Positions 1 through 64,000 of a stretch of DNA of 64,000 bases are shown here, in pieces. The notes below the pieces were generated by a model. That model was not told the origin of the DNA. It made no database searches and saw nothing but the letters and a program-made list of their open reading frames with translations. Made by a program: the position numbers and the translations under genes. Numbering within the stretch: position 1 is the first letter of the stretch; the number at the start of each line of letters is the position of its first letter. The stretch spans positions 2,983,501 through 3,047,500 of the forward strand of contig NZ_CP136187.1 of NCBI RefSeq assembly GCF_033193315.1. Reading direction: 5' to 3'. The DNA comes from Agathobaculum sp. NTUH-O15-33 (GTDB taxonomy: Bacteria; Bacillota; Clostridia; Oscillospirales; Butyricicoccaceae).

Positions 1-405
1 CCCCATGGTCTCCATCACCAAAGCCAGCCGCTCCCGGCCCAATGTGTGGGCTGTATCCACCAAACGGCGGTATTCCTCCCGCGTCAGCTCCCGGCGGGAA
101 TCCCGGAACAGCCGCCGCTGAAGCTTCAGGTACTTCACCCGGCATTCGCTCCGCCCGGCAAAGCGAAGAAAAGCGTGCACGGAGGCCAGCATGGAATTAA
201 CGGTCACCGGTGCGTATCGCGCTGCCGTCAGATGCTCCTTCCAATGCGTTACCGCCTCCTTAGTGACGCGCCGCGCACCCAGCCATGCGGCAAAAGCCCG
301 CAGATCCCGGCAATACTTTTCCCGCGTGCCTAAGCGTTGTTCTTCCCTTTGCAGATACCGGCCAAAGATCGTTATTTGCTCTTCTGTCAATTTCAGTTCT
401 TCCAA
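1..405 (-). CDS. Tyrosine recombinase/phage-type integrase, N-terminal part (runs off left edge)
   Basis: An open frame of 135 codons runs to position 1 without a stop. It reads as the N-terminal SAM-like core-binding domain of a tyrosine recombinase (LTEEQITIFGRYLQ, then a basic helical stretch ending in RRELTREEYRRLV, where the catalytic domain normally begins). The catalytic R-H-R-H-Y residues lie outside the window. I chose the TTG at 405 because a GGGAGG sits 8 nt upstream; GTG at 414 is the alternative but overlaps that site. XerC/D-like housekeeping recombinase or mobile-element integrase cannot be separated from this fragment. Confidence 0.7.
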   Translation of the reverse strand, partial: MEELKLTEEQITIFGRYLQREEQRLGTREKYCRDLRAFAAWLGARRVTKEAVTHWKEHLTAARYAPVTVNSMLASVHAFLRFAGRSECRVKYLKLQRRLFRDSRRELTREEYRRLVDTAHTLGRERLALVMETMG

Positions 406-593
406 GTCGAACACCTCCCGCTATAAAGCAATGTCCTCTGGGGCCCCTATCATGAAGATGAGACACAAAATGAATGTTGAAAACGACCACAACATCCGAT
501 AATCGGATGCATAGCGCGCGAAAAGGCGGAATTTGATCGGTCCGCCGGGCCAGACGTCCATCGTCGATACGACCAGCGCGCGCCCAGGTCGAT

Positions 594-640
594 AAAAAAA
601 CAGGACCCCCTGAGTGAAAACCAAGGGGTCCTGTTTTTTT
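594..640 (-). terminator. Intrinsic terminator of the HD gene
   Basis: The stem ACAGGACCCC/GGGGTCCTGT is flanked by A7 and T7 runs, so it could work in both directions. It begins directly at the stop codon of the HD-domain gene on the minus strand. The rest of 406-593 shows no convincing gene. Confidence 0.9.
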
Positions 641-1206
641 CAGCAAGCGGCCATTTCCGCGCTCACCGTGTCCTCGCATGCGCGCATGGCGTCCAGCGTG
701 ACGGCAAGCAGCTCGTCCAGCGTCATGCCGCACGTTTCCGCGCCGCGCTCGATCACGTCGCGCGAGCAGCCTGCGGCAAATTTCTTATCCTTAAATTTCT
801 TTTTCAGACTTTTCAGCTCCATGTCCTTCGTGCTTTTGGAGGGGCGCATGAGCGCCGCCGCGCCGATCAGGCCGGTCAGCTCGTCCGAAGCAAAAAGCAG
901 CTTTTCCATTTCGTGCGTGGGCTCGACATCGCAGCAAAGCCCCCAGCCGTGGCTGCACACCGCATGGATGAGCGCTTCATCCGCCCCGCCCTCGCGCAGC
1001 AGCTCGGGGGCCTTTTTACAGTGCTCATCGGGCCACTGCTCAAAATCAATATCGTGCAAAAGACCTACAACGCCCCAAAAATCCACGTCTTCGCCCTTCT
1101 GCCCGGCAAAATAACGCATCACGCCCTCCACCGTCAGCGCGTGCTGCAGGTGAAACGGTTCCTTGTTATACTGCCGCAGCAGTTCCCAAGCTTTGCTTCT
1201 TTCCAT
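640..1206 (-). CDS. HD-domain phosphohydrolase
   Basis: A 188-residue cytosolic protein. The HD signature GLLHDIDFEQWP puts the HD pair at residues 51-52, with further possible metal ligands at H22, H81 and D108, which fits a small single-domain HD hydrolase. The substrate (nucleotide or other phosphoester) cannot be inferred. ATG at 1206 was chosen because AAGGAGG lies about 8 nt upstream; a longer frame to 1242 lacks such a site. It lies downstream of rodA on the same strand with a 54-nt gap, so cotranscription is possible. Confidence 0.85.
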   Translation of the reverse strand: MERSKAWELLRQYNKEPFHLQHALTVEGVMRYFAGQKGEDVDFWGVVGLLHDIDFEQWPDEHCKKAPELLREGGADEALIHAVCSHGWGLCCDVEPTHEMEKLLFASDELTGLIGAAALMRPSKSTKDMELKSLKKKFKDKKFAAGCSRDVIERGAETCGMTLDELLAVTLDAMRACEDTVSAEMAAC

Positions 1207-1260
1207 TTTGAAAAAACCTCCTTGCAAGTCTATACAAAACAAGTGATTTCGGAAAAGCCT

Positions 1261-2373
1261 TTACTGTAGCCAGCTTGGCTTTTCCCGCATACGCACGCCC
1301 GCCGCAATGCCGAGCGCCGCATACATCGTCATGACCGAGGTGCCGCCGTAGGAAAAGAACGGCAGCGTCAGGCCCATGACCGGCAGCAGGCCAAGCACCA
1401 TGAACAGGTTCATAAACGTTTGGAACATAAACATGCCCGCGATACCCACCGCCATGAGCGAGGAAAAACCTGTGCTGCCGCGAAAGCTGACGTAAAACAA
1501 GCGCAGGATCAGCAGAAACAGCAGTGCGACGATCAACATGGAACCGATAAAACCGAGTTCCTCCCCCGCGACCGAGAAGATCAAATCGGTCCGGCTTTCG
1601 GGCACCAGACCCATCTGGGTCATAGCGCCGTTGGTCAATCCCTGTCCGGAAAACTGACCGGCGCCGATCGCGGTCATGCCGCGCGTGGTCTGCATGGCGG
1701 TATCCGGGTCGATTGATGGATCGAACAGCACGAGGATACGGTTTTTTTGATAATCCTCCATCACAAAATTCCACAGGATGGGGATGCTTGCCACGCCAAG
1801 GCCAAGGCCAAGGCCGAGCCACTTAAAGCTCAGGCCCGCCGCGAACATCATGACCAGTGCGATCATAAAATACTGAATCGCCATGCCGGTATCCTTGGAG
1901 CTTAACACGATCGCGCCCATCAGGATCAGCGTGTGCAGCGCCAGTATGATAATGCCGCGCCATTCGTTGATGTGTTCGCGTATCTCGGATAAATTCGCCG
2001 CAAAGGTGAAAATGAACAACAGCTTGCCGAGCTCCGCCGGTTGTAGGCTCATGGGCCCAAAATTGATCCAGCTGCGCTGGCCGTTTGCTTCGGTGCCAAA
2101 GGGGATCAGCGTCAACTGTAAAATAACGTTGAGCACCACGAATATTTTCCACCAGTTGCTCATGGCCTCCAGATCGATCAGCGACATGATCACAAAAGCC
2201 GCAAGGCCGATCATGGTCGCGATAAACTGGATGCCCACATAGCGCATCGACCCGGAACCCCGTGTGGCGCTGTAAATCAGCACCATGCCGTACGCCGAAC
2301 AAATCAGCGCAAGGAACATCAGATACAGGTCGGTATTTTTTAAATAATGCTTGACCGCCTTGAGCGCGTCCAT
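1261..2373 (-). CDS. rodA: RodA-type SEDS peptidoglycan glycosyltransferase
   Basis: A 370-residue polytopic membrane protein of the FtsW/RodA/SpoVE (SEDS) family, which polymerises lipid II into glycan strands with a partner class B PBP. Visible signatures are [15 protein letters not shown] (about residues 113-127), [15 protein letters not shown], and [17 protein letters not shown] near the C terminus. About ten hydrophobic segments span the protein. The short N terminus and the absence of a long cytoplasmic tail favour RodA (elongation) over FtsW. No cognate PBP or mre genes are in the window. Confidence 0.93.
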
Positions 2374-2542
2374 CCATGTACCTCCATATTATCTCTGAAA
2401 ATATATCTGCCTTTCATCATACCACAGTTGCCGCCCGTTGGCGAGGAGCAATTTCAGCAAATTTTTTGCTTTTCCTTTTGGAAACCTGTGCATTCTGCGC
2501 CACTTTCCGGATCAGATCGCACTTTCCAAGCGCGTGCCCCTG

Positions 2543-2551
2543 TGTTATAAT
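2543..2551 (+). promoter_or_regulatory. Extended -10 promoter of fhs
   Basis: TG-T-TATAAT forms an extended -10 element about 80 nt upstream of the fhs start. No strong -35 is visible. Confidence 0.5.
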
Positions 2552-2630
2552 AAAAAACGTGAAAGCGGCGCGCATTTTCCGCATACCTGTTTCGCCGCTT
2601 GATAATCCATATAAAGAAGGGTGTTTTCCT

Positions 2631-4301
2631 ATGTTATCCGATATCGAGATCGCGCAGTCCTGCACGATGAAACCGATCACCGAGGTGGCTGAGGCCGCCG
2701 GACTCAACGCGGACGATCTGGAGCTGTACGGCAAGTACAAGGCCAAGCTTGGCGCAAACGTGTGGAAAAAGCTTCAGGATAAAAAACCGGGCAAGCTTGT
2801 GCTCGTCACCGCAATCAACCCCACGCCCGCTGGCGAAGGTAAGACCACCACGACCGTCGGTCTGGGGCAAGCGCTCGCAAAGCTGGGCAAAAACGCGGTG
2901 ATCGCGCTGCGCGAGCCTTCGCTCGGCCCGGTGTTCGGCGTAAAGGGCGGCGCGGCGGGCGGCGGCTACGCGCAGGTCGTCCCGATGGAGGACATCAACC
3001 TCCACTTTACCGGCGATATGCACGCCATCACCGCGGCCAACAACCTGCTTTGCGCCATGATCGACAACCACATGCAGCAGGGCAATCTCTTAAACATCGA
3101 TCCCCGCCGCGTGATTTTCACCCGCGTGATGGATATGAACGACCGCAGCCTGCGCAATATCACCATCGGCCTTGGCGGCAAGGCCAACGGTGTGCCGCGC
3201 GAGGATCACTTTATGATCACGGTCGCGAGCGAGATCATGGCGATTCTTTGCCTTGCCTCCGACCTTGCCGATCTGAAGGAGCGCTTCGGCAACATTCTGG
3301 TGGCCTACAGCTACGCGGGCAAGCCGATCTACGCCAAGGATTTGCGCGCCGAGGGCGCGATGGCCGCGCTGATGCGCGACGCGATCAAGCCCAATCTGGT
3401 ACAGACGCTCGAAGGCACGCCTTGCCTGATGCACGGCGGCCCCTTTGCCAACATCGCGCACGGCTGCAACAGCGTGCAGGCGACGGGGCTTGCCCTTCGC
3501 CTTGCCGATATCGCGGTGACCGAGGCCGGCTTCGGCGCCGACCTTGGCGCGGAAAAATTTATGGATATCAAGTGCCGCAAGGCAGGCCTCGCGCCGGACT
3601 GCATTGTGATCGTCGCGACCGTGCGCGCCCTCAAGTACAACGGCGGCGTGCCCAAGGCCGAGCTAAACGCCCCGAATCCTGCGGCGCTCGAACGCGGCAT
3701 TTGCAACCTTGACGCACACCTTGATAACATGCAGAAATTCGGCGTGCCGGTCGTCGTCGCGGTCAACGCCTTCCCGACCGATACCGAGGAAGAAATGGAC
3801 TTTATTCGCGATCACTGCGCGGGTCGGGGCGTGCGCGTGGCCCTTTCCGAAGTATTTGCAAAGGGCGGCGAGGGCGGCCGCGAGCTCGCGGAGCAAGTGC
3901 TTGCCGTGCTGGACGAGGGCAAGGCCGATTTCCATATGCTTTACGAGGATTCGCTCCCGCTCGAAGACAAGATCCGCAAGATTGCCAAGGAGATTTACGG
4001 CGCGCTCGGCGTGACCATCGCGCCCGCCGCGCATAAGGAACTGCAAAACATCACCGAGATGGGCTACGGCGATCTGCCCGTGTGCATCGCCAAGACTCAG
4101 TATTCGCTCTCGGACGACCCCGCCTTGCTTGGCCGTCCCAGCGAATTCGTGGTCAATGTTCGCGCGGTTCGCCTTGCCGCGGGCGCGGGCTTCGTCGTCG
4201 TCGAGACCGGCGCGATCATGACCATGCCCGGCCTGCCCAAAATTCCCGCCGCAGAAAAGATCGACGTTTGCGCGGACGGCAAGATCACGGGACTGTTTTA
4301 A
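2631..4301 (+). CDS. fhs: Formate-tetrahydrofolate ligase
   Basis: A 556-residue cytosolic enzyme that makes 10-formyl-THF from formate, THF and ATP. It is the C1-entry step of the methyl branch of the Wood-Ljungdahl pathway and also feeds purine synthesis. The length matches the family. The P-loop [14 protein letters not shown] lies at about residues 65-78, and the family motifs [11 protein letters not shown] and [15 protein letters not shown] are present. ATG 2631 is preceded by AAGAAGGG; the frame is open upstream but without ribosome-binding support. No other acetogenesis genes are adjacent, so it probably serves general C1 metabolism here. Confidence 0.97.
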
Positions 4302-4314
4302 AAAACGATATAAA

Positions 4315-4362
4315 CATAGAAAAATGCGCGTTGCTTTATTCGGCAACGCGCATTTTTCTATG
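4315..4362. terminator. Bidirectional terminator between fhs and the anti-sigma gene
   Basis: A near-perfect 20-bp stem (CATAGAAAAATGCGCGTTGC and its complement) lies between convergent genes 4 to 14 nt away on either side. A/T runs on both arms fit use in both directions. Confidence 0.9.
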
Positions 4363-4365
4363 TCT

Positions 4366-5136
4366 TCACGCGGCGATGACCTCGGCCGCCATTTGGAAAA
4401 AATCGTCCTTCGTCAGGTCACCGGGCTGGTAGGTATAGATCGCGTAGCTGTTACCATCCTGCACCCACGACACACGGTAAAAGGTCGATTCTTCACGCGC
4501 CGTGTCCTCTGCGTCCCAGCCAATATTGATCTCACCGCTGTCAAATAAGGCCTGCTCCTCTTCCGTCGGCTTCGTGCCGGACGGCAGCGTGATCGATCGC
4601 ATGGCGCGGTACCCAACAGGAATCCCATCAATTTCGCGCGTTTCTTCAAACGGATTTTCTCCATACTGCATATCCGCCTGTACAGGGTCTACATCAAAAG
4701 AGACTTTGACCCCCGCATCATTTTGATAGCCCAAAATTATGCCCGGATAGGATTCCAGCGTCTGATCCGCCTCATCCCGCTTGTCCGTCCAGTTTTCCCA
4801 GCCTTTATAAAAGGTAAAGCCTGTTGAAAACGACTCGACGTATTTCATGCCCGGCACATTGCGCTCCGCGTATTGCTCGGTCTTATTAAAATCCGTCCAC
4901 GAGGCATTCCAGCGCAAGCTGCTGGCCAAATACGCCACCTTGCCGCTCCCAATCACGCCCGCCACCGCGCCGGTGACAGCGATTGCCAGCACCGCGCAAA
5001 GCACGATAGCCGTGCGCCGCCATGTCCGCGCGCGGCCGTGACCCGCCGTTCGGGCGCGCACCGTGCTTTTCATCGTTTCATCAAACGTTACGCCTTCCAG
5101 CGCGCCGTCGCACTCTTTTTTAAACCGGTTCATCAT
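4366..5136 (-). CDS. Single-pass membrane protein, probable anti-sigma factor
   Basis: A 256-residue protein with a basic cytoplasmic N terminus of about 42 residues, one transmembrane helix (about 43-65, AIVLCAVLAIAVTGAVAGVIG) and an extracytoplasmic domain of about 190 residues. It overlaps the upstream ECF sigma gene by 17 nt, the usual arrangement for an anti-sigma factor. The N-terminal part has no clear HxxxCxxC zinc motif, so it is not a classical ZAS protein. The role is inferred from position and topology; the outer domain resembles DUF4367-type sensors only loosely. Confidence 0.7.
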   Translation of the reverse strand: MMNRFKKECDGALEGVTFDETMKSTVRARTAGHGRARTWRRTAIVLCAVLAIAVTGAVAGVIGSGKVAYLASSLRWNASWTDFNKTEQYAERNVPGMKYVESFSTGFTFYKGWENWTDKRDEADQTLESYPGIILGYQNDAGVKVSFDVDPVQADMQYGENPFEETREIDGIPVGYRAMRSITLPSGTKPTEEEQALFDSGEINIGWDAEDTAREESTFYRVSWVQDGNSYAIYTYQPGDLTKDDFFQMAAEVIAA

Positions 5137-5638
5137 AATACCACTCCTTCAGCATCAGTCCCAGCTGTTCCCGCGCACGCGCCAACTGGCTCACCACGGT
5201 GTTCGTGCGCATATGCAGCAGTTCCGCGATCTCGCGCGCTTTGTAGCCCTCGTAATAGTGCAGCAGGATCACCGCGCGGTACTTGGGCGCAAGGGATAAG
5301 ACCGCGCGAATCAGCGTGTCGTCCGTTCCGTCCGGCGTATCGGCAAGCAGCGTGTCGAGCGCCGCCGCGTCCACGCGGCGTTTGTGCCACGGCGCGGCCA
5401 GATAGCTTTTGCATACGTTGATCGCAATGCGCGTCAGCCACGTCTTTTCCGACGCTTCGCCCCGGAAACCGCCCGCGCGCCATGCGCGGAAGAACGCTTC
5501 CTGCACCGCGTCCTCGGCCAGCGCGCGGTCACCGAGATAGAGCGTGCACAGCCGTAAAAGCGCCGTGCCGTGCTCGTCCATCGCCCGGTCCAGATCGAAC
5601 GCGCCGTCCTGTGCGGCGGCCATTGTTATTTCCTGCAT
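5120..5638 (-). CDS. ECF-family RNA polymerase sigma factor
   Basis: A 172-residue sigma-70 family protein. Region 2 is LYLGDRALAEDAVQEAFFRAWR (about 34-55) and region 4 is SLAPKYRAVILLHYYEGYKAREIAELLHMRTNTVVSQLARAREQL, split here around the helix-turn-helix (about 119-160). AAAGGAGGGG lies 7 nt before ATG 5638. It overlaps the downstream membrane gene, so sigma and putative anti-sigma should be translated together. The regulon is unknown; the neighbouring wall deacetylase is one candidate target. Confidence 0.93.
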   Translation of the reverse strand: MQEITMAAAQDGAFDLDRAMDEHGTALLRLCTLYLGDRALAEDAVQEAFFRAWRAGGFRGEASEKTWLTRIAINVCKSYLAAPWHKRRVDAAALDTLLADTPDGTDDTLIRAVLSLAPKYRAVILLHYYEGYKAREIAELLHMRTNTVVSQLARAREQLGLMLKEWYYDEPV

Positions 5639-5709
5639 CCGTTCCCCTCCTTTCTGCCTATTAGACCAATGCCAAAGGGTTTTTATTGCATCCTCCGCAT
5701 CAATATATC

Positions 5710-5779
5710 AAAAAGCTGTTCCGACCGGCCAATGTCATTCAGGTAAGAATGGCATCGGCCGACCGGAACAGCTTTTTTT
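5710..5779 (-). terminator. Terminator of the deacetylase gene
   Basis: A long stem (AAAAAGCTGTTCCG...CGGAACAGCTTTTT, about 21 bp with two mismatches) lies 3 nt beyond the stop codon of the minus-strand gene. It also sits between that gene and the sigma-factor promoter. Confidence 0.85.
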
Positions 5780-5781
5780 GC

Positions 5782-6978
5782 TTATGCCGTATACGGCAGC
5801 GCGGTATCCAGCCCGACCGCGCCGGTCTCCTTGTCATAGGTCACGGCGCAGTCCAGCGCCCCGGCAAGGTCGCGCAGTTTTACGTAGTTCGCGCCCTCGA
5901 TCTCGTAGGCGGTCAGCGTAAGCGCCGCGCCGTCCAGCGTCAAAAGCTGGCTGCTTGTTTTGGCCTGCATGGCGGCCACGTCGGCGGGGCCGGCGAGCTC
6001 GCCGCCGATTGGCGTATACCCCGTACCGCTTGTCAGCGTCACGGTTTCAGCCGCCTTGTCATAGTCTACGGAAAACTGCTTGTCCGTGCCGCTCAGCGCC
6101 TGCGCGGCGTCACGCAGCTTCACATAGTTGCTCCCGCCGATCAGATACGCGCGAAAAGCGGCGGGCGTATCGTCCACCGTGAAAGACGCGCTTCCCGGCA
6201 CGGCGGTGACCGTCGGATTCGGCAGGCCGGGCAGCGCGGAAAGGGCGGCAAATTCATACCCTTCGGCCTTCCATTTACCGATCAGCTCATCCAGCACATC
6301 CACGTCGGTTTTGGAAATAACGTGCAGCAGCACGATCGCGCCGTTATGCACGCGCGTGGAAAGGGTCTTCATGGCGTCGCCATAAGCGGGCTGGTTGTTT
6401 TCGTCCCAATCGTGATAGGCGACGCTCCACAGGATCGTGTGATAACCGAGCGACTGCGCCCATGAAAGGCTGTTATAATTGTACGAACCCTCCGGCGGGC
6501 GGAAAAACGGATCGAGCCGCCGTCCGGTCACGGCTTGATACTGGGTCTCCAGATCGCGCAGTTCCTTCACCATGCGTTCCTGCGATACCTTCGTCATGTT
6601 CGGATGGTTGACCGAGTGGTTGCCGACCAGATGGCCCTCGTCCCCCATGCGGCGGGCAAGCGCGGGCTCGGCGTCCAAATAATGGCCCACCACAAAGAAG
6701 GTGGCCGGCACATGCCGTCGCTTTAAGGTATCCAAAATGCGGCCGGTATTGCCGTTTTCATAGCCGCAGTCAAAGGTGAGATAGATGGTTTTCCGGTCCG
6801 CGTCGCCCATGTAATACGCGCCGTACTGGCGCAGCTTATCGGCGGTGTCCTCGCCATAGGGCGGCCGGTTCGCGCCGTCCCGGTAGGAAAGGCCCCAGTC
6901 GGTCGCGCCCGCCGGAGACAGCGTAAGCCCCAGCGCCAGCGCCGCGCCAAGCAGGCGTTTTCCCAAATCACGTGTCAT
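5782..6978 (-). CDS. Secreted polysaccharide deacetylase (PdaA-like) with two stalk-type repeats
   Basis: A 398-residue exported protein with a signal peptide ending near SPAGA-T26. The NodB-type deacetylase domain spans about 60-250: catalytic Asp in LTFDCGYENGNT (D70), metal-binding H121 and H125 in GNHSVNHPN, and RPPEGSYN. The TFDxGYExG form is typical of PdaA-type muramic-lactam deacetylases that act on peptidoglycan. Two copper-amine-oxidase-like stalk repeats follow (NYVKLRDLAGALDCAVTYD and a second copy), probably wall-binding. ATG 6978 is preceded by GGGAGG; a longer frame to 7035 lacks this. Whether it acts in sporulation or vegetatively is unknown. Confidence 0.9.
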   Translation of the reverse strand: MTRDLGKRLLGAALALGLTLSPAGATDWGLSYRDGANRPPYGEDTADKLRQYGAYYMGDADRKTIYLTFDCGYENGNTGRILDTLKRRHVPATFFVVGHYLDAEPALARRMGDEGHLVGNHSVNHPNMTKVSQERMVKELRDLETQYQAVTGRRLDPFFRPPEGSYNYNSLSWAQSLGYHTILWSVAYHDWDENNQPAYGDAMKTLSTRVHNGAIVLLHVISKTDVDVLDELIGKWKAEGYEFAALSALPGLPNPTVTAVPGSASFTVDDTPAAFRAYLIGGSNYVKLRDAAQALSGTDKQFSVDYDKAAETVTLTSGTGYTPIGGELAGPADVAAMQAKTSSQLLTLDGAALTLTAYEIEGANYVKLRDLAGALDCAVTYDKETGAVGLDTALPYTA

Positions 6979-7028
6979 GATCGTTCCCTCCCGTTTCTTT
7001 TCTTTCAGTATACTGCATGGAAACAAGC

Positions 7029-7057
7029 TTGACAACCTTTGACGGGTACGCTATACT
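7029..7057 (+). promoter_or_regulatory. Consensus sigma-A promoter of the ABC-F gene
   Basis: TTGACA (7029-7034), a 17-nt spacer and TATACT (7052-7057). The predicted start near 7064 gives a leader of about 190 nt before the ABC-F start codon. Confidence 0.85.
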
Positions 7058-7088
7058 GTGCTTATTCAAAATGATTTGAGGTGGAAAG

Positions 7089-7097
7089 ATGAAGTAA
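7089..7097 (+). CDS. Two-codon leader ORF (Met-Lys-stop) of the ABC-F attenuator
   Basis: ATG AAG TAA is preceded by GAGGTGG (7078-7084) with a 4-nt gap, an excellent ribosome-binding site for such a short frame. It lies about 25 nt from the predicted transcript start. Minimal leader ORFs are known ahead of several ABC-F antibiotic-resistance genes, where drug-stalled ribosomes switch the leader RNA. The segment starting at its stop codon (7097-7106) can pair with the antiterminator strand downstream. Confidence 0.6.
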   Translation: MK

Positions 7098-7252
7098 GCA
7101 TTCTTGTGAGGTTGTTTGGCGGGCAAACCGTTTGGTTTGTCATGCCTACCTGCAAGAAAGCTTCTTTCATCCGCCCACTGCTTCAGCGCTTCCATGCGCC
7201 GGACAGGGCTTTGCTTTCTTGCACCCGTTTGGTAATTGGAGGTGCATTTTTT
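7097..7252 (+). promoter_or_regulatory. Ribosome-mediated transcription attenuator of the ABC-F gene
   Basis: Four segments can form exclusive pairs. Segment 1 (AGCATTCTTG, 7097-7106) pairs with segment 2 (CAAGAAAGCT, 7153-7162) with one mismatch. Segment 2 extended (TGCAAGAAAGC, 7151-7161) pairs perfectly over 11 bp with segment 3 (GCTTTCTTGCA, 7213-7223). Segment 3 shares TGCA with the 5' arm of a terminator, TGCACC (7220-7225)/GGTGCA (7241-7246), followed by T6 (7247-7252). The 3' arm also carries the GGAGG of the ABC-F gene. A ribosome held on the leader ORF would cover segment 1, free 2 to pair with 3, and allow read-through. Confidence 0.75.
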
Positions 7253-8728
7253 ATGTCTATGATTCAAATATCCGACCTGACCTTTGGCTATGAAGGCAGC
7301 GCGGAAACCATTTTCGACCATATTTCACTCCGTCTCGACACGGACTGGCGACTCGGCCTGATCGGCCGCAACGGCCGCGGCAAAACCACGTTTTTGAACC
7401 TTTTGCGCGGCCAATTTGAATATCAGGGACGCATTACCGCGTCTGTTTCGTTTGAGTACTTCCCGTTTCCCATCGCGAGACCCGAACGGCCCGCGCGCGA
7501 AGCCGTGCTGCCCCTGTGCCCGGAGGAAGAAAGCTGGCGGCTTGCCCTCGAGATGAACCGGCTGGCGCTGTCCGAAGAACTGCTGGGCCGCCCCTTTTCC
7601 ACGCTTTCCGGCGGGGAACAGGTGCGGCTGCTGCTTGCCGCCCTGTTCTGCCGGGAAGACCGTTTTCTGCTCATTGACGAACCGACCAACCACCTCGATC
7701 AGGCGGGCCGCGCGCTGGTGGCGGAGTATTTACGCGGTAAATCCGGCTTTCTGCTGGTCTCGCACGACCGCACTTTTCTGGACGGCTGCATCGACCATGT
7801 GCTGTCCATCAACCGGGCGAACATTGAACTGACGCAGGGCGACTTTTCCACGTGGTGGGAAAACAAGCGGCGGCGGGATGAATGGGAACAAGCGGAAAAC
7901 GAACGGCTGAAGGGCGATATCCGCCGCCTTGACGCGGCCGCGCGACGCGCTTCGCAGTGGTCGGATAAGACTGAAAAGGAAAAGCATGTGCGGAATTCCG
8001 GCCTGCGGCCCGATCGCGGCTATATCGGCCACAAGGCGGCCAAAATGATGCAGCGCTCCAAATCCATAGAAGCGCGCAAGCACGCCGCGGCGGAGGAAAA
8101 GGCGGGACTGCTGCACAACATTGAAAGCGCCGACGCCTTGAAGCTTTCTCCCCTTTCCTACCGCGCCGAACGGCTGGCCGAGCTGCGGCAGGTAGCCGTC
8201 CGCTTTGGGGAAAAAACCGTTTGCAGCGATATCACGTTTTCGGTTACGCGCGGCGCGCGCATAGCCCTTATGGGGGCCAACGGTTCGGGCAAATCCTGCC
8301 TTTTAAAGCTGCTTTGCGGCGAGGATATCCCGCACGCCGGCGTTTGCAGCCGAGGCAGCGGTCTTACGATCTCCTACGTGCCGCAGGACGCTTCCTTCCT
8401 CTCCGGCGGCCTGACCGAATACGCCGCGCGCTGCGGCGTCGACCGGACGCTGTTTCTCGCGATCCTGCGCAAGCTGGATTTTTCCCGCGCGCAGTTTGAA
8501 ACGGATATGGCGCTTTACAGCGAGGGGCAGAAAAAGAAGGTGCTGCTCGCACGCAGCCTGTGCGAGCGCGCCCACCTTTATATCTGGGATGAGCCCTTAA
8601 ACTATATCGACCTTTTCTCCCGCATTCAGTTGGAAGAGCTGATCGCCGCATACCGGCCCACGCTGCTGTTTGTCGAGCATGACCGCAGCTTCTGCGACCA
8701 CATCGCGACCGAGACCGTCCGTTTGTGA
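7253..8728 (+). CDS. ABC-F ribosomal-protection ATPase, Lsa/CplR type
   Basis: A 491-residue cytosolic protein with two ABC ATPase domains and no membrane segment. NBD1 has Walker A GRNGRGKT (38-45), signature LSGGEQ and Walker B LLIDEPTNHLD. A charged linker (about 190-310) separates it from NBD2, with Walker A GANGSGKS, a degenerate signature YSEGQ and IWDEPLNYIDLFSR, which is characteristic of the Lsa/Vga/CplR group. Family members displace lincosamides, streptogramin A and pleuromutilins from the ribosomal exit site. ATG 7253 sits 10 nt after GGAGG inside the attenuator terminator. The upstream open frame to 7058 is leader RNA. Actual resistance is inferred. Confidence 0.9.
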   Translation: MSMIQISDLTFGYEGSAETIFDHISLRLDTDWRLGLIGRNGRGKTTFLNLLRGQFEYQGRITASVSFEYFPFPIARPERPAREAVLPLCPEEESWRLALEMNRLALSEELLGRPFSTLSGGEQVRLLLAALFCREDRFLLIDEPTNHLDQAGRALVAEYLRGKSGFLLVSHDRTFLDGCIDHVLSINRANIELTQGDFSTWWENKRRRDEWEQAENERLKGDIRRLDAAARRASQWSDKTEKEKHVRNSGLRPDRGYIGHKAAKMMQRSKSIEARKHAAAEEKAGLLHNIESADALKLSPLSYRAERLAELRQVAVRFGEKTVCSDITFSVTRGARIALMGANGSGKSCLLKLLCGEDIPHAGVCSRGSGLTISYVPQDASFLSGGLTEYAARCGVDRTLFLAILRKLDFSRAQFETDMALYSEGQKKKVLLARSLCERAHLYIWDEPLNYIDLFSRIQLEELIAAYRPTLLFVEHDRSFCDHIATETVRL

Positions 8729-8805
8729 CGCGCTTGTCTTTCCGGCCGCTTCGTGATATGATAAAGGAACGAATAAAGCAATTTAAATCGGAAAGGTTCC
8801 CGTTT

Positions 8806-9227
8806 ATGGAGTATCATACGCATTCGCCCGAGCAAACCGAGCAGTTAGGCGCGGATTTTGCAAAAACGCTGTCCCCCGGCGACATCGTCGCCTTTTCCGG
8901 CGATCTGGGCGCGGGCAAGACCGCTTTTTCGCGCGGCGTGCTGCGCGGCCTTGGCTACGAAGGACGCGTCACCAGCCCCACCTTCGCCATTGCAAACGAA
9001 TACCAAACGCCCGGCGGGCCGGTCGTCCATCTGGACCTGTACCGCCTGACCGATCCCGATTCCCTGTACGAGATCGGCTTTGACGAATATCTGGACGGCA
9101 GCCGTATCGTGCTGATCGAGTGGAGCGAAAACGCAGGCGATTCACTGCCAGATTTCTACAAAACCGTGTATATTTCGTATGGAAACGACAATAATGAACG
9201 CACAGTCACGATTGGAGAGCACACCGC

Positions 9228-9231
<4 letters not shown>
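8806..9231 (+). CDS. tsaE: tRNA t6A biosynthesis ATPase TsaE
   Basis: A 141-residue P-loop protein (SGDLGAGKTAF, P-loop about 32-39) with TSPTFAIANEY and HLDLYRL motifs typical of TsaE/YjeE. It is needed with TsaB, TsaC/Sua5 and TsaD for N6-threonylcarbamoyl modification of A37 in ANN-decoding tRNAs. ATG 8806 follows GGAAAGG. Its stop overlaps the tsaB start (ATGA), so the two are translationally coupled. Confidence 0.95.
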
Positions 9232-10579
<1,348 letters not shown>

Positions 10580-10596
10580 GTTTCGATTCAACACGC

Positions 10597-10627
10597 AAAC
10601 GGTGCGGCCAAAAGCCGCACCGTTTTT
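10597..10627 (+). terminator. Terminator after upp
   Basis: Stem AAACGGTGCGGC/GCCGCACCGTTT with a 5-nt loop and a T-rich tail, 17 nt after the upp stop. Confidence 0.88.
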
Positions 10628-10642
10628 ATGGAGAAAACCGCT

Positions 10643-11176
10643 ATGGAAGATATACCGCACTGGATCATGCAAACCGAGCGCCTGCGCTTTCGCCGCCTGC
10701 GGGCGGACGATTTCGCGCTGATCGCGCCGATCTTGCAGGATGAAAAAATCATGTACGCATGGGAGCACGGCTTTGATTACAACGAGGTATGCGACTGGCT
10801 CGCGGACGAGCTGCGCCGCTACCGAGAGGACGGCTGCGGCCACTGCGCCGGCTTCGACCGCCAAACGGGCGAGTTGGTCGCTCTCGCGGGCGCGTTGGTA
10901 GAGCAGCTTCCCGAAGGCCCGGCGTACGGCGTCGCCTATATCGTCGACCGCCGCCATTGGGGCAAGGGGTACGGCGTCGAGTGTGCGACAGCCTCGCTCC
11001 GCCGCGCCTTTTTGGAGCTTGGCGCCGATCGCGCCGTCGCGGTCATACGGCCGGAAAACCGCTCCTCCCGCCGCGTGGCCGAAGCCTGCGGCATGAAGCC
11101 CGCCGGGGAATTCATTCGCCACTATCGCGGCAAGGACATGCCGCATATCATCTACGAACTGCGTAGGCCGGAGTAA
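10643..11176 (+). CDS. GNAT N-acetyltransferase (RimJ/RimL-like)
   Basis: A 177-residue Acetyltransf_3-type protein: TERLRFRRLRADDFALIAPIL at the N terminus, the acetyl-CoA loop HWGKGYGVECATASLRRAF, and VIRPENRSSRRVAEACGM. Substrate unknown; relatives acetylate protein N termini, small amines or drugs. An earlier ATG at 10628 lies inside the upp terminator tail; ATG 10643 has GGAGAAA at a good distance and is preferred. It follows the upp terminator, so it probably relies on read-through or a weak own promoter. Confidence 0.85.
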   Translation: MEDIPHWIMQTERLRFRRLRADDFALIAPILQDEKIMYAWEHGFDYNEVCDWLADELRRYREDGCGHCAGFDRQTGELVALAGALVEQLPEGPAYGVAYIVDRRHWGKGYGVECATASLRRAFLELGADRAVAVIRPENRSSRRVAEACGMKPAGEFIRHYRGKDMPHIIYELRRPE

Positions 11177-11640
11177 GCGGCACACGCCACCCCCCGCGTG
11201 GATCACCGAAAAAGTAGGGCCGAGTGACCTCACTCGGCCGACCAAAGACACCCAAAAGGGGCTGTAAAATAAGTTCTCACAAATGAATAGAAAACTGTTG
11301 CAAAGCGAAGAATGCTACCAATTTTGTCATTCTGAGAAGCGAAGCGACGAAGAATCTCGCGCGAACGCGCGTTCCCAGCGTAAATTCCGCGCGTTTGCGC
11401 GAGATTCTTCACTTCGTTCAGAATGACATTGGGGTACTCTTCTATTTTGCAACAGTTTTTTTACAGCCCCTTTTGCCTTTGCGGTAAAGCCGCATTATTG
11501 GGGTTATTCGCTCCGTGCGGGGCGGCCGGGTGTGGTCACCCGGCCCTACCAAGCTACCGTAGGGCGGGGTGACCCCACCCCTCCGCCCGCGGCTACTGCC
11601 GCGCATTTAAGTAGCGAGTGCAAGCGAGCCACCAAGTGTC
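11177..11640. repeat. Repeat-filled intergenic region with short G+C palindromes
   Basis: No gene is supported in this stretch. It holds a perfect 22-nt palindrome at 11218-11239 (GGCCGAGTGACC and its complement), a second at 11524-11545 (GGCCGGGTGTGG with near-complementary arm) and a third-type unit at about 11562-11595 followed by CGCGGCTACTGCCGCGCATTT. The same units, including the tail, recur at 59320-59400. A separate 221-nt inverted-repeat element (11254-11474) is inserted among them. Confidence 0.7.
11254..11474. mobile_element. MITE-like palindromic element
   Basis: Perfect 15-bp terminal inverted repeats (AAAAGGGGCTGTAAA at 11254-11268, complement at 11460-11474) enclose nested inverted segments: AAACTGTTGCAAA/TTTGCAACAGTTT and GTCATTCTGAGAAGCGAAG with a complementary arm near 11400-11430. 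It carries no coding capacity. The size and nested symmetry fit a non-autonomous element; no transposase is nearby. Confidence 0.6.
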
Positions 11641-11678
11641 ACGACGGAAAATGATAACCCGAATTTGAAATAAATCTA

Positions 11679-11726
11679 TTGACTTTCATGCGCATGTTAT
11701 ATTTAGTATATATATGCGCATGAAAG
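11679..11726 (+). promoter_or_regulatory. Promoter with twin palindromic operators for the RHH gene
   Basis: A TTGACT -35 (11679-11684) and an A/T-rich -10 region (TATATT/TATATA) lie within an inverted repeat: CTTTCATGCGCAT (11683-11695) and ATGCGCATGAAAG (11714-11726). Each arm contains CATGCGCATG or a one-mismatch copy, itself a palindrome. The arrangement suits a ribbon-helix-helix repressor binding cooperatively on its own promoter. Confidence 0.65.
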
Positions 11727-11738
11727 TGTGGTGATTAC

Positions 11739-11924
11739 GTGGCGCAAAAGAAAATGGGTCGTCCACCATCCGGCGAAAAACCCATGAAAGACCGACTATT
11801 TGTTTTGGTCAGCGACGATACAAAAGCCAAGCTGGAACAGTGCAAAACCGCACTGAATACAACAGCTTCCGATATCGTGCGTCGTGGTATCGACAAGATA
11901 TATGACGACCTATCTGAAAAATGA
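11739..11924 (+). CDS. Small ribbon-helix-helix (CopG/Arc-like) DNA-binding protein
   Basis: A 61-residue protein starting with GTG. MKDRLFVLVSDDTKAKLEQCKTAL gives the beta strand and first helix of an RHH fold, and TTASDIVRRGIDKIYDDL the second helix. Such proteins are autoregulators, plasmid copy-control proteins or antitoxins. No toxin gene is adjacent: the next frame is a DUF6809 protein 140 nt on. The palindromes overlapping its promoter are the obvious candidate binding sites. Confidence 0.8.
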   Translation: MAQKKMGRPPSGEKPMKDRLFVLVSDDTKAKLEQCKTALNTTASDIVRRGIDKIYDDLSEK

Positions 11925-12064
11925 CAGAGGCGGCGCCGCTCCTTGCAAGAAACACGCCGCCTCCACCGCACAACCACCTAAACAGGCAGCCGCATAAATA
12001 TTATACACTGTGCGGTTTTGTCTGGCAAGGCGTTGTGCAAAACATTGCGAAAGGAAAATGCACA

Positions 12065-12367
12065 ATGAAACAAAAGTTTATCGAAGACCTGTATTTTGGC
12101 CGGTACCGCCCCTTTGAGCGCCCGCGCACGCTAAACCCGGCGCGCGACGCGATCGAGCAGCAGATCGACGCGGAAACGCGCTATTTTACCGCCGACATGC
12201 GGGATGACGATTGCCGCCGTTTCCTCGACCTGAGCGATCTATACACAGCCTCCGATTCTTTTGACCAAATGGACGCCTTCGCATCCGGCTTGCAGCTTGG
12301 CGCGCGGTTCATGCACGCCATATTAGCGGAGGATGAGAGCGAGGTCGTCCCCTGCTCTCGCCTATAA
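12065..12367 (+). CDS. DUF6809-family protein
   Basis: A 100-residue protein beginning MKQKFIEDLYFGRYRPFERP and ending QLGARFMHAIL. The opening LYxGxxRPFER and the closing GxxLGARxMxEIL-type helix are features of the DUF6809 family found in Clostridia, often near mobile or accessory genes. Function unknown. ATG 12065 is preceded by GAAAGGA. The upstream extension to 11921 lacks a ribosome-binding site and spans hairpins (11926-11962). Confidence 0.75.
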   Translation: MKQKFIEDLYFGRYRPFERPRTLNPARDAIEQQIDAETRYFTADMRDDDCRRFLDLSDLYTASDSFDQMDAFASGLQLGARFMHAILAEDESEVVPCSRL

Positions 12368-12375
12368 ACTTCAAG

Positions 12376-12406
12376 CCAAGAGGCGGTCCATAAAAGGGCC
12401 GCCTCT
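12376..12406. terminator. Terminator between DUF6809 and ecsC-like genes
   Basis: Stem AAGAGGCGGTCC/GGCCGCCTCTT with a 7-nt loop between convergent genes. Confidence 0.8.
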
Positions 12407-12409
12407 TTG

Positions 12410-13186
12410 CTACCTGATTTGTTTTTTCAAGTACCGTTCCTCATAGGCGCGCGCGGCGTAGGCCGTTACCGTTCGGTACACCGAAACATTGCGCACACCG
12501 CCGGCTACGCCGACGATCGGCAGGCCCTGCACGAATTTCGCAGTGAGCATTTCGCGCGAAAGGCGGTCGGACGCGGCGCGCAGGCAATCCTCCAGCCGGG
12601 TTTTGGGCGGCTGTGCCGTGTCCAGCGCCCGCGCCGCCTGCACGGCTTGCTCCTGAAACTGCTCCCGCTCGTCCTTTTGGCTCAGCGCCGCCGCGATCAA
12701 CAGCAGCAGATAGCACCGCTCGCCCTCGCTTTCACAGGCAAAACCAAAGCTCAGCGCGATGCGGTACAGGCCGCGCAGCAGCCCGGCCAAAAACACGGGG
12801 ATATCAGGCAGGCCGATGCCGAGCACACCCAGCGCCGCCCCTTCGGCGAGCGCCGCCCCAGTGCCCCAACGCACCGTGGTACGCGCGCGGCGGCCTACCG
12901 CGCGCAGGTGCTTGGCTGTCGCTCCGTCGCGCACCGCGCTGTCCCGGTAGCGGTGCTCGCGCACGGCCGCCCTTTTGTCATAGGTCTTTTCGATCAGCCC
13001 TATGCCCTTTTCAAAAATAAGCTGAAAGCTTTTGTAAAACGCGGCGTTCAACTTATCAGCCAAACCATCCGGTATTTTGTCGCTTAACCGGTCCAATGGC
13101 CTTGGTCCCATTTGCTCCCGCTTTTGCGCGGCGCGCGCCTGCTGGGTCTGCACCTTGCGCAGTCGTTTATAGATCGCTTTGCTCAC
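12410..13186 (-). CDS. EcsC-family protein
   Basis: A 258-residue protein beginning at GTG 13186 (GGAG 8 nt upstream). The central region has two hydrophobic stretches, GTGAALAEGAALGVLGIGLPDIPVFLAGLLRGLY (given in part) and LPIVGVAGGVRNVSVYRTVTAYA, which are hallmarks of the EcsC domain. EcsC in Bacillus is linked to an ABC transporter, but stand-alone members are common and have no assigned function. No ecsA/ecsB homologues are present. Confidence 0.85.
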   Translation of the reverse strand: MSKAIYKRLRKVQTQQARAAQKREQMGPRPLDRLSDKIPDGLADKLNAAFYKSFQLIFEKGIGLIEKTYDKRAAVREHRYRDSAVRDGATAKHLRAVGRRARTTVRWGTGAALAEGAALGVLGIGLPDIPVFLAGLLRGLYRIALSFGFACESEGERCYLLLLIAAALSQKDEREQFQEQAVQAARALDTAQPPKTRLEDCLRAASDRLSREMLTAKFVQGLPIVGVAGGVRNVSVYRTVTAYAARAYEERYLKKQIR

Positions 13187-13215
13187 TTTGGCCGCTCCTT
13201 TCTGAAAAGAAAACA

Positions 13216-13480
13216 GATGGGGATCATACGATCCCCATCCGAGACTGTCAAAAAACTATTTTTGACAGTCTATCGATCGAAACAAAGCCCCATTTCGATC
13301 GAGAATTCCGGCTTCTGCGCGCGCCTTGCAGGCACACTTGAAGTCGGTTTGAATAAAAACCGAGATACATGCTCCCGGTTTTTATGGATTTTGCCGCAAA
13401 CGGCAAAATCCTATTTTATGCGCGCTGCGGCGCGAAAGGTTCTTTGACAAGCTGAGATGGGGATCATACGATCCCCATCC
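13216..13480. repeat. Dispersed repeat element, copy A, between identical 25-bp hairpins
   Basis: Two identical 25-bp palindromic sequences (GATGGGGATC...GATCCCCATCC; 13216-13240 and 13456-13480) flank a unit of about 215 bp. The unit starts GAGACTGTCAAAAAACTA and ends TTCTTTGACAAGCTGA, giving imperfect terminal inverted repeats. Its interior (ATCGATCGAAACAAAGCCCC, TTCCGGCTTCTGCGCGC) recurs at 51221-51522 in reverse orientation and at 56194-56305. The 13456 hairpin lies directly after the nrdG stop and could act as its terminator. No gene is seen here. Confidence 0.75.
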
Positions 13481-13489
13481 GCGTTTATT

Positions 13490-13999
13490 TTATCTGTATC
13501 GCTCATCCCAAACCGGCGATCCCGCCGCAAGGGACGCTTGGACATCCAGCACCCGCTGGTTTGCGCTGCCGCGAAAACGCAGCTCAATATTGCGCTCGTC
13601 CTCGATGAACGGCCCGTCCACCAACAGATCCAGCGTTCCCAGAAGCTTTTGTGCATATGGATCGTCCAGCGCCAAAAGCTGCTCAAACGTGTAGCCGGTG
13701 TATGCCATCAGGTGCTTGTCCGCCTTTTTCAGCTCCTCCGCCAAATGAAAGAGCGGTTCTGCTTGGCAGAAGGGCTCTCCCCCGGAAAAGGTAACGCCAC
13801 GGACAAATTTATTTTTCAGCATGTCCGCCAGCAAAGCGCCCAGTTCCATTTCGGTGCCGCCCGCAAAATCATGCGTTTGCGGGTTGTGGCAACCCGGACA
13901 ATGGTGCGGACAGCCCTGCGTAAACACGGTATAGCGGAAGCCGGGCCCGTCGACAATGGATTCGCCGACCGTACCCGCAACGCGCAGCTTGCCTTCCAT
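13490..13999 (-). CDS. nrdG: Anaerobic ribonucleotide reductase activating enzyme
   Basis: A 169-residue radical SAM protein. QGCPHHCPGC supplies the CX3CX2C cluster (C30, C34, C37), followed by VTFSGGEPF. It installs the glycyl radical on NrdD using S-adenosylmethionine. It is the last gene of the nrdD operon; its start lies within about 2 nt of the stop of the small glycyl-radical peptide gene. Confidence 0.95.
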   Translation of the reverse strand: MEGKLRVAGTVGESIVDGPGFRYTVFTQGCPHHCPGCHNPQTHDFAGGTEMELGALLADMLKNKFVRGVTFSGGEPFCQAEPLFHLAEELKKADKHLMAYTGYTFEQLLALDDPYAQKLLGTLDLLVDGPFIEDERNIELRFRGSANQRVLDVQASLAAGSPVWDERYR

Positions 14000-14000
14000 C

Positions 14001-14186
14001 TTACGCGGTGTGCTGTTCCGTCATCGAGCAGCAGGAAAGGTCGTGCTTGACGCGGTCGCCTACCTCGGCGCGCTTGGCGTTATTAAAGCGGTCGAGCGTG
14101 CCGACCAGATATCCCGTAATGCGGCGGATCCGCTCAAAGCCGACCCCTTCGCCAATCATTTCCGTGGACTTCGTCATGTTTTCCAT
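14001..14186 (-). CDS. Detached glycyl-radical domain of anaerobic ribonucleotide reductase
   Basis: A 61-residue protein whose core ERIRRITGYLVGTLDRFNNA and following KRAEVGDRVKH match the C-terminal radical domain of class III NrdD (E. coli RRVCGYLG...NAGKQEEVKRRVKH). The predicted radical glycine is G25 in RITGYL. The preceding nrdD frame ends without this motif, and this gene has its own GGGAG site 23 nt after the nrdD stop. It should act as a separate radical-bearing subunit activated by NrdG. The split is seen in sequence; function as a subunit is inferred. Confidence 0.8.
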   Translation of the reverse strand: MENMTKSTEMIGEGVGFERIRRITGYLVGTLDRFNNAKRAEVGDRVKHDLSCCSMTEQHTA

Positions 14187-14209
14187 TTTCAGTACTCCCT
14201 TTCCCGTGG

Positions 14210-16543
14210 TTATTCCTTTACGATTTTCAGTTCATTCGGCCGACGGTCGGCTTCCTCCGCCGCGTCGCCGTGATAGCCGATGGTATCGCTGTTTAAATTC
14301 TTGTACAGGCCCAGCTTTTGCAGCTTGGCAAGGGGCACGCCCTCGCCTTCCCTGCGCCCGCAGCGCGGGCAGGTCTCGCCAATGATACCGGTATAGCCGC
14401 AAACAGGGTCGCGGTCGACCGGGTGGTTGATCGAGCCGTAGCCAATGCCCACTTCCTTCATGTATCGCACAACGGCTTCAAACGCTTCCAGATTCTGCGT
14501 CGGATCGCCGTCAAGCTCGATATAGCTGATATGTCCGCCGTTGGTCAGCTCGTGATAGGGCGCTTCGCGGCTGAGCTTCTCAAACGCGGAGATCGGATAG
14601 TACACCGGCACGTGGAACGAGTTGGTGTAATAGTCGCGGTCGGTCACGCCCGGGATCTCGCCGTACTTCTGGCGGTCGATCTTGACAAAGCGGCCCGAAA
14701 GCCCCTCCGCCGGGGTGGCGATCACAGAAAAGTTCAGGCCGTACGCCTTCGCCGCCTCATCCATACGCGCGCGCATGTGGCCGATGATCTCAAGGCCAAG
14801 GTTCTGCGCTTCGTCGCTTTCGCCGTGGTGCTTGCCGATCAGCGCCTTCAGGCACTCGGCAAGGCCGATAAAGCCGATCGTCAGCGTACCGTGTTTCAAA
14901 ACCTCGCCCACCGTGTCGTCCGGGCCAAGGCCGTCGGAATCCAGCCAAATGCCCTCACCCATCAGGAAGGGGTAATTACGCACCTTTTTGTTTGCCTGAA
15001 TGCGGTAGCGCGCCAACAGCTGTTCGGTCACAAGGTCGATCTTGCGGTCAAGGTCCTCAAAGAACCAGTCGACGTCCCCGTGCGCCCGAATGCCGATACG
15101 CGGCAGGTTGATGGAGGTAAAGGAAAGGTTGCCGCGGCCCGAAACGATCTGCCGGTCGGTATCGTACACATTGCCGATCACGCGCGTACGGCAGCCCATA
15201 TAGGCGCATTCGGTTTCCGGGTGGCCCTCCTTGTAATATTGCAGATTATAGGGCGCGTCAAGGAACGAGAAGTTCGGGAACAGGCGCGCCGCCGAAACAC
15301 GGCAGGCCAGCTTGAACAGATCGTAGTTCGGATCGGTCTCGTTGAAGTTGACGCCCTCTTTCACCTTGAAGATATGGATCGGGAAAATCGAGGTCTCTCC
15401 GTTGCCCAGACCGGCCTCGGTCGCCAGCAGCAGCTTTTCGACGACCAGCCTGCCCTCCGGCGAGGTATCGGTGCCGTAATTGAGCGAGGAAAACGGGATC
15501 TGCGCGCCCGCGCGCGAATGCATGGTGTTCAGGTTATGTACCAACGCTTCCATCGCCTGATAGGTGGTCTTGCACGTTTCCTTCTTGGCATACTTCCGGG
15601 CAAAGCGCACGCACTTGGCGGCGGTCTCCGCACCAAGCTCGGCTTCCATCGCCTGCAGCAGCGCTTCGTCATAGCCGTTGTCCGCGGCGAGCGTGGCCCA
15701 CTTGCCTGTCTCGCGCTCCACAGCGGCGCTCAGTCGCTTTGCGGTCTCCTCGGCATCCTCCCGGTCGGCGAATACTTCGATCGCCTTGACGAGGTTCTGC
15801 ACGTACAGCTTGCGGTATGTCTTTTTGACGCCGGGCGCCATCGAGTAATCAAAATTGGGCACGCTCTGTCCGCCGTGCTGGTCGTTCTGGTTTGCTTGGA
15901 TCGCGATGCAGGCCAGCGCGGAATACGAACGGATGTCGTTCGGCTCGCGCAAAAAGCCGTGGCCGGTGGAAAAACCGCCGCTGAAAAGCTTTAGCAAATC
16001 GATCTGACAGCAGGTGGTCGTCAGCGTTAAAAAGTCAAGGTCGTGAATGTGGATATCGCCCTCGCGGTGCGCCTTGGCGTGCGACGGGTCGAGGATGAAC
16101 ATTTCGTAAAACTGCTTGGCACCCTCGGAGCCGTACTTGAGCATCGTGCCCATCGCGGTGTCGCCGTCGATGTTGGCGTTTTCCCGTTTTACATCGTTTT
16201 CAAGCGAGGATTGGAAGGTCAGGTCCTCGTACACCTTCATCAGTTTGGTGTTCATATCGCGAACGCGCGTGCGCTCGTTCCGGTAGAGAATGTACTTCTT
16301 TGCGGTGCGCGCGTGGCCGTGCTTGATCAGCACCTTCTCCACTGCATCTTGTACCTGCTCTACTGTGGGCGTTTCGCCTTTACAGTCCCGTTCCAGTACC
16401 TGTTCGACCTTGCAGGCAAGCTCGTCCGCCATCTCGTGGTCCTGTCCGCCGGAGGCCTGCGCCGCCGCAAAGATCGCGGCAGATATTTTGTCTAGTTCAA
16501 ACGGGGCCCGGCGCCCATCCCGCTTAACGATATGCTGTATCAT
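14210..16543 (-). CDS. nrdD: Anaerobic ribonucleoside-triphosphate reductase, large chain without the radical motif
   Basis: A 777-residue class III RNR catalytic chain. An ATP-cone occupies about residues 1-95 (IVKRDGRRAPFELDKISAAI), and the ten-stranded barrel includes the cysteine regions TTTCCQIDL and ECAYMGCRTRVIGN. A zinc-finger-like stretch PVCGYTGII..CPRCG lies near the C terminus. The chain then ends in DTIGYHGDAAEEADRRPNEL, without the RVxGYL glycyl-radical loop, which is encoded by the next gene. ATG 16543 follows GAAAGGG. Transcription starts from the promoter with NrdR-like boxes upstream. Confidence 0.93.
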   Translation of the reverse strand: MIQHIVKRDGRRAPFELDKISAAIFAAAQASGGQDHEMADELACKVEQVLERDCKGETPTVEQVQDAVEKVLIKHGHARTAKKYILYRNERTRVRDMNTKLMKVYEDLTFQSSLENDVKRENANIDGDTAMGTMLKYGSEGAKQFYEMFILDPSHAKAHREGDIHIHDLDFLTLTTTCCQIDLLKLFSGGFSTGHGFLREPNDIRSYSALACIAIQANQNDQHGGQSVPNFDYSMAPGVKKTYRKLYVQNLVKAIEVFADREDAEETAKRLSAAVERETGKWATLAADNGYDEALLQAMEAELGAETAAKCVRFARKYAKKETCKTTYQAMEALVHNLNTMHSRAGAQIPFSSLNYGTDTSPEGRLVVEKLLLATEAGLGNGETSIFPIHIFKVKEGVNFNETDPNYDLFKLACRVSAARLFPNFSFLDAPYNLQYYKEGHPETECAYMGCRTRVIGNVYDTDRQIVSGRGNLSFTSINLPRIGIRAHGDVDWFFEDLDRKIDLVTEQLLARYRIQANKKVRNYPFLMGEGIWLDSDGLGPDDTVGEVLKHGTLTIGFIGLAECLKALIGKHHGESDEAQNLGLEIIGHMRARMDEAAKAYGLNFSVIATPAEGLSGRFVKIDRQKYGEIPGVTDRDYYTNSFHVPVYYPISAFEKLSREAPYHELTNGGHISYIELDGDPTQNLEAFEAVVRYMKEVGIGYGSINHPVDRDPVCGYTGIIGETCPRCGRREGEGVPLAKLQKLGLYKNLNSDTIGYHGDAAEEADRRPNELKIVKE

Positions 16544-16584
16544 AAAACTGTTGCCCTTTCCAAATCCTGCGTAAAACTGCACAT

Positions 16585-16672
16585 AAACTAAATTTCGTAG
16601 ATATCAAAAATAATTGGCACCATATCTTGTGCCTGTATCATTTATTTTACCGCTCGTGTCGCTCCATGTCAA
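16585..16672 (-). promoter_or_regulatory. nrdD promoter with tandem NrdR-like boxes
   Basis: On the minus strand TTGACA (16667-16672), a 17-nt spacer and TAAAAT (16644-16649) form a strong promoter. Just downstream are GCACCATATCTTGTGC (16617-16632), close to the NrdR consensus acaCwAtATaTwGtGt, and a weaker match AAACTAAATTTCGTAG (16585-16600). Their starts are 32 bp apart, the spacing seen for paired NrdR boxes. Repression by NrdR of the anaerobic RNR operon follows from known nrd regulation. Confidence 0.75.
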
Positions 16673-16786
16673 GGGGCAAAGACCATTTTGGTACATTTGT
16701 GGGAAAGGTGGGGCGAATCTTGTCGAAACATCCAAACATTCTCCAAAATCGATCTTTTTCCGCTGTGCATACTCTGTATAAAACCC

Positions 16787-16835
16787 TGTGGATAACCTTC
16801 GTTTGTGCACACGCCTGTGGATGAACTGTGGAAAA
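16787..16835. promoter_or_regulatory. Cluster of DnaA-box-like sequences upstream of nrdD
   Basis: Three TGTGGA-type nonamers in 49 bp: TGTGGATAA (16787-16795, a perfect TTATCCACA), TGTGGATGA (16816-16824) and TGTGGAAAA (16827-16835, TTTTCCACA). The region 16673-16840 holds no gene. Confidence 0.5.
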
Positions 16836-16839
16836 GCCG

Positions 16840-16875
16840 AAAAAAGGCGACCACTATATCTAGTGGTCGCCAAAA
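16840..16875 (-). terminator. Terminator of the P-II-like/DUF1538 operon
   Basis: An 11-bp stem GGCGACCACTA/TAGTGGTCGCC with a TATC loop, with a T6 tail on the minus strand, 55 nt after the stop of the P-II-like gene. Confidence 0.85.
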
Positions 16876-16929
16876 CGTCTTGCGTATCCCAATTAAATCC
16901 AAAAGCCGCTGCGCATCCACGCGCCTGAT

Positions 16930-17628
16930 TCAGTCCGCCAATCCGATCGCACCTGAAACGGGCAGCGACAGCACGATGCCGTGGCTTTTGGTCTTCATAC
17001 CGACGGCCTGCATGATGGCGGTCATGATCGGCTGCTTTTCCTCGCTTTTGACAACCAAAAAAACGATCTCCTTTTCCGCTTGCAGCTCGATGCCGAAAAA
17101 GCGCTGCACCTCGTTTTCGGCTATGCCGCGCGCGGAAATGACTGTGCCGCCGCGCGCGCCGGTTTTGCGCGCCACATCCATAACCAAATTGGTGTAGCCC
17201 CGCTCCATGATCACGGCGACTACGTCAAAGCCGTTTGTCTGCTCCACTTCGTTCATGCACAGTCCCTCCTCTTCGTCTCCCTGTGTCAATAGCTTATGCC
17301 AGCGCGCTCCAATACCCGTTATCGGAATGGAAAACGCGATGCCCCGGCCGGGATAGCGCATTTTCATCACTTCGCCAAGCGTTTTCAAAAGCCGCTGCGT
17401 GTGCGTTTGGTTGGCGAGACAAGCGACGATCGCCTTGGACGTTTCGCCAACGCCCAACAGATCGAGCATTTCCGTGCGCGCCGTGCCGCGCGCCATGCAT
17501 ACGAAATCGACCGGCACCTGACTTTCACGAAATACCTGCAGCACCCGTTCGCCCTTGCTCATATCGACGACCGCGACGACCAACTCATCCGCGCCATAAA
17601 CCGTCATTTGTGGATGATACTCAGTCAT
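16930..17628 (-). CDS. Tandem P-II-like regulatory protein linked to a DUF1538 transporter
   Basis: A 232-residue protein made of two P-II/GlnB-like halves. Half 1 (about 15-110) ends MRYPGRGIAFSIPITGIGA; half 2 (about 133-228) ends MKTKSHGIVLSLPVSGAIGL. Each has the beta-alpha-beta pattern and C-terminal GxxfsxPvxGixg motif of P-II-like proteins. The canonical T-loop tyrosine of GlnB is not evident. It overlaps the upstream DUF1538 membrane gene by 8 nt, so it probably gates or senses that transporter, as GlnK does for AmtB. Ligand unknown. Confidence 0.75.
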   Translation of the reverse strand: MTEYHPQMTVYGADELVVAVVDMSKGERVLQVFRESQVPVDFVCMARGTARTEMLDLLGVGETSKAIVACLANQTHTQRLLKTLGEVMKMRYPGRGIAFSIPITGIGARWHKLLTQGDEEEGLCMNEVEQTNGFDVVAVIMERGYTNLVMDVARKTGARGGTVISARGIAENEVQRFFGIELQAEKEIVFLVVKSEEKQPIMTAIMQAVGMKTKSHGIVLSLPVSGAIGLAD

Positions 17629-19156
17629 GGGGCAAGCCCTCCTCCAATACGATGATCTCTTCTTCGCAGCCGTCCGCCGCGCCGTCCTCAGGCGCGTTCT
17701 CGGCGTGTTTTTGCTTATGCTTATATAGGATACCCAGCGCCTGAATCGTCAGCAGAGGCGTCATCGCCACCATAGCGACAATACCGAACGCATCGGTCAG
17801 CACGTTGCCGCCCACCGCTTCGCACGCGCCCATGGCGAACGGCAACAAAAACGTCGTCGTCATCGGGCCCGATGCAACGCCGCCCGAGTCGAACGCAATA
17901 CCGGTAAAGATTTTCGGTACAAAAAACGTCAGGATCAGCGCAGCCAAATATCCCGGTATCAGCATCCAATAGATTGAAATACCGGTCAGCACGCGCAGCA
18001 TGGCCAGACCGACCGAGCACGCCACGCCGATGGAAAGGCTAAGCATCATCGCGCGCTGTGAAACGCCGCCGTTCGTAATGGTCTCCACCTGCTTGTTGAG
18101 CACATGGACGGCAGGCTCCGCCGTGACTAGAAAGTAACCGATCAGCATACCGAGCGGCAGCAGAATCCACCGGTGCTCGCTCGCGGCGAGCTGCTCTCCC
18201 AAAAAGTGCCCCGCCGGCATGAAGCCCACGCCAACGCCGGTTAAAAACAGCGCCAGACCTATAAAGGTATAGATAAAACCCACGCCGATCTTTTTCAGCT
18301 CCATCCGGTGAAAACGGCGGAAAATGAACTGGAACACGGCGCAGAATAGAATGATCGGGATTAGCGCGGAGGCGACCTCATGTAAGTAATCGGGCAGCTC
18401 ATGCATAAAAGCGGTAGCCACCTGTCGCGTATCCTCCACATCAGGCACAGATACGGGCGTATAGCTCGGATCTCCGCCCCGGTAAAAAATGCCGAGCAGC
18501 AGTACCGCCAAGATCGGCCCGATGCTGCATAAAGCGACCAAGCCGAAGCTATCGTCCTGCGCATCGCGGTCGCCGCGGATAGACGCCAGACCGATGCCGA
18601 GCGACATGATAAACGGTACGGTGATGGGCCCGGTGGTCACACCGCCCGAATCAAACGCGACGGATACAAAGTCGTTCGGCACAAAAATTGAAAGCACGAA
18701 CACGCCGATATAAAATACGATCAACAAATTCGCCAGCCGGACATGGAACAGTGTGCGCAGCATGGCAATGACAAAAAACAAACCCACACCGACCGCCACC
18801 GTCCAGATCAGCACATCATTGGGGATGGACGGTACTTGACCGGCCAGCACCTGTAAATCCGGTTCTGCGATCGTGATCAAGATACCGATCAGCAGGGTGA
18901 TGCCGATCACGACCAAAAGATTCTTTGTTCTGGGTAACTGTGCGCCAATACCGTCGCCCATCGGTATCATCGACACATCGGTACCCAGCGAAAAAAACGC
19001 CATGCCGGCGATAAGCAGCACCGCGCCTGCCAGAAACAGCACAAGCGTACCCACCGGCATTGGCGCGACGGTAACGCTGAGCAACAGCACGATCAATGTG
19101 ATCGGTAAGACGGAAGATAACGCTTCCTGTAGTTTTTCTCTTAAAATTTTATTCAT
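17621..19156 (-). CDS. DUF1538 integral membrane protein, tandem duplicated
   Basis: A 511-residue polytopic protein of two homologous halves. AFDSGGVTTGPITVPF (about 167-182) recurs as AFDSGGVASGPMTTTF (about 421-436), and LITIAEPDLQVL matches FLVTAEPAVHVL. DUF1538 proteins have been linked to cation/proton exchange in some bacteria, but this member's substrate is unknown. The last about 40 residues are acidic and cytoplasmic. A minus-strand promoter CTGACA-17-TACAAT lies upstream near 19200-19230. The overlapping P-II-like gene suggests direct regulation. Confidence 0.85.
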   Translation of the reverse strand: MNKILREKLQEALSSVLPITLIVLLLSVTVAPMPVGTLVLFLAGAVLLIAGMAFFSLGTDVSMIPMGDGIGAQLPRTKNLLVVIGITLLIGILITIAEPDLQVLAGQVPSIPNDVLIWTVAVGVGLFFVIAMLRTLFHVRLANLLIVFYIGVFVLSIFVPNDFVSVAFDSGGVTTGPITVPFIMSLGIGLASIRGDRDAQDDSFGLVALCSIGPILAVLLLGIFYRGGDPSYTPVSVPDVEDTRQVATAFMHELPDYLHEVASALIPIILFCAVFQFIFRRFHRMELKKIGVGFIYTFIGLALFLTGVGVGFMPAGHFLGEQLAASEHRWILLPLGMLIGYFLVTAEPAVHVLNKQVETITNGGVSQRAMMLSLSIGVACSVGLAMLRVLTGISIYWMLIPGYLAALILTFFVPKIFTGIAFDSGGVASGPMTTTFLLPFAMGACEAVGGNVLTDAFGIVAMVAMTPLLTIQALGILYKHKQKHAENAPEDGAADGCEEEIIVLEEGLPHD

Positions 19157-19253
19157 TCATGACCCCCTTCGGCAGTGACTGATAAAGTACACTTGTATTG
19201 TAACACAGTTTTTGCCACTTGTCAGCCATGGCTAACCATATTTCCCGAAAAAT

Positions 19254-19283
19254 AAAAAGCCGATCCAAAAGGATCGGCTTTTA
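19254..19283 (-). terminator. Terminator of the rRNA operon
   Basis: Stem AAAAGCCGATCC/GGATCGGCTTTT with an AAAA loop and a T-rich tail on the minus strand, directly after 5S. Confidence 0.88.
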
Positions 19284-19286
19284 TGT

Positions 19287-19398
<112 letters not shown>

Positions 19399-19479
19399 AC
19401 TTTCAAGGTTTATACCCTGAAAACTGAACAACAACTACTTACAAGCTATAAGAGATTTGAGGTTACCTCTAATAATGAG

Positions 19480-22400
<2,921 letters not shown>

Positions 22401-22785
22401 CAGCTGTAAGACCTATTGCGGTAAAAGGTGTTATTTGCGGCACTTCCACAATTCCACAAAACACTTTCCTGCCTTCTGAATTATTGAGTAATCTCGGTAT
22501 CATTTTTAGCTTGTGTTTTGTAGTATGATCTTTCGATCATATTTCCCAATTTAACTTTTGTTCTTTTAAGTCGGAATAACATTTTCTTTTCCTCTATCGA
22601 TTTTTCAATCGTATGATGTTACATTCCTGCTTCCATCATATTGTTGCTTTTGCTTTCGTTGTTGTTAGTTTCAAGGTACAAATTCAGTTGGTAGGGGTTG
22701 GAATAGTTCTATTCTTCTTTCCTTTTGCAGCTAGCTTTAGATTCTTACTTTCTTCTAATTCCTCTTATTTACAACTCGGTTTGGT

Positions 22786-22862
22786 TGGTGGGCCTGACAG
22801 GACTTGAACCTGTGACCCCGCGCTTATCAAGCGCGTGCTCTAACCAACTGAGCTACAGGCCC
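22786..22862 (-). tRNA. tRNA-Ile (GAT)
   Basis: The complement reads GGGCCTGTAGCTCAGTTGGT at the 5' end, anticodon loop CTTGATAAG, T-arm GGTTCAAGTCC and 3' CAGGCCC-A-CCA. The acceptor stem is perfect and the CCA is encoded. It is in the usual 16S-23S spacer position. Confidence 0.97.
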
Positions 22863-22903
22863 GTTGTTTCGGCTTCCGGTGGTCGTCTCGTTTTCCGAAA
22901 CCG

Positions 22904-22981
22904 TGGTGGAGATGCAGGGGGACTCGAACCCCGGACCTCCAGCTTGCAAAGCTGGCGCTCTACCAACTGAGCTATACCCCC
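22904..22981 (-). tRNA. tRNA-Ala (TGC) with an irregular acceptor/T-stem junction
   Basis: The complement reads GGGGGTATAGCTCAGTTGGT, anticodon stem-loop CCAGC-TTTGCAA-GCTGG and T loop TTCGAGT, ending CTCCACCA. It is 78 nt with CCA, two more than expected: the 3' strand reads TGCATCTCC where TATCTCC would pair with GGGGGTA, and T-stem pair 49:65 is C:C. Identity and spacer position are secure; the junction is unusual. Confidence 0.9.
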
Positions 22982-23168
22982 AGTCCCCAGTTGCGGTTCT
23001 CGGTGAAAAAAGGTCGTCACGCATTTCGTCGTGCCAGGTTTCCTCCAGGCGTCTGGCTGTTTACACATCTTTGGTTCGTTGCGGGCCCTCGCGGGTTCCG
23101 TCTTTCTTCGGTCACCCTGATTGACCGGAGGAGATGCCGACCTGTTGCACTTCCGAGCACGTGCTCCA

Positions 23169-24728
<1,560 letters not shown>

Positions 24729-24988
24729 ATTAACAGAGCCAAAGCTCAATTAATCGACTTCTTAGAGTCTGACGATATGGTTTGTTTTAAGTGGAGTTCC
24801 ATATGTCCACCGATTTACTTTATAGAGTGTTTACTCTTAAAAGAATTTTCAGGTTCACATTCCTACACCAGTCTTTCAACCGATGCAGTCAAGCTTTCTC
24901 GTTGTTTAATTTACAAGGTGCAATTTCGCTGTTTCGGAGAGTTTTCAGAACTTTTCAGGCTCTTTCGTTTCTCGGTGACAGCTTATTT

Positions 24989-25017
24989 AGTATATCAGGT
25001 TCGGAATCGTTTGTCAA
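24989..25017 (-). promoter_or_regulatory. rRNA promoter P2
   Basis: On the minus strand TTGACA (25012-25017), a 17-nt spacer and TATACT (24989-24994), followed by AAATAAGCTG. The transcribed leader 24729-24980 contains no gene. Confidence 0.9.
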
Positions 25018-25093
25018 GAACTTTTTTCAACTTTTTTCGTTTTCAAAGTCTTGCTCAGTTCCTCGCCGCCGCTCTCTCAGAAGCAGCTTATTT

Positions 25094-25122
25094 AGTATAT
25101 CGCACACCCCTCCTTTTGTCAA
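25094..25122 (-). promoter_or_regulatory. rRNA promoter P1
   Basis: On the minus strand TTGACA (25117-25122), a 17-nt spacer and TATACT (25094-25099), again followed by AAATAAGCTG. It is 105 bp upstream of P2 with identical hexamers. Confidence 0.9.
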
Positions 25123-25192
25123 CACTTTTTATCATAATTTTTCCGCTATTTTTCGCTTCCTCAAATTGGTTTTGATTACATGAACTTTCCAT

Positions 25193-25305
25193 GGTATAAT
25201 AGCCGCTGAAACGGCTATTATACCGTAGCTTTTCAGAACATTATACCACCAGCGGCAATTCAGAGAAGCGCTTACTCTTTTTGTTTATCTGCCGCTGTGG
25301 TATAA
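25193..25305. promoter_or_regulatory. Two palindromes carrying extended -10 elements
   Basis: Palindrome 1 (25193-25224) has arms GGTATAATAGCCG/CGGCTATTATACC. Palindrome 2 pairs TTATACCACCAGCGGCA (25241-25257) with TGCCGCTGTGGTATAA (25290-25305). Both contain TGGTATAAT, an extended -10. The second lies about 45 nt before the TTG start of the wall hydrolase and is its likely promoter. Confidence 0.5.
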
Positions 25306-25348
25306 TAACCATGTTTTCACGAAATATACACCGAAGGGAGAACTTCTT

Positions 25349-27298
25349 TTGAAACGACTGCTTTTGTCCCTTGCGGCGCTGGTGGTATTCCCCGCATCGG
25401 CCCTTGCCGTATCCGCTTCTCCTGCCGCGGCGGGCGGCCAAAGCTTTTCTGTCAGCACATCGCTTAGCGATACAAACGGTGTTCGCGCCGACCCTACTAT
25501 ATATAATATAGAAGGCAACACCTATTTTAAGCTGCGCGACCTTGGCCGCCTGCTCGATTTCGGCGTGACCTATGATTCCGCTGCGAAAGCGGTGCGCATC
25601 GAATCGGACAAGGCCTACGTGCCCGTTTCCGGGGAGAGCGGCGCGATCAAGAACACCGCCACGTCAAGTGCGGCGGCCGTATCCTCCAAGCAGACCATCT
25701 ATGTGGATGGCAAACGGGTCTCGCCCACCGTATACAATATAAAGGGAAACAACTATATGGGCCTGCGCGAGCTTGCCGCGTTGGTCGACTTCGGCGTGGC
25801 TTATAATTACGATACGCGCGTGATCACCGCTTACGCCGCCTACCCCTATGCCGAAGAATCAAACTGGACGGCCGCGATGAACGATCTTGCCGTGAATCTC
25901 GGCGCGCTGCCCGCTTCCTCGTACCAAGCGACCGCTTCTCGCTATGCGCCGATCGTGACCGGTGAGAATGACGCGGACTGGCGCGTGCTGATCAGCACGC
26001 TGCGCGCGGTAAAGGATGCGCCGCCGTTTGCCGCCGGGAGCGCTTTGAGCCGCGCCAACCTCTACTGGGCCAACCAGCTGACCGCCGCGATCACCAACAC
26101 CGCCTTTGTTTCCCCCTCTTTATATAAAGATGCGCTGCCCGACCTTGCGGACCCCGACCTGTTTGACAACCCGGACAAATCCGCCCTGCGGAAGGACTTC
26201 ACCGCGCTGTCCGCCGCTTATCTTGGCGCGTCGCCAAAGCAAGCCGCGAGCGCCGGTGTTTCGGGCAGCATTGCTAAGGACGCGAGAGAGCGATTATCCC
26301 TCTCCACCTCTTACGCGACCAGCAAGGGCGGTACCGCGGAAGATCTGACAAACACCAAAAAGCATTTTGGGAACGATATGACGGCCCTCTCCTCGCTGAC
26401 GGACGACAACGCGCGCGTGCAAAAAATCGCGGCCCTAATTAAGGATAACTTCCGCTCGGGCGGCTCCGCCCCATGGACGACCGCATGGCGGACCGGCGAC
26501 GGCATGGACAGCTTTTCCTTTGCAGCGGCGGCGGATTATATGTTTTATGAAGCCGGCATCCCTGCATTCATCGCACGCAGCTACAGCAGCGCGTGGAATG
26601 TGGTGTATGTAAACGGCAAGTGGTCGGTTTTTGAAGCTTCCGCCGGTGCGTCGCTCCGATCGCTGGAGGACAAGCTGCTTCAAGACACGCACCCCGCCTC
26701 CACCCTGCTGCTGACGCAGGCCATGCGGCCCGGTTCGTCCTATAACGGGCTAAAAACCTACACGATCGACCATTACTTTACTTATACCCCGATCACCGAC
26801 ACCGCCAAGGCGACCGCCGCGCAGATGCGCGCGTACCTGCTTTCGGTTAATCCGAACGCGCCGCAGTCCGTTCTCGATATGATTCCGCATTACCTGACCG
26901 AGGGCGCGGCGGAGGGTATCCGCGGCGACATAGCGTTCGCGCAATCCTGCTTGGAGACCGGCAACTTCACCTTTACGGGCAGCGCGGTCACGCTTGCGCA
27001 AAACAATTTCTGCGGACTGGGCGTGGTCACGAACGGCGTGGAGGGCGCGGTGTTTGAAACGCCGCAGCTCGGCATCCGCGCGCAGATCCAGCACCTGAAG
27101 GCGTACGCGAACCGCGCGGCGCTGAAAAACGAATGTATTGATCCGCGCTTCACCCTTGTCACGCGAGGCTGCGCGGAGACCGTGCAGCACCTAGGCATTC
27201 AGGAAAACCCGAAGGGCTACGGCTGGGCCTCCGGCGCGGATTACGGCACAAAAATTCTGAATATTTTGGATCATATTTTGACCTATCCCGGGGCATAA
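25349..27298 (+). CDS. Secreted wall hydrolase: stalk repeats, transglutaminase-like domain, glucosaminidase domain
   Basis: A 649-residue exported protein starting at TTG 25349 (GGGAG 8 nt upstream), with a signal peptide ending near ASALA. Two copper-amine-oxidase-like stalk repeats (NTYFKLRDLGRLLDFGVTYD and NNYMGLRELAALVDFGVAYN) occupy about 45-170. The middle (about 340-430) looks like a transglutaminase fold, but the usual Cys-His-Asp positions read S, S and E (GMDSFSFAAA, SSAWNVVYVNGKWSVFEA), so it is probably inactive. The C terminus (about 500-649) resembles a beta-N-acetylglucosaminidase (IAFAQSCLETGNFTFTG, NNFCGLG). It shares the stalk module with the deacetylase at 5782-6978. Confidence 0.85.
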   Translation: MKRLLLSLAALVVFPASALAVSASPAAAGGQSFSVSTSLSDTNGVRADPTIYNIEGNTYFKLRDLGRLLDFGVTYDSAAKAVRIESDKAYVPVSGESGAIKNTATSSAAAVSSKQTIYVDGKRVSPTVYNIKGNNYMGLRELAALVDFGVAYNYDTRVITAYAAYPYAEESNWTAAMNDLAVNLGALPASSYQATASRYAPIVTGENDADWRVLISTLRAVKDAPPFAAGSALSRANLYWANQLTAAITNTAFVSPSLYKDALPDLADPDLFDNPDKSALRKDFTALSAAYLGASPKQAASAGVSGSIAKDARERLSLSTSYATSKGGTAEDLTNTKKHFGNDMTALSSLTDDNARVQKIAALIKDNFRSGGSAPWTTAWRTGDGMDSFSFAAAADYMFYEAGIPAFIARSYSSAWNVVYVNGKWSVFEASAGASLRSLEDKLLQDTHPASTLLLTQAMRPGSSYNGLKTYTIDHYFTYTPITDTAKATAAQMRAYLLSVNPNAPQSVLDMIPHYLTEGAAEGIRGDIAFAQSCLETGNFTFTGSAVTLAQNNFCGLGVVTNGVEGAVFETPQLGIRAQIQHLKAYANRAALKNECIDPRFTLVTRGCAETVQHLGIQENPKGYGWASGADYGTKILNILDHILTYPGA

Positions 27299-27319
27299 TG
27301 GTTTGCGAGGTGAACGATC

Positions 27320-27493
27320 ATGAACCATTACCACAATTTAACGGAAATGCTCGCACTGAACACTGCGGCGCACGCCTATTTCGACGACCTGCCCGATTAT
27401 GTGCGCGAAATGATCACTTCGCGCGGCAACAACCTGCATTCCTGCGAGGAATTGCAGGGCTACGCGGAAAAGCTGCTGCGCGGCGACGATTGA
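27320..27493 (+). CDS. Small conserved protein of unknown function
   Basis: A 57-residue frame starting MNHYHNLTEMLALNTAAHAY and containing FDDLPDYVREMITSRGNNLH and SCEELQGYAEKLLRG. GAGGTG lies upstream of the ATG. Similar small acidic proteins with a YFxxLPxYVxExI pattern occur in Clostridia, to my recollection; function unknown. It lies 21 nt after the wall hydrolase and ends before a strong terminator, so both are probably on one transcript. Confidence 0.65.
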   Translation: MNHYHNLTEMLALNTAAHAYFDDLPDYVREMITSRGNNLHSCEELQGYAEKLLRGDD

Positions 27494-27502
27494 GCGCATG
27501 GC

Positions 27503-27545
27503 AAGGCCCCCTTCTTTTGCAAAACTGCAAAAGAAGGGGGCCTTG
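27503..27545. terminator. Strong terminator between convergent genes
   Basis: A 19-bp perfect stem AAGGCCCCCTTCTTTTGCA and its complement with a 4-nt loop. Confidence 0.9.
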
Positions 27546-27552
27546 TGTATGT

Positions 27553-28183
27553 TCAGCACTCGTTTAAATCGCGCTGCAAAGCGTCGGCCAGACGGCCGAT
27601 ATGCAGCCCATCCACAAAGGAATGGTGCGCCTGCACGGAAAACGGCAAAAGCAGCTTGCCGTCCCGCTCGAAAAACTTGCCCCAATCGAAAAGGGGCGTG
27701 GCGTTATCCTTTTTTGCCCGCGTTCGTGTGCGAGATATGGGTGTACGATACCCACGGGAAGGGCGAAAACTGGAATACATCGTTGCCCAGCGGGCCGGTG
27801 AAGTACGCCTGCTGCTCGCGCGCGGTTTTGAGCGCAAGGGGCACATACGCTTCCATGGAATCCTGCATCGGCACGGTGACGACTTTAAACAGCTCGGTCT
27901 CCTCGTTTAAATAGGTAAACGCGGTGTCGATCCGGTCAAACAGCACGACCTTACCATCGACAAAGCGGTAGCGAAATTCTTCGATCTTGTTTGCGCACGC
28001 GGCAACCGCATAAATCAGCGCCATACTAAAGGAATAGCCCTTTGCCTTCACCATCCGCCGGAACCTTGTGACGTCCAGTTCAAACGTGACGCAGAACGCC
28101 GGTTCCACACTGTTCCGAAATACCGCGCAGTGCATCGCCCGTTTCCAGTTTGCTTCGTCGATCACCTTGTACTTGCCAGCCAT
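27553..28183 (-). pseudogene. CatA-like chloramphenicol acetyltransferase, single-base frameshift
   Basis: The first frame reads MAGKYKVIDEANWKRAMHCA to SYTHISHTNAGKK and then stops. The rest of the fold (DNATPLFDWGKFFERDGKLL, catalytic-type HHSFVDGLHIGRL) continues in the next frame. The locus is 631 nt; removing one base of the A6 run (T6 at 27710-27715 on the plus strand) restores 209 codons, the usual CAT length. GGGAGG precedes the ATG at 28183. Both halves are well preserved and the catalytic His is intact, so this is either a very recent lesion or a sequencing error. Many CatA-like proteins are not shown to confer resistance. Confidence 0.85.
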
Positions 28184-28205
28184 TGCCGCCGCCTCCCATC
28201 CTTTA

Positions 28206-28898
28206 TTATATATAGTGTAGCACAGCCGGTTTGTCTGCACAACCGAGAAAGCTGATATCCATATTTCGGGCGTCCCGCGGGATGCAGAGCGTGGGCAGCC
28301 CGGTAAACCGCTCGATCTGCCGCCGGTTGTCCTGATGCATCGGATCGTGTTCGTCGAACTGGTTCAGCGCGATGGCGCGCACCGTTAATCCGCGCCGCTC
28401 CGCATACGAAGCGGCCAGCACGGCGGCATTGATCGCGCCGAGGCCGGAGGGCGCTACAAGCAGCAGTTCAAAACCAAGCATCGCTGCCACATCGGTCAAA
28501 AGCAGCGTTTCGCCGTCCGTCCGCAGCGGGCAGAAGATACCGCCGCAGCCTTCGGCCACGATAAAGTCAAACCGGCTTTGCACGGCGCGAAAGCGCCGGT
28601 CGATCTCCGCCCGCTCGATCGGCCGGCCCGCGCGCAGCGCCGCAAGATGCGGCGAAACCGCGGGCTCGTAGCAATAGGCCACATAATCCATGGGGTCGCC
28701 CGGCAAATCTGCCCGCGCGCAAACATAGGCGGCGTCGCCGGGAACCAGCGCTTCGCCCCGCCGCTCCGCGCCGCTGAGTGCGGGCTTAAAATACCCCGCG
28801 TTCACGCCGCCCGCGCGCAGCGAAGCGACCAGCAGGGCCGAAACATAGGTTTTTCCGATATCGGTGCCCGTGCCCGCGATAAAAATGCCGTTTGTCAC
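28206..28898 (-). CDS. bioD: Dethiobiotin synthetase
   Basis: A 230-residue P-loop enzyme (GTGTDIGKT, residues 9-17) that closes the ureido ring of dethiobiotin from DAPA, CO2 and ATP. VAEGCGGIFCPL and the nucleotide-specificity loop near LNQFDEHDP fit BioD. It starts at GTG 28898 with GAGGTGG upstream, overlapping the bioB stop by 4 nt. It is the last gene of bioY-bioB-bioD. Confidence 0.93.
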   Translation of the reverse strand: MTNGIFIAGTGTDIGKTYVSALLVASLRAGGVNAGYFKPALSGAERRGEALVPGDAAYVCARADLPGDPMDYVAYCYEPAVSPHLAALRAGRPIERAEIDRRFRAVQSRFDFIVAEGCGGIFCPLRTDGETLLLTDVAAMLGFELLLVAPSGLGAINAAVLAASYAERRGLTVRAIALNQFDEHDPMHQDNRRQIERFTGLPTLCIPRDARNMDISFLGCADKPAVLHYI

Positions 28899-29863
28899 GC
28901 CCGCGCCACCTCGAATCCCAGCGACCGCAGCAGCGCAAGGTCGCGCGCCACGGTAATGCCCGAGGTTGTCAGCATATCGCCGGTAATCGCCGCGTTCGCG
29001 CCCGACCGGAAGATGCGCGCGCCCTTGTCCTCGAATTTGCCGCGCCCCGCCGCCATGCGGATCGCCGCCTGCGGCAGCACAAAGCGAAAGACCGCCGCCG
29101 TGCGGCAGACCTCGTCCTCGGTCAGCACGGGCAGCTGCTCGAACGGCGTGCCGGGAATCGGCGTAAGCACATTGACCGGCACCGAGCGCACGCCGAGCGC
29201 GCGCAGATCGAGCGCAAGATCGATACGGTCCGCCGCCGTTTCGCCCATACCGATGATCAGCCCGCTGCACACCGTCAGCCCGGCGCGCATCGCGTTTTGA
29301 ATCACCGCGATCTTATCGTCATAGGTATGGGTGGTGCACACCTGCGGAAAAAACCGCCGCGAGGCTTCCAGATTACAATGGTACCGGGCAACGCCCGCCT
29401 GCCGCAGCCGGACAAGCTGCTCATAAGACAGCAGCCCGTGCGAGCCGCATACCGAAACGCCGCACGCTTCGCGGATCGCGCGGACCGCCGCGCACACCGC
29501 TTCGGTCTCCGCTTCGGACAGCGTGCGCCCCGCGGTGACGATGGAAAACCGCCGCACGCCCTGTTCATGATCCGCTTTGGCGCGGGCCGCAAGCTCGTCC
29601 GCCGCAAGCAGCGGATACGCGCCGGTCTCCGCCGGATAGCGGGCCGACTGCGCGCAAAACCGGCAGTCCTCCGAGCAGCGGCCGCATTTGCCATTTACGA
29701 TCGAGCACAGATCGAACGCGTTGCCGCAGCGGGCGTCGCGTATCTCGTCCGCCGCGCGGCAAAGGGCGGTGAGGTCGTCCGATTCAAACAGCCACAGCGC
29801 CTCGTCCCGGCTCACGCCGTCGCCTTTCAGCGCTTTTTGCTTGGCTTCTTCTAAACGGTTCAC
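28895..29863 (-). CDS. bioB: Biotin synthase
   Basis: A 322-residue radical SAM enzyme inserting sulfur into dethiobiotin. CSEDCRFCAQSARY supplies C63, C67 and C70 for the 4Fe-4S cluster, and the auxiliary-cluster regions (HCNLEASRRFFP, TVCSGLIIGMGE) are present. It starts at GTG 29863 with GGAGG 7 nt upstream; the longer frame to 29926 lies inside bioY. It overlaps bioY by 4 nt and bioD by 4 nt. Confidence 0.96.
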   Translation of the reverse strand: MNRLEEAKQKALKGDGVSRDEALWLFESDDLTALCRAADEIRDARCGNAFDLCSIVNGKCGRCSEDCRFCAQSARYPAETGAYPLLAADELAARAKADHEQGVRRFSIVTAGRTLSEAETEAVCAAVRAIREACGVSVCGSHGLLSYEQLVRLRQAGVARYHCNLEASRRFFPQVCTTHTYDDKIAVIQNAMRAGLTVCSGLIIGMGETAADRIDLALDLRALGVRSVPVNVLTPIPGTPFEQLPVLTEDEVCRTAAVFRFVLPQAAIRMAAGRGKFEDKGARIFRSGANAAITGDMLTTSGITVARDLALLRSLGFEVARA

Positions 29864-30423
29864 AGCAATTCCTCCTTTTTCAGCGCCGCGCGCAGCCGCC
29901 CGGCCAGCCCCGAACCCACGATGCACAGCAGGATATCGCCGGGCAGGTCGAGTGGAAAAGCCGAAAGGAAGATCACGGCGAGCGGCGTTTTCTGCCCCAA
30001 ATGAAAGTTCAGGATCATGTACTTATAGGCAAAGCCAATCAGATATGTCACCGCCAGCCCGGCAAAGGCCGCGGGCAGAAAATCGCGGAACCGCGCGGCC
30101 TGCATTTTCTCGCACAAAAAGCCCGTCAGCGCGGCGGCGGCAATGAACCCCAGCAAATACCCGAAGCTGGGCCGGAAAATATACTGCGGCCCGCCGCCCG
30201 CCGCGAACACCGGAATGCCGCAAAGGCCGACGGCCACATACACCCCGGCCGAGATCGCGGCGCGCTTGCCGCCCATCAGCATACCCGCGAGGATAACGAA
30301 CAGAAATTGCAGCGTGAAATAATCCATAAACGGCACGGGCACCTGTAAAAAGGCCCCCGCCGCGATCAGCGCGGCAAAGAGCGCGCACAGCACCATATGC
30401 CGGGTGGAAACAGCGGTTTTCAT
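29860..30423 (-). CDS. bioY: Biotin ECF transporter S component
   Basis: A 187-residue protein with about six membrane helices and the BioY signature regions (GAFLQVPVPFMDYFTLQFLF, given at limit, and GKRAAISAGVYVAVGLCGIPVFA). It binds biotin and works with the shared EcfA/EcfT module, which is not in the window. ATG 30423 follows AGGAGG. It is the first gene of the operon, downstream of the BirA-like operator, giving combined uptake and last-step synthesis of biotin. Confidence 0.94.
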   Translation of the reverse strand: MKTAVSTRHMVLCALFAALIAAGAFLQVPVPFMDYFTLQFLFVILAGMLMGGKRAAISAGVYVAVGLCGIPVFAAGGGPQYIFRPSFGYLLGFIAAAALTGFLCEKMQAARFRDFLPAAFAGLAVTYLIGFAYKYMILNFHLGQKTPLAVIFLSAFPLDLPGDILLCIVGSGLAGRLRAALKKEELL

Positions 30424-30480
30424 TGTTTTCTCATTCCTCCTATACCGGACGCGGCGCGGCATGCCGCCCGCTTTTCCCAC

Positions 30481-30535
30481 ATTATAGCATGGTTCCTCTC
30501 CATTGTAAACCAATTTATGCATTTAGGTTTACAAT
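30481..30535 (-). promoter_or_regulatory. bioY promoter overlapped by a BirA-type operator
   Basis: The palindrome ATTGTAAACC-N14-GGTTTACAAT (30502-30535) matches the Firmicutes BirA box (TTGTWAAC-N14-16-GTWAACAA). On the minus strand TTTACA (30504-30509), a 17-nt spacer and TATAAT (30481-30486) form the promoter, so the operator covers the -35. Biotin-liganded BirA would block transcription. Confidence 0.88.
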
Positions 30536-30640
30536 CTGGTTTCCCTTGGTATTCCATCTCTTTCAGCCAAGCGTTTCTTGCTTTTACGCGCACCAGCAGT
30601 TACAATTATAGTAGCAAAGGCAAGAACAGGGGGAGCCTAC

Positions 30641-31345
30641 ATGAAGCCATACCACATCCTATTGGTAGAGGATGACAAAACGATTCTGAACCACAACCGC
30701 CGCCGCCTTGAAAAAGAGGGGTACCGTGTCGCGATTGCGATGAACATAGCGGAAGCGCGCCAGCGCCTGCGCGAGCATACGCCCGATCTGATCGTGCTGG
30801 ATATCCTGCTGCCGGACGGCTCCGGCCTTGACCTATGCCGCGATCTGCACGGGTTGGGTTCTGTTTCCGTGCTGTTTCTCACCTGCTTGGCGGATAGCGA
30901 TCAGGTCATACAGGGCCTGCGGGCGGGCGGGGACGATTATATTGTAAAGCCTTACCGCATGGAGGAGCTGCTTGCCCGCATCGAAGCGCAGCTTCGCCGC
31001 ACGGCGCTGCTCCGGCAGTCCGCCGCCGAGGCGGGCGGCCCGCTGCGGCTGGACGAGATAAACCACCGCGCCTACTGGAAGGACCACGACCTGCTGCTCA
31101 GCCCCAAGGAATTTCAGCTGCTCGCCCTGCTGATGCGCACCCGCAACCGCTACGCCACCGCGGACGAGCTTTACACCGCGGTATGGGGCCTTGCCGTGTG
31201 CGAGGACCCGCGCACCGTGACTTCGCACATCTATTCGCTGCGCAAAAAGCTGGAAAGCACCGCGGGCCAGCACCACGCCACCATTGAAAACATCCGAATG
31301 CGCGGTTACCGCCTGATCTTGCGAGGGGAGGAGCCCCATGGTTAA
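30641..31345 (+). CDS. OmpR/PhoB-family response regulator
   Basis: A 234-residue two-domain regulator. The receiver has ED at 10-11, phosphoacceptor D54 (LIVLDILLPDG) and the Lys of YIVKPY. The C-terminal winged helix has LLSPKEFQLLALLMRTRNRY and SHIYSLRKKLE. ATG 30641 follows GGGGGAG; upstream ATGs lack a site. It overlaps the next gene by 8 nt and starts a four-gene run with a surface protein, a 7TM kinase and an SLH protein. Its partner kinase is of the GHKL type, an uncommon pairing for an OmpR-type regulator. Confidence 0.92.
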   Translation: MKPYHILLVEDDKTILNHNRRRLEKEGYRVAIAMNIAEARQRLREHTPDLIVLDILLPDGSGLDLCRDLHGLGSVSVLFLTCLADSDQVIQGLRAGGDDYIVKPYRMEELLARIEAQLRRTALLRQSAAEAGGPLRLDEINHRAYWKDHDLLLSPKEFQLLALLMRTRNRYATADELYTAVWGLAVCEDPRTVTSHIYSLRKKLESTAGQHHATIENIRMRGYRLILRGEEPHG

Positions 31346-32888
31346 ACGCTGTTTGGCGCTTTTTTTCGTTCTATTGTCGCTTCTGCCCGCGCCGGTGCGC
31401 GCCGCGGACGAACCGCCCGCCGAAAAACAGTGCGCGACCGCCGAAGCGCTGGCCGAGCTGCTTGCGCGGGACGAGGGCGGCACGATCACCGTCACGGCCG
31501 ACATCACGCTCGCCGATTCGGCTTCGTTAAAGATCGACCTTCAAAATCCCGTCACGGTGGATTTGGGCGAGCATAGCTTGATTCTTCCCGAAAACGCGGC
31601 GCTTTCGCTTTCCGGCCCGGTATCAATTACCGGCTCGGGCGCGCCGCGGCCCCTTATGCAGATCGCGGGCACGCTGACCACGGATGGCGTGACCGTTTAT
31701 TCCATTGGCGAGGACGCCGTGGCGGTCGCGCTTTCCGGCCCCGCGCTTTCCATACGGAATATGGAAATACGCGCGGAGGGGCGCGGCGCCTGCGCGCTGT
31801 CCCTCTCCGGGAGCGATCAGGCGGACCTGACCCTTTGCCGCGTGTCCGCTTCGGGCGAGGGCGCGGCAGCCTTGCGCGCCGACGTTCCGGTGCGCCTGAT
31901 CTTCAGCGAGATACGCAGCGACGGCCTGATCGCGGACGCGCCCGCGCTGACGCTGGACTGCTCCACGGCCGATCCCCTGCCGCCGGACGCGGCGGTGATT
32001 GAGCGCCGCGCCGTGCCGGGCGACCGACTCACGGAAAACGGGCTTTATCTGAATGCCGGCGCATCGCAGGAGGAGCTTAACGCGCTGCTCGCGAACGCCC
32101 TGAACAACAGCGCCAGATACGCCCTGTGCGACGTGGAGGACCGCCTTTCCTCCCTCCTGTTCTCCGTCCCCGCCCAATGGGAGGGCGCGCCGGACGAGCT
32201 TTCCCGCCCGGGCGTCTACCGCTTGACCGGCAAGCCGCTTGCGCGAACCGTGGGCGGCGTCGAACTGCCGGAGCGTACCGTGCCGCTTTACCTTGTCGAT
32301 CCGCAAAAGCCCTACATCCGCGATATCGAGGACGCGGGCGAGGGCGTTTACATCCGCTTTTACCGCGAGATTACCGGCGCGGACCAGCTCACGCTCTACT
32401 ACTCCGCGGACGAGGGACGCAGTTGGGAAAACGCCGCCGGGCTGCCCGGCGCGGCGATCACCCCGACCGGGGCGACGCTGGAAGCCCTGCCCCTGCAAAA
32501 CCACGACTATCTGTTCTGCCTGAACGTCTCCGGCGGACCGATGGCGGGCCAGTCCAACCGGATACGCTATTTACATTATGATGATTACCGCTGGAACGGC
32601 GGCGGCGATTGGGACGGCGGCGACCGCACCGAGCAGGGCGACCTGCCGCCGGCGGATATCATTCCCCCGCCGGTGGAAACGCCATCCTCCGGGGGGAGCG
32701 GCCACAGCCAGCATAGCGACCCGAAACCGGATTCCGCGCCGCCCGCCCCCGAAACGGAGATTGCGGAGAACATGCCGCCCGTTACCGGAGCGGCCGCCCC
32801 GGCCTCCCCCTGCCGGACACGGCGCAAGAGCCCGCCCCGGCCCCCGCCGCCGGGGCCGCGCCGTTTGCAAAAGCGCCCGCGCCGGTGA
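31338..32888 (+). CDS. Secreted surface protein with Pro-rich linker (N-terminal part of a frameshifted gene)
   Basis: A 516-residue frame with a signal peptide (VKRCLALFFVLLSLLPAPVRA). About residues 35-230 have a repetitive hydrophobic pattern like a right-handed beta-helix (ITVTADITLADSASLKIDL). A second region (about 290-400) resembles an Ig-like or fibronectin-like fold (YIRFYREITGADQLTLYYSA), then a Pro/Gly/Ser-rich linker begins. At about 32805, in a C-rich run (CTCCCCCTG), the Pro/Ala linker continues in the next frame, which then runs into a C-terminal membrane anchor (32885-33184). One missing base would unite them. Confidence 0.7.
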   Translation: MVKRCLALFFVLLSLLPAPVRAADEPPAEKQCATAEALAELLARDEGGTITVTADITLADSASLKIDLQNPVTVDLGEHSLILPENAALSLSGPVSITGSGAPRPLMQIAGTLTTDGVTVYSIGEDAVAVALSGPALSIRNMEIRAEGRGACALSLSGSDQADLTLCRVSASGEGAAALRADVPVRLIFSEIRSDGLIADAPALTLDCSTADPLPPDAAVIERRAVPGDRLTENGLYLNAGASQEELNALLANALNNSARYALCDVEDRLSSLLFSVPAQWEGAPDELSRPGVYRLTGKPLARTVGGVELPERTVPLYLVDPQKPYIRDIEDAGEGVYIRFYREITGADQLTLYYSADEGRSWENAAGLPGAAITPTGATLEALPLQNHDYLFCLNVSGGPMAGQSNRIRYLHYDDYRWNGGGDWDGGDRTEQGDLPPADIIPPPVETPSSGGSGHSQHSDPKPDSAPPAPETEIAENMPPVTGAAAPASPCRTRRKSPPRPPPPGPRRLQKRPRR

Positions 32889-33184
32889 TCTTTCCGCCCA
32901 AAGCGGTGCTGGCCGCCCCCGCGCCCCTGCCCGAGCCCGACCTGCGGGAAGCGCCCGCCCTGCCCCTGCCCGAACCGCAGCCCGGGCAAGACGACCCGGT
33001 GCAGCCGCCCGCGCCCGACCTGCCCGAGCAGCCGCCGCAAGACGAAGCGGCGAGCGCCCCGCCCGCCCCGGCGCAGCCTGCGCGCGCGCCCGTTCTGGCG
33101 GCGCACGCGCTCGGCCTTTGCGCGCTGCTTGCCGCCGCCGTGTGCGCCCGCCTTGTCCGACGGAAAGGGGGACGGCGCGCATGA
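32885..33184 (+). CDS. Pro-rich linker and C-terminal membrane anchor of the surface protein (second part)
   Basis: A 99-residue frame, GTG start, consisting of Pro/Ala/Glu repeats (PLPEPDLREAPALPLPEPQP) and a single hydrophobic helix (AHALGLCALLAAAVCARLV) with a basic tail RRKGGRR. It has no signal peptide or ribosome-binding site of its own and is best read as the end of the preceding gene: about 615 residues in total, secreted, anchored by the C terminus. The tail resembles a stop-transfer or sorting-type anchor, but no LPxTG precedes the helix directly. Its stop overlaps the kinase start (ATGA). Confidence 0.6.
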   Translation: MIFPPKAVLAAPAPLPEPDLREAPALPLPEPQPGQDDPVQPPAPDLPEQPPQDEAASAPPAPAQPARAPVLAAHALGLCALLAAAVCARLVRRKGGRRA

Positions 33185-35238
33185 AAAAGACCAAAGCGCT
33201 GCCGCTTGTGCTGGCGGCGTCCGTCCTTTTCAGTTGCCTTGTTTATTACCTGTGTTACCGGCTGGACAACCGCTACACCCAGCCGCGCCCTTACGCGGCG
33301 GACGGCGTGACCGAGCTTGATATGAGCTGGTACGACAGCCACCCCCTTTTCTATCTGGCCGACGGCTGGACCTTTTATCAGGGCGCGCTGCTTACCCCGG
33401 ACGAGGCCGCCGCCCGCGCGCCGGACGCGTCCCTTTATCTGGGCCAATACGGCGGCTTCGATCTGGGCGACCCGGCGGCCGATCCGCACGGCGCGGCCAC
33501 CTATCGCGCGGTCATCCGGCTGGACGGAAGGCCCCGGCAATTTGCCTTGGAGCTGACCGAAATCCATTCCCGCTGGCGGCTGTGGGTGAATGGGGAGCTG
33601 ATGCAGAGCGTGCGCATGGGCGACCAAAACGCCCCCGCGCCGGATAGCCGCATGGTCGCCTTCACCGCGGCGGATCAGATCGAAATCGTGGTACAGGTCG
33701 CGGATGAGACCGGCTTTTACTCCGGCATGGTCACGCCGCCCGCGCTCGGCAGCCCGGAAGCAGTGGGCCGTGTTTCCTCGGCCCGGCTGGCGCTGCACAG
33801 CCTATTTTGCGGCGCGGCGCTGCTGCAGGCGCTGCTCTGCCTGCTGCTTGGCGCGTCGCGCGGCGCGCGCCCGCCCTATCTGGCGCTTACCCTTTTGTGC
33901 GTGTGCTTTGCCGGTTCCTCGGCTTGGCCGCTCGCGCAGGCGCTCGGCCTGCAAGGCGCCGCGGTTTCGCTGTTGCGGCGGCTGTGCTATTACGGCGTGT
34001 TCCCCGCGCTGCTCTGGGTGCAGGGCGGTTTGTGCCGTCCCCCCAAAAGGGCGCTTTATCCCGCGCTCGCGGCGGGCGGGCTGCTCTGCTTGGGCGTATT
34101 ATTGCAGCCGCTGTTTCCGGTGCAAAGCGCCGCGCCGCTGTTTTTGTGGAGCCGCGTGCTCGGCGTGTGGAAATGGCTGGCCGCGATTTGGCTGCTCGCT
34201 ACCGCCGTTTACGCGCTGCGGCGCGGCGCGCGCGGTTCCGCCGCCCTGCTCGCGGGCGGCTGCGTGTTTGCCTCCGCCCTTGTGATGGACCGGCTGCTGC
34301 CCCTGCACGAACCGATCCTGCTCGGCTGGTTCGTCGAGATCGCGGGCGGGCTGCTCATTTTGCTGTACACCGCCTTGATTTGGGGCGATACCATACAGGT
34401 ATACCGGGAAGAAGCCGCGCTGCGCGCGCAAAAGCAGCTTGCGGAAACGCAGCTTGCCGCCCGCGCCGCGCACGCGCGCTTGCAGCGGGGCTATGTGGAG
34501 CGGGCGCGACGCGATCTGCACGAAACCCGCTCCCGCCTGACGCTGGTTCGCCATTATCTGGACGAAGGCGCGCTGGATGAGCTGCGCGCCTATCTGGATT
34601 CGCTGACCCCCGCCAGCGGGCCGAGCGCCGGAACCTACACCGGCAACAGTCTGGTGGACGCCATCCTCTCCATCGAACTGGAACAGGCGCGGGCGCACGA
34701 TACCTACGCCGGGCTGGAGCTTTGCCCCCTGCCCGAGGCCCTGCCCATCAGGGACGACGACCTGACCTCGCTTTTGATCAACCTGCTGGACAACGCGGTG
34801 GAAGCCGCCGCCCGCCTGCCCGATCCGAGCGACCGCTGGCTCTCCCTCTCTTGCGGCACGGAGAGCGGCGCGCTCGTTCTGCGCTGCGTCAACGCCGCGC
34901 CGCCGCCCGACGCGGGGCGCACCAGCAAAGCCGATTTGACCGCGCACGGCTTCGGCCTTTCCATCCTGCGCGAGACCGCCGAAAAATACGGCGGCACGTT
35001 TACTTGGGAGCGCGACGCGGAAGGCTTTCTGGCGGTTCTGTCCCTACCCCTCCCCCGGGGGCTATGTCCCCCCGAAAATGAAATTTTCTTCATTTTCGCG
35101 CCGTGGGCCAAAAACTGTGTTATACTGTGTGCGAGCAAGAAAACACCGGCTTCCCGCTGTACGCGGGCGGCCGGTGCTTTCATTTTTCAAGGGGGCTTTT
35201 CCCCCTGCCGATTTTTAAAGGAGGGGAACTTATTATGA
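33181..35238 (+). CDS. 7TM-type sensor histidine kinase with GHKL ATPase
   Basis: N-terminal helix (about 7-26), an extracytoplasmic jelly-roll-like domain (about 30-205, RAVIRLDGRPRQFALELTEI) as in 7TMR-DISM sensors, seven hydrophobic helices (about 205-400), a coiled coil, a DHp-like helix (RRDLHETRSRLTLVRHYL) and a GHKL ATPase with LLINLLDNAVEAAA and GFGLSILRETAEKYGG. The core ends near FLAVLSLPLP (about 35055). The last 60 residues cover what looks like intergenic DNA, a promoter and a terminator, so a base may be missing near 35040-35065; in the alternative frame the gene would stop at 35081. Probable partner of the response regulator three genes upstream. Confidence 0.85.
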   Translation: MKKTKALPLVLAASVLFSCLVYYLCYRLDNRYTQPRPYAADGVTELDMSWYDSHPLFYLADGWTFYQGALLTPDEAAARAPDASLYLGQYGGFDLGDPAADPHGAATYRAVIRLDGRPRQFALELTEIHSRWRLWVNGELMQSVRMGDQNAPAPDSRMVAFTAADQIEIVVQVADETGFYSGMVTPPALGSPEAVGRVSSARLALHSLFCGAALLQALLCLLLGASRGARPPYLALTLLCVCFAGSSAWPLAQALGLQGAAVSLLRRLCYYGVFPALLWVQGGLCRPPKRALYPALAAGGLLCLGVLLQPLFPVQSAAPLFLWSRVLGVWKWLAAIWLLATAVYALRRGARGSAALLAGGCVFASALVMDRLLPLHEPILLGWFVEIAGGLLILLYTALIWGDTIQVYREEAALRAQKQLAETQLAARAAHARLQRGYVERARRDLHETRSRLTLVRHYLDEGALDELRAYLDSLTPASGPSAGTYTGNSLVDAILSIELEQARAHDTYAGLELCPLPEALPIRDDDLTSLLINLLDNAVEAAARLPDPSDRWLSLSCGTESGALVLRCVNAAPPPDAGRTSKADLTAHGFGLSILRETAEKYGGTFTWERDAEGFLAVLSLPLPRGLCPPENEIFFIFAPWAKNCVILCASKKTPASRCTRAAGAFIFQGGFSPCRFLKEGNLL
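35118..35126 (+). promoter_or_regulatory. Extended -10 promoter of the SLH gene
   Basis: TG-T-TATACT lies about 110 nt before the SLH-protein start, inside the doubtful 3' end of the kinase frame. Confidence 0.45.
35141..35204 (+). terminator. Hairpins inside the 3' end of the kinase frame
   Basis: CACCGGCTTCCCGC pairs with GCGGGCGGCCGGTG (35144-35176, minor mismatches) and is followed by a T-rich tail. A second short stem GGGGG/CCCCC at 35190-35204 has a tail ATTTTT. They would separate the kinase from the SLH gene or act as a leader attenuator. Confidence 0.65.
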
Positions 35239-37853
35239 CACACCGATCCCATCTGTTCAAACGCTGGGCGGCGGCGCTGCTTTCCGCCTGCCTGCTGCTG
35301 ACGCTGCTGCCCACGGCCGCGCTGGCGGAGGAAGGGCCGCGTACGGTGACCCACGGAGAGACCATACAAAACGACACGGGCGAGTCCATGGAGGTGGTCT
35401 GCGGTACGAACAGCCTGCCCTACACCATCCCGGCGGACGGCAAATTCGTCTACGTCGAACTGGGCAGCAATCTGGAAACCTATGAGGTCGCGGACGATGT
35501 GACCCACGTCCTCGCCACCTCGCTGGGCGAGGAGGTCGAAGGCGGGTTGCGGTTTGGTAACCTCACCTCGTCTAGGAGCGCTGTCAACATTACCGCTTAC
35601 AACCTCAGGCAGCGCGCAGAGGCGAATAGTAATATTTCCTCGGCCGGTCTCGAACTACCGCACAACAGCAGTTTAACCGTGCGCGGCGATTGCGCGTTCT
35701 ACGGACCCATTCTCTCTGGACGGAGGGGGTTCTCTCTAGGTCTTGCGGGCGCCGCCCTCACCCTGACTGTTGATCCTGACGCTTCCCTGACCGCCATTGG
35801 CGGCGACAGTGAGTACCCCACTGTCACGGACGCCGGCATATATGCAGTGATTTCTCTGACGATTGTCAATCACGGCAAAATCGAGTGCTATGGCGGCAGG
35901 GATACCGCTACCGGCGCGTTTTTGACAGACAGCAGCGGTATCTATGATGACTCCCAAACAAGCCTGATCGTTTCCGGCTCTGGCACACTGACGTGTCTGG
36001 GCGATCGGGGCATTGATATGGATAACATATCACAAGTTTCCGGTACGGTATCGCTCGAAGGCGGCAGCGTCACCGTGGGCGGCAACTCGCACGGCATCCA
36101 AACCCATGGCGGCGCCGTCACGGTCGCCGCAGGCGTGAACGCGCGGGTCATCGGCGGTGTGGAAGGCACGGTAGAGGGCGATACGAGCGGCCTGACCGTG
36201 ATTGACCAAACGCTGGACGAGATCATTGGCGCGGAGGATGCGCTCGACCTTACCGGCGAAACAGCGGAAAAACTCTTCCTTGTCGAAATGCCGAAATACG
36301 ACGGATCGCCTTCCTATCCCGGCACGGTCCATTGGACGCCCGCCGCGGACGGCGCGCACGCGCGGCTGGCGCTCACCGCCTTTACGCAGGACGACACGAA
36401 TAATAGCCTGTATCTCGCGGGCGGCGTCAAACTGCCGGAAAACACGGCTGTCGATATCGAGCTGTCCGCGAATAGCGCCTTGGAAAACAGCGACGGCGAC
36501 GCGATCCACGCGCCGGGCGGTGCGCTGACCTTCCATACCGATTATCTGGAAACCGACCCCGATAGTTCTCTCCGGCCCTCGATCCGTGGACTGACCGCCG
36601 CGTCCGCCACGTTCACCGGCGGCGATTTTTCCACCTACGGCACGCTGGACGCGCCCGTGACCGTCACCGGCGACGCGGGCAATGTGGCAATGCTGGGCGG
36701 AGAAACACCGGAAGGGACGGTTTCACCCGTACCGAAGGGTCTCACCATTATCCCCTCCACGAATACGCACGCCGAGCTGTACACGCTGGACCGTGACACG
36801 GAAGCGCGCGCCCATTCCTACAAGCACCTTGCAGGCAGCCCGTCGAACAGTACGATCACCTACGCGGGCGGCGAATCCTATTTGTTCGCCGCCATCGTCC
36901 CCGGCGCGGCGGAGGAAGAGGAAGAGCACCACAATTCTTCTTCGAGCAGCACGCCCACCTACGCGGTCGTCTACCACGCGAACTATGCCAACGGCCCGGC
37001 GGATGTGCGCGACAGCGGCCACCGCTCGGGCGCGTCGGTAACGCTTAAGGCGGCCGATCTGTTTAAAGCGCCGGAAGGCAAGACCTTCGCGGGCTGGGCC
37101 GAAAGCGCGAGCGGAAGCGTAAAATACAAGGCAAGCGAGCAGATCAAAATGCCCGCGAACACGCTGAACCTGTACGCGGTGTGGAACGCGAAGGGAACGG
37201 CCCCCGGGCTCAACCAAGAGGACCATATCGCCTATCTGAGCGGCTACCCGGACGGCTCGGCCCGGCCCGAAGCGAACATCACCCGTGAAGAAGTAGCGGC
37301 CATTTTCTACCGCCTGCTGGACGATGCGACGCGCGACGCATACCATACCACGTCCAGCCCGTTCCCGGACGTGGCAAGCAGCCGGTGGAGCGCCGAAGCG
37401 ATCGCCACCCTCGCAAACGCGGGCATTTTGAAGGGCGAAAAGGACGGTAAATTCTACCCCGAGCGCCCGATTACCCGCGCCGAGTTCGCCGCCATTGCCG
37501 CCCGGTTCGATCCCTCCGATTACGACGGCGCGGACCAATTCCCCGACATTGCGAACCACTGGGCTAGAAATGAGATAAACCACGCATATATGCGTGGTTG
37601 GGTCAGGGGTACCCCTGACGGCCGTTTTGAGCCCGACCGGTACATCACCCGCGCCGAAGCGGTCACCCTCGTCAACCGCGTGCTGAACCGCGCGCCCGAA
37701 GCGGCAAGCGACCTGCTGCCCGGCATGCAGACCTTTACAGACAACACGGACGCCGCGCGCTGGTACTACCTCGATATTCAGGAAGCCGCGAACGCCCACG
37801 ATTACGACCGCAAGGCTGACGGCGTTCACGAAAAGTGGACGGCCCTGCGCTAA
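35235..37853 (+). CDS. Surface-layer protein: beta-helix-like region, InlB-type repeat, three SLH domains
   Basis: An 872-residue exported protein. Signal peptide to LPTAALA; residues about 30-570 are a repetitive, beta-rich region (SLTIVNHGKIECYGG, SGTLTCLGDRGIDMDN) suggestive of a right-handed beta-helix. A Listeria-Bacteroides-type repeat follows (VVYHANYANG...FAGWAESASGSV...LNLYAVW; about 575-655). Three SLH domains end the protein (GYPDGSARPEANITREEVAA; GILKGEKDGKFYPERPITRA; WVRGTPDGRFEPDRYITRAE) and bind pyruvylated wall polymers. AAAGGAGGGG precedes ATG 35235. Last gene of the locus, with a terminator just downstream. Confidence 0.92.
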   Translation: MTHRSHLFKRWAAALLSACLLLTLLPTAALAEEGPRTVTHGETIQNDTGESMEVVCGTNSLPYTIPADGKFVYVELGSNLETYEVADDVTHVLATSLGEEVEGGLRFGNLTSSRSAVNITAYNLRQRAEANSNISSAGLELPHNSSLTVRGDCAFYGPILSGRRGFSLGLAGAALTLTVDPDASLTAIGGDSEYPTVTDAGIYAVISLTIVNHGKIECYGGRDTATGAFLTDSSGIYDDSQTSLIVSGSGTLTCLGDRGIDMDNISQVSGTVSLEGGSVTVGGNSHGIQTHGGAVTVAAGVNARVIGGVEGTVEGDTSGLTVIDQTLDEIIGAEDALDLTGETAEKLFLVEMPKYDGSPSYPGTVHWTPAADGAHARLALTAFTQDDTNNSLYLAGGVKLPENTAVDIELSANSALENSDGDAIHAPGGALTFHTDYLETDPDSSLRPSIRGLTAASATFTGGDFSTYGTLDAPVTVTGDAGNVAMLGGETPEGTVSPVPKGLTIIPSTNTHAELYTLDRDTEARAHSYKHLAGSPSNSTITYAGGESYLFAAIVPGAAEEEEEHHNSSSSSTPTYAVVYHANYANGPADVRDSGHRSGASVTLKAADLFKAPEGKTFAGWAESASGSVKYKASEQIKMPANTLNLYAVWNAKGTAPGLNQEDHIAYLSGYPDGSARPEANITREEVAAIFYRLLDDATRDAYHTTSSPFPDVASSRWSAEAIATLANAGILKGEKDGKFYPERPITRAEFAAIAARFDPSDYDGADQFPDIANHWARNEINHAYMRGWVRGTPDGRFEPDRYITRAEAVTLVNRVLNRAPEAASDLLPGMQTFTDNTDAARWYYLDIQEAANAHDYDRKADGVHEKWTALR

Positions 37854-37869
37854 CCCAAACCCGGACCAA

Positions 37870-37910
37870 CGGGGGCTGCGACGAAACGCGTTTCGTCGCA
37901 GCCCCCTTCT
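37870..37910 (+). terminator. Terminator after the SLH gene
   Basis: An 18-bp perfect stem GGGGGCTGCGACGAAACG and its complement, then TTCTT, 17 nt after the SLH stop. Confidence 0.88.
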
Positions 37911-37917
37911 TGCAGAA

Positions 37918-37956
37918 AAAAAGCCCCGGCGCGTTGTATCAAAACGCGCCGGGACG
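37918..37956 (-). terminator. Terminator of the AbrB-like gene
   Basis: Stem CCCGGCGCGTT/AACGCGCCGGG with a T7 tail on the minus strand, 20 nt after the stop of the AbrB-like gene. Confidence 0.85.
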
Positions 37957-37975
37957 ATGGTTGGTTTGCAGGGAA

Positions 37976-38218
37976 TCACGCTTCTTTTATCTTTTTCAAG
38001 CAGCGCTTGCAAAGGTACTTTCCTTTATAATGCGTCACCTTGTCCGCGTTACCGCAAAAAATGCAGCCCGGCTGGTACTTTTTCAAAATGACCCGGTTGT
38101 CGTCCACGAAGATTTCAAGCGCGTCCTTGATCTCGATCCCCATGGATCGGCGCAGCTCGATCGGCAAAACGACGCGGCCCAGCTCGTCCAGCTTTCTTGT
38201 CATTCCGGTTGCTTTCAT
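37976..38218 (-). CDS. AbrB/SpoVT-type transition-state regulator with zinc-finger-like tail
   Basis: An 80-residue protein. The N-terminal swapped-hairpin domain (TRKLDELGRVVLPIELRRSM, DALEIFVDDNRVIL) is typical of AbrB/Abh. The tail has two CxxC pairs (CIFC and CKRC, about residues 52-73) that could bind zinc, a variant common in Clostridia. It probably regulates growth-phase or sporulation genes as a dimer or tetramer. GAAGGG lies about 10 nt upstream of ATG 38218. Confidence 0.9.
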   Translation of the reverse strand: MKATGMTRKLDELGRVVLPIELRRSMGIEIKDALEIFVDDNRVILKKYQPGCIFCGNADKVTHYKGKYLCKRCLKKIKEA

Positions 38219-38352
38219 AATTCTGTATCCCTTCTCCCAGCTAACTTTTACACCACTTACACTATATTACAAATCATACCATACACAATCTTCCAAATCA
38301 ATAGTTTTTTATCATTTCTTCGACAGGAAAATCCAAATCATCGCCGTATCGC

Positions 38353-38396
38353 AAACAACGGGACGCCGCGTCTTTTGCGGCGTCCCGTTGTTTTTC
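38353..38396 (-). terminator. Terminator of the LytTR gene
   Basis: A 16-bp stem AACAACGGGACGCCGC and its complement flanked by A and T runs, 6 nt beyond the stop of the LytTR gene. Confidence 0.88.
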
Positions 38397-38401
38397 TTTC
38401 A

Positions 38402-38923
38402 TCAGTCGTGTTTTTTACCCTTTGCCGCCTTGCTCCATGCCAAAAACTCGGCATAGTATTTGCGCGAGATCGCTAGGACCGCCCCATCGTCCAGATGCAC
38501 GCCGTCCAGCGAGACCGAGCCGACATGCGCCATGTTCACAAAGGTGGATTTGCTAATTTGAAAGAACAGGCGCCGGTCGAGCAGCGGGGCCAGCGCGGCC
38601 CGCGCCGAAATGCGCATGGTGCGGCTGACGAGCGTTTCCCCCGTCGTCAGCGTGGCGTAGAGGTGGTGATCCGCCGAGCGGAAATAGCGGATCTGCGGCA
38701 AGCGGAGCAGGTGCGTTTTCAGGCGCGTGCGGAACGGGAACGCATCGATACGGCCGGCCACATCCCTCGCCGCCGCTCCGCAAATAGCGGCGGAAAGCTC
38801 CTGCTCGGTCGTGCAGTGTATCAAGTGGATATCCGCGCCTTCAAACGCGTGTACCGCCTGACCGGCCAGCTCCTGTACCCGTCGTGGATGAATCGGCGCC
38901 CCCTCGTACAGTACAACCTCCAT
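38402..38923 (-). CDS. Stand-alone LytTR DNA-binding regulator
   Basis: A 173-residue protein without a receiver domain. The C-terminal LytTR domain (about 75-165) has RYFRSADHHLYATLTTGE, ISKSTFVNMAHVGSV and AISRKYYAEFLAW. The N-terminal 70 residues resemble the small-molecule-independent DUF3021/LytTR companion type only weakly. ATG 38923 is preceded by GAGAGGGA. It is divergent from the LytTR response-regulator gene at 39249 across a 325-nt spacer, so the two may share control sites. Confidence 0.85.
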   Translation of the reverse strand: MEVVLYEGAPIHPRRVQELAGQAVHAFEGADIHLIHCTTEQELSAAICGAAARDVAGRIDAFPFRTRLKTHLLRLPQIRYFRSADHHLYATLTTGETLVSRTMRISARAALAPLLDRRLFFQISKSTFVNMAHVGSVSLDGVHLDDGAVLAISRKYYAEFLAWSKAAKGKKHD

Positions 38924-39248
38924 GTCTTTATCCCTCTCTTTATACCGCCAAGATTCGCGGTATTTCTCCGTTTGATTTAATTGTACCGTAAAACAGTTCT
39001 TTTTTCGCATCATCTTCTGTGAAAGCTCGACATTTTCTGTGATATTGCGTTTCTTTTCGCTATTTTCCGGCGTTTTATCATTTTTTTCGTAAAATTTTCC
39101 GACCCGAAAACCAGCGTTTTGCCCACAAAAGGCCTTGTTTACACATATCCAGTTTTACTTTTTTGCCAGTTCAGTGTACACTATATGCGAGAGGATTTGG
39201 CGCTTTTTTTACAGGCTGCCATATCATGAAAAGACAGGAGACCAAACC
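38924..39248. promoter_or_regulatory. Divergent spacer between two LytTR genes
   Basis: No gene fits here. On the plus strand TTTACT-17-TACACT (about 39153-39181) is a plausible promoter for the 39249 gene. CCAGTT occurs at 39149 and 39166, a possible LytTR half-site, but the 17-bp spacing is shorter than usual for that family. Confidence 0.4.
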
Positions 39249-40001
39249 ATGCTACATATCGCCATATGTGAAGACACCTTGGCGGATGCCGAACGGACCC
39301 GTGGCCTGCTGACGCGCTACGGACAAGCGCGCCCCCATCTTCAGATGCAATTTCAGCATTTTCAGACCGGCCGCATGCTGCTCGACGCGTTGCAGCGCGG
39401 CGCGCATTTCGATCTGTACCTGCTGGACATGCTGCTGCCCGATACGGATGGGATCGATCTGGCCCGCGTGCTGGCGCGCACCGGCAAAAACCACACTGTT
39501 ATTTACCTGACGGTATCGCGCGAATACGCGGTGGAAGCGTTCAGTGTGCGCGCGGCGAACTATCTGATCAAACCTGTCGACCAAAATACGATGTTTGCCG
39601 CGCTGGACGAGGTGGTCGCCCACCTTGGCGCGCAGATCGACACCTGCGCCACGGTGCGCGCGCTGATGGGCGACATGCGCGTGGCGCTAAGCGACATCGT
39701 TTTTGTCGAAGTGACCGGTCACGTGTTCCACTACCACATGCAAAGCGGGGAGACGATCCAAAGCAAGGTGCTGCGTATCCCCTTCAACGAAGTGCTGGCC
39801 GAGCTGATCGCGGACAAGCGGTTTTTGCGGCCGCACCAATCTTATTTGGTCAACGCCGCACATGTGCTGCATTTTTCGCCGCACGAACTGGTTTTGGACG
39901 ATGACTCGCAGGTCCCGATTTCCCGTTTGCGTATGGGCGAGGTGCGCCGCGCCTACATGAACTTTTTAAATTCAGGGCGGGGTACTGATGGAATCCTTTG
40001 A
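39249..40001 (+). CDS. LytTR-family response regulator (AgrA-like)
   Basis: A 250-residue protein: receiver with CED at 7-9, phosphoacceptor D60 (LYLLDMLLPDTDG) and LIKPVD, then a LytTR DNA-binding domain (VALSDIVFVEVTGHVFHYH; FLRPHQSYLVNAAHV). ATG 39249 follows AGGAG at 7 nt. Its end overlaps the GHKL kinase start by 14 nt. The arrangement is agrA/agrC-like, but no agrB or agrD peptide gene is visible. Confidence 0.92.
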   Translation: MLHIAICEDTLADAERTRGLLTRYGQARPHLQMQFQHFQTGRMLLDALQRGAHFDLYLLDMLLPDTDGIDLARVLARTGKNHTVIYLTVSREYAVEAFSVRAANYLIKPVDQNTMFAALDEVVAHLGAQIDTCATVRALMGDMRVALSDIVFVEVTGHVFHYHMQSGETIQSKVLRIPFNEVLAELIADKRFLRPHQSYLVNAAHVLHFSPHELVLDDDSQVPISRLRMGEVRRAYMNFLNSGRGTDGIL

Positions 40002-41293
40002 TTTCTATGCCTTTCTTGCGCTTGCCACCATGCTGCCGCTGGCGATCCCCTTTGTCGTCATGCTGGTGGATGAATGGATCCTATCCGCGCGGCTGATCCG
40101 CTGGGCCGCCGTTATCGTGGCCATCGCGGCGCTCGCGGCGGCCGGTGCGATCTACCACCTGTTCGGCTGCGACCGTTACGGGCGGGATCTGGTCGGCTCG
40201 GTGCCGATCCTGATCGCGTGCGGGCTGTTTTATCTGTTTACCAAGTGCCGGGACGGACGCTTTCTTTTTTACCACGGTCACGGTCGCGCTGCTCATCACC
40301 GTTTTGAACGCGGTCATCAGCATATTCGTACCGCTCGGCACGCCCGCGTGGCTGGTCGTCAAGATCGTGGTCACCCTTATTTTGCTGCCCATTTTTTATT
40401 TTATGTGCCGGGCGCCGTACTTGCGTATGCTGCATTCCGCGGCAGCCGGGTGGGTATGGCTCACGCTGATTCCGCTTTCGCTGCTTTTCGCGATCAACTC
40501 ATGTTATTTGATGCCGCTTTTTCTGCACCGTGAAGCGGTGGATGTGTGGACCGCCGTCGCCCTGTGCGCGATCACGCCGCTTATTTATGTCACCATCCAC
40601 CATTTCCTTCAGTCCATGCAGGAGCAGTACCGCGCGCAGCAGAACGAAGCCGTGCTGGTCGCGCAAATCCACGCGTTGGAGCAGCAGACCGAACGCATCC
40701 TTTCCGCCGAACGGATGAACCGCATCTTCCGGCATGATCTGCGGCACTTTCTCCAATTACTGAAAAGCAGCGCGCTCGCGGGCGACGCCGCCGAGCTGCT
40801 CAAGGTGGTGAGCACGATGGACAAGGACCTGACCCAGCTTGCCGGGATCGGCCAGCTGCACCGCTATACCGGCAGCGTGCTGATCGACACCGTGCTGTCG
40901 CTGACCGCCGCGCAGGCGGCTGATCTGGGCGTGGACTTCACCGTGAGCCTGACGGTACCCGAGGATTTGCCCGTCGATATGACCGAGTTCGCCGTGGTGC
41001 TTTCCAACGCGCTTGAAAACGCGCTCAACGCCTGTTCCTGCCTGCCGCCGGAAACGCCGCGCTGCATCCGCGTGGTGGACGGCGGCTGTATGGGCCCGTT
41101 CTTTCTCGCCATCGAAAACACGATCAGCGCGCCCGTCGCCGTCGACCTTACCACCGGGCTGCCCACGACCGACCGGCCGGACCATGGCTACGGCGCAAAA
41201 TCCATCGCCGCTTTCGCGGAAAAATACCACGCCGTTTTAGACTACCAGCAGACCAAAAGCACCTTTGCGCTGCGCCTGCTCTTCCCCAAATAA
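39988..41293 (+). pseudogene. AgrC-like GHKL sensor kinase, single-base frameshift
   Basis: The first frame gives hydrophobic helices to YLFTKCRDGRFLF. After a T6 run (40265-40270) the helices continue in another frame (TTVTVALLITVLNAVISIFV). The DHp box RIFRHDLRHFLQLL, an N-box-like LSNALENALNAC and GYGAKSIAAFAEKYHA of the GHKL ATPase then follow. The locus is 1306 nt; one base less restores 434 residues. The rest of the kinase is intact. Either an assembly error or phase-variable. Partner of the upstream LytTR regulator. Confidence 0.8.
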
Positions 41294-41343
41294 AAAGAGT
41301 ACCGCGAACGAAACGCACGCGTTTCGTTCGCGGTACTCTTTTT
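41294..41343. terminator. Bidirectional terminator
   Basis: Perfect stem of more than 20 bp (AAAAAGAGTACCGCGAACGA and its complement) between convergent genes. Confidence 0.92.
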
Positions 41344-41374
41344 ATCAAGTCGCTGCCCTTGTTTTCCCAGCCCT

Positions 41375-43234
41375 TCATTTGCAGTGGATCATCAGCGGCA
41401 CTTCGTCCCACGGCACCGGGTAGCCCGCGCCTTTCTTGCAGAATACGGAGTGCGCGGGGTTTTCCGTATCCCGCGCGGGGTCATAGCCCACCGCGGCCAC
41501 CGCTTGGTCCTGCTCGCGCACGGGCTCGTACCCGTCAAACGCAAGGCGCAGGCGGCCCGTGCCGCCGGTATCGGCGGCCAGCTCGCGCGCATATCCGGCA
41601 AGCGGCGCGGCGGGCCCCCGGCCCGAAGCGCCAAACCGGCCCGCGCCAGCGTCCATGGGCGTAAAATCGCAGCCCATGCGCTGCAAAGCAGCCAGCACGC
41701 GCCCCGCGCTATCCGCGCCGCAGCGCACCGTAAAGGCGTAATACGGTTCCAACAGCCGGCTTTCCGCCTGCATCAGGCCCTGCCGCACGGCGCGCCGCGT
41801 CGCTTCGCGGAAATCGCCGCCTTCGGTATGTTTCTCATGCGCGCGGCCGGTTAAAAGCGTGATATGCACATCGGTCAGGGGCGCGCCGGTCAGCACGCCG
41901 CGCAGCGGCTTTTCAAACAAATGCGTGCGCACCGCGTGCTGGAACTGCGCGGGCAGCACGTCGGTCGGGCACGCGCTGTCAAACGTGACGCCGCCGCCCC
42001 GTTCGCCCGGCACAAGGCGCAAATGCACCTCGGCATAGTGGCGCAGCGGTTCATAGTGACCGTAGCCGGTCACGGTGTTGAGAATCGTTTCGCGGTAAAG
42101 GGGCCGCCCCTCGCTGAACGCCGCCTCTATGCCGAAGCGCGTGCGCAGCACCTCGCCCAAAACTTCTAGCTGGATCTCGCCCATGGCCTGTACCTCGAAC
42201 CGGCCTGTATCCGCCCGCCAGTTCGCCGCGAGCAGCGGGTCCTCATCGGTCAATGTGTCCAGCGCGCGGCGCACTTCGTCGCGGTCGGCCGTGGTTTCCA
42301 CCTGCGCGGTCAGCACCGGCTGTACGGCCCCCGCGGTGGGCAGCGGCAGGGTCAGGCCCGTGGCGGCGCAGACCGCGCCGTCCTCCACCTCCGGAACGGT
42401 GACGAACTTTTCGCCGGTGTATACCCGCAGCTCGCTTATCTTTTCGCCGTTCCATACCTCCTTGGCGCGCAGGGGGCCGCCCGTGACGCGCACAAACGTC
42501 AGCCGCGCCCCAAAGCCCGCCTCGTGCCGGATGCGGAACGGCGTGATCGTGCGCGTGTGCGCCGGCCGCCGCTCCACCAAATACGAAAGCGCGGCAAGCA
42601 GCTCGTCCACCCCTTCGCCCCGGAGCGCCGCGCCGCAAAGCACGGGGCAATACCGCGCTTCGCGGAAAAGCCGCGCGGCGGCGGGCCGCACGGCAAAGCC
42701 GCCCTGCTCCAAATAGGCTTCGAGCAGCGCGTCGTCTAGCCCCGCGAGAAATTCCGCCGCACGCTCGCTTTCCTCATACAGGCAGGCGGGCGCGCGCAGC
42801 TCCGTTTGCAGCGCGCCGGTCACGCGGGCCGCGTCCGCGCCTTCCCGGTCGGTCTTGTTGATGAAAAACAGCGTGGGCACGCCCTTTTCGCGCAGCAGCT
42901 CCCACAGGGCCTCGGTCTGCGCCTGCACGCCCTCGACCGCGCTGACCACGACAACGGCCGCGTCCATCGCCGCGATCGCGCGCTCGGTCTCGGCCGAAAA
43001 ATCCGCGTGTCCCGGCGTATCGAGCAGCGTGAATTCCTGCCCGTCCAGCGTAAAGGGCGCCAGCCCCAGAAAGACCGTGATGCCGCGCCGCCGCTCTATC
43101 TCGTCCGCGTCGAGCAGCGCCGTGCCCTCATCGACGCGCCCCAGCGTGCGCCGCACGCCCGCGCGGTATAATATCTGCTCGGACAAGGTGGTCTTGCCCG
43201 CGTCCACATGCGCCAAAATACCGATCGTTTTCAC
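41375..43234 (-). CDS. TetM/TetO-like ribosome-protection GTPase
   Basis: A 619-residue translational GTPase of the Tet ribosomal-protection/EF-G superfamily. G1 AHVDAGKTTLSE (about 8-19), G3 DTPGHADF, G4 NKTDREGAD and EF-G-like domains II-V with YYAFTVRCGADSAG near the C terminus. It is slightly shorter than TetM (639) and diverges in domain IV, so it may be an intrinsic relative, not proven to give tetracycline resistance. GTG 43234 follows GAGGTG at 6 nt; the longer frame to 43363 has no such site. Confidence 0.85.
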   Translation of the reverse strand: MKTIGILAHVDAGKTTLSEQILYRAGVRRTLGRVDEGTALLDADEIERRRGITVFLGLAPFTLDGQEFTLLDTPGHADFSAETERAIAAMDAAVVVVSAVEGVQAQTEALWELLREKGVPTLFFINKTDREGADAARVTGALQTELRAPACLYEESERAAEFLAGLDDALLEAYLEQGGFAVRPAAARLFREARYCPVLCGAALRGEGVDELLAALSYLVERRPAHTRTITPFRIRHEAGFGARLTFVRVTGGPLRAKEVWNGEKISELRVYTGEKFVTVPEVEDGAVCAATGLTLPLPTAGAVQPVLTAQVETTADRDEVRRALDTLTDEDPLLAANWRADTGRFEVQAMGEIQLEVLGEVLRTRFGIEAAFSEGRPLYRETILNTVTGYGHYEPLRHYAEVHLRLVPGERGGGVTFDSACPTDVLPAQFQHAVRTHLFEKPLRGVLTGAPLTDVHITLLTGRAHEKHTEGGDFREATRRAVRQGLMQAESRLLEPYYAFTVRCGADSAGRVLAALQRMGCDFTPMDAGAGRFGASGRGPAAPLAGYARELAADTGGTGRLRLAFDGYEPVREQDQAVAAVGYDPARDTENPAHSVFCKKGAGYPVPWDEVPLMIHCK

Positions 43235-43340
43235 AGGCGGCACCTCAAAGCAAAGTATGAAAAAGTCATATCGATCACCTCTACAGAACAGTATAGCACA
43301 GGTGGCCGCGCGCCGTCTAACACCGCGTTCCACGACCGGC

Positions 43341-43381
43341 AAAAAATGCGCGCCGCAAATCACTTTGCGGCGCGCGTTTTG
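43341..43381 (-). terminator. Terminator of the feo operon
   Basis: Stem GCGCGCCGCAAA/TTTGCGGCGCGC with a TCAC loop and T-runs, next to the stop of the small Cys-rich gene. Confidence 0.88.
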
Positions 43382-43385
43382 TTAA

Positions 43386-43535
43386 TTATTTCTTTTCACC
43401 GTGGCAGGCGCACTGATGAGAGCAGCCGGCGCAGCCGCCGGGGCACTCGCCGTTCTTGACCTGACGGCGCACCTTGCGGAACGCGAAGAACACCGCCGCC
43501 AGCAGCAAGGCTGATACAATAATCGTAGGAATCAT
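43386..43535 (-). CDS. FeoB-associated Cys-rich membrane protein
   Basis: A 49-residue protein: one membrane helix (IPTIIVSALLLAAVFFAF), a basic stretch RKVRRQVKNG and a cysteine cluster CPGGCAGCSHQCAC. This is the small FeoB-associated Cys-rich family, which follows feoB in many Firmicutes. The Cys cluster could handle ferrous iron at the cytoplasmic face. It lies 27 nt after feoB in the same orientation, with AAAGGAAG upstream. Confidence 0.9.
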   Translation of the reverse strand: MIPTIIVSALLLAAVFFAFRKVRRQVKNGECPGGCAGCSHQCACHGEKK

Positions 43536-43562
43536 AACAAGGGGTCGCTTCCTTTCTGTTGC

Positions 43563-45722
43563 TTAGCCCGCTTCCACGCTCATCCGCTTCAGGCCGCGCG
43601 TCGTATCCGAACGGGCCGGGCGGCGGAACAGCAGGTAAAGATAGGCAAGCAGTATGATGATCGCCGCGACCGTGCCCGCGCCAAAGGAGAGTGCGCCGGT
43701 CAAAAGGCCGCCAAACTGATAGATCATCAGCGAAATGGTATAGGCGAACACGGTCATGTAGCCGATCGCGAACCACGTCCACTTGGCCGAGTTCATTTCG
43801 CGCTTGATCGCGCCCATCGCCGCGAAGCACGGCGCGCAAAGCAGGTTGAACACCATGAACGAATAAGCGGATACGGCGGTGAACCCGGCGGCCAGCGTGC
43901 CCCAGATCTCGGCGCCGTCCTCGCTCAGCTCGCCCGCGAAGTCGTAGAGCTGTCCGAAGGTCGCCACGACGTTTTCCTTCGCCACCAAACCGGTGACCGT
44001 GGCCACCGTCGCTTTCCAGTCGCCCCAGCCGAGCGGTGCGAACAGCGGCGCGAGCAGGCTGCCGACCGCGGCGAGCACCGAATGGTTCATATCCTCCACC
44101 ATGCCGAACGAGCCGCCTTCAAAGCCAAAGCTCTGGCCGAACCAGATGACGATCGTCGAAAGTAAAATGACCGTGCCCGCCTTACGGATGAACGAGGAGC
44201 CGCGCTCCCACATTGAGCGGAGCACATTGCCCGCCGCGGGCACATGGTAGGCGGGCAGCTCCATAACGAACGGCGCGGGATCGCCCGCGAACATGCGCGT
44301 TTTCTTGAGCAGAATGCCCGAAACAATGATTGCAAGTATGCCGATCACGTAAGCCGAGAACGCCACCCAGCCCGCGTTGCCAAAAATCGCGCCCGCGAAC
44401 AGGGCGATGATCGGCAGCTTGGCCGAGCAGGGCACAAAGCAGGTGGTCATGATCGTCATGCGGCGGTCGCGCTCCTGTTCGATGGTGCGCGAGGCCATGA
44501 CGGCGGGCACGCCGCAGCCCGAACCGATCAGCATCGGGATAAAGGACTTGCCCGAAAGGCCGAATTTGCGGAAAATACGGTCCATGATAAAGGCCACGCG
44601 CGCCATGTAACCGCAATCCTCCAATACCGCGAGGAAGAAGAACAGCACCAGCATCTGCGGCACAAACCCGATTACCGCGCCAAGGCCGGACAGAATGCCA
44701 TCCACCAGCAGGCCGGTCAGCCAAGGCATCAGCCCCATGCCTTCAAATAAGGACTGCGCGCCCGGAATGATCCAAGTGCCGAACAGGGTGTCGTTCGTCC
44801 AATCGGTCAGCAGCGTGCCGACCGTGGTCACAGATACATAATACACCACCAGCATGACAAGTGCAAATATCGGCAGCGCCAAAATGCGGTTCGTGACGAT
44901 CCGATCGATCTTGTCCGAAGCGGACTGCGCCGCTTTTTTCTTGACCACGCAGGCCCGCACCACCTCCGCGATATACTGGTAGCGCGCGTCCGTGATGATG
45001 GATTCCGCGTCGTCGTCAAGCGCGTCCTCGGTAGAGGAAACGATGCGCTCGATTTGATCCATGGTTTCGCCCGCCAGACTAAGACGCTCCCGCACCTTCT
45101 CATCCCGTTCAAACAGCTTGACCGCGTACCAGCGCAGCTGGGCCGCGTCCACCGCACCCACGATCAGCGCCTCGATATCGGCCACGGCTTTTTCCACAGC
45201 CTCTGGATAAGCAAACGGCGCGGGCGCCTGCCCGCTCTGGGCCGCGCGCCGCGCGGCCTGCACCAGCTCCTGCACGCCCTCGCTCTTGACCGCCGCGGTT
45301 TCCACCACCGGCACGCCGAGCGTTTTGGAAAGCTTTTTCGTATCGATCTTATCGCCGCGCTTGCGCACAAGGTCCATCATATTGAGCGCCAGCACGACCG
45401 GCACGCCCATTTCGATCAGCTGCGTGGTCAAATACAGGTTGCGTTCGATATTGGAAGCGTCGACCAAATCCATCACCGCGTCCGGCTTTTCCTCGATCAG
45501 ATAATCGCGGGTGACGACCTCCTCCAGCGTGTAGGGCGACAGCGAATAAACGCCCGGCAGGTCGGTGATCGAAATCTCGCGATCCGCCTTCCAGCGTCCC
45601 TCCTTCTTTTCCACCGTTACACCGGGCCAGTTGCCCACATACTGGGTGGCGCCGGTGAGTTCGTTGAACATTGTGGTTTTGCCGCAGTTCGGGTTGCCGG
45701 CAAGCGCCAAACGAACCTGCAT
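43563..45722 (-). CDS. feoB: Ferrous iron transporter FeoB
   Basis: A 719-residue protein with an N-terminal G domain (GNPNCGKTT, DLPGVYSL, NMMD; about 1-165), a helical spacer domain (to about 270) and a membrane part with two Gate regions (GSGCGVPAVMASR and LLCAPCFAAMGAIKRE). It imports Fe2+. It lies in a cluster with two FeoA genes and a small Cys-rich partner. A GTTAG-N6-CTAAC palindrome sits 20 nt upstream of its start. AAAGGGG precedes ATG 45722. Confidence 0.97.
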   Translation of the reverse strand: MQVRLALAGNPNCGKTTMFNELTGATQYVGNWPGVTVEKKEGRWKADREISITDLPGVYSLSPYTLEEVVTRDYLIEEKPDAVMDLVDASNIERNLYLTTQLIEMGVPVVLALNMMDLVRKRGDKIDTKKLSKTLGVPVVETAAVKSEGVQELVQAARRAAQSGQAPAPFAYPEAVEKAVADIEALIVGAVDAAQLRWYAVKLFERDEKVRERLSLAGETMDQIERIVSSTEDALDDDAESIITDARYQYIAEVVRACVVKKKAAQSASDKIDRIVTNRILALPIFALVMLVVYYVSVTTVGTLLTDWTNDTLFGTWIIPGAQSLFEGMGLMPWLTGLLVDGILSGLGAVIGFVPQMLVLFFFLAVLEDCGYMARVAFIMDRIFRKFGLSGKSFIPMLIGSGCGVPAVMASRTIEQERDRRMTIMTTCFVPCSAKLPIIALFAGAIFGNAGWVAFSAYVIGILAIIVSGILLKKTRMFAGDPAPFVMELPAYHVPAAGNVLRSMWERGSSFIRKAGTVILLSTIVIWFGQSFGFEGGSFGMVEDMNHSVLAAVGSLLAPLFAPLGWGDWKATVATVTGLVAKENVVATFGQLYDFAGELSEDGAEIWGTLAAGFTAVSAYSFMVFNLLCAPCFAAMGAIKREMNSAKWTWFAIGYMTVFAYTISLMIYQFGGLLTGALSFGAGTVAAIIILLAYLYLLFRRPARSDTTRGLKRMSVEAG

Positions 45723-45742
45723 AGATGATTCCCCTTTCTCGG

Positions 45743-45758
45743 GTTAGGTGTCGCTAAC
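45743..45758. promoter_or_regulatory. GTTAG-N6-CTAAC palindrome between feoA and feoB
   Basis: GTTAG-GTGTCG-CTAAC, extended to a 7-bp arm on each side (GGGTTAG/CTAACCC). It is one of four copies in the iron locus and may act as an operator or an mRNA hairpin before feoB. Confidence 0.6.
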
Positions 45759-45773
45759 CCCTATGTAAAATTT

Positions 45774-45995
45774 TTAGTCTACCAGAATTTTTTCAGCGTC
45801 CGCCTTGCGCAGCGAAAGCTCGTAGCCGCGCACCGTGACCTCTACCGGGTCGCCGAGCGGCGCTACCTTACGCACAAATATTTCAGCGCCGCGCGTAATG
45901 CCCATATCCATGATGCGGCGGCGCACCGCGCCCTCGCCTTCGACCTTGCGCACGGTCACGGTCGCGCCGCACTTTGTCGTTCTCAAATTACCCAT
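45774..45995 (-). CDS. feoA: FeoA-domain protein (proximal to feoB)
   Basis: A 73-residue SH3-like FeoA protein (RRRIMDMGITRGAEIFVRKV, GYELSLRKADAEKI). It is thought to bind and assist the FeoB G domain. Start set at ATG 45995, where AAGGAGAGG is 7 nt upstream; the TTG two codons earlier is less likely. It is the second of two adjacent feoA genes, 14 nt after the first. Confidence 0.93.
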   Translation of the reverse strand: MGNLRTTKCGATVTVRKVEGEGAVRRRIMDMGITRGAEIFVRKVAPLGDPVEVTVRGYELSLRKADAEKILVD

Positions 45996-46009
45996 TGTCA
46001 AACCTCTCC

Positions 46010-46219
46010 TTAAACCATAATGCGGGAAGCCATCGAACTCGAAATGGCAACGCGCGAATCCTTGACCGATACGATCAAATTGCCCGCCATCGAGGAAACA
46101 ATGCTGATCCTGCTCCCCTCAACAAAACCCATGTTCTGTAAAAACTGCCGGGTACGGTCCTTGCCCCGAATCGTTTTGATCGTGGTCTCCACACCTGCGT
46201 CGAGCATCGTCAGCGGCAT
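46010..46219 (-). CDS. feoA: FeoA-domain protein (distal copy)
   Basis: A 69-residue FeoA-like protein (IKTIRGKDRTRQFLQNMGFV, GSRISIVSSMAGNLIV). It differs clearly from the neighbouring FeoA, so it is a paralogue. ATG 46219 has AAGGAGAGG about 9 nt upstream; the earlier ATG at 46228 abuts that site. First gene of the feo operon, directly behind the palindrome-bearing promoter. Confidence 0.9.
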   Translation of the reverse strand: MPLTMLDAGVETTIKTIRGKDRTRQFLQNMGFVEGSRISIVSSMAGNLIVSVKDSRVAISSSMASRIMV

Positions 46220-46275
46220 AATGTTCATCCTCTCCTTATAATCAATCGGTAAGTATCGTCCAAAATTTTTGTATA

Positions 46276-46335
46276 GTTAGTTTCCACTAACTCCTTTTGT
46301 ATCTGTAGTTTACCATTGCTAACTCGCCTTGTCAA
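46276..46335 (-). promoter_or_regulatory. feo operon promoter with GTTAG-type operator
   Basis: On the minus strand TTGACA (46330-46335), a 17-nt spacer and TAAACT (46307-46312). A perfect GTTAG-TTTCCA-CTAAC site (46276-46291) lies just downstream of the start region. The spacer and -10 contain GTTAGCAATGGTAAAC, a near match. A further GCTAAC half-site occurs near 46364. Confidence 0.7.
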
Positions 46336-46407
46336 GCGGGTATTTGCAATTTTGTTGCATATTGCTAACTCCACTTTTCCCAGCGCGCCGTTTTTTGGCA
46401 GGAGGAA

Positions 46408-46439
46408 GCCCGCGGCTGCTGTTCCGTACAGCCGCGGGC
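46408..46439 (-). terminator. Hairpin downstream of the flavodoxin gene
   Basis: Stem GCCCGCGGCTG/CAGCCGCGGGC between the flavodoxin stop (46550) and the feo promoter. The T tract is poor, so termination is only probable. The stretch 46336-46549 contains no supported gene. Confidence 0.55.
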
Positions 46440-46549
46440 CCATGCTGCAACCGGCATACGCTGCGGGTATGCCGCCGGGCGTCGATACCCGGGCAAGAAA
46501 GGATATTGTATCATAATCGCCGGGCAGCGGCGGTTATGAGCAAAGAAAG

Positions 46550-46981
46550 TTAGTACGCGGCAAAAGCCTCGCCGAACGCGCGGCACTTCGATAGGCCCGC
46601 CTCGTCCGGCGTTTCGTTTACCATCAGGCCTTCGTTTAAGTAAACGTCCGCGCCCGCGTGATCGGCGCGTTCGCACCAATCGCGCATCCACTGGCCGTCG
46701 CCCCAGCCGTAGGAGCCGAACAGCGCCACCTTGTGGCCGCCCAGCCTGCCCTCCAACTCGGTGAAGAAGGGGGCGAACTCGGCCTCCTCCAACACCTCGG
46801 CGCCCATGGCCGGGCACCCCAACGCCAGCTTGCCATACCCGGCCGCATCGGCGGCGGACAGTTCGGAGACCTGCTTGACATCGCATTCCACGCCCGCCGA
46901 GGCAATGCCTTCCGCGATCGCGTTCGCCATCATTTCGGTGTTGCCGGTCTGGCTCCAATAAATCACTGCGATTTTACCCAT
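46550..46981 (-). CDS. Flavodoxin
   Basis: A 143-residue FMN-binding electron carrier. The phosphate-binding loop is WSQTGNTEMMA (residues 9-19), and GSYGWGDGQWM matches the flavin-ring loop of clostridial flavodoxins. ATG 46981 follows GGAGG. Flavodoxin replaces ferredoxin when iron is scarce, which fits its place behind the iron-type operators and the DUF3793 gene 44 nt upstream. Confidence 0.95.
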   Translation of the reverse strand: MGKIAVIYWSQTGNTEMMANAIAEGIASAGVECDVKQVSELSAADAAGYGKLALGCPAMGAEVLEEAEFAPFFTELEGRLGGHKVALFGSYGWGDGQWMRDWCERADHAGADVYLNEGLMVNETPDEAGLSKCRAFGEAFAAY

Positions 46982-47025
46982 GATAGAAAAACCTCCTGTT
47001 GTCGTAAGAAAAAATATAAACGCTT

Positions 47026-47592
47026 CTATGCCGCGGCGAACACGTGCAGTAGGCTTTCGCCCTGCTCCACACGCGAAACGACCGCGCGGCATACCCGCGA
47101 TAAGCGGTCAAATAACCGGTTTGCCTCTTCCGCGTCGCCGTATACCTTCCAGTAGCGCGAAAGTTTGCAGCCCTTCCCGCCGTTGCGGATGAAACCTTCC
47201 ACATCCTCATAAGGATAGCCCAAAAACAGGCCGATTTCGTGCGGAAAGCTATCGCACCCTGCCATACGGCGTTTCAGGTGATACAGGAGCGCGTCCAAAT
47301 CCTGCCCCGCGGGGTAACCGAAATGGTCAAGCAAGCGCGCGGCGCGTTCATCCCTCAGCTGTTTTGCAAGACGGTCCCGGTGGTAAACCAGCAGCAGAAA
47401 CCGTTCCCTGCACGCGCAGACGATCTCAAATTGGAAACCGCGCGGCGCGAACGCACGCTGGTAATCCCGAATGCGAAGCGGCAGATCGGGGTAAAGCGCG
47501 CGGTCGCACGCAACCAAGCTGCCCGCCTTGATACCGGCCAGCGTCGGCGAGCAATACGCCGCGAGCAGCCGGTCAAGCATACCTTCCATCAT
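47026..47592 (-). CDS. DUF3793-family protein
   Basis: A 188-residue cytosolic protein. FLLLVYHRDRLAKQL, LGYPYEDVEGFIRNGGKGCK and YWKVYGDAEEANRLFDRL are characteristic of DUF3793, a Clostridia family often found next to flavodoxin and feo genes. Function unknown; association suggests low-iron physiology. Start at ATG 47592 behind AGGAGG. First gene of a DUF3793-flavodoxin unit under a promoter with two GTTAG-N6-CTAAC sites. Confidence 0.88.
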   Translation of the reverse strand: MMEGMLDRLLAAYCSPTLAGIKAGSLVACDRALYPDLPLRIRDYQRAFAPRGFQFEIVCACRERFLLLVYHRDRLAKQLRDERAARLLDHFGYPAGQDLDALLYHLKRRMAGCDSFPHEIGLFLGYPYEDVEGFIRNGGKGCKLSRYWKVYGDAEEANRLFDRLSRVCRAVVSRVEQGESLLHVFAAA

Positions 47593-47706
47593 CAAAAAAC
47601 GCACCTCCTGTTGCCGTTAGCTTGCGCAGGCCGACGGCCTGCCATGCATCATAGAGAGGCTGCGGCGCGGTCCGGTTCCGCGCGGTCCGCGCCGCTTATT
47701 CGTTTA

Positions 47707-47759
47707 GTTAGTCTTTGCTAACTTGTTCATATGTTAGCATATGCTAACTGCAATGTCAA
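47707..47759 (-). promoter_or_regulatory. DUF3793-flavodoxin promoter with two tandem operators
   Basis: On the minus strand TTGACA (47754-47759), a 17-nt spacer and TAACAT (47731-47736). GTTAG-CATATG-CTAAC (47733-47748) fills the spacer and overlaps the -10. A second site GTTAG-TCTTTG-CTAAC (47707-47722) starts 26 bp from the first. Confidence 0.78.
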
Positions 47760-47784
47760 GTCATTTTTGAAAAAATCTCCGCGC

Positions 47785-47813
47785 TTGTTCCAGCGCTTTT
47801 CTTATGCTACACT
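47785..47813 (+). promoter_or_regulatory. Promoter of the pentapeptide-repeat gene
   Basis: TTGTTC, a 17-nt spacer and TACACT, about 33 nt before the start codon. Confidence 0.6.
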
Positions 47814-47845
47814 GGTAACAGAACAGGATGCTAGGAGGACCCCTC

Positions 47846-48673
47846 ATGGAACCGAACGAACGCCACGCTTTGAATGATCAGGCGCTGCGCCGCCGCCTTG
47901 CCATCGATTGTGGCAGCTGCTGCGGCCTGTGCTGTACCGCGCTTTACTTTGCCAAAAGCGAAGGCTTCCCTGCCGATAAATCGGCAGGGAAGCCCTGTAA
48001 AAACTTATTGCCCGATCACCGCTGCGCCATCCACGGCGCGCTAAAGGCGCGCGGCCTCAAGGGCTGCCTTGCGTACGACTGCTTCGGCGCGGGACAACGG
48101 GTGACGGCGCGCACCTTCGGCGGCCGGAGCTGGACCGAGCTGGAAGAGGAGCGCGAAACGATGTTCGCCGCGTTCCTTTCCGTTTACGGGCTGCACCAAA
48201 TGCTTTGGTACCTGCTCGAAGCCGCCTCGCTGCGCCTGCCCGACGCGCTGCGCGCGCAGATCGGCGGCATGATCGGCGAAATAGACCGGCAAGCCGACGC
48301 CCCTGCCGCGGCGCTCGCCGCGCTCGATCCGGGCGTATGGCGCGGCAAGGTCAATCCGCTGCTGCATGCCGCGTCGGAAACGCTGCCGGTCAATCCCGGC
48401 AAACCGCTGCCCCGCGACCTGTTCGGCCGCGATCTGCGCCGCTTTGATCTTTCGGGCCGCGACCTTTCCATGGCGCTGCTGATCGCCGCCGACCTGCGCG
48501 GCTGCACATTGCGCGGCAGCAATCTGCTGGGCGCCGACCTGCGCGACGCGCGCCTGCACGGCGCCGATCTATCGCAGGCGGTTTTTCTAACGCAGGCCCA
48601 ACTGAACGCCGCCGCGGGCGACGGCAAAACAAAACTGCCCGCTTCTCTGCGCCGTCCCGCCACATGGACTTGA
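47846..48673 (+). CDS. Cys-cluster and pentapeptide-repeat protein
   Basis: A 275-residue protein. The N terminus has a cysteine cluster (DCGSCCGLCCTALYFA, then C-x8-CAIH and CLAYDCFG) resembling YkgJ-type zinc or iron-sulfur proteins. The C terminus (about 195-255) has pentapeptide repeats of the A(D/N)LxG type (DLRRFDLSGRDLSMALLIAA, NLLGADLRDARLHGADLSQA). Function unknown. ATG 47846 follows GGAGGA. A perfect 14-bp hairpin lies within the coding sequence at 47963-47994. Confidence 0.85.
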   Translation: MEPNERHALNDQALRRRLAIDCGSCCGLCCTALYFAKSEGFPADKSAGKPCKNLLPDHRCAIHGALKARGLKGCLAYDCFGAGQRVTARTFGGRSWTELEEERETMFAAFLSVYGLHQMLWYLLEAASLRLPDALRAQIGGMIGEIDRQADAPAAALAALDPGVWRGKVNPLLHAASETLPVNPGKPLPRDLFGRDLRRFDLSGRDLSMALLIAADLRGCTLRGSNLLGADLRDARLHGADLSQAVFLTQAQLNAAAGDGKTKLPASLRRPATWT

Positions 48674-48698
48674 CCGAGCGCGGCGGGCGGACGATCTG

Positions 48699-49913
48699 TC
48701 ACCGCGCGACCGGGAACCGCAAAATGAACACGGTGCCCTCGCCGGGCGCGCTCTCCACGCGGATGCCGCCTCCATGCTTTTCCACGATATCCTGCACCAA
48801 ACTCAGTCCCAGACCGGAACCGCCGACCGCGCGGGAGCGCGAACGGTCCACCCGGTAAAACGGCTCGAAAATATGCGGCAATTCGGCTTCCGGAATGCCG
48901 ATGCCCGTATCGGTCACGCGCACCTCGACCGCGTCGTCCTCCCGCTTTGCGGAAAGCGTGATCGAGCCGCCCGCGCGGTTGTACTTTACCGCGTTTTCCG
49001 CCAGATTAAACAGCGCGCGGTAGAGCATGGTGCGGCTGCCGGTCAACTGCGCCTCCGGCTCCGCTTCAATGGAAACGGAAAGGCGGTTCGCCTGAATCTG
49101 CGGCAACAGCTCTGCCTGTATTTCAGTGAACAGCTCGCGCAGCGGTATGGTATCGCACATTTCGCCGGTCTCATCGGAAGACAGGCGCATCAGGTCGTCC
49201 AATAGGTGAATCATGCGCTCGGTGTTGGTTTTTGCCACGGCGAGCGTTTTTTCCATGCGTTCGGGCGAGGGCTGCGCGTCCAGCTCCAGCACCTCCAGCC
49301 CTACCTGCATGGTGGCAAGCGGCGTTTTCAGCTCATGCGCGGCCGAAGCGGAAAACCGTTTTTGCCGCTCGAACGAGGCGCTCACCTTGTCCATCATGCT
49401 GTTAAAGGAGTGCGCGAGCCGCCCGATCTCGTCCTGCCTGCCATGCATCTCCACACGGCGCTTGAAGTTGCTGTCGCCCACTTCCTCAATGGCGGAGGAA
49501 AGCTCGCGCACCGGCCCCAACGCGCGGCCAGCCATCAGCCATGTCGCGCCCGTGCCCAACAGCAGCACGAGCAGCAGACCCGCAAGGCCCCATAGGTTGA
49601 ATTGGCGGCTGGCCTTGGCAAGCGATATCTGTATCACGGCAGCGTCCATGGCTTCGCCTTTTTCGCCTGTTTGCGCGGAGTACGAAACATCGGCTTCCGG
49701 CTGCGTCAAGCTGACCTCGCCGCTGCGCATGGATTGGCTTTTCACCGCAGTCGTGGAAAGGGTCGTTTTCATGCCCAGATCCTGCGGCAGGTTCTGCACA
49801 AAAATATGGTCGGCGCTGAACATGGACACGGCGGTCAGGATGATGGCCGCGCCGGTCATGACGAGCGCCGACAAAAGCGTCAGCCGCACGCGAAGAGACA
49901 GCTTTTTCAGCAT
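48699..49913 (-). CDS. Sensor histidine kinase (HAMP, HisKA, HATPase)
   Basis: A 404-residue kinase with two membrane helices (about 11-33 and 106-127) around a short extracytoplasmic region, HAMP (about 128-180), phosphoacceptor H193 in SASAAHELKTPLATM, N-box NLAENAVKYN and G-boxes DTGIGIPE and GGSGLGLSLV. ATG 49913 follows GGAGG. It overlaps the response-regulator gene by 7 nt and works with it. The signal is unknown; the secreted repeat protein upstream is a possible input or target. Confidence 0.95.
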   Translation of the reverse strand: MLKKLSLRVRLTLLSALVMTGAAIILTAVSMFSADHIFVQNLPQDLGMKTTLSTTAVKSQSMRSGEVSLTQPEADVSYSAQTGEKGEAMDAAVIQISLAKASRQFNLWGLAGLLLVLLLGTGATWLMAGRALGPVRELSSAIEEVGDSNFKRRVEMHGRQDEIGRLAHSFNSMMDKVSASFERQKRFSASAAHELKTPLATMQVGLEVLELDAQPSPERMEKTLAVAKTNTERMIHLLDDLMRLSSDETGEMCDTIPLRELFTEIQAELLPQIQANRLSVSIEAEPEAQLTGSRTMLYRALFNLAENAVKYNRAGGSITLSAKREDDAVEVRVTDTGIGIPEAELPHIFEPFYRVDRSRSRAVGGSGLGLSLVQDIVEKHGGGIRVESAPGEGTVFILRFPVAR

Positions 49914-50590
49914 GGTTTTTCCTCCTTGTCTATGATATAACCGGCGCCGCGGATGCTCCGAATCATATTCTCGCTTGTAAAGGCCGCCAGCTTGCGCCGG
50001 ATCATGCTGATATAGACCTTGACCTGATTGGTGAACGGATCGGTCTCGATATCCCACACATGCTCCAGCAGTTCCTCCGCGCTGACCGCGCGGCCCATAT
50101 GGGCCATCAAATAGTCCAGCACGGCGTACTCGCGCCGCGACAGCTCCAGCGGCGCGCCGTCAAAGCTCGCCGTTTTGTTGTTGGTATCCAGAGAGAGGCC
50201 GCCCCGTGAAAGGACGGCCTCCTCTTGGATAAAGGAGCGGCGCAGCAGCACGCGGATGCGCGCCTCCAGCTCCTCAAAATGAAAGGGTTTTGTCAGGTAA
50301 TCGCTGGCCCCGCCGTCCAGCCCCAGAACTTTATCCGCAAGCTCGGAGCGGGCGGAAAGAATCAGTATTTTTGTAGGCTTATCCAGCGACCGGATGCGGT
50401 CGAGCGCCTCCATGCCGTCTAGGCCGGGCAGGTTCAGGTCCAGCACCACCAGATCGTAATCATTGATTTCGCACAGCTCCACGGCGTCCGCGCCGTCGCC
50501 TGTGGAATCCACGGCATAGCCGCATTTACGCAGGCCGTAGCACAGGGCCTCCTGCATATCCGTTTCGTCCTCGACGATCAGAAGCCTCAC
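49907..50590 (-). CDS. OmpR/PhoB-family response regulator
   Basis: A 227-residue regulator starting with GTG at 50590. ED at 7-8, D51 in LVVLDLNLPGLDG and TKPFHFEEL in the receiver; winged helix with LSRREYAVLDYLMAHMGRAV and YISMIRRKL. The downstream kinase overlaps it by 7 nt. The secreted-protein gene lies 30 nt upstream on the same strand. Confidence 0.95.
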   Translation of the reverse strand: MRLLIVEDETDMQEALCYGLRKCGYAVDSTGDGADAVELCEINDYDLVVLDLNLPGLDGMEALDRIRSLDKPTKILILSARSELADKVLGLDGGASDYLTKPFHFEELEARIRVLLRRSFIQEEAVLSRGGLSLDTNNKTASFDGAPLELSRREYAVLDYLMAHMGRAVSAEELLEHVWDIETDPFTNQVKVYISMIRRKLAAFTSENMIRSIRGAGYIIDKEEKPC

Positions 50591-50620
50591 GTTGGTTCAC
50601 ATCCTTTTTGGTTTACAAGA

Positions 50621-51061
50621 TCACTCGGCGTTTTTCATCATGATATAGACGCGCGCGCCGTCTTCCATCTCAATATACTGGTCGCCGTTTTCGTCGGTCT
50701 TGACGTCCGGCAATTCTACGTTCTCGTTTGCGTCCTCGCTGTCGGACGTGGAATAGGATATCTGAACCTCCACGCCATCGGGGTTTTCAGCGCCCTTTGC
50801 GCCTTCGGCCGGCGTTGCCTGAGAGAAATAGACGCGGCTGCCGTCCTCATTTTCTAAATACTGGTTGCCGTCTTCATCGGTCTTCAGGTCAAGCTTGGGG
50901 GCGTTCGGGTCCTGCGCCTCACCGTTGTGAGCTGCAATGCTCACTGTGGCGGCAAGCATTTTATCTGCGTCGGGCTGCTCCGCGGCAAAAGCGGAAGCCG
51001 CGGTAAGCGAAGTGACGGCGGTGGCCAGAAGCAGGCCGGTTGCGATTCTCTGTTTCAACAT
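50621..51061 (-). CDS. Secreted acidic repeat protein
   Basis: A 146-residue exported protein with signal peptide ending SAFA-A. Two repeats of about 25 residues (DLKTDEDGNQYLENEDGSRV and DVKTDENGDQYIEMEDGARV) end in YF/YI. The Asp/Glu-rich repeats could bind cations. No family recognised. AGGAGG precedes ATG 51061. It is the first gene of a unit with the response regulator and kinase, suggesting it is sensed or controlled by them. Confidence 0.75.
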   Translation of the reverse strand: MLKQRIATGLLLATAVTSLTAASAFAAEQPDADKMLAATVSIAAHNGEAQDPNAPKLDLKTDEDGNQYLENEDGSRVYFSQATPAEGAKGAENPDGVEVQISYSTSDSEDANENVELPDVKTDENGDQYIEMEDGARVYIMMKNAE

Positions 51062-51180
51062 AATTGTTTCCTCCTGAAATGATTTGTTTCAAAGTTTTTT
51101 GTGGTTGTTGTTTGTGATCACAAGCTCATTATACAGCAGGAAGGTTAAACGAAGGTTAGAAAACAAAATCGCGTAAAAAA

Positions 51181-51220
51181 ATTGAGGCCGGAGCCACTTT
51201 AGTGGCCGCCGGCCTCAATT
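51181..51220 (-). terminator. Hairpin flanking repeat copy B
   Basis: Stem ATTGAGGCCGG/CCGGCCTCAAT with an inner GCCACT/AGTGGC arm. It lies beside repeat copy B, as hairpins do at the other two copies. On the minus strand it is downstream of the nitroreductase gene. Confidence 0.6.
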
Positions 51221-51522
51221 CAGCTTGTCGAAAAAGTCCTCACGCCGCAGCGTGCATAAAATAAGCTTTTACCACTTGTGGCAAAAGCCATCAAAACCGG
51301 GAGCAGAAGGTGAATTGGCCGTAGGCCAAGAGAGGCCGGCCTGAGCCGTGTATCTCGGTTTTGATACAAACCGACTTCAAGTGCGGCCCAGACCGGCTTC
51401 TCTTGCCCCGCAGGGGCAATTCACCTTCTGCCTGTAAGGCGCGCGCAGAAGCCGGAATCTCGATCGAAATGGGGCTTTGTTTCGATCGAAGGCTGTCGAA
51501 AAACTAGTTTTTCGACAGCCTA
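51221..51522. repeat. Dispersed repeat element, copy B (reverse orientation)
   Basis: Begins CAGCTTGTCGAAAAAGTCCT and ends with a hairpin GGCTGTCGAAAAACTAGTTT and complement. The interior shares CGCGCAGAAGCCGGAATCTC and GATCGAAATGGGGCTTTGTT with copies at 13241 and 56194 in the opposite direction. It also carries an extra insertion-like inverted segment (AGAAGGTGAATTGGCC... with GGGGCAATTCACCTTCT near 51305-51430). No gene is present in 51062-51529. Confidence 0.75.
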
Positions 51523-51529
51523 AATTCAT

Positions 51530-52069
51530 TTATTGAAAGGAAACGAGGATATCCACATCCTTGCGCTTCGGGATCATCGGCTCCTCCGCCGGGTGCCCAA
51601 GCGCCAGAAGCGCCGCGACCTGCTGCCCCTCGGGGATATCCAGCACCTCGGCGACCTTCTTTTCATCATAAATGCCCATGACGACCGTGCCCAATCCGTT
51701 CGCATGCGCGGCAAGGCAAAACGTCTGCGTGGCGATGCCCGCGTCGAACGATTGCCAGTGCGTGCCCTGCGAGGTGGTGAACGAGCCGTCCCGCTCGTAG
51801 CCCGAACGGCCCGTTATCATCGTCACGGCGACAATGGCGGGCGCGCCGGCGGCGGTTTTCTGGTTGGCCGTAAAGCCGAGCATGCACGCGCCCAGCCGTT
51901 CCTTTTTCGCCGGATCGGTCACGATGATGTACCGCGCGATCTGCGTGTTCTTCCAGCTCGGCGCGTAGGCGGCGGTCTCGATGATCTGGTTTACCAGCTC
52001 CTTGGTCACCGGCTCCTCGGTAAAGCGGCGCACGCTGCGGCGCGTCTTGATGCATTCGATTGCTTCCAT
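51530..52069 (-). CDS. Nitroreductase-family FMN oxidoreductase
   Basis: A 179-residue protein of the NfsB/FRP fold: N-terminal IKTRRSVRRFTEEPVTKE, AAYAPSWKNTQIARYIIV, GIATQTFCLAAHANGLGTVVMG and the C-terminal LALGHPAEEP that closes the FMN site. Reduces quinones, nitro compounds or other acceptors with NAD(P)H; natural substrate unknown. AAAGGAG precedes ATG 52069. Monocistronic. Confidence 0.92.
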   Translation of the reverse strand: MEAIECIKTRRSVRRFTEEPVTKELVNQIIETAAYAPSWKNTQIARYIIVTDPAKKERLGACMLGFTANQKTAAGAPAIVAVTMITGRSGYERDGSFTTSQGTHWQSFDAGIATQTFCLAAHANGLGTVVMGIYDEKKVAEVLDIPEGQQVAALLALGHPAEEPMIPKRKDVDILVSFQ

Positions 52070-52176
52070 CTTAGATGTCGCTCCTTTGTCCGTTTGGTTT
52101 CTGTTCCTTTTCATTTTAACAAAGCCAAACGCATCCTGCAATCAAATACGACAAAAAGTTAGCCAAAATATACTCA

Positions 52177-52584
52177 TCAAATCGCCATATCCTCCAGCAC
52201 CTTGACCTGAAAGCGGCGGGTGCGCGGGCCGTCGAACTCGCAGAAGTATACGCCCTGCCACGTGCCGAGCAGCGGGCGGCCGTCCTCGATGAGAATGGTC
52301 TGGCTCGCGCCGACACAGCTGCTTTTCAGGTGCGCGACGGAGTTTCCCTCCGCGTGGCGGAACTCGCGCCGGTTCGGGAACGCCTCGCGCAGACCGAGCA
52401 GCAGATCGTGCCGCACATCGGAATCGGCGTTTTCGTTGATGGTGATGCCCGCCGTCGTATGCGGACAGTAAACAACGCATAAGCCGCTCTGCACACCGCT
52501 TTCGCGGATAACGGCGCAAACCTTGTCCGTCACATCGATCATACACGCGCGGTCGGTGCGCAGGGTAAATTCCCGCGTCTTCAT
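52177..52584 (-). CDS. yjbQ: YjbQ/UPF0047-family protein
   Basis: A 135-residue protein of the UPF0047 family: PHTTAGITINENADSDVRHD, HLKSSCVGASQTI and LLGTWQGVYFCEFDGPR carry the conserved metal-binding His/Asp residues. Some members have a weak secondary thiamine-phosphate synthase activity. Last gene of DUF896-cca-HD-yjbQ; its ATG overlaps the HD gene stop. Confidence 0.92.
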   Translation of the reverse strand: MKTREFTLRTDRACMIDVTDKVCAVIRESGVQSGLCVVYCPHTTAGITINENADSDVRHDLLLGLREAFPNRREFRHAEGNSVAHLKSSCVGASQTILIEDGRPLLGTWQGVYFCEFDGPRTRRFQVKVLEDMAI

Positions 52585-53159
52585 GCTTTGTCCTCCCGGT
52601 TTTCACATAAGTAGGTGGCCTCCAGATCAGCCAGATGCAGCTTGACCGCGAGCGGGTACTTCTCATAAGCGTGCGCGATGGCGAACGAACCCGCCTTGGC
52701 CGCGTCGTCAAAGCCGCCCATATGCCAGCGGATGGCGACGGCCTCTTCGTTTTTCAGGCGCAGAAAGCGCTCGACCAAAAAGACCGACTTTTCGCCGTGG
52801 CCGTAGGGAAACTTATCGTCGACCACGTAAAACGGCACCTTTTCCCAAGTGCCCTGCTCGTTTTTGCGGTTGCGCATCTCCACGCTGTAGAACCCCGCCT
52901 TGCACAGATCGTGCAGCAGGGAAACGAGCGTAAAGCTTTCCAAATCGTCCGCGGCAGGGTCGTAATGCTTGGAGATCAGCACATGGTACACGTTGAGCGA
53001 GTGCTCGAGCAGCCCGCCCTCGTGCGCCGCGTGGAAGCGGGTCGAAGCAGGGGCCGTGAAAAAGTCCGTGCCCTCCATCCACGCGAGCAGCTTATCCGCG
53101 CCCGGCCGGGTGATGTTCTTATGATAGATCTCGATAAATTGTTCCTTTTCAGCGGTCAT
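52581..53159 (-). CDS. HD-domain hydrolase
   Basis: A 192-residue HD protein: RFHAAHEGGLLEHSLNVYHV (first His), VSLLHDLCKAGFY (HD pair), YGHGEKSVFLVERFL and AIRWHMGGFDD complete the metal site. It resembles the HD part of YhaM-like 3'-5' exonucleases and related phosphohydrolases but lacks an OB domain. Start set at ATG 53159 behind GGAGG; overlaps cca and yjbQ by 4 nt each, so all are coupled. Confidence 0.88.
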   Translation of the reverse strand: MTAEKEQFIEIYHKNITRPGADKLLAWMEGTDFFTAPASTRFHAAHEGGLLEHSLNVYHVLISKHYDPAADDLESFTLVSLLHDLCKAGFYSVEMRNRKNEQGTWEKVPFYVVDDKFPYGHGEKSVFLVERFLRLKNEEAVAIRWHMGGFDDAAKAGSFAIAHAYEKYPLAVKLHLADLEATYLCENREDKA

Positions 53160-54484
53160 AGCCGTTCCTCCATTCGGTCGCGCGCCCAAAAGAGCAACGC
53201 GTTTCGTTCATTCGGCACAAAGCCGTCGATTACCGCGCCCAGCAGCGCGTCCAGCATATCGCCCACCGCCGGGCCCGCAAGGCCCAGCGCGATCATATCG
53301 TTTCCCTTAACGGCAAGCTGCCGCAGGGAAAAGCATGCTTCGGCCGCGAGCACGTTTTCCAGCAGCCGCTCGGTCTCCAGCAGGGCGGCGACGTCCTCCG
53401 GGTGCGTGCCCTGCCCCACCGCGTCGCCCTTTTTGATCATCAAAAGCTCGCGAAAGCGTTTTTCACCAATCTGCGCCAAACGGCGGCGGATCAGCTTGTC
53501 GCTGTCGCCCAGCGGCCGGTCGTGATGCTCCACCAGAAAGAGCACGCTTTCCGCTTCGTCCTTGGAAAAGCGCAAACGGCGCACGATCTGTTCCGCCAAC
53601 ACCCGGCTCACGGCCGGGTGACCGTAAAAGTGGCCCACGCCGTTTTCATCCACGGTTTTACAGGCGGGCTTGCCGCAATCATGCAGCAGCGCGGAAAGCC
53701 GCAAAACGGGTTCGGCCGGCACCTGCCCGACCGCCAGCACCGAATGCTCCCACACATTGTATAAATGGTGCGGGTTCTGCTGCGCGCAGCCCGGCATGGG
53801 CGCAAGCTCGGGCAGCACTTCGATGAGCACATCGGAAAACGCCATCAGCGCGCGGCACACAAAACGGCCGCACAATAGCCGCGTCAGCTCTTCCCGCACG
53901 CGCTCGTGCGCGATCTGGTTTAACCGGTGCCGCTGCCGCCGCATGGCGTGAGCGGTGTCCCGCTGCACCGTGAAGCCGGTCTTCGCGGCAAACCGCACCG
54001 CGCGTAAAATGCGCAGCGCATCCTCCGCAAAGCGCGCGTCCGGGTCGCCCACCGCGCGCAGCAGGCCGTTCTTTAAATCAGCTTGCCCGCCAAAGGGATC
54101 GCACAGGCCGCGTTCCGGGTGCCACGCCATCGCGTTCACGGTAAAATCCCGCCGTGCAAGGTCGGCGGTCACCTCGCGCACAAAGCGCACCTCGTCCGGC
54201 CTGCGGCCGTCCGAATACGCGCCCTCTATGCGAAAGGCGGTGATCTCCACCGGCCCGGAATCGGTCAGCACGGTCAGCGTGCCGTGCTTTGCGCCGGTAT
54301 CGAGCACCCGCTCGCCCGCGAATACCTCCCGCATTTCCGCCGGGCTGGCCGCGGTGCACAGGTCGTAATCGTGCGGTCGGCGCCCGCGCAGGCTGTCCCG
54401 CACGCAGCCGCCGACCGCCCAGGCCTCATAGCCCCGCGCTTCCAGCTTTTGCAGCGCCCGCAATACCCCCGCGGGCAAAGTCAT
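53156..54484 (-). CDS. cca: tRNA CCA-pyrophosphorylase/poly(A) polymerase-family nucleotidyltransferase with HD domain
   Basis: A 442-residue class II nucleotidyltransferase: AVGGCVRDSLRGRRPHDYDL holds the GG and DxD catalytic motifs (about 23-42), then RRDFTVNAMAW, EDALRILRAVRFAAK and a C-terminal HD domain (HSVLAVG..LLHDCGKPACKT). It adds CCA to tRNA 3' ends; both local tRNA genes already encode CCA, so repair is the likely role. Start at ATG 54484, where TGATG couples it to DUF896. Confidence 0.94.
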   Translation of the reverse strand: MTLPAGVLRALQKLEARGYEAWAVGGCVRDSLRGRRPHDYDLCTAASPAEMREVFAGERVLDTGAKHGTLTVLTDSGPVEITAFRIEGAYSDGRRPDEVRFVREVTADLARRDFTVNAMAWHPERGLCDPFGGQADLKNGLLRAVGDPDARFAEDALRILRAVRFAAKTGFTVQRDTAHAMRRQRHRLNQIAHERVREELTRLLCGRFVCRALMAFSDVLIEVLPELAPMPGCAQQNPHHLYNVWEHSVLAVGQVPAEPVLRLSALLHDCGKPACKTVDENGVGHFYGHPAVSRVLAEQIVRRLRFSKDEAESVLFLVEHHDRPLGDSDKLIRRRLAQIGEKRFRELLMIKKGDAVGQGTHPEDVAALLETERLLENVLAAEACFSLRQLAVKGNDMIALGLAGPAVGDMLDALLGAVIDGFVPNERNALLFWARDRMEERL

Positions 54485-54696
54485 CACGTTTTGTCCTTCT
54501 TCTCGCGCAGCCGGTACGCGGTGCCGTCCGGGTTTAAAACGACCGTTGCGTCCAGCTGGTTTTTCAGGCTCTGCCGGAAGCCCGCGATATATTCCTCGCG
54601 CAGGGCTTTCTGCTCGGCTTTTTCGGTATCGGTCAGCCCTTCGGCCTTGGCCTTTTTCGCCAAAGCGTTGATGCGCGCGATCTTTTCATTTTCCAT
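54484..54696 (-). CDS. DUF896 family protein
   Basis: A 70-residue basic protein: MENEKIARINALAKKAKAEG, ALREEYIAGFRQSLKNQLD. This is the short two-helix YnzC/DUF896 family of Firmicutes, some members of which are in SOS-type operons; function not established. First gene of the coupled operon to yjbQ. Confidence 0.92.
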   Translation of the reverse strand: MENEKIARINALAKKAKAEGLTDTEKAEQKALREEYIAGFRQSLKNQLDATVVLNPDGTAYRLREKKDKT

Positions 54697-54876
54697 AGCT
54701 TGCGTCTCTCCGTTTTGCAGATTTTATGTATGCCTATTATACCAAACTCCTCGGCCAAAGTCGACCCCCACTCTAAATTCCTGCCGCCACCTTCCGCCCT
54801 TACTTGACCCTTCTCAATCCGCATGATAGAATGTTTTTATTGTCAACCGACACAAAAAAGGAGTGTTTTTCTTCCT

Positions 54877-56145
54877 ATGAAAATCGAAACCAAATGCCTG
54901 CACGAAGGCTATGAGCCCGAAAACGGCGGGGCGCGCGCGCTCCCCATTTATCAGTCCACCACGTTCAAGTTTGATTCGACCGCCCACGTCGGCGATCTGT
55001 TCGACCTGACCGCTTCCGGCCACTTCTATACGCGCCTGTCCAACCCGACGGTCGCCGCGGTGGAGGATAAGATCTCGGCGCTGGAAGGCGGCGTGGGCGC
55101 GCTGTGCACCTCGTCCGGCCAAGCCGCGACCATGCTGGCCATTTTAAACATCGCGGGCGCGGGCGACCATATTGTTTCCACCTCAACAATTTATGGCGGC
55201 AGCCTGAACCTGCTGGCCGTCACGTTTAAAAAGCTCGGCATCGACGTGACCTTTGTCGACGGCGAAGCGACGGAGGACGAGCTTGAGCAGGCGTTCCGCC
55301 CGAACACCAAGGCGGTTTTCGGCGAAACGATCGCCAACCCCGCGCTGACCGTGCTGGATATTGAAAAGTTCGCCGCGCTGGCCCACCGGCACAATGTGCC
55401 GCTCATTGTGGACAACACCTTTGCAACGCCGGTCCTCTGCCGCCCGTTTGAGTGGGGCGCGGATATTGTCGTGCATTCCACCACAAAATACATGGACGGC
55501 CACGCCGTGCAGATGGGCGGCGTGATCGTCGATTCCGGCAAGTTCGATTGGACGAAGGGCAACTTCCCCGGCCTGACCGAGCCGGACGACAGCTACCACG
55601 GCCTTGTCTATACCGACGCCTGCGGCGCAGCCGCCTATATCACCAAGGCGCGCGTACAGCTGATGCGCGACATGGGCACCTGCCAAACGCCGATGGGCGC
55701 GTTCCTGCTCGATTTGGGCCTGCAAACGCTGCCGCTGCGCATTCGCCAGCATTCGGCAAACGCTATGACGGTGGCGAGCTACCTGCGCACGAGCGACAAG
55801 GTCGATTTTGTCACCTATCCCGGCCTTGCGGGCGACGCCTTCCACGACCGCGCGGTAAAGTATTTGGAAAACGGCGCGGCTTCGGGTGTTATCTCGTTCA
55901 GCCTCAAGGGCGGCCGTGAAGCCGCCGAGCGCGTGATCGACGCGTTCAAGCTGGTATCGCTCGAGGTGCACGTGGCCGATATCCATTCGTGCGCGCTGCA
56001 TCCGGCCTCCGCGACGCACCGCCAGTTGACGGACGAGCAGCTCGTCGCCGCGGGCATCACGCCCGGCCTGATCCGTCTGTCCTGTGGCCTTGAAAACGCG
56101 GAGGACATCATCGCCGATGTCGAGCAGGCGCTTGCGCAGGCCTAA
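54877..56145 (+). CDS. O-acetylhomoserine sulfhydrylase
   Basis: A 422-residue PLP enzyme of the Cys/Met-metabolism family. RALPIYQSTTFKFDS at the N terminus, SSGQAATMLAI, DNTFATPVLCRPFEWGADIV and the PLP lysine in VVHSTTKYMDGH. The long insert FDWTKGNFPGLTEPDDSYHG is typical of O-acetylhomoserine aminocarboxypropyltransferases, which make homocysteine from sulfide. ATG 54877 has AAAAAGGAG about 14 nt upstream, a rather long gap. No S-box or T-box leader is evident. Confidence 0.94.
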   Translation: MKIETKCLHEGYEPENGGARALPIYQSTTFKFDSTAHVGDLFDLTASGHFYTRLSNPTVAAVEDKISALEGGVGALCTSSGQAATMLAILNIAGAGDHIVSTSTIYGGSLNLLAVTFKKLGIDVTFVDGEATEDELEQAFRPNTKAVFGETIANPALTVLDIEKFAALAHRHNVPLIVDNTFATPVLCRPFEWGADIVVHSTTKYMDGHAVQMGGVIVDSGKFDWTKGNFPGLTEPDDSYHGLVYTDACGAAAYITKARVQLMRDMGTCQTPMGAFLLDLGLQTLPLRIRQHSANAMTVASYLRTSDKVDFVTYPGLAGDAFHDRAVKYLENGAASGVISFSLKGGREAAERVIDAFKLVSLEVHVADIHSCALHPASATHRQLTDEQLVAAGITPGLIRLSCGLENAEDIIADVEQALAQA

Positions 56146-56168
56146 CGCCTACGCAAGTATTCACCATA

Positions 56169-56330
56169 CGGGCGGCCCATGCGGCCGCCCGCTGAGGCTG
56201 TCGAAAAACTATTTTCGACAGCCTTCGATCGAAACAAAGCCCCATTTCGATCGAGAATTCCGGCTTCTGCGCGCTGCGGCGCGAGGACTTTTTCGACAGA
56301 CTGAGCGGGCGACCTATGCGGTCACCCGCT
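56169..56330. repeat. Dispersed repeat element, copy C, between two similar hairpins
   Basis: The body (56194-56305) begins GAGGCTGTCGAAAAACTATT and ends GAGGACTTTTTCGACAGACT. It shares CTTCGATCGAAACAAAGCCC and GAATTCCGGCTTCTGCGCGC with copies A and B. Hairpins of 25 nt lie on each side (56169-56193 and 56306-56330), differing at four positions, mostly preserving the stem. The right one is followed by TTTTC. Confidence 0.75.
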
Positions 56331-56365
56331 TTTCAAATCAATTTATCATGTAAGGAGTTTTCACC

Positions 56366-56821
56366 ATGCTGATCCGCCCGATCCAAGCCGAGGACCGCGA
56401 TTACTTTCTGCGTTCGGTGCATGAATTTTACCACTCGCCCGCCGTTTGCCACGAGATACCCGAAACAAACGCCGTGCGCACGTTCGAGCTGCTGATCCAC
56501 GGTTCGCCCTACGCCGCCTGCCTAATCGCCGAGGACGAGGACGGACGGCCCTGCGGCTATTGCCTGCTCGCCCTGACCTGGTCGAACGAAGCGGGCGGGC
56601 TGACCGTCTGGCTCGATGAAATATGGATCGACGAGCACATGCGCGGCAAGGGCCTTGGCAGCAAGATCATCGCCGCGGTGCACGAGCGATACAATACCGC
56701 CGCCCGCTACCGTTTGGAAGTGACGGACGACAACCCGCGCGCCGCCGCGCTGTACCGTTTGCGCGGCTTTGCCGATCTGCCTTACCGGCAGATGGTGCTG
56801 GACACGCCGAACGCGCTTTAA
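56366..56821 (+). CDS. GNAT N-acetyltransferase
   Basis: A 151-residue GNAT protein: [20 protein letters not shown] then [11 protein letters not shown] for acetyl-CoA binding, and [19 protein letters not shown] near the end. Substrate unknown. AAGGAG precedes ATG 56366. The DUF1905 gene follows after 7 nt. Confidence 0.9.
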
Positions 56822-56828
56822 GTCACGC

Positions 56829-57098
56829 ATGAACGAAACGCTATACGAGTTCGACGCGATGTTGCGCAAGGTACCCGATCTGGACGGGGCCTATATCGAG
56901 TTCCCGCACGATGTGCGGCGGGAGTTTCACAAGGGCCGCGTCAAGGTGCGCGCCACGTTTGACGGCGTGCCGTACGACGGCAGTCTGGTGCGCATGAAAA
57001 CGCCGGGCCACATCCTCGGCGTGCGCAAGGATATCCGCGCGCGGATCGGCAAGCAGCCGGGGGATACCGTGCACGTCACCCTGCGCGAGCGCGCCTAA
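56829..57098 (+). CDS. DUF1905-domain protein
   Basis: An 89-residue protein: [60 protein letters not shown]. This is the DUF1905 beta-barrel, often fused to or near a YdeI/OmdA-type domain. Function unknown. Start at ATG 56829; probably translationally coupled to the GNAT gene. Confidence 0.9.
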
Positions 57099-57206
57099 AA
57101 CCGCCGCTTCCCCTTTCCGTTTTTTTCTGGTATACTGAACAAACAGAAATCTTGTTTGCTTTAGGGCGGCGCGAGCTCACGCCGCCTCTATTGGGAGGGG
57201 ATCGCT

Positions 57207-58574
57207 TTGGCGGCAGAAGCAGAAAAGGTAGAAGCCGGACAAAAAGAAAACAAAATGGGCACCATGCCGGAGGGCAAACTCATCATCACCATGTCGTTTC
57301 CAATCATGCTGTCCATGCTGATCCAAGCGCTTTATAACATTGTGGACAGCGCGTTCGTCGCGCGTATCAGCGAAAGCGCGCTGACCGCCGTGTCGCTCGC
57401 CTTTCCGGTGCAGCTTTTCATGATCGCGGTGGCGACCGGCGCGGGCGTTGGCGTGAACGCGCTGTTGTCCCGCAAGCTCGGCCAGCACAAGCAGGACGAA
57501 GCCGACGCGGTCGCGATGAACGGCGTGTTTCTCGCCGTGGTTTGCTGGCTGGTCTTCGCCGTGCTCGGCCTATTATTCGGCAAAAGCTTTATCGCCCTAT
57601 TTACCACCGACGCCGCCGTGCGCGAAATGGGCACCAGCTACGTTACCGTTTGCACCGTTGCATCGTGCGGGGTGTTCCTGCTGTTCGTGGCCGAACGGCT
57701 GATGCAGGCGACCGGCAACACCGTTTACCACATGATCACCCAGCTGATCGGCGCGCTGATCAACTGCGTGCTCGATCCGATCATGATCTTTGGCCTGTTC
57801 GGCTTTCCCCGGCTTGGCACGACGGGCGCGGCCCTCGCCACCGTCACCGCACAGATCATCGCCATGTCCATCGGCTTTTTCATCAATGTTCGCTTTAATC
57901 ACGACGTGCGGCTCAAGCCGCGTTCGTTCCGGCCAAACGGCGCGATTTTGGGCGAGGTGTTAAAGATCGGCCTGCCCGCCGCGGTCACGCAGTCGCTCGC
58001 CAGCGTGCTCACCATCGGTTTAAACCGCATTCTCATGCCGTTTTCCATGACCGCCGTTGGCTTTTACGGCGTATATTACAAGCTGCAAAACTTTTTGTTC
58101 ATGCCGGTCTTTGGCCTGAATAACGCGCTGATCCCCATGATTGGGTATAACTTCGGCGCGAAAAAGTATGACCGTATCCATCGGATCACCAAGTACGCGC
58201 TTTTGCTTTCCGTCGGGATCATGGCGGGCGGTACCGTGCTGTTCGAGCTGCTTCCCCGCCCGCTGCTCGCCCTGTTCAAGGCTTCGGAGGAGATGCTCAC
58301 GATCGGCGTGCCCGCGATCCGCATCATCGCGCTTTCCATCTGCTTTGCGGGCGCTTCGGTCATTCTGTGCGGCTGCATGCAGGGACTGGGACGCGGCAAC
58401 GAATCGCTTGTGGTGACGCTTTTGCGGCAAATCGTCGTTTTGCTTCCTCTGGCGGTTCTGCTCGCCCGGGTCAGCCTGCACGCGGTCTGGCTGGCGTTCC
58501 CGCTGGCCGAAATCGTCGGCTGCATCGCCGCCGTGCTGCTGCACCGGCGCGTTACCGGACACATGCTGCGGTAG
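57207..58574 (+). CDS. MATE-family efflux transporter
   Basis: A 455-residue protein with twelve hydrophobic helices and the MATE repeat architecture (IQALYNIVDSAFVARISESA; LTIGLNRILMPFSMTAVGFY; PMIGYNFGAKKYDR). Exports cationic compounds using Na+ or H+. It starts at TTG 57207 with GGGAGGGG 6 nt upstream, after a charged 20-residue tail. Substrate unknown. Confidence 0.94.
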   Translation: MAAEAEKVEAGQKENKMGTMPEGKLIITMSFPIMLSMLIQALYNIVDSAFVARISESALTAVSLAFPVQLFMIAVATGAGVGVNALLSRKLGQHKQDEADAVAMNGVFLAVVCWLVFAVLGLLFGKSFIALFTTDAAVREMGTSYVTVCTVASCGVFLLFVAERLMQATGNTVYHMITQLIGALINCVLDPIMIFGLFGFPRLGTTGAALATVTAQIIAMSIGFFINVRFNHDVRLKPRSFRPNGAILGEVLKIGLPAAVTQSLASVLTIGLNRILMPFSMTAVGFYGVYYKLQNFLFMPVFGLNNALIPMIGYNFGAKKYDRIHRITKYALLLSVGIMAGGTVLFELLPRPLLALFKASEEMLTIGVPAIRIIALSICFAGASVILCGCMQGLGRGNESLVVTLLRQIVVLLPLAVLLARVSLHAVWLAFPLAEIVGCIAAVLLHRRVTGHMLR

Positions 58575-58695
58575 CCTTGGCCCGAATTGGACAAACTATC
58601 CAATTTGCAAACATAAATTGTTAACAATTTCCCTCTTGTTTTTCGCCGCGGGACGGCATACAATGAAAGCAAGAAAACCAAAGAGGGTGAGTCCA

Positions 58696-59211
58696 ATGGA
58701 AAGTGAAATACACCGCATGGCGCGGAATATCGTCGAGCACCCGCGTTACCAGCAGCTGCGCGAATTTCAGCACCACGGTGAGGCCAACTCCGTTTACGAC
58801 CATTCGCTGGCCGTGGCCGAGTGCGCCTATGGGATCGCCCGTAAGATGCGTCTGTCGGAGGACGAGACCGCTTCCGTTGTGCGCGCGGCTCTTCTGCATG
58901 ATTTCTTCGGATACGACTGGCACAGCGACCGGTTCCGCCGGTACTTGAAACATTTTTCCGGTTTGCGCCGACTTGGGCGCATGCACGCCTTTGTGCACGG
59001 CCATATCGCGGCCGACCGGGCCCGCTTCACCTTTCGCCTAAGCGAGAGCGAATGCGAGGCCATTGCGCGCCATATGTTTCCGCTTGCCGCTATGCCGCGT
59101 ACCCGCGTGGCTTGGATCGTCACGCTGGCCGACAAAGTCGTCGCTTCCCGTGAAATGAGTATCGCGCTTGGCGGCTATATGTCCGCGTTCTACCGCAAGG
59201 TCATTGCGTAA
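58696..59211 (+). CDS. HD-domain hydrolase
   Basis: A 171-residue HD protein: SVYDHSLAVAECAYGIARKM, ALLHDFFGYDWH (HD pair with an aromatic insert), FVHGHIAADRARF, ARHMFPLAAMPRTRVAWIVTLADK. It matches the clostridial YfbR/HDc-like family of small phosphohydrolases. GAGGGTGA precedes ATG 58696. A promoter TTGTTT-17-TACAAT lies about 30 nt upstream. Confidence 0.87.
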   Translation: MESEIHRMARNIVEHPRYQQLREFQHHGEANSVYDHSLAVAECAYGIARKMRLSEDETASVVRAALLHDFFGYDWHSDRFRRYLKHFSGLRRLGRMHAFVHGHIAADRARFTFRLSESECEAIARHMFPLAAMPRTRVAWIVTLADKVVASREMSIALGGYMSAFYRKVIA

Positions 59212-59220
59212 CTTCATTAA

Positions 59221-59264
59221 AAAAATGCCGCCCGGATGCGTCTGTCCGGGCGGCGTATTTTTTT
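59221..59264 (+). terminator. Terminator of the HD gene
   Basis: Stem GCCGCCCGGA/TCCGGGCGGC flanked by A and T runs, 9 nt after the stop. Confidence 0.9.
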
Positions 59265-59319
59265 AGTTGATGCGCCACGCTCACGATTTTATGCGCGGCG
59301 GTAGCCGCGAAACGGCGGG

Positions 59320-59400
59320 GTGGGGTCACCCCGCCCTACCCGCATGTAGGGCCGAGTGACCCCACTCGGCCGCCCGCGGCTCCTGTCGCGCATTTTATTG
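59320..59400. repeat. Short G+C palindrome repeats, second locus
   Basis: GGCGGGGTGGGGTCACCCCG and TAGGGCCGAGTGACCCCACT followed by CCCGCGGCTCCTGTCGCGCA repeat the units seen at 11177-11640. No gene is present. Confidence 0.7.
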
Positions 59401-59428
59401 TGAGCGAAACGAACCCTCCAACAGAAAT

Positions 59429-59466
59429 AAAAACCGGCAAGCAGGTGTTACCCCGCTTGCCGGTTT
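59429..59466 (-). terminator. Terminator of the membrane-protein gene
   Basis: Stem AAACCGGCAAGC/GCTTGCCGGTTT, downstream of the minus-strand stop at 59479. Confidence 0.85.
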
Positions 59467-59478
59467 CTCCCGCTTATT

Positions 59479-60267
59479 TTATTTTTCGTCCGCTTCTCCC
59501 TCCGGCGGGCCGTCTCCATCCTCCGGCGTGGGAAGCACGACTGGGATGAGCGACGCGGCAAAGCGGCCCTTTCCGCGTTTTTTAACGTAGAAATAACCGA
59601 TAAAGGAGAAGATCAGCGCGCCCACACAGTTGACGATCAGGTCCTTCATCGTGTCGATCAGGCCCACATCAAGATAGCCGCCGGGGAACTCCATCCAATC
59701 CTCGCCGTTGACGACCAGACTCGTGATCGGCTCGTGCACCACCGTGTTGAGTCCGCTTGGATTGAGCGATACCGAGTTGACCGTTTGCACGATAAAATCC
59801 TTTTGCATATCCGTTCCGAGCAGTTGATCGGAGCCAAACTCAAAAAACTCCCACAGCACGCCCACGGTCATGGAGAAACAAAACGCCACGATCGCCAAAA
59901 ACAGCGGCGACAGGCGAAAGGTGAACCGCTCGCTTCGATTGAATAGGTCGACCAGCGAAAAGCCGACCGCCGCGACCAGAAAGCCGTTTAGCGTGTGCAG
60001 CATCGTATCCCAATACGGGATGATGGTGTAAAACGAATTGATTTCGCCCAAGATTTCCGCCGCGAAGATAAAGCAGTAAATAATGCCCTCCATCACGGGC
60101 GGGATATCGATGGACAGGCGCTTTTCCAGCGCCATCGGCACGCAGAACAGGATGAGCGCCAAAACGCACACGAACACGTTCTCGTACCGCCCCATAAACG
60201 CCGCGCGGATGAGCGTGAGCACGATAAAGAAGGATAAAACGCCGCGTATGGTCATGCGCCGCCGCAC
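59479..60267 (-). CDS. Integral membrane protein, DUF2238/YjdF-like
   Basis: A 262-residue frame from GTG 60267 with about six helices; GEINSFYTIIPYWDTMLHTLNGFL, cut here, and CFSMTVGVLWEFFEFGSDQL match DUF2238/YjdF membrane proteins, function unknown. The frame has no good ribosome-binding site. About 45 nt upstream, ATG 60313 is preceded by AAAGGAA and reads MLGRKK then stops; deleting one base of the A6 run (60296-60301) joins it to this frame as MLGRKKKTEEQAPVQV, giving 277 residues. So the intact start is probably 60313 with a one-base insertion. Confidence 0.8.
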   Translation of the reverse strand: MRRRMTIRGVLSFFIVLTLIRAAFMGRYENVFVCVLALILFCVPMALEKRLSIDIPPVMEGIIYCFIFAAEILGEINSFYTIIPYWDTMLHTLNGFLVAAVGFSLVDLFNRSERFTFRLSPLFLAIVAFCFSMTVGVLWEFFEFGSDQLLGTDMQKDFIVQTVNSVSLNPSGLNTVVHEPITSLVVNGEDWMEFPGGYLDVGLIDTMKDLIVNCVGALIFSFIGYFYVKKRGKGRFAASLIPVVLPTPEDGDGPPEGEADEK

Positions 60268-60442
60268 CTGTACCGGCGCTTGTTCTTCAGTTTTCTTTTT
60301 TACGGCCTAGCATATCAGTTCCTTTCCCAATGGTTCGTTTCTCTTAAGTCTATATTATAGCACCGATCCACCCAAAAGAAAACCATGGCCCCTTTTATTT
60401 AACTGCGCGGGGCGGTGTGTTTTTCCTTTTGGCGCGCTTTCA

Positions 60443-60471
60443 TTGCAACATCCCCCAAAAGGCATTATAAT
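60443..60471 (+). promoter_or_regulatory. Promoter of the EndoQ-UvrD gene
   Basis: TTGCAA (60443-60448), a 17-nt spacer and TATAAT (60466-60471), about 35 nt before the start codon. Confidence 0.7.
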
Positions 60472-60505
60472 GAGACCAGCTTGTTTGGATAGAAGGTGTC
60501 TTTTT

Positions 60506-63500
60506 ATGTATATCGCGGATCTGCATATTCATTCCCGTTTTTCCCGCGCCACCAGCCACGAATGCGACGCGCCCCATCTGGATTGGTGGGCCCGTCGCAA
60601 GGGGATCTCGCTGCTTGGCACGGGCGATTTCACGCACCCCGCGTGGCGCGAAGAGCTAAAGGCGCAGCTTGAACCCGCAGGGGACGGCGTGTATCAGCTG
60701 CGGGAGGCATATCGCCTGCCCTTCGCCACGCCCGGAGAAACGCCCCGCTTTGTCGTGACGGGCGAGATCAGCTCCATCTACAAGCGGGACGGCAAGACCC
60801 GCAAGGTGCATAATTTAATTTTACTGCCCAGTCTGGAAGCGGCGGACGAGCTGTCCGCGCGGCTGGAAGCCATCGGCAATATCCATTCGGACGGGCGGCC
60901 CATTCTGGGGCTGGACAGCCGCGACCTGCTCGAATTGACGCTCGAGACCTGCCCGGAGGCCGAGTTTATCCCCGCGCACATCTGGACGCCGCACTTTTCC
61001 ATGTTCGGCGCGTTTTCGGACTTCGACACCGTTTCCGCGTGCTTTGACGATATGACGCCCCACATCCACGCAGTAGAGACCGGACTCTCCTCCGACCCGC
61101 CGATGAACTGGCGCGTTTCCGCGCTGGACGGGTTGACGCTGGTATCGAACTCGGACGCGCACTCCCCATCGAAGCTGGGCCGCGAGGCCAATTTGCTGGA
61201 GACCGCGCGCACCTATCCCGCGCTGGTTCGCGCTATCCGCACCGGCCAAGGGTTTGCGGGCACGGTGGAGTTTTTCCCGGAGGAAGGCAAATACCATTTG
61301 GACGGGCACCGGAATTGCGGCGTTTGCTTAACGCCTGCCGAGACCGCCGCGCGGGGCGGACTATGCCCGGTCTGCGGCAAAAAGCTGACCGTCGGCGTGG
61401 AGCACCGGGTCGAAGCGCTGGCCGATCGCCCCGCGGATTTCCGTCCCGCAGCGGCCAAGCCCTTTGAAAGCCTTGCGCCGCTGCCCGAGGCCATTGCGGC
61501 TTCCACCGGCGGCTCGGCCACGGGCAAAAAAACGCTGGAACAGTACGAGCGCATGCTCCGCGAATTGGGCCCGGAATTTTATATTTTGCGGCAAGCGCCA
61601 ATCCCGGATATCGAACAGGTTGCGGGGCCGTGCGTGGCCGAGGGCATTCGCCGCCTTCGCATCGGTCAGGTAGACCGGCGCGCCGGCTTTGACGGCGAAT
61701 ACGGCACCATTTCCCTGTTAACGCCCGCCGAGATCGAGCGGTTCAGCGGCCAGATCTCCCTATTCGGCGCGGAAGCGCCGCGGCAAAAGAAAAAAGCGGC
61801 CAATTCGCTTGTCCAAACCGCCCCGAAGCTAGCCGCCGCACCGGTGGAGGAAGCGCCGAACCCGGAGCAGCTGGCGGCGATTGCCGCCGCGGAACAGACG
61901 GTGGCGGTCGTGGCCGGGCCGGGCACGGGCAAGACCAAAACGCTGGTCGCCCGCATCGCCCATTTAATCGAAGAACGGGGCGTGAAGCCGGGCGAGATCA
62001 CCGCCGTTACCTTTACCAACCAAGCGGCCGCCGAAATGCGCGATCGTTTGGAAAAGCGGCTGGGCGGCAAACGCGCGGTGCAGCGCATGACCATCGGCAC
62101 CTTTCACGCGATTTGTCTGAACCTTTTAAAGGGCGCGCGTCTGATCGGTCAGGGCGAGGCGCTTACCGTCGCGGCGCAGGTGCTCCGCGAGCACGCGGGC
62201 AAGGGCGGCGCACGCGCGCTGCTGCAAGCGGTCTCCCGCGTAAAAAACGGCGCGTCTTTGGAGGATACCGGGCTAGACGGCGGCCTATATGAAGCTTACT
62301 GCGCGCGCCTGCGGCAAATGGGCGTTTTGGATTTCGACGACCTGCTCACCGAAGCGCTGGGGCTGGATACCGCGGGCCTAAAAAGCTTTTCCCACCTGCT
62401 GGTGGACGAATTTCAGGACATCAACGACACCCAATATGCGCTGATCCGCGCGTGGAGCGAACACGGCAAAAGCCTGTTCGTCATCGGCGACCCGGACCAG
62501 TCTATTTACGGCTTTCGCGGCGCAAGCGGCCGCTGCTTTGAGCGGCTGTTGGAGGACTGCCCGAAAGCGCGCGAAATCCGCCTACAGCAAAATTACCGCT
62601 CCGCGCCGGAAATTCTCGCTGCGGCCGCGCCGGTGATCGAGCAAAACCCCGGCGGTTCCCGCGCGCTTGCCGCGCACCGCGCCCCCGGCGCCGCCGTGCG
62701 TCTGGTGCGGGCGGCGGACGGTTTCGCGGAGGGGATCTTCATCGCCAAGGAAATTGGCCGCATGGTCGGCGGCGTCGATATGCTGGAAGCGCAAAAGCTG
62801 GAGCACGAACGGGAGATACGCGCCTTTTCCGATATCGCGGTGCTTTGCCGCACGCACCGGCAGTTAGAACTGATTGAAAAATGCCTGACGCACGACGATA
62901 TCCCCTGCATCATCAGCGGCCGGGAGGATTTTCTGGATGATGATACGGTGCGCGGCGCGCTCGCCTTCTGGCGGTCGCTCCAAGCGCCGGACGACGCGGC
63001 GGCGCTTGAGACCGCGCTTCACCTGCTGTGGCACTGTCCGGCCGATCTGATCCAAAAGGCGCAGGCGGCCTGCGCCGCGTTGGACACGTTCGATCCCGAT
63101 CCTCTGCGCCCGCTCGCGGCGGGCTACGGCCATCTGGAAGCGTGGCTCGGGCGCGCCGAGGAATGGCTGCCCCATATGAAGGAAAAGCCCCGCAAGCTGG
63201 CGGAACGCTGGGCGGAGCAGTACGGCGATTCGCCCGCTCTGGCGCGCCTGCGGGACATGGCGGTGTTTTACGCCACCCTGTCCGAGCTGTGGAACGCGCT
63301 GACGTTGGGGCAGGAAGCCGACTTGCGCCGCACCGCGGGCAAGGGCTGGCAGTCCGGCGCGGTGCGGCTGATGACGCTGCACGGCTCCAAGGGGCTGGAA
63401 TTTCCCGCCGTGTTCGTGGCCGGTATCACCGCAGGGTCGCTTCCGCTGGAATCGCAGGCGCGCCCGGCCGACCTCGAAGAGGAACGGCGGCTGTTCTACG

Positions 63501-63646
63501 TCGGCATGACGCGCGCGCGGGACGAGCTGATCCTTACCGCGGGCGGCGAGCCCTCTGTTTTCCTAAACGACCTGCCTGACCGTGTCAGGCGGGAAAACGC
63601 CGCGCGGCGGCGTGACGCTCCGCTGGAGCAGATCAGCCTATTTTAA
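60506..63646 (+). CDS. Endonuclease Q-like PHP nuclease fused to a UvrD/PcrA-type helicase
   Basis: A 1046-residue cytosolic fusion. Residues 1-415: PHP nuclease (ADLHIHSRFSRATS with H7 and H9, IPAHIWTPHFSMFGAFSDF, SNSDAHSPSKLGREAN) and a CxxC...CxxC zinc knuckle (C271, C274, C287, C290), the layout of endonuclease Q, which nicks DNA 5' of deaminated bases. Q416-F420 is QISLF, a bacterial clamp-binding-like motif. Residues about 450-1040: SF1A helicase with Walker A GPGTGKT (471-477), DEFQD (from 634), GDPDQSIYGFRGA, MTLHGSKGLEFPAVFVAG and YVGMTRARDEL. The last five residues are again QISLF. Start at ATG 60506. A response regulator follows after 12 nt. Confidence 0.92.
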   Translation: MYIADLHIHSRFSRATSHECDAPHLDWWARRKGISLLGTGDFTHPAWREELKAQLEPAGDGVYQLREAYRLPFATPGETPRFVVTGEISSIYKRDGKTRKVHNLILLPSLEAADELSARLEAIGNIHSDGRPILGLDSRDLLELTLETCPEAEFIPAHIWTPHFSMFGAFSDFDTVSACFDDMTPHIHAVETGLSSDPPMNWRVSALDGLTLVSNSDAHSPSKLGREANLLETARTYPALVRAIRTGQGFAGTVEFFPEEGKYHLDGHRNCGVCLTPAETAARGGLCPVCGKKLTVGVEHRVEALADRPADFRPAAAKPFESLAPLPEAIAASTGGSATGKKTLEQYERMLRELGPEFYILRQAPIPDIEQVAGPCVAEGIRRLRIGQVDRRAGFDGEYGTISLLTPAEIERFSGQISLFGAEAPRQKKKAANSLVQTAPKLAAAPVEEAPNPEQLAAIAAAEQTVAVVAGPGTGKTKTLVARIAHLIEERGVKPGEITAVTFTNQAAAEMRDRLEKRLGGKRAVQRMTIGTFHAICLNLLKGARLIGQGEALTVAAQVLREHAGKGGARALLQAVSRVKNGASLEDTGLDGGLYEAYCARLRQMGVLDFDDLLTEALGLDTAGLKSFSHLLVDEFQDINDTQYALIRAWSEHGKSLFVIGDPDQSIYGFRGASGRCFERLLEDCPKAREIRLQQNYRSAPEILAAAAPVIEQNPGGSRALAAHRAPGAAVRLVRAADGFAEGIFIAKEIGRMVGGVDMLEAQKLEHEREIRAFSDIAVLCRTHRQLELIEKCLTHDDIPCIISGREDFLDDDTVRGALAFWRSLQAPDDAAALETALHLLWHCPADLIQKAQAACAALDTFDPDPLRPLAAGYGHLEAWLGRAEEWLPHMKEKPRKLAERWAEQYGDSPALARLRDMAVFYATLSELWNALTLGQEADLRRTAGKGWQSGAVRLMTLHGSKGLEFPAVFVAGITAGSLPLESQARPADLEEERRLFYVGMTRARDELILTAGGEPSVFLNDLPDRVRRENAARRRDAPLEQISLF

Positions 63647-63658
63647 AGGTGGCGCAAT

Positions 63659-64000
63659 ATGCAAAAAATCATGATCATAGAAGACGACCCGGCGATCCGG
63701 GACGAGCTGGCGCTGCTGCTTGGCAACGAGGGCTTTGAGCCGCTGACCGTCACGGATTTCACACTGGTGACGGCACAGATCGCCGCGCGCGCGCCGGACC
63801 TGATCCTGCTCGATCTGGGCCTTCCCGGCAGAGACGGCTTTTCGCTGTGCGCCGAGATCCATAAGCAATCCGCCGTGCCCATCATTTTCGTGACCAGCCG
63901 CGATTCCGCGATGGATGAATTGCGGGCGCTCAGTCTGGGCGGGGACGATTACATCACCAAACCCTATAATATCCCCGTGCTTCTGGCCCGCGTCAAAGCC
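63659..64000 (+). CDS. OmpR-type response regulator, N-terminal part (runs off right edge)
   Basis: The first 114 codons give a complete receiver: IIEDDPAIRDELALLLGNEG (ED pair near 8-10), phosphoacceptor D52 in LILLDLGLPGRDG, and YITKPYNIPVLLARVKA. The DNA-binding domain lies beyond the window. AAAGGTGG precedes ATG 63659. It is 12 nt after the EndoQ-UvrD gene, but this closeness may not mean shared function. Confidence 0.9.
   Translation, partial: MQKIMIIEDDPAIRDELALLLGNEGFEPLTVTDFTLVTAQIAARAPDLILLDLGLPGRDGFSLCAEIHKQSAVPIIFVTSRDSAMDELRALSLGGDDYITKPYNIPVLLARVKA

Follow-up and report, generated by a model that had tools for sequence, protein, structure and literature searches.

The region ahead of the ABC-F gene in Agathobaculum sp. 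NTUH-O15-33 probably works as a ribosome-sensing dual attenuator, a reading to which we assign a probability of roughly 80%. A ribosome held on the AUG of a two-codon leader ORF would free an antiterminator segment, and the position of the start codon, not the peptide, would carry the information. The arrangement is a well-supported variant of the vmlR/cplR kind of attenuator, and its dipeptide is a small step from the tripeptides already known. Coordinates are those of the window, the 64,000-nucleotide stretch of contig NZ_CP136187.1 that was analyzed, counted from its first base. The layout is as follows.

7029-7034 and 7052-7057, + strand: sigma-70-type promoter, -35 TTGACA and -10 TATACT, 11/12 matches, spacer 17
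7078-7083, + strand: leader Shine-Dalgarno sequence GAGGTG, invariant in the seven-sequence genus alignment A1
7089-7097, + strand: leader ORF ATG-AAG-TAA (Met-Lys-stop), ATGAAGTAA
7080-7112, + strand: segment 1, the 5' arm of the anti-antiterminator hairpin, with core TTCTTG at 7101-7106
7148-7179, + strand: 3' arm of the anti-antiterminator hairpin, with segment 2 inside it
7151-7161, + strand: segment 2, TGCAAGAAAGC, partner of segment 3
7213-7223, + strand: segment 3, GCTTTCTTGCA, antiterminator partner of segment 2
7186-7252, + strand: intrinsic terminator of best fold, lower stem 7186-7194 with 7237-7245, an upper stem above it, and T6 at 7247-7252
7220-7246, + strand: alternative terminator/Shine-Dalgarno-sequestering stem of 6 bp, 7220-7225 with 7241-7246, then T6
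7238-7244, + strand: ABC-F Shine-Dalgarno sequence GGAGGTG, within the terminator 3' arm
7253-8728, + strand: Lsa-like ARE-ABCF gene, 491 aa

As a whole, this layout confirms the first-pass annotation: the consensus promoter (TTGACA-17-TATACT, 7029-7057), the Met-Lys-stop ORF with its Shine-Dalgarno sequence, and the three pairings that it named are all in the sequence, and the 2:3 helix is perfect over its 11 bp. The 1:2 pairing is present but had been drawn too short. An inverted repeat of 26 nt (77%) joins 7081-7106 to 7153-7178, and in silico folding extends the hairpin to about 7080-7112 with 7148-7179, which buries the leader Shine-Dalgarno sequence, start, and ORF; the ORF overlaps segment 1 by one base as originally drawn, and the full hairpin covers it entirely. 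Likewise, the 6-bp stem proposed as the terminator exists, with a 15-nt loop, but the minimum-energy structure is the longer stem, and the 6-bp stem was dropped as sole terminator and retained as an alternative. Both stems use nearly the same 3' arm, so the placement of the ABC-F Shine-Dalgarno sequence within that arm stands for either. Folding of 7064-7252 yields -79.7 kcal/mol, where shuffles average -53.7 (z -5.8) and 0/200 do as well. A second dipeptide-like ORF, ATG-ATT-TGA at 7071, was rejected: no Shine-Dalgarno sequence was seen ahead of it, and it occurs in only two of the seven sequences of A1, which comprises the window and the related loci L010, L011, and L081-L084.

The gene product is a two-domain ABC-F protein. 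It scores 440.1 bits with the general ribosomal-protection model of NCBIfam (NF000355, cut-off 380), and among solved structures Lsa(A) (7nhk) is closest to it in sequence. Because the score with the Lsa model itself (NF000167), 664.6 bits, is under the curated cut-off of 750, we call the protein Lsa-like. We infer that without drug, translation of the two-codon leader ends immediately, the RNA folds back into the 1:2 hairpin, and segment 2 is occupied; the terminator would then form at the ABC-F start codon, stop most transcripts, and hide the Shine-Dalgarno sequence in any that read through. Lincosamides, pleuromutilins, or streptogramin A, drug classes suggested by the Lsa-like protein and by published relatives, would hold a ribosome on the leader AUG, where it would cover the 1:2 hairpin on its 5' side. 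The emerging segment 3 could then pair with segment 2, the terminator would be delayed, and the gene would be transcribed and translated. What carries the information in this scheme would be the position of the start codon relative to the pairing segment, and the leader drifts in length from nine codons to one within the family.

The dipeptide is shared by close relatives. ABC-F matches at an E value of 1e-100 were found in 11 of 25 genomes of the genus, and all eight loci at 69-100% ABC-F identity, which have seven distinct leaders, encode a dipeptide; the two-codon reading of the first-pass annotation is thus kept in 7/7 distinct leaders of the closest relatives. L009, from the same species as the window, has an ABC-F of 98% identity and a leader identical over the 200 bases compared. 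Three further genus loci, at 54-56% identity, diverge, with the leader MINFSCK in L087 and L088 and no leader apparent in L086. The dipeptide set comprises the window, L010 (MR), L011, L081-L084, and L108, which belongs to a different genus of the family; the dipeptide, Shine-Dalgarno sequence, and start-to-core distance are thereby kept in eight distinct leaders from two genera. In a midpoint-rooted FastTree of 102 of 104 ABC-F proteins (L076 and L078 were omitted as short), the window clade (support 0.999) lies among hexapeptide relatives with MKHTSC, MFTTSC, MRHISR, and MRHFSC. This position makes the dipeptide look derived; L108 is placed with weak support (0.70 and 0.43), so one origin and two are indistinguishable.

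Covariation in A1 gives graded support to the pairings. In the 2:3 helix, 90.9% of the 77 cells are paired, compared with 41.6-56.3% in slid controls, and two of its pairs are altered on both sides, GCAAG to GCAGG in segment 2 and CTTGC to CCTGC in segment 3. Of 500 shuffles, 7 reached its covariation score, 17 its percentage paired, and 74 its number of both-sided pairs, and the score of 0.208 was equaled or exceeded by the +1 slid control (0.225). The pairing segments foreseen by the first-pass annotation are thus retained in the seven genus sequences, and compensatory changes, which it had named as a check in homologues, are present in 2:3, although the controls partly match them and seven related sequences are a small sample. 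For the repressed-state structure of the window, 74.4% of cells are paired (40.2-53.0% when slid), and the structure did not beat shuffles on covariation (103/500). In the long terminator, pairing reaches 90.5% of cells in the lower stem, where one pair differs on both sides, and 32.1%, 61.9%, and 90.5% in the upper helices; the 6-bp stem is paired in 97.6% with no compensatory change, and these figures favor neither terminator stem. Unaided, RNAalifold recovers the buried-leader hairpin together with the long terminator.

Control might instead be translational only, the hairpin over 7238-7244 hiding the ABC-F Shine-Dalgarno sequence while the T-run before the ATG is incidental and no real termination occurs. 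A simple terminator scan allowing loops of 3-8 nt listed neither the long nor the 6-bp stem of the window, which would fit such an account, as would L010 of the same genus, where a canonical terminator lies upstream and a separate hairpin without a T-run covers the Shine-Dalgarno sequence. Against it, a run of 5 or 6 T directly follows the stem in six of the seven genus sequences, and cplR, with the same layout, terminates at its gene's start codon (PMC10201436). We regard purely translational control as improbable. By eye, L108, L105, L092, L099, and L093 have a separate terminator too, and since L010 and these five relatives keep it apart, the terminator at the start codon of the window suggests a later compaction.

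Folding of growing transcripts, with -20 to +15 around the AUG masked as a ribosome, is consistent with the dual attenuator. In the window, the probability of 2:3 was 0.00 without a ribosome and 0.92-0.94 with one on the AUG, until the terminator 3' arm appeared. Once that arm is present, the terminator is more stable than 2:3 at full-length equilibrium even under the mask, so a kinetic switch would be required. A footprint with its 3' edge at +8 gave a 2:3 probability of 0.89, and edges at +10 or more gave 0.93 and above; masks between -10 and +30 gave 0.75-0.98, and ribosome-sized masks placed 40 nt or more downstream gave 0.00. Of the dipeptide relatives, L082 and L108 behaved like the window, L010 was intermediate (0.15-0.77), L081, L083, and L084 formed 2:3 at one late length only (0.88-0.91), and L011 did not form it under the mask (0.03 or less). 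For the growing transcript of the window, but not at full-length equilibrium or in L011, comparison and folding together support the earlier proposal of a ribosome-sensing attenuator in which 2:3 and the terminator would exclude each other.

We extended the comparison to 104 Lsa-like loci, 70 from genome contigs plus the genus and family loci, after three duplicates were dropped. A script that sought a Shine-Dalgarno sequence, a start, a TTTCTTGC-like core, and its complement called the element in 80 of them. Among the 24 uncalled loci, several (L049, L056, L062, L096) have by eye a leader with a diverged core, and in L030, L071, L048, L075, and L086 no leader was seen by eye. Removal of L009 and of two spurious rows (L031, L072) left 77, in which L026 and L065 were counted as AUG-stop although a longer start ranked higher; in L013 and L014, GTG is a further alternative. 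The alternative starts of these four loci would read into the core. With the start codon's first base as reference and a search confined to about +12 to +28, the core ends at +18 in 49 rows, at +15, +16, and +17 in 5, 6, and 5, and at +19, +20, and +21 in 4 each. The leaders themselves have one codon in 9 rows, two in 8, three in 4, five in 6, six in 32, seven in 16, and eight and nine in 1 each. By this comparison, the position of the start codon is kept but the leader peptide is not, and the series extends to apparent AUG-stop leaders.

These numbers bear on whether the peptide itself could be the sensor, a specific nascent chain stalling the ribosome as in macrolide leaders. Most leaders of at least five codons do have -SC, -SCK, or -SCR just ahead of the stop, and the vmlR variant MRK is described as inducing less well than MIN (PMC9226507). 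The -SC codons are, however, the pairing core, and where the core is out of frame (+16, +17, +19, +20) it goes unread in 19/19 rows under the starts assigned. The leader of the window is two residues long, and 57 of 76 Bacilli elements are AUG-stop if read from the start closest to the core. In view of the out-of-frame cores and AUG-stop leaders, we rejected peptide-specific stalling as the general mechanism, and we consider a peptide sensor very unlikely.

A covariance model (R1) was then built from 48 training sequences. The window and several Paenibacillaceae are among them, so their R1 scores are no test; L011, which was outside the set, was recovered at 2.8e-7. Within the genome of the window, only the window's own element was significant (E 6.4e-9), the next match being its reverse strand (3.4). 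Among 394 genomes of the order, R1 had a match in 71; in the family around Paenibacillus tepidiphilus, it had one in 214 of 394. An Lsa-like gene lies beside the element in 46 of 50 order loci (L121-L170), counting L125, where the contig ends within the gene; this is not an independent rate, because at least 11 of the 50 were already in the 104-locus set chosen for Lsa. In the remaining four, the element adjoins an ABC exporter (L148), a decayed lsa-like stretch (L157), the contig end (L151), or an unrelated secreted protein, with no terminator seen (L154). Three plasmid records were read of 141 with a match. Plasmid-borne lsa(E) of Enterococcus faecalis (L251) has the element with the leader MYNFSC (E 2.8e-14 in 9,195 bases), and a terminator was seen there by eye; the version on a Paenibacillus urinalis plasmid is AUG-UGA (E 5.5e-8), and an lsa(B) plasmid record gave no match to the model. 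Lsa-like genes across Bacillota share one element, with leaders of 1-9 codons and a core end at +15 to +21.

A further reading covered 76 Bacilli elements, all different over 105 bases: 70 from the 214-genome family set, five from four Paenibacillus genomes, and one from Shimazuella. With the start nearest the core, 57 of the 76 read AUG-stop (TAA 25, TAG 22, TGA 10), a proportion that is not a random-sample rate, because the 70 were mostly the best-scoring matches, with some skipped. The script took that nearest ATG by rule, and longer alternatives exist (in-frame upstream ATGs in L176 and L240, an upstream ATG in L237). The other 19 leaders are fifteen of five codons, MWNFLADFIK, MWNFLANI, GTG-AAG-TAA (L220), and ATG-GAG-TAA (L250, read by eye in place of the script's 38-residue ORF from a later ATG). 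In the AUG-stop group, the start lies 12 nt from GGRG in 43 of 57, and the spacing is ordinary (9 nt) in L222 and L229. AUA as the true start, considered in view of the long spacing, was rejected as not conserved, being absent from L192, L193, L199, L222, L229, and L248. Twelve of the 76 elements, picked by hand (10 AUG-stop and 2 five-codon), were folded under the same mask, and in each an AUG-bound ribosome switched the terminator to the antiterminator: the 1:2 hairpin was gone, the complement of segment 1 moved onto the terminator 3' arm, and terminator pairing at the last length fell from 1.28-1.40 to 0.00-0.11 on the script's scale.

Whether such minimal ORFs are read at all can be questioned, in that ATG-AAG-TAA might be incidental to a conserved, structured 5' hairpin that answers a different signal, for example a metabolite or a pause of RNA polymerase. 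A strongly paired arm contains the Shine-Dalgarno sequence, start, and stop, which are therefore partly conserved by pairing alone, and the AUG-stop codons of the Bacilli fit wobble pairing: codon 2 lies opposite GTTAC in the hairpin, where wobble tolerates TAA, TAG, TGA, and TGG alike. The Shine-Dalgarno-to-start spacing, the ATG, and the start-to-core distance are nevertheless kept while the hairpin loop and outer parts vary greatly. The downstream genes also weigh against this reading, since 71 of the 76 elements precede an Lsa-like gene, three (L176, L199, L241) a Cfr-like gene, and two neither (L208, and L204 at a contig end). The three Cfr-like cases are all AUG-stop, and their genes have 74-100% identity to that of L176. 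In addition, Rfam release 15 gave no family over the leader, either for the window at the gathering score or for 7000-7300 at E values up to 1, and none for ten relatives at the gathering score. An incidental ORF seems to us a distant prospect.

The same wobble tolerance limits what can be said about the stop codon. Among T-purine-purine second codons, TAA, TAG, and TGA occur 25, 22, and 10 times and TGG twice (two-sided Fisher p 0.098, kinship ignored), so direct selection for a stop after AUG is unsupported, and wobble pairing could explain the pattern. AUG-stop as a sensor is widespread and plausible but not proven, because codon-2 wobble tolerance could give the pattern without selection for stopping. 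Taken with the ribosome-sensing attenuator proposed for the window, these sequences hint at a sensor reducible to a start codon and an immediate stop, in which the signal would be a ribosome caught starting. A more specific version is tentative, and we place it somewhat short of even odds: in Paenibacillaceae and some of their neighbors (Shimazuella, perhaps Brevibacillus), the leader would have shrunk to AUG-stop, and the sensor would be a ribosome at initiation whose A site holds a stop codon, with no peptide bond made, forming one zero-elongation switch for Lsa-like and Cfr-like genes. The dipeptide of the window would be a parallel step in the same direction, showing that the coding part of the leader is dispensable for initiation-blocking drugs.

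By analogy, the proposed mechanism matches that of vmlR and especially that of cplR and is a variant of a known attenuator kind. In cplR of Clostridioides difficile, as in the window, a short leader ORF sits in a 5' hairpin ahead of a PLSA-type ABC-F gene, and the terminator ends at the gene's start codon with a stem that hides the gene's Shine-Dalgarno sequence; cplR has the three-codon leader MR[I/M] and an ARE1 protein (CplR), whereas the clade of the window has a two-codon MK or MR and an Lsa-like protein (PMC10201436). The cplR layout has experimental support (PMC10201436). Bacillus subtilis vmlR shares a tiny leader, an anti-antiterminator, an antiterminator, a terminator, and a Shine-Dalgarno-hiding hairpin, but its leader is MIN (three codons), its terminator and Shine-Dalgarno hairpin are separate, and NusG-dependent pausing has been shown for it (PMC9226507). 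Initiation on the vmlR leader is essential, and its start-codon toeprint lies at +16 (PMC9226507); the core end in the family of the window is at +15 to +21. Toeprints likewise place drug inhibition of the MLV and MVGDDDISG leaders of ARE5 genes at the start codon (PMC12421871). In lmrC, removal of uORF2 leads to constitutive expression, the opposite of vmlR (PMC8546547), and hflXr has a 14-residue leader with RLR (PMC6310831).

Other short leaders have been reported. VmlR2 has MK[L/Q], and LsaA, also an Lsa-family ABC-F, has the four-codon MAGN, a uORF4u prediction at an 80% identity cut-off (PMC10201436); with published ARE-ABCF leaders already at 3-4 codons (MIN, MR[I/M], MAGN), the novelty of the two-codon size had been overstated. 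By the covariance model, the lsa(E) attenuator is the same element and differs in its six-codon leader. The default minimum of uORF4u is nine nucleotides (PMC10219788), so AUG-stop leaders would be skipped under that setting. Among the papers listed in searches of open-access literature, which leaves out most subscription papers, none showed a bacterial two-codon or AUG-stop antibiotic leader. AUGUAA of Arabidopsis NIP5;1 resembles the Bacilli AUG-stop leaders in that ribosomes stall there in response to a small molecule, but it is eukaryotic, responds to boron, acts through mRNA decay, and is unrelated (PMC11915504).

If right, these findings separate the leader peptide from the leader ribosome, two ideas that are usually bundled. 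Leaders of 1, 2, 3, 5, 6, and 7 codons on one RNA scaffold make a natural series in which to ask whether PLSA-type sensing needs a peptide. Leader-ORF searches with a three-codon minimum could miss part of the inducible resistance repertoire, and the mobile lsa(E) attenuator would belong to a widespread element for which we found no matching Rfam family.

At the window locus, two promoters diverge within positions 7007-7057, and their -35 boxes overlap. The promoter scan placed the following elements:

7029-7034, + strand, -35 box TTGACA of the + promoter
7035-7030, - strand, -35 box TTGTCA of the - promoter
7012-7007, - strand, TATACT of the - promoter

The - strand promoter (7035-7007) is directed toward a putative gene on the same strand, which we take to be polysaccharide-deacetylase-like from the appearance of its translation.

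The attenuator is also found upstream of genes other than lsa. At three Bacilli-side loci, L176 (1501-1606, - strand), L199, and L241, an attenuator with an AUG-UAA leader precedes a putative radical-SAM gene, presumably Cfr/RlmN-like as judged by how the translation looks. The Paenibacillus albiflavus genome that contains L176 also contains L015, where the leader of the lsa gene is likewise AUG-UAA. At L148 (1501-1624, - strand), the gene downstream of the attenuator is apparently an ABC exporter rather than an ABC-F; this attenuator carries the leader MIYVSC and a terminator that is strong by eye. The Bacilli-side element at L208 has the leader MWNFLADFIK, and the stretch searched downstream of it contains no Lsa-like gene and no Cfr-like gene.

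Upstream of lsa at L072, the apparent leader reads ATA-CGC-AAC-TTA-TCC-TGC-TAA, which looks like an MRNLSC-type leader with its start codon replaced by AUA. The attenuator is present as well at the plasmid-borne lsa(E) of Enterococcus (L251), with a six-codon leader and a terminator.

Short ORFs upstream of lsa were listed for L025, L031, L073, L088, L251, and L253. In the Clostridium loci and in L088, from the genus of the window, an additional short ORF, with sequences such as MKIEDTLLTHDILHIEPVTFGDANME, separates the attenuator from lsa. A related ORF, MVLELDVTHELLRI..., precedes lsa(B), and a short ORF with a GTG start lies at the corresponding place upstream of lsa(E). This second short ORF may possibly represent a separate leader type.
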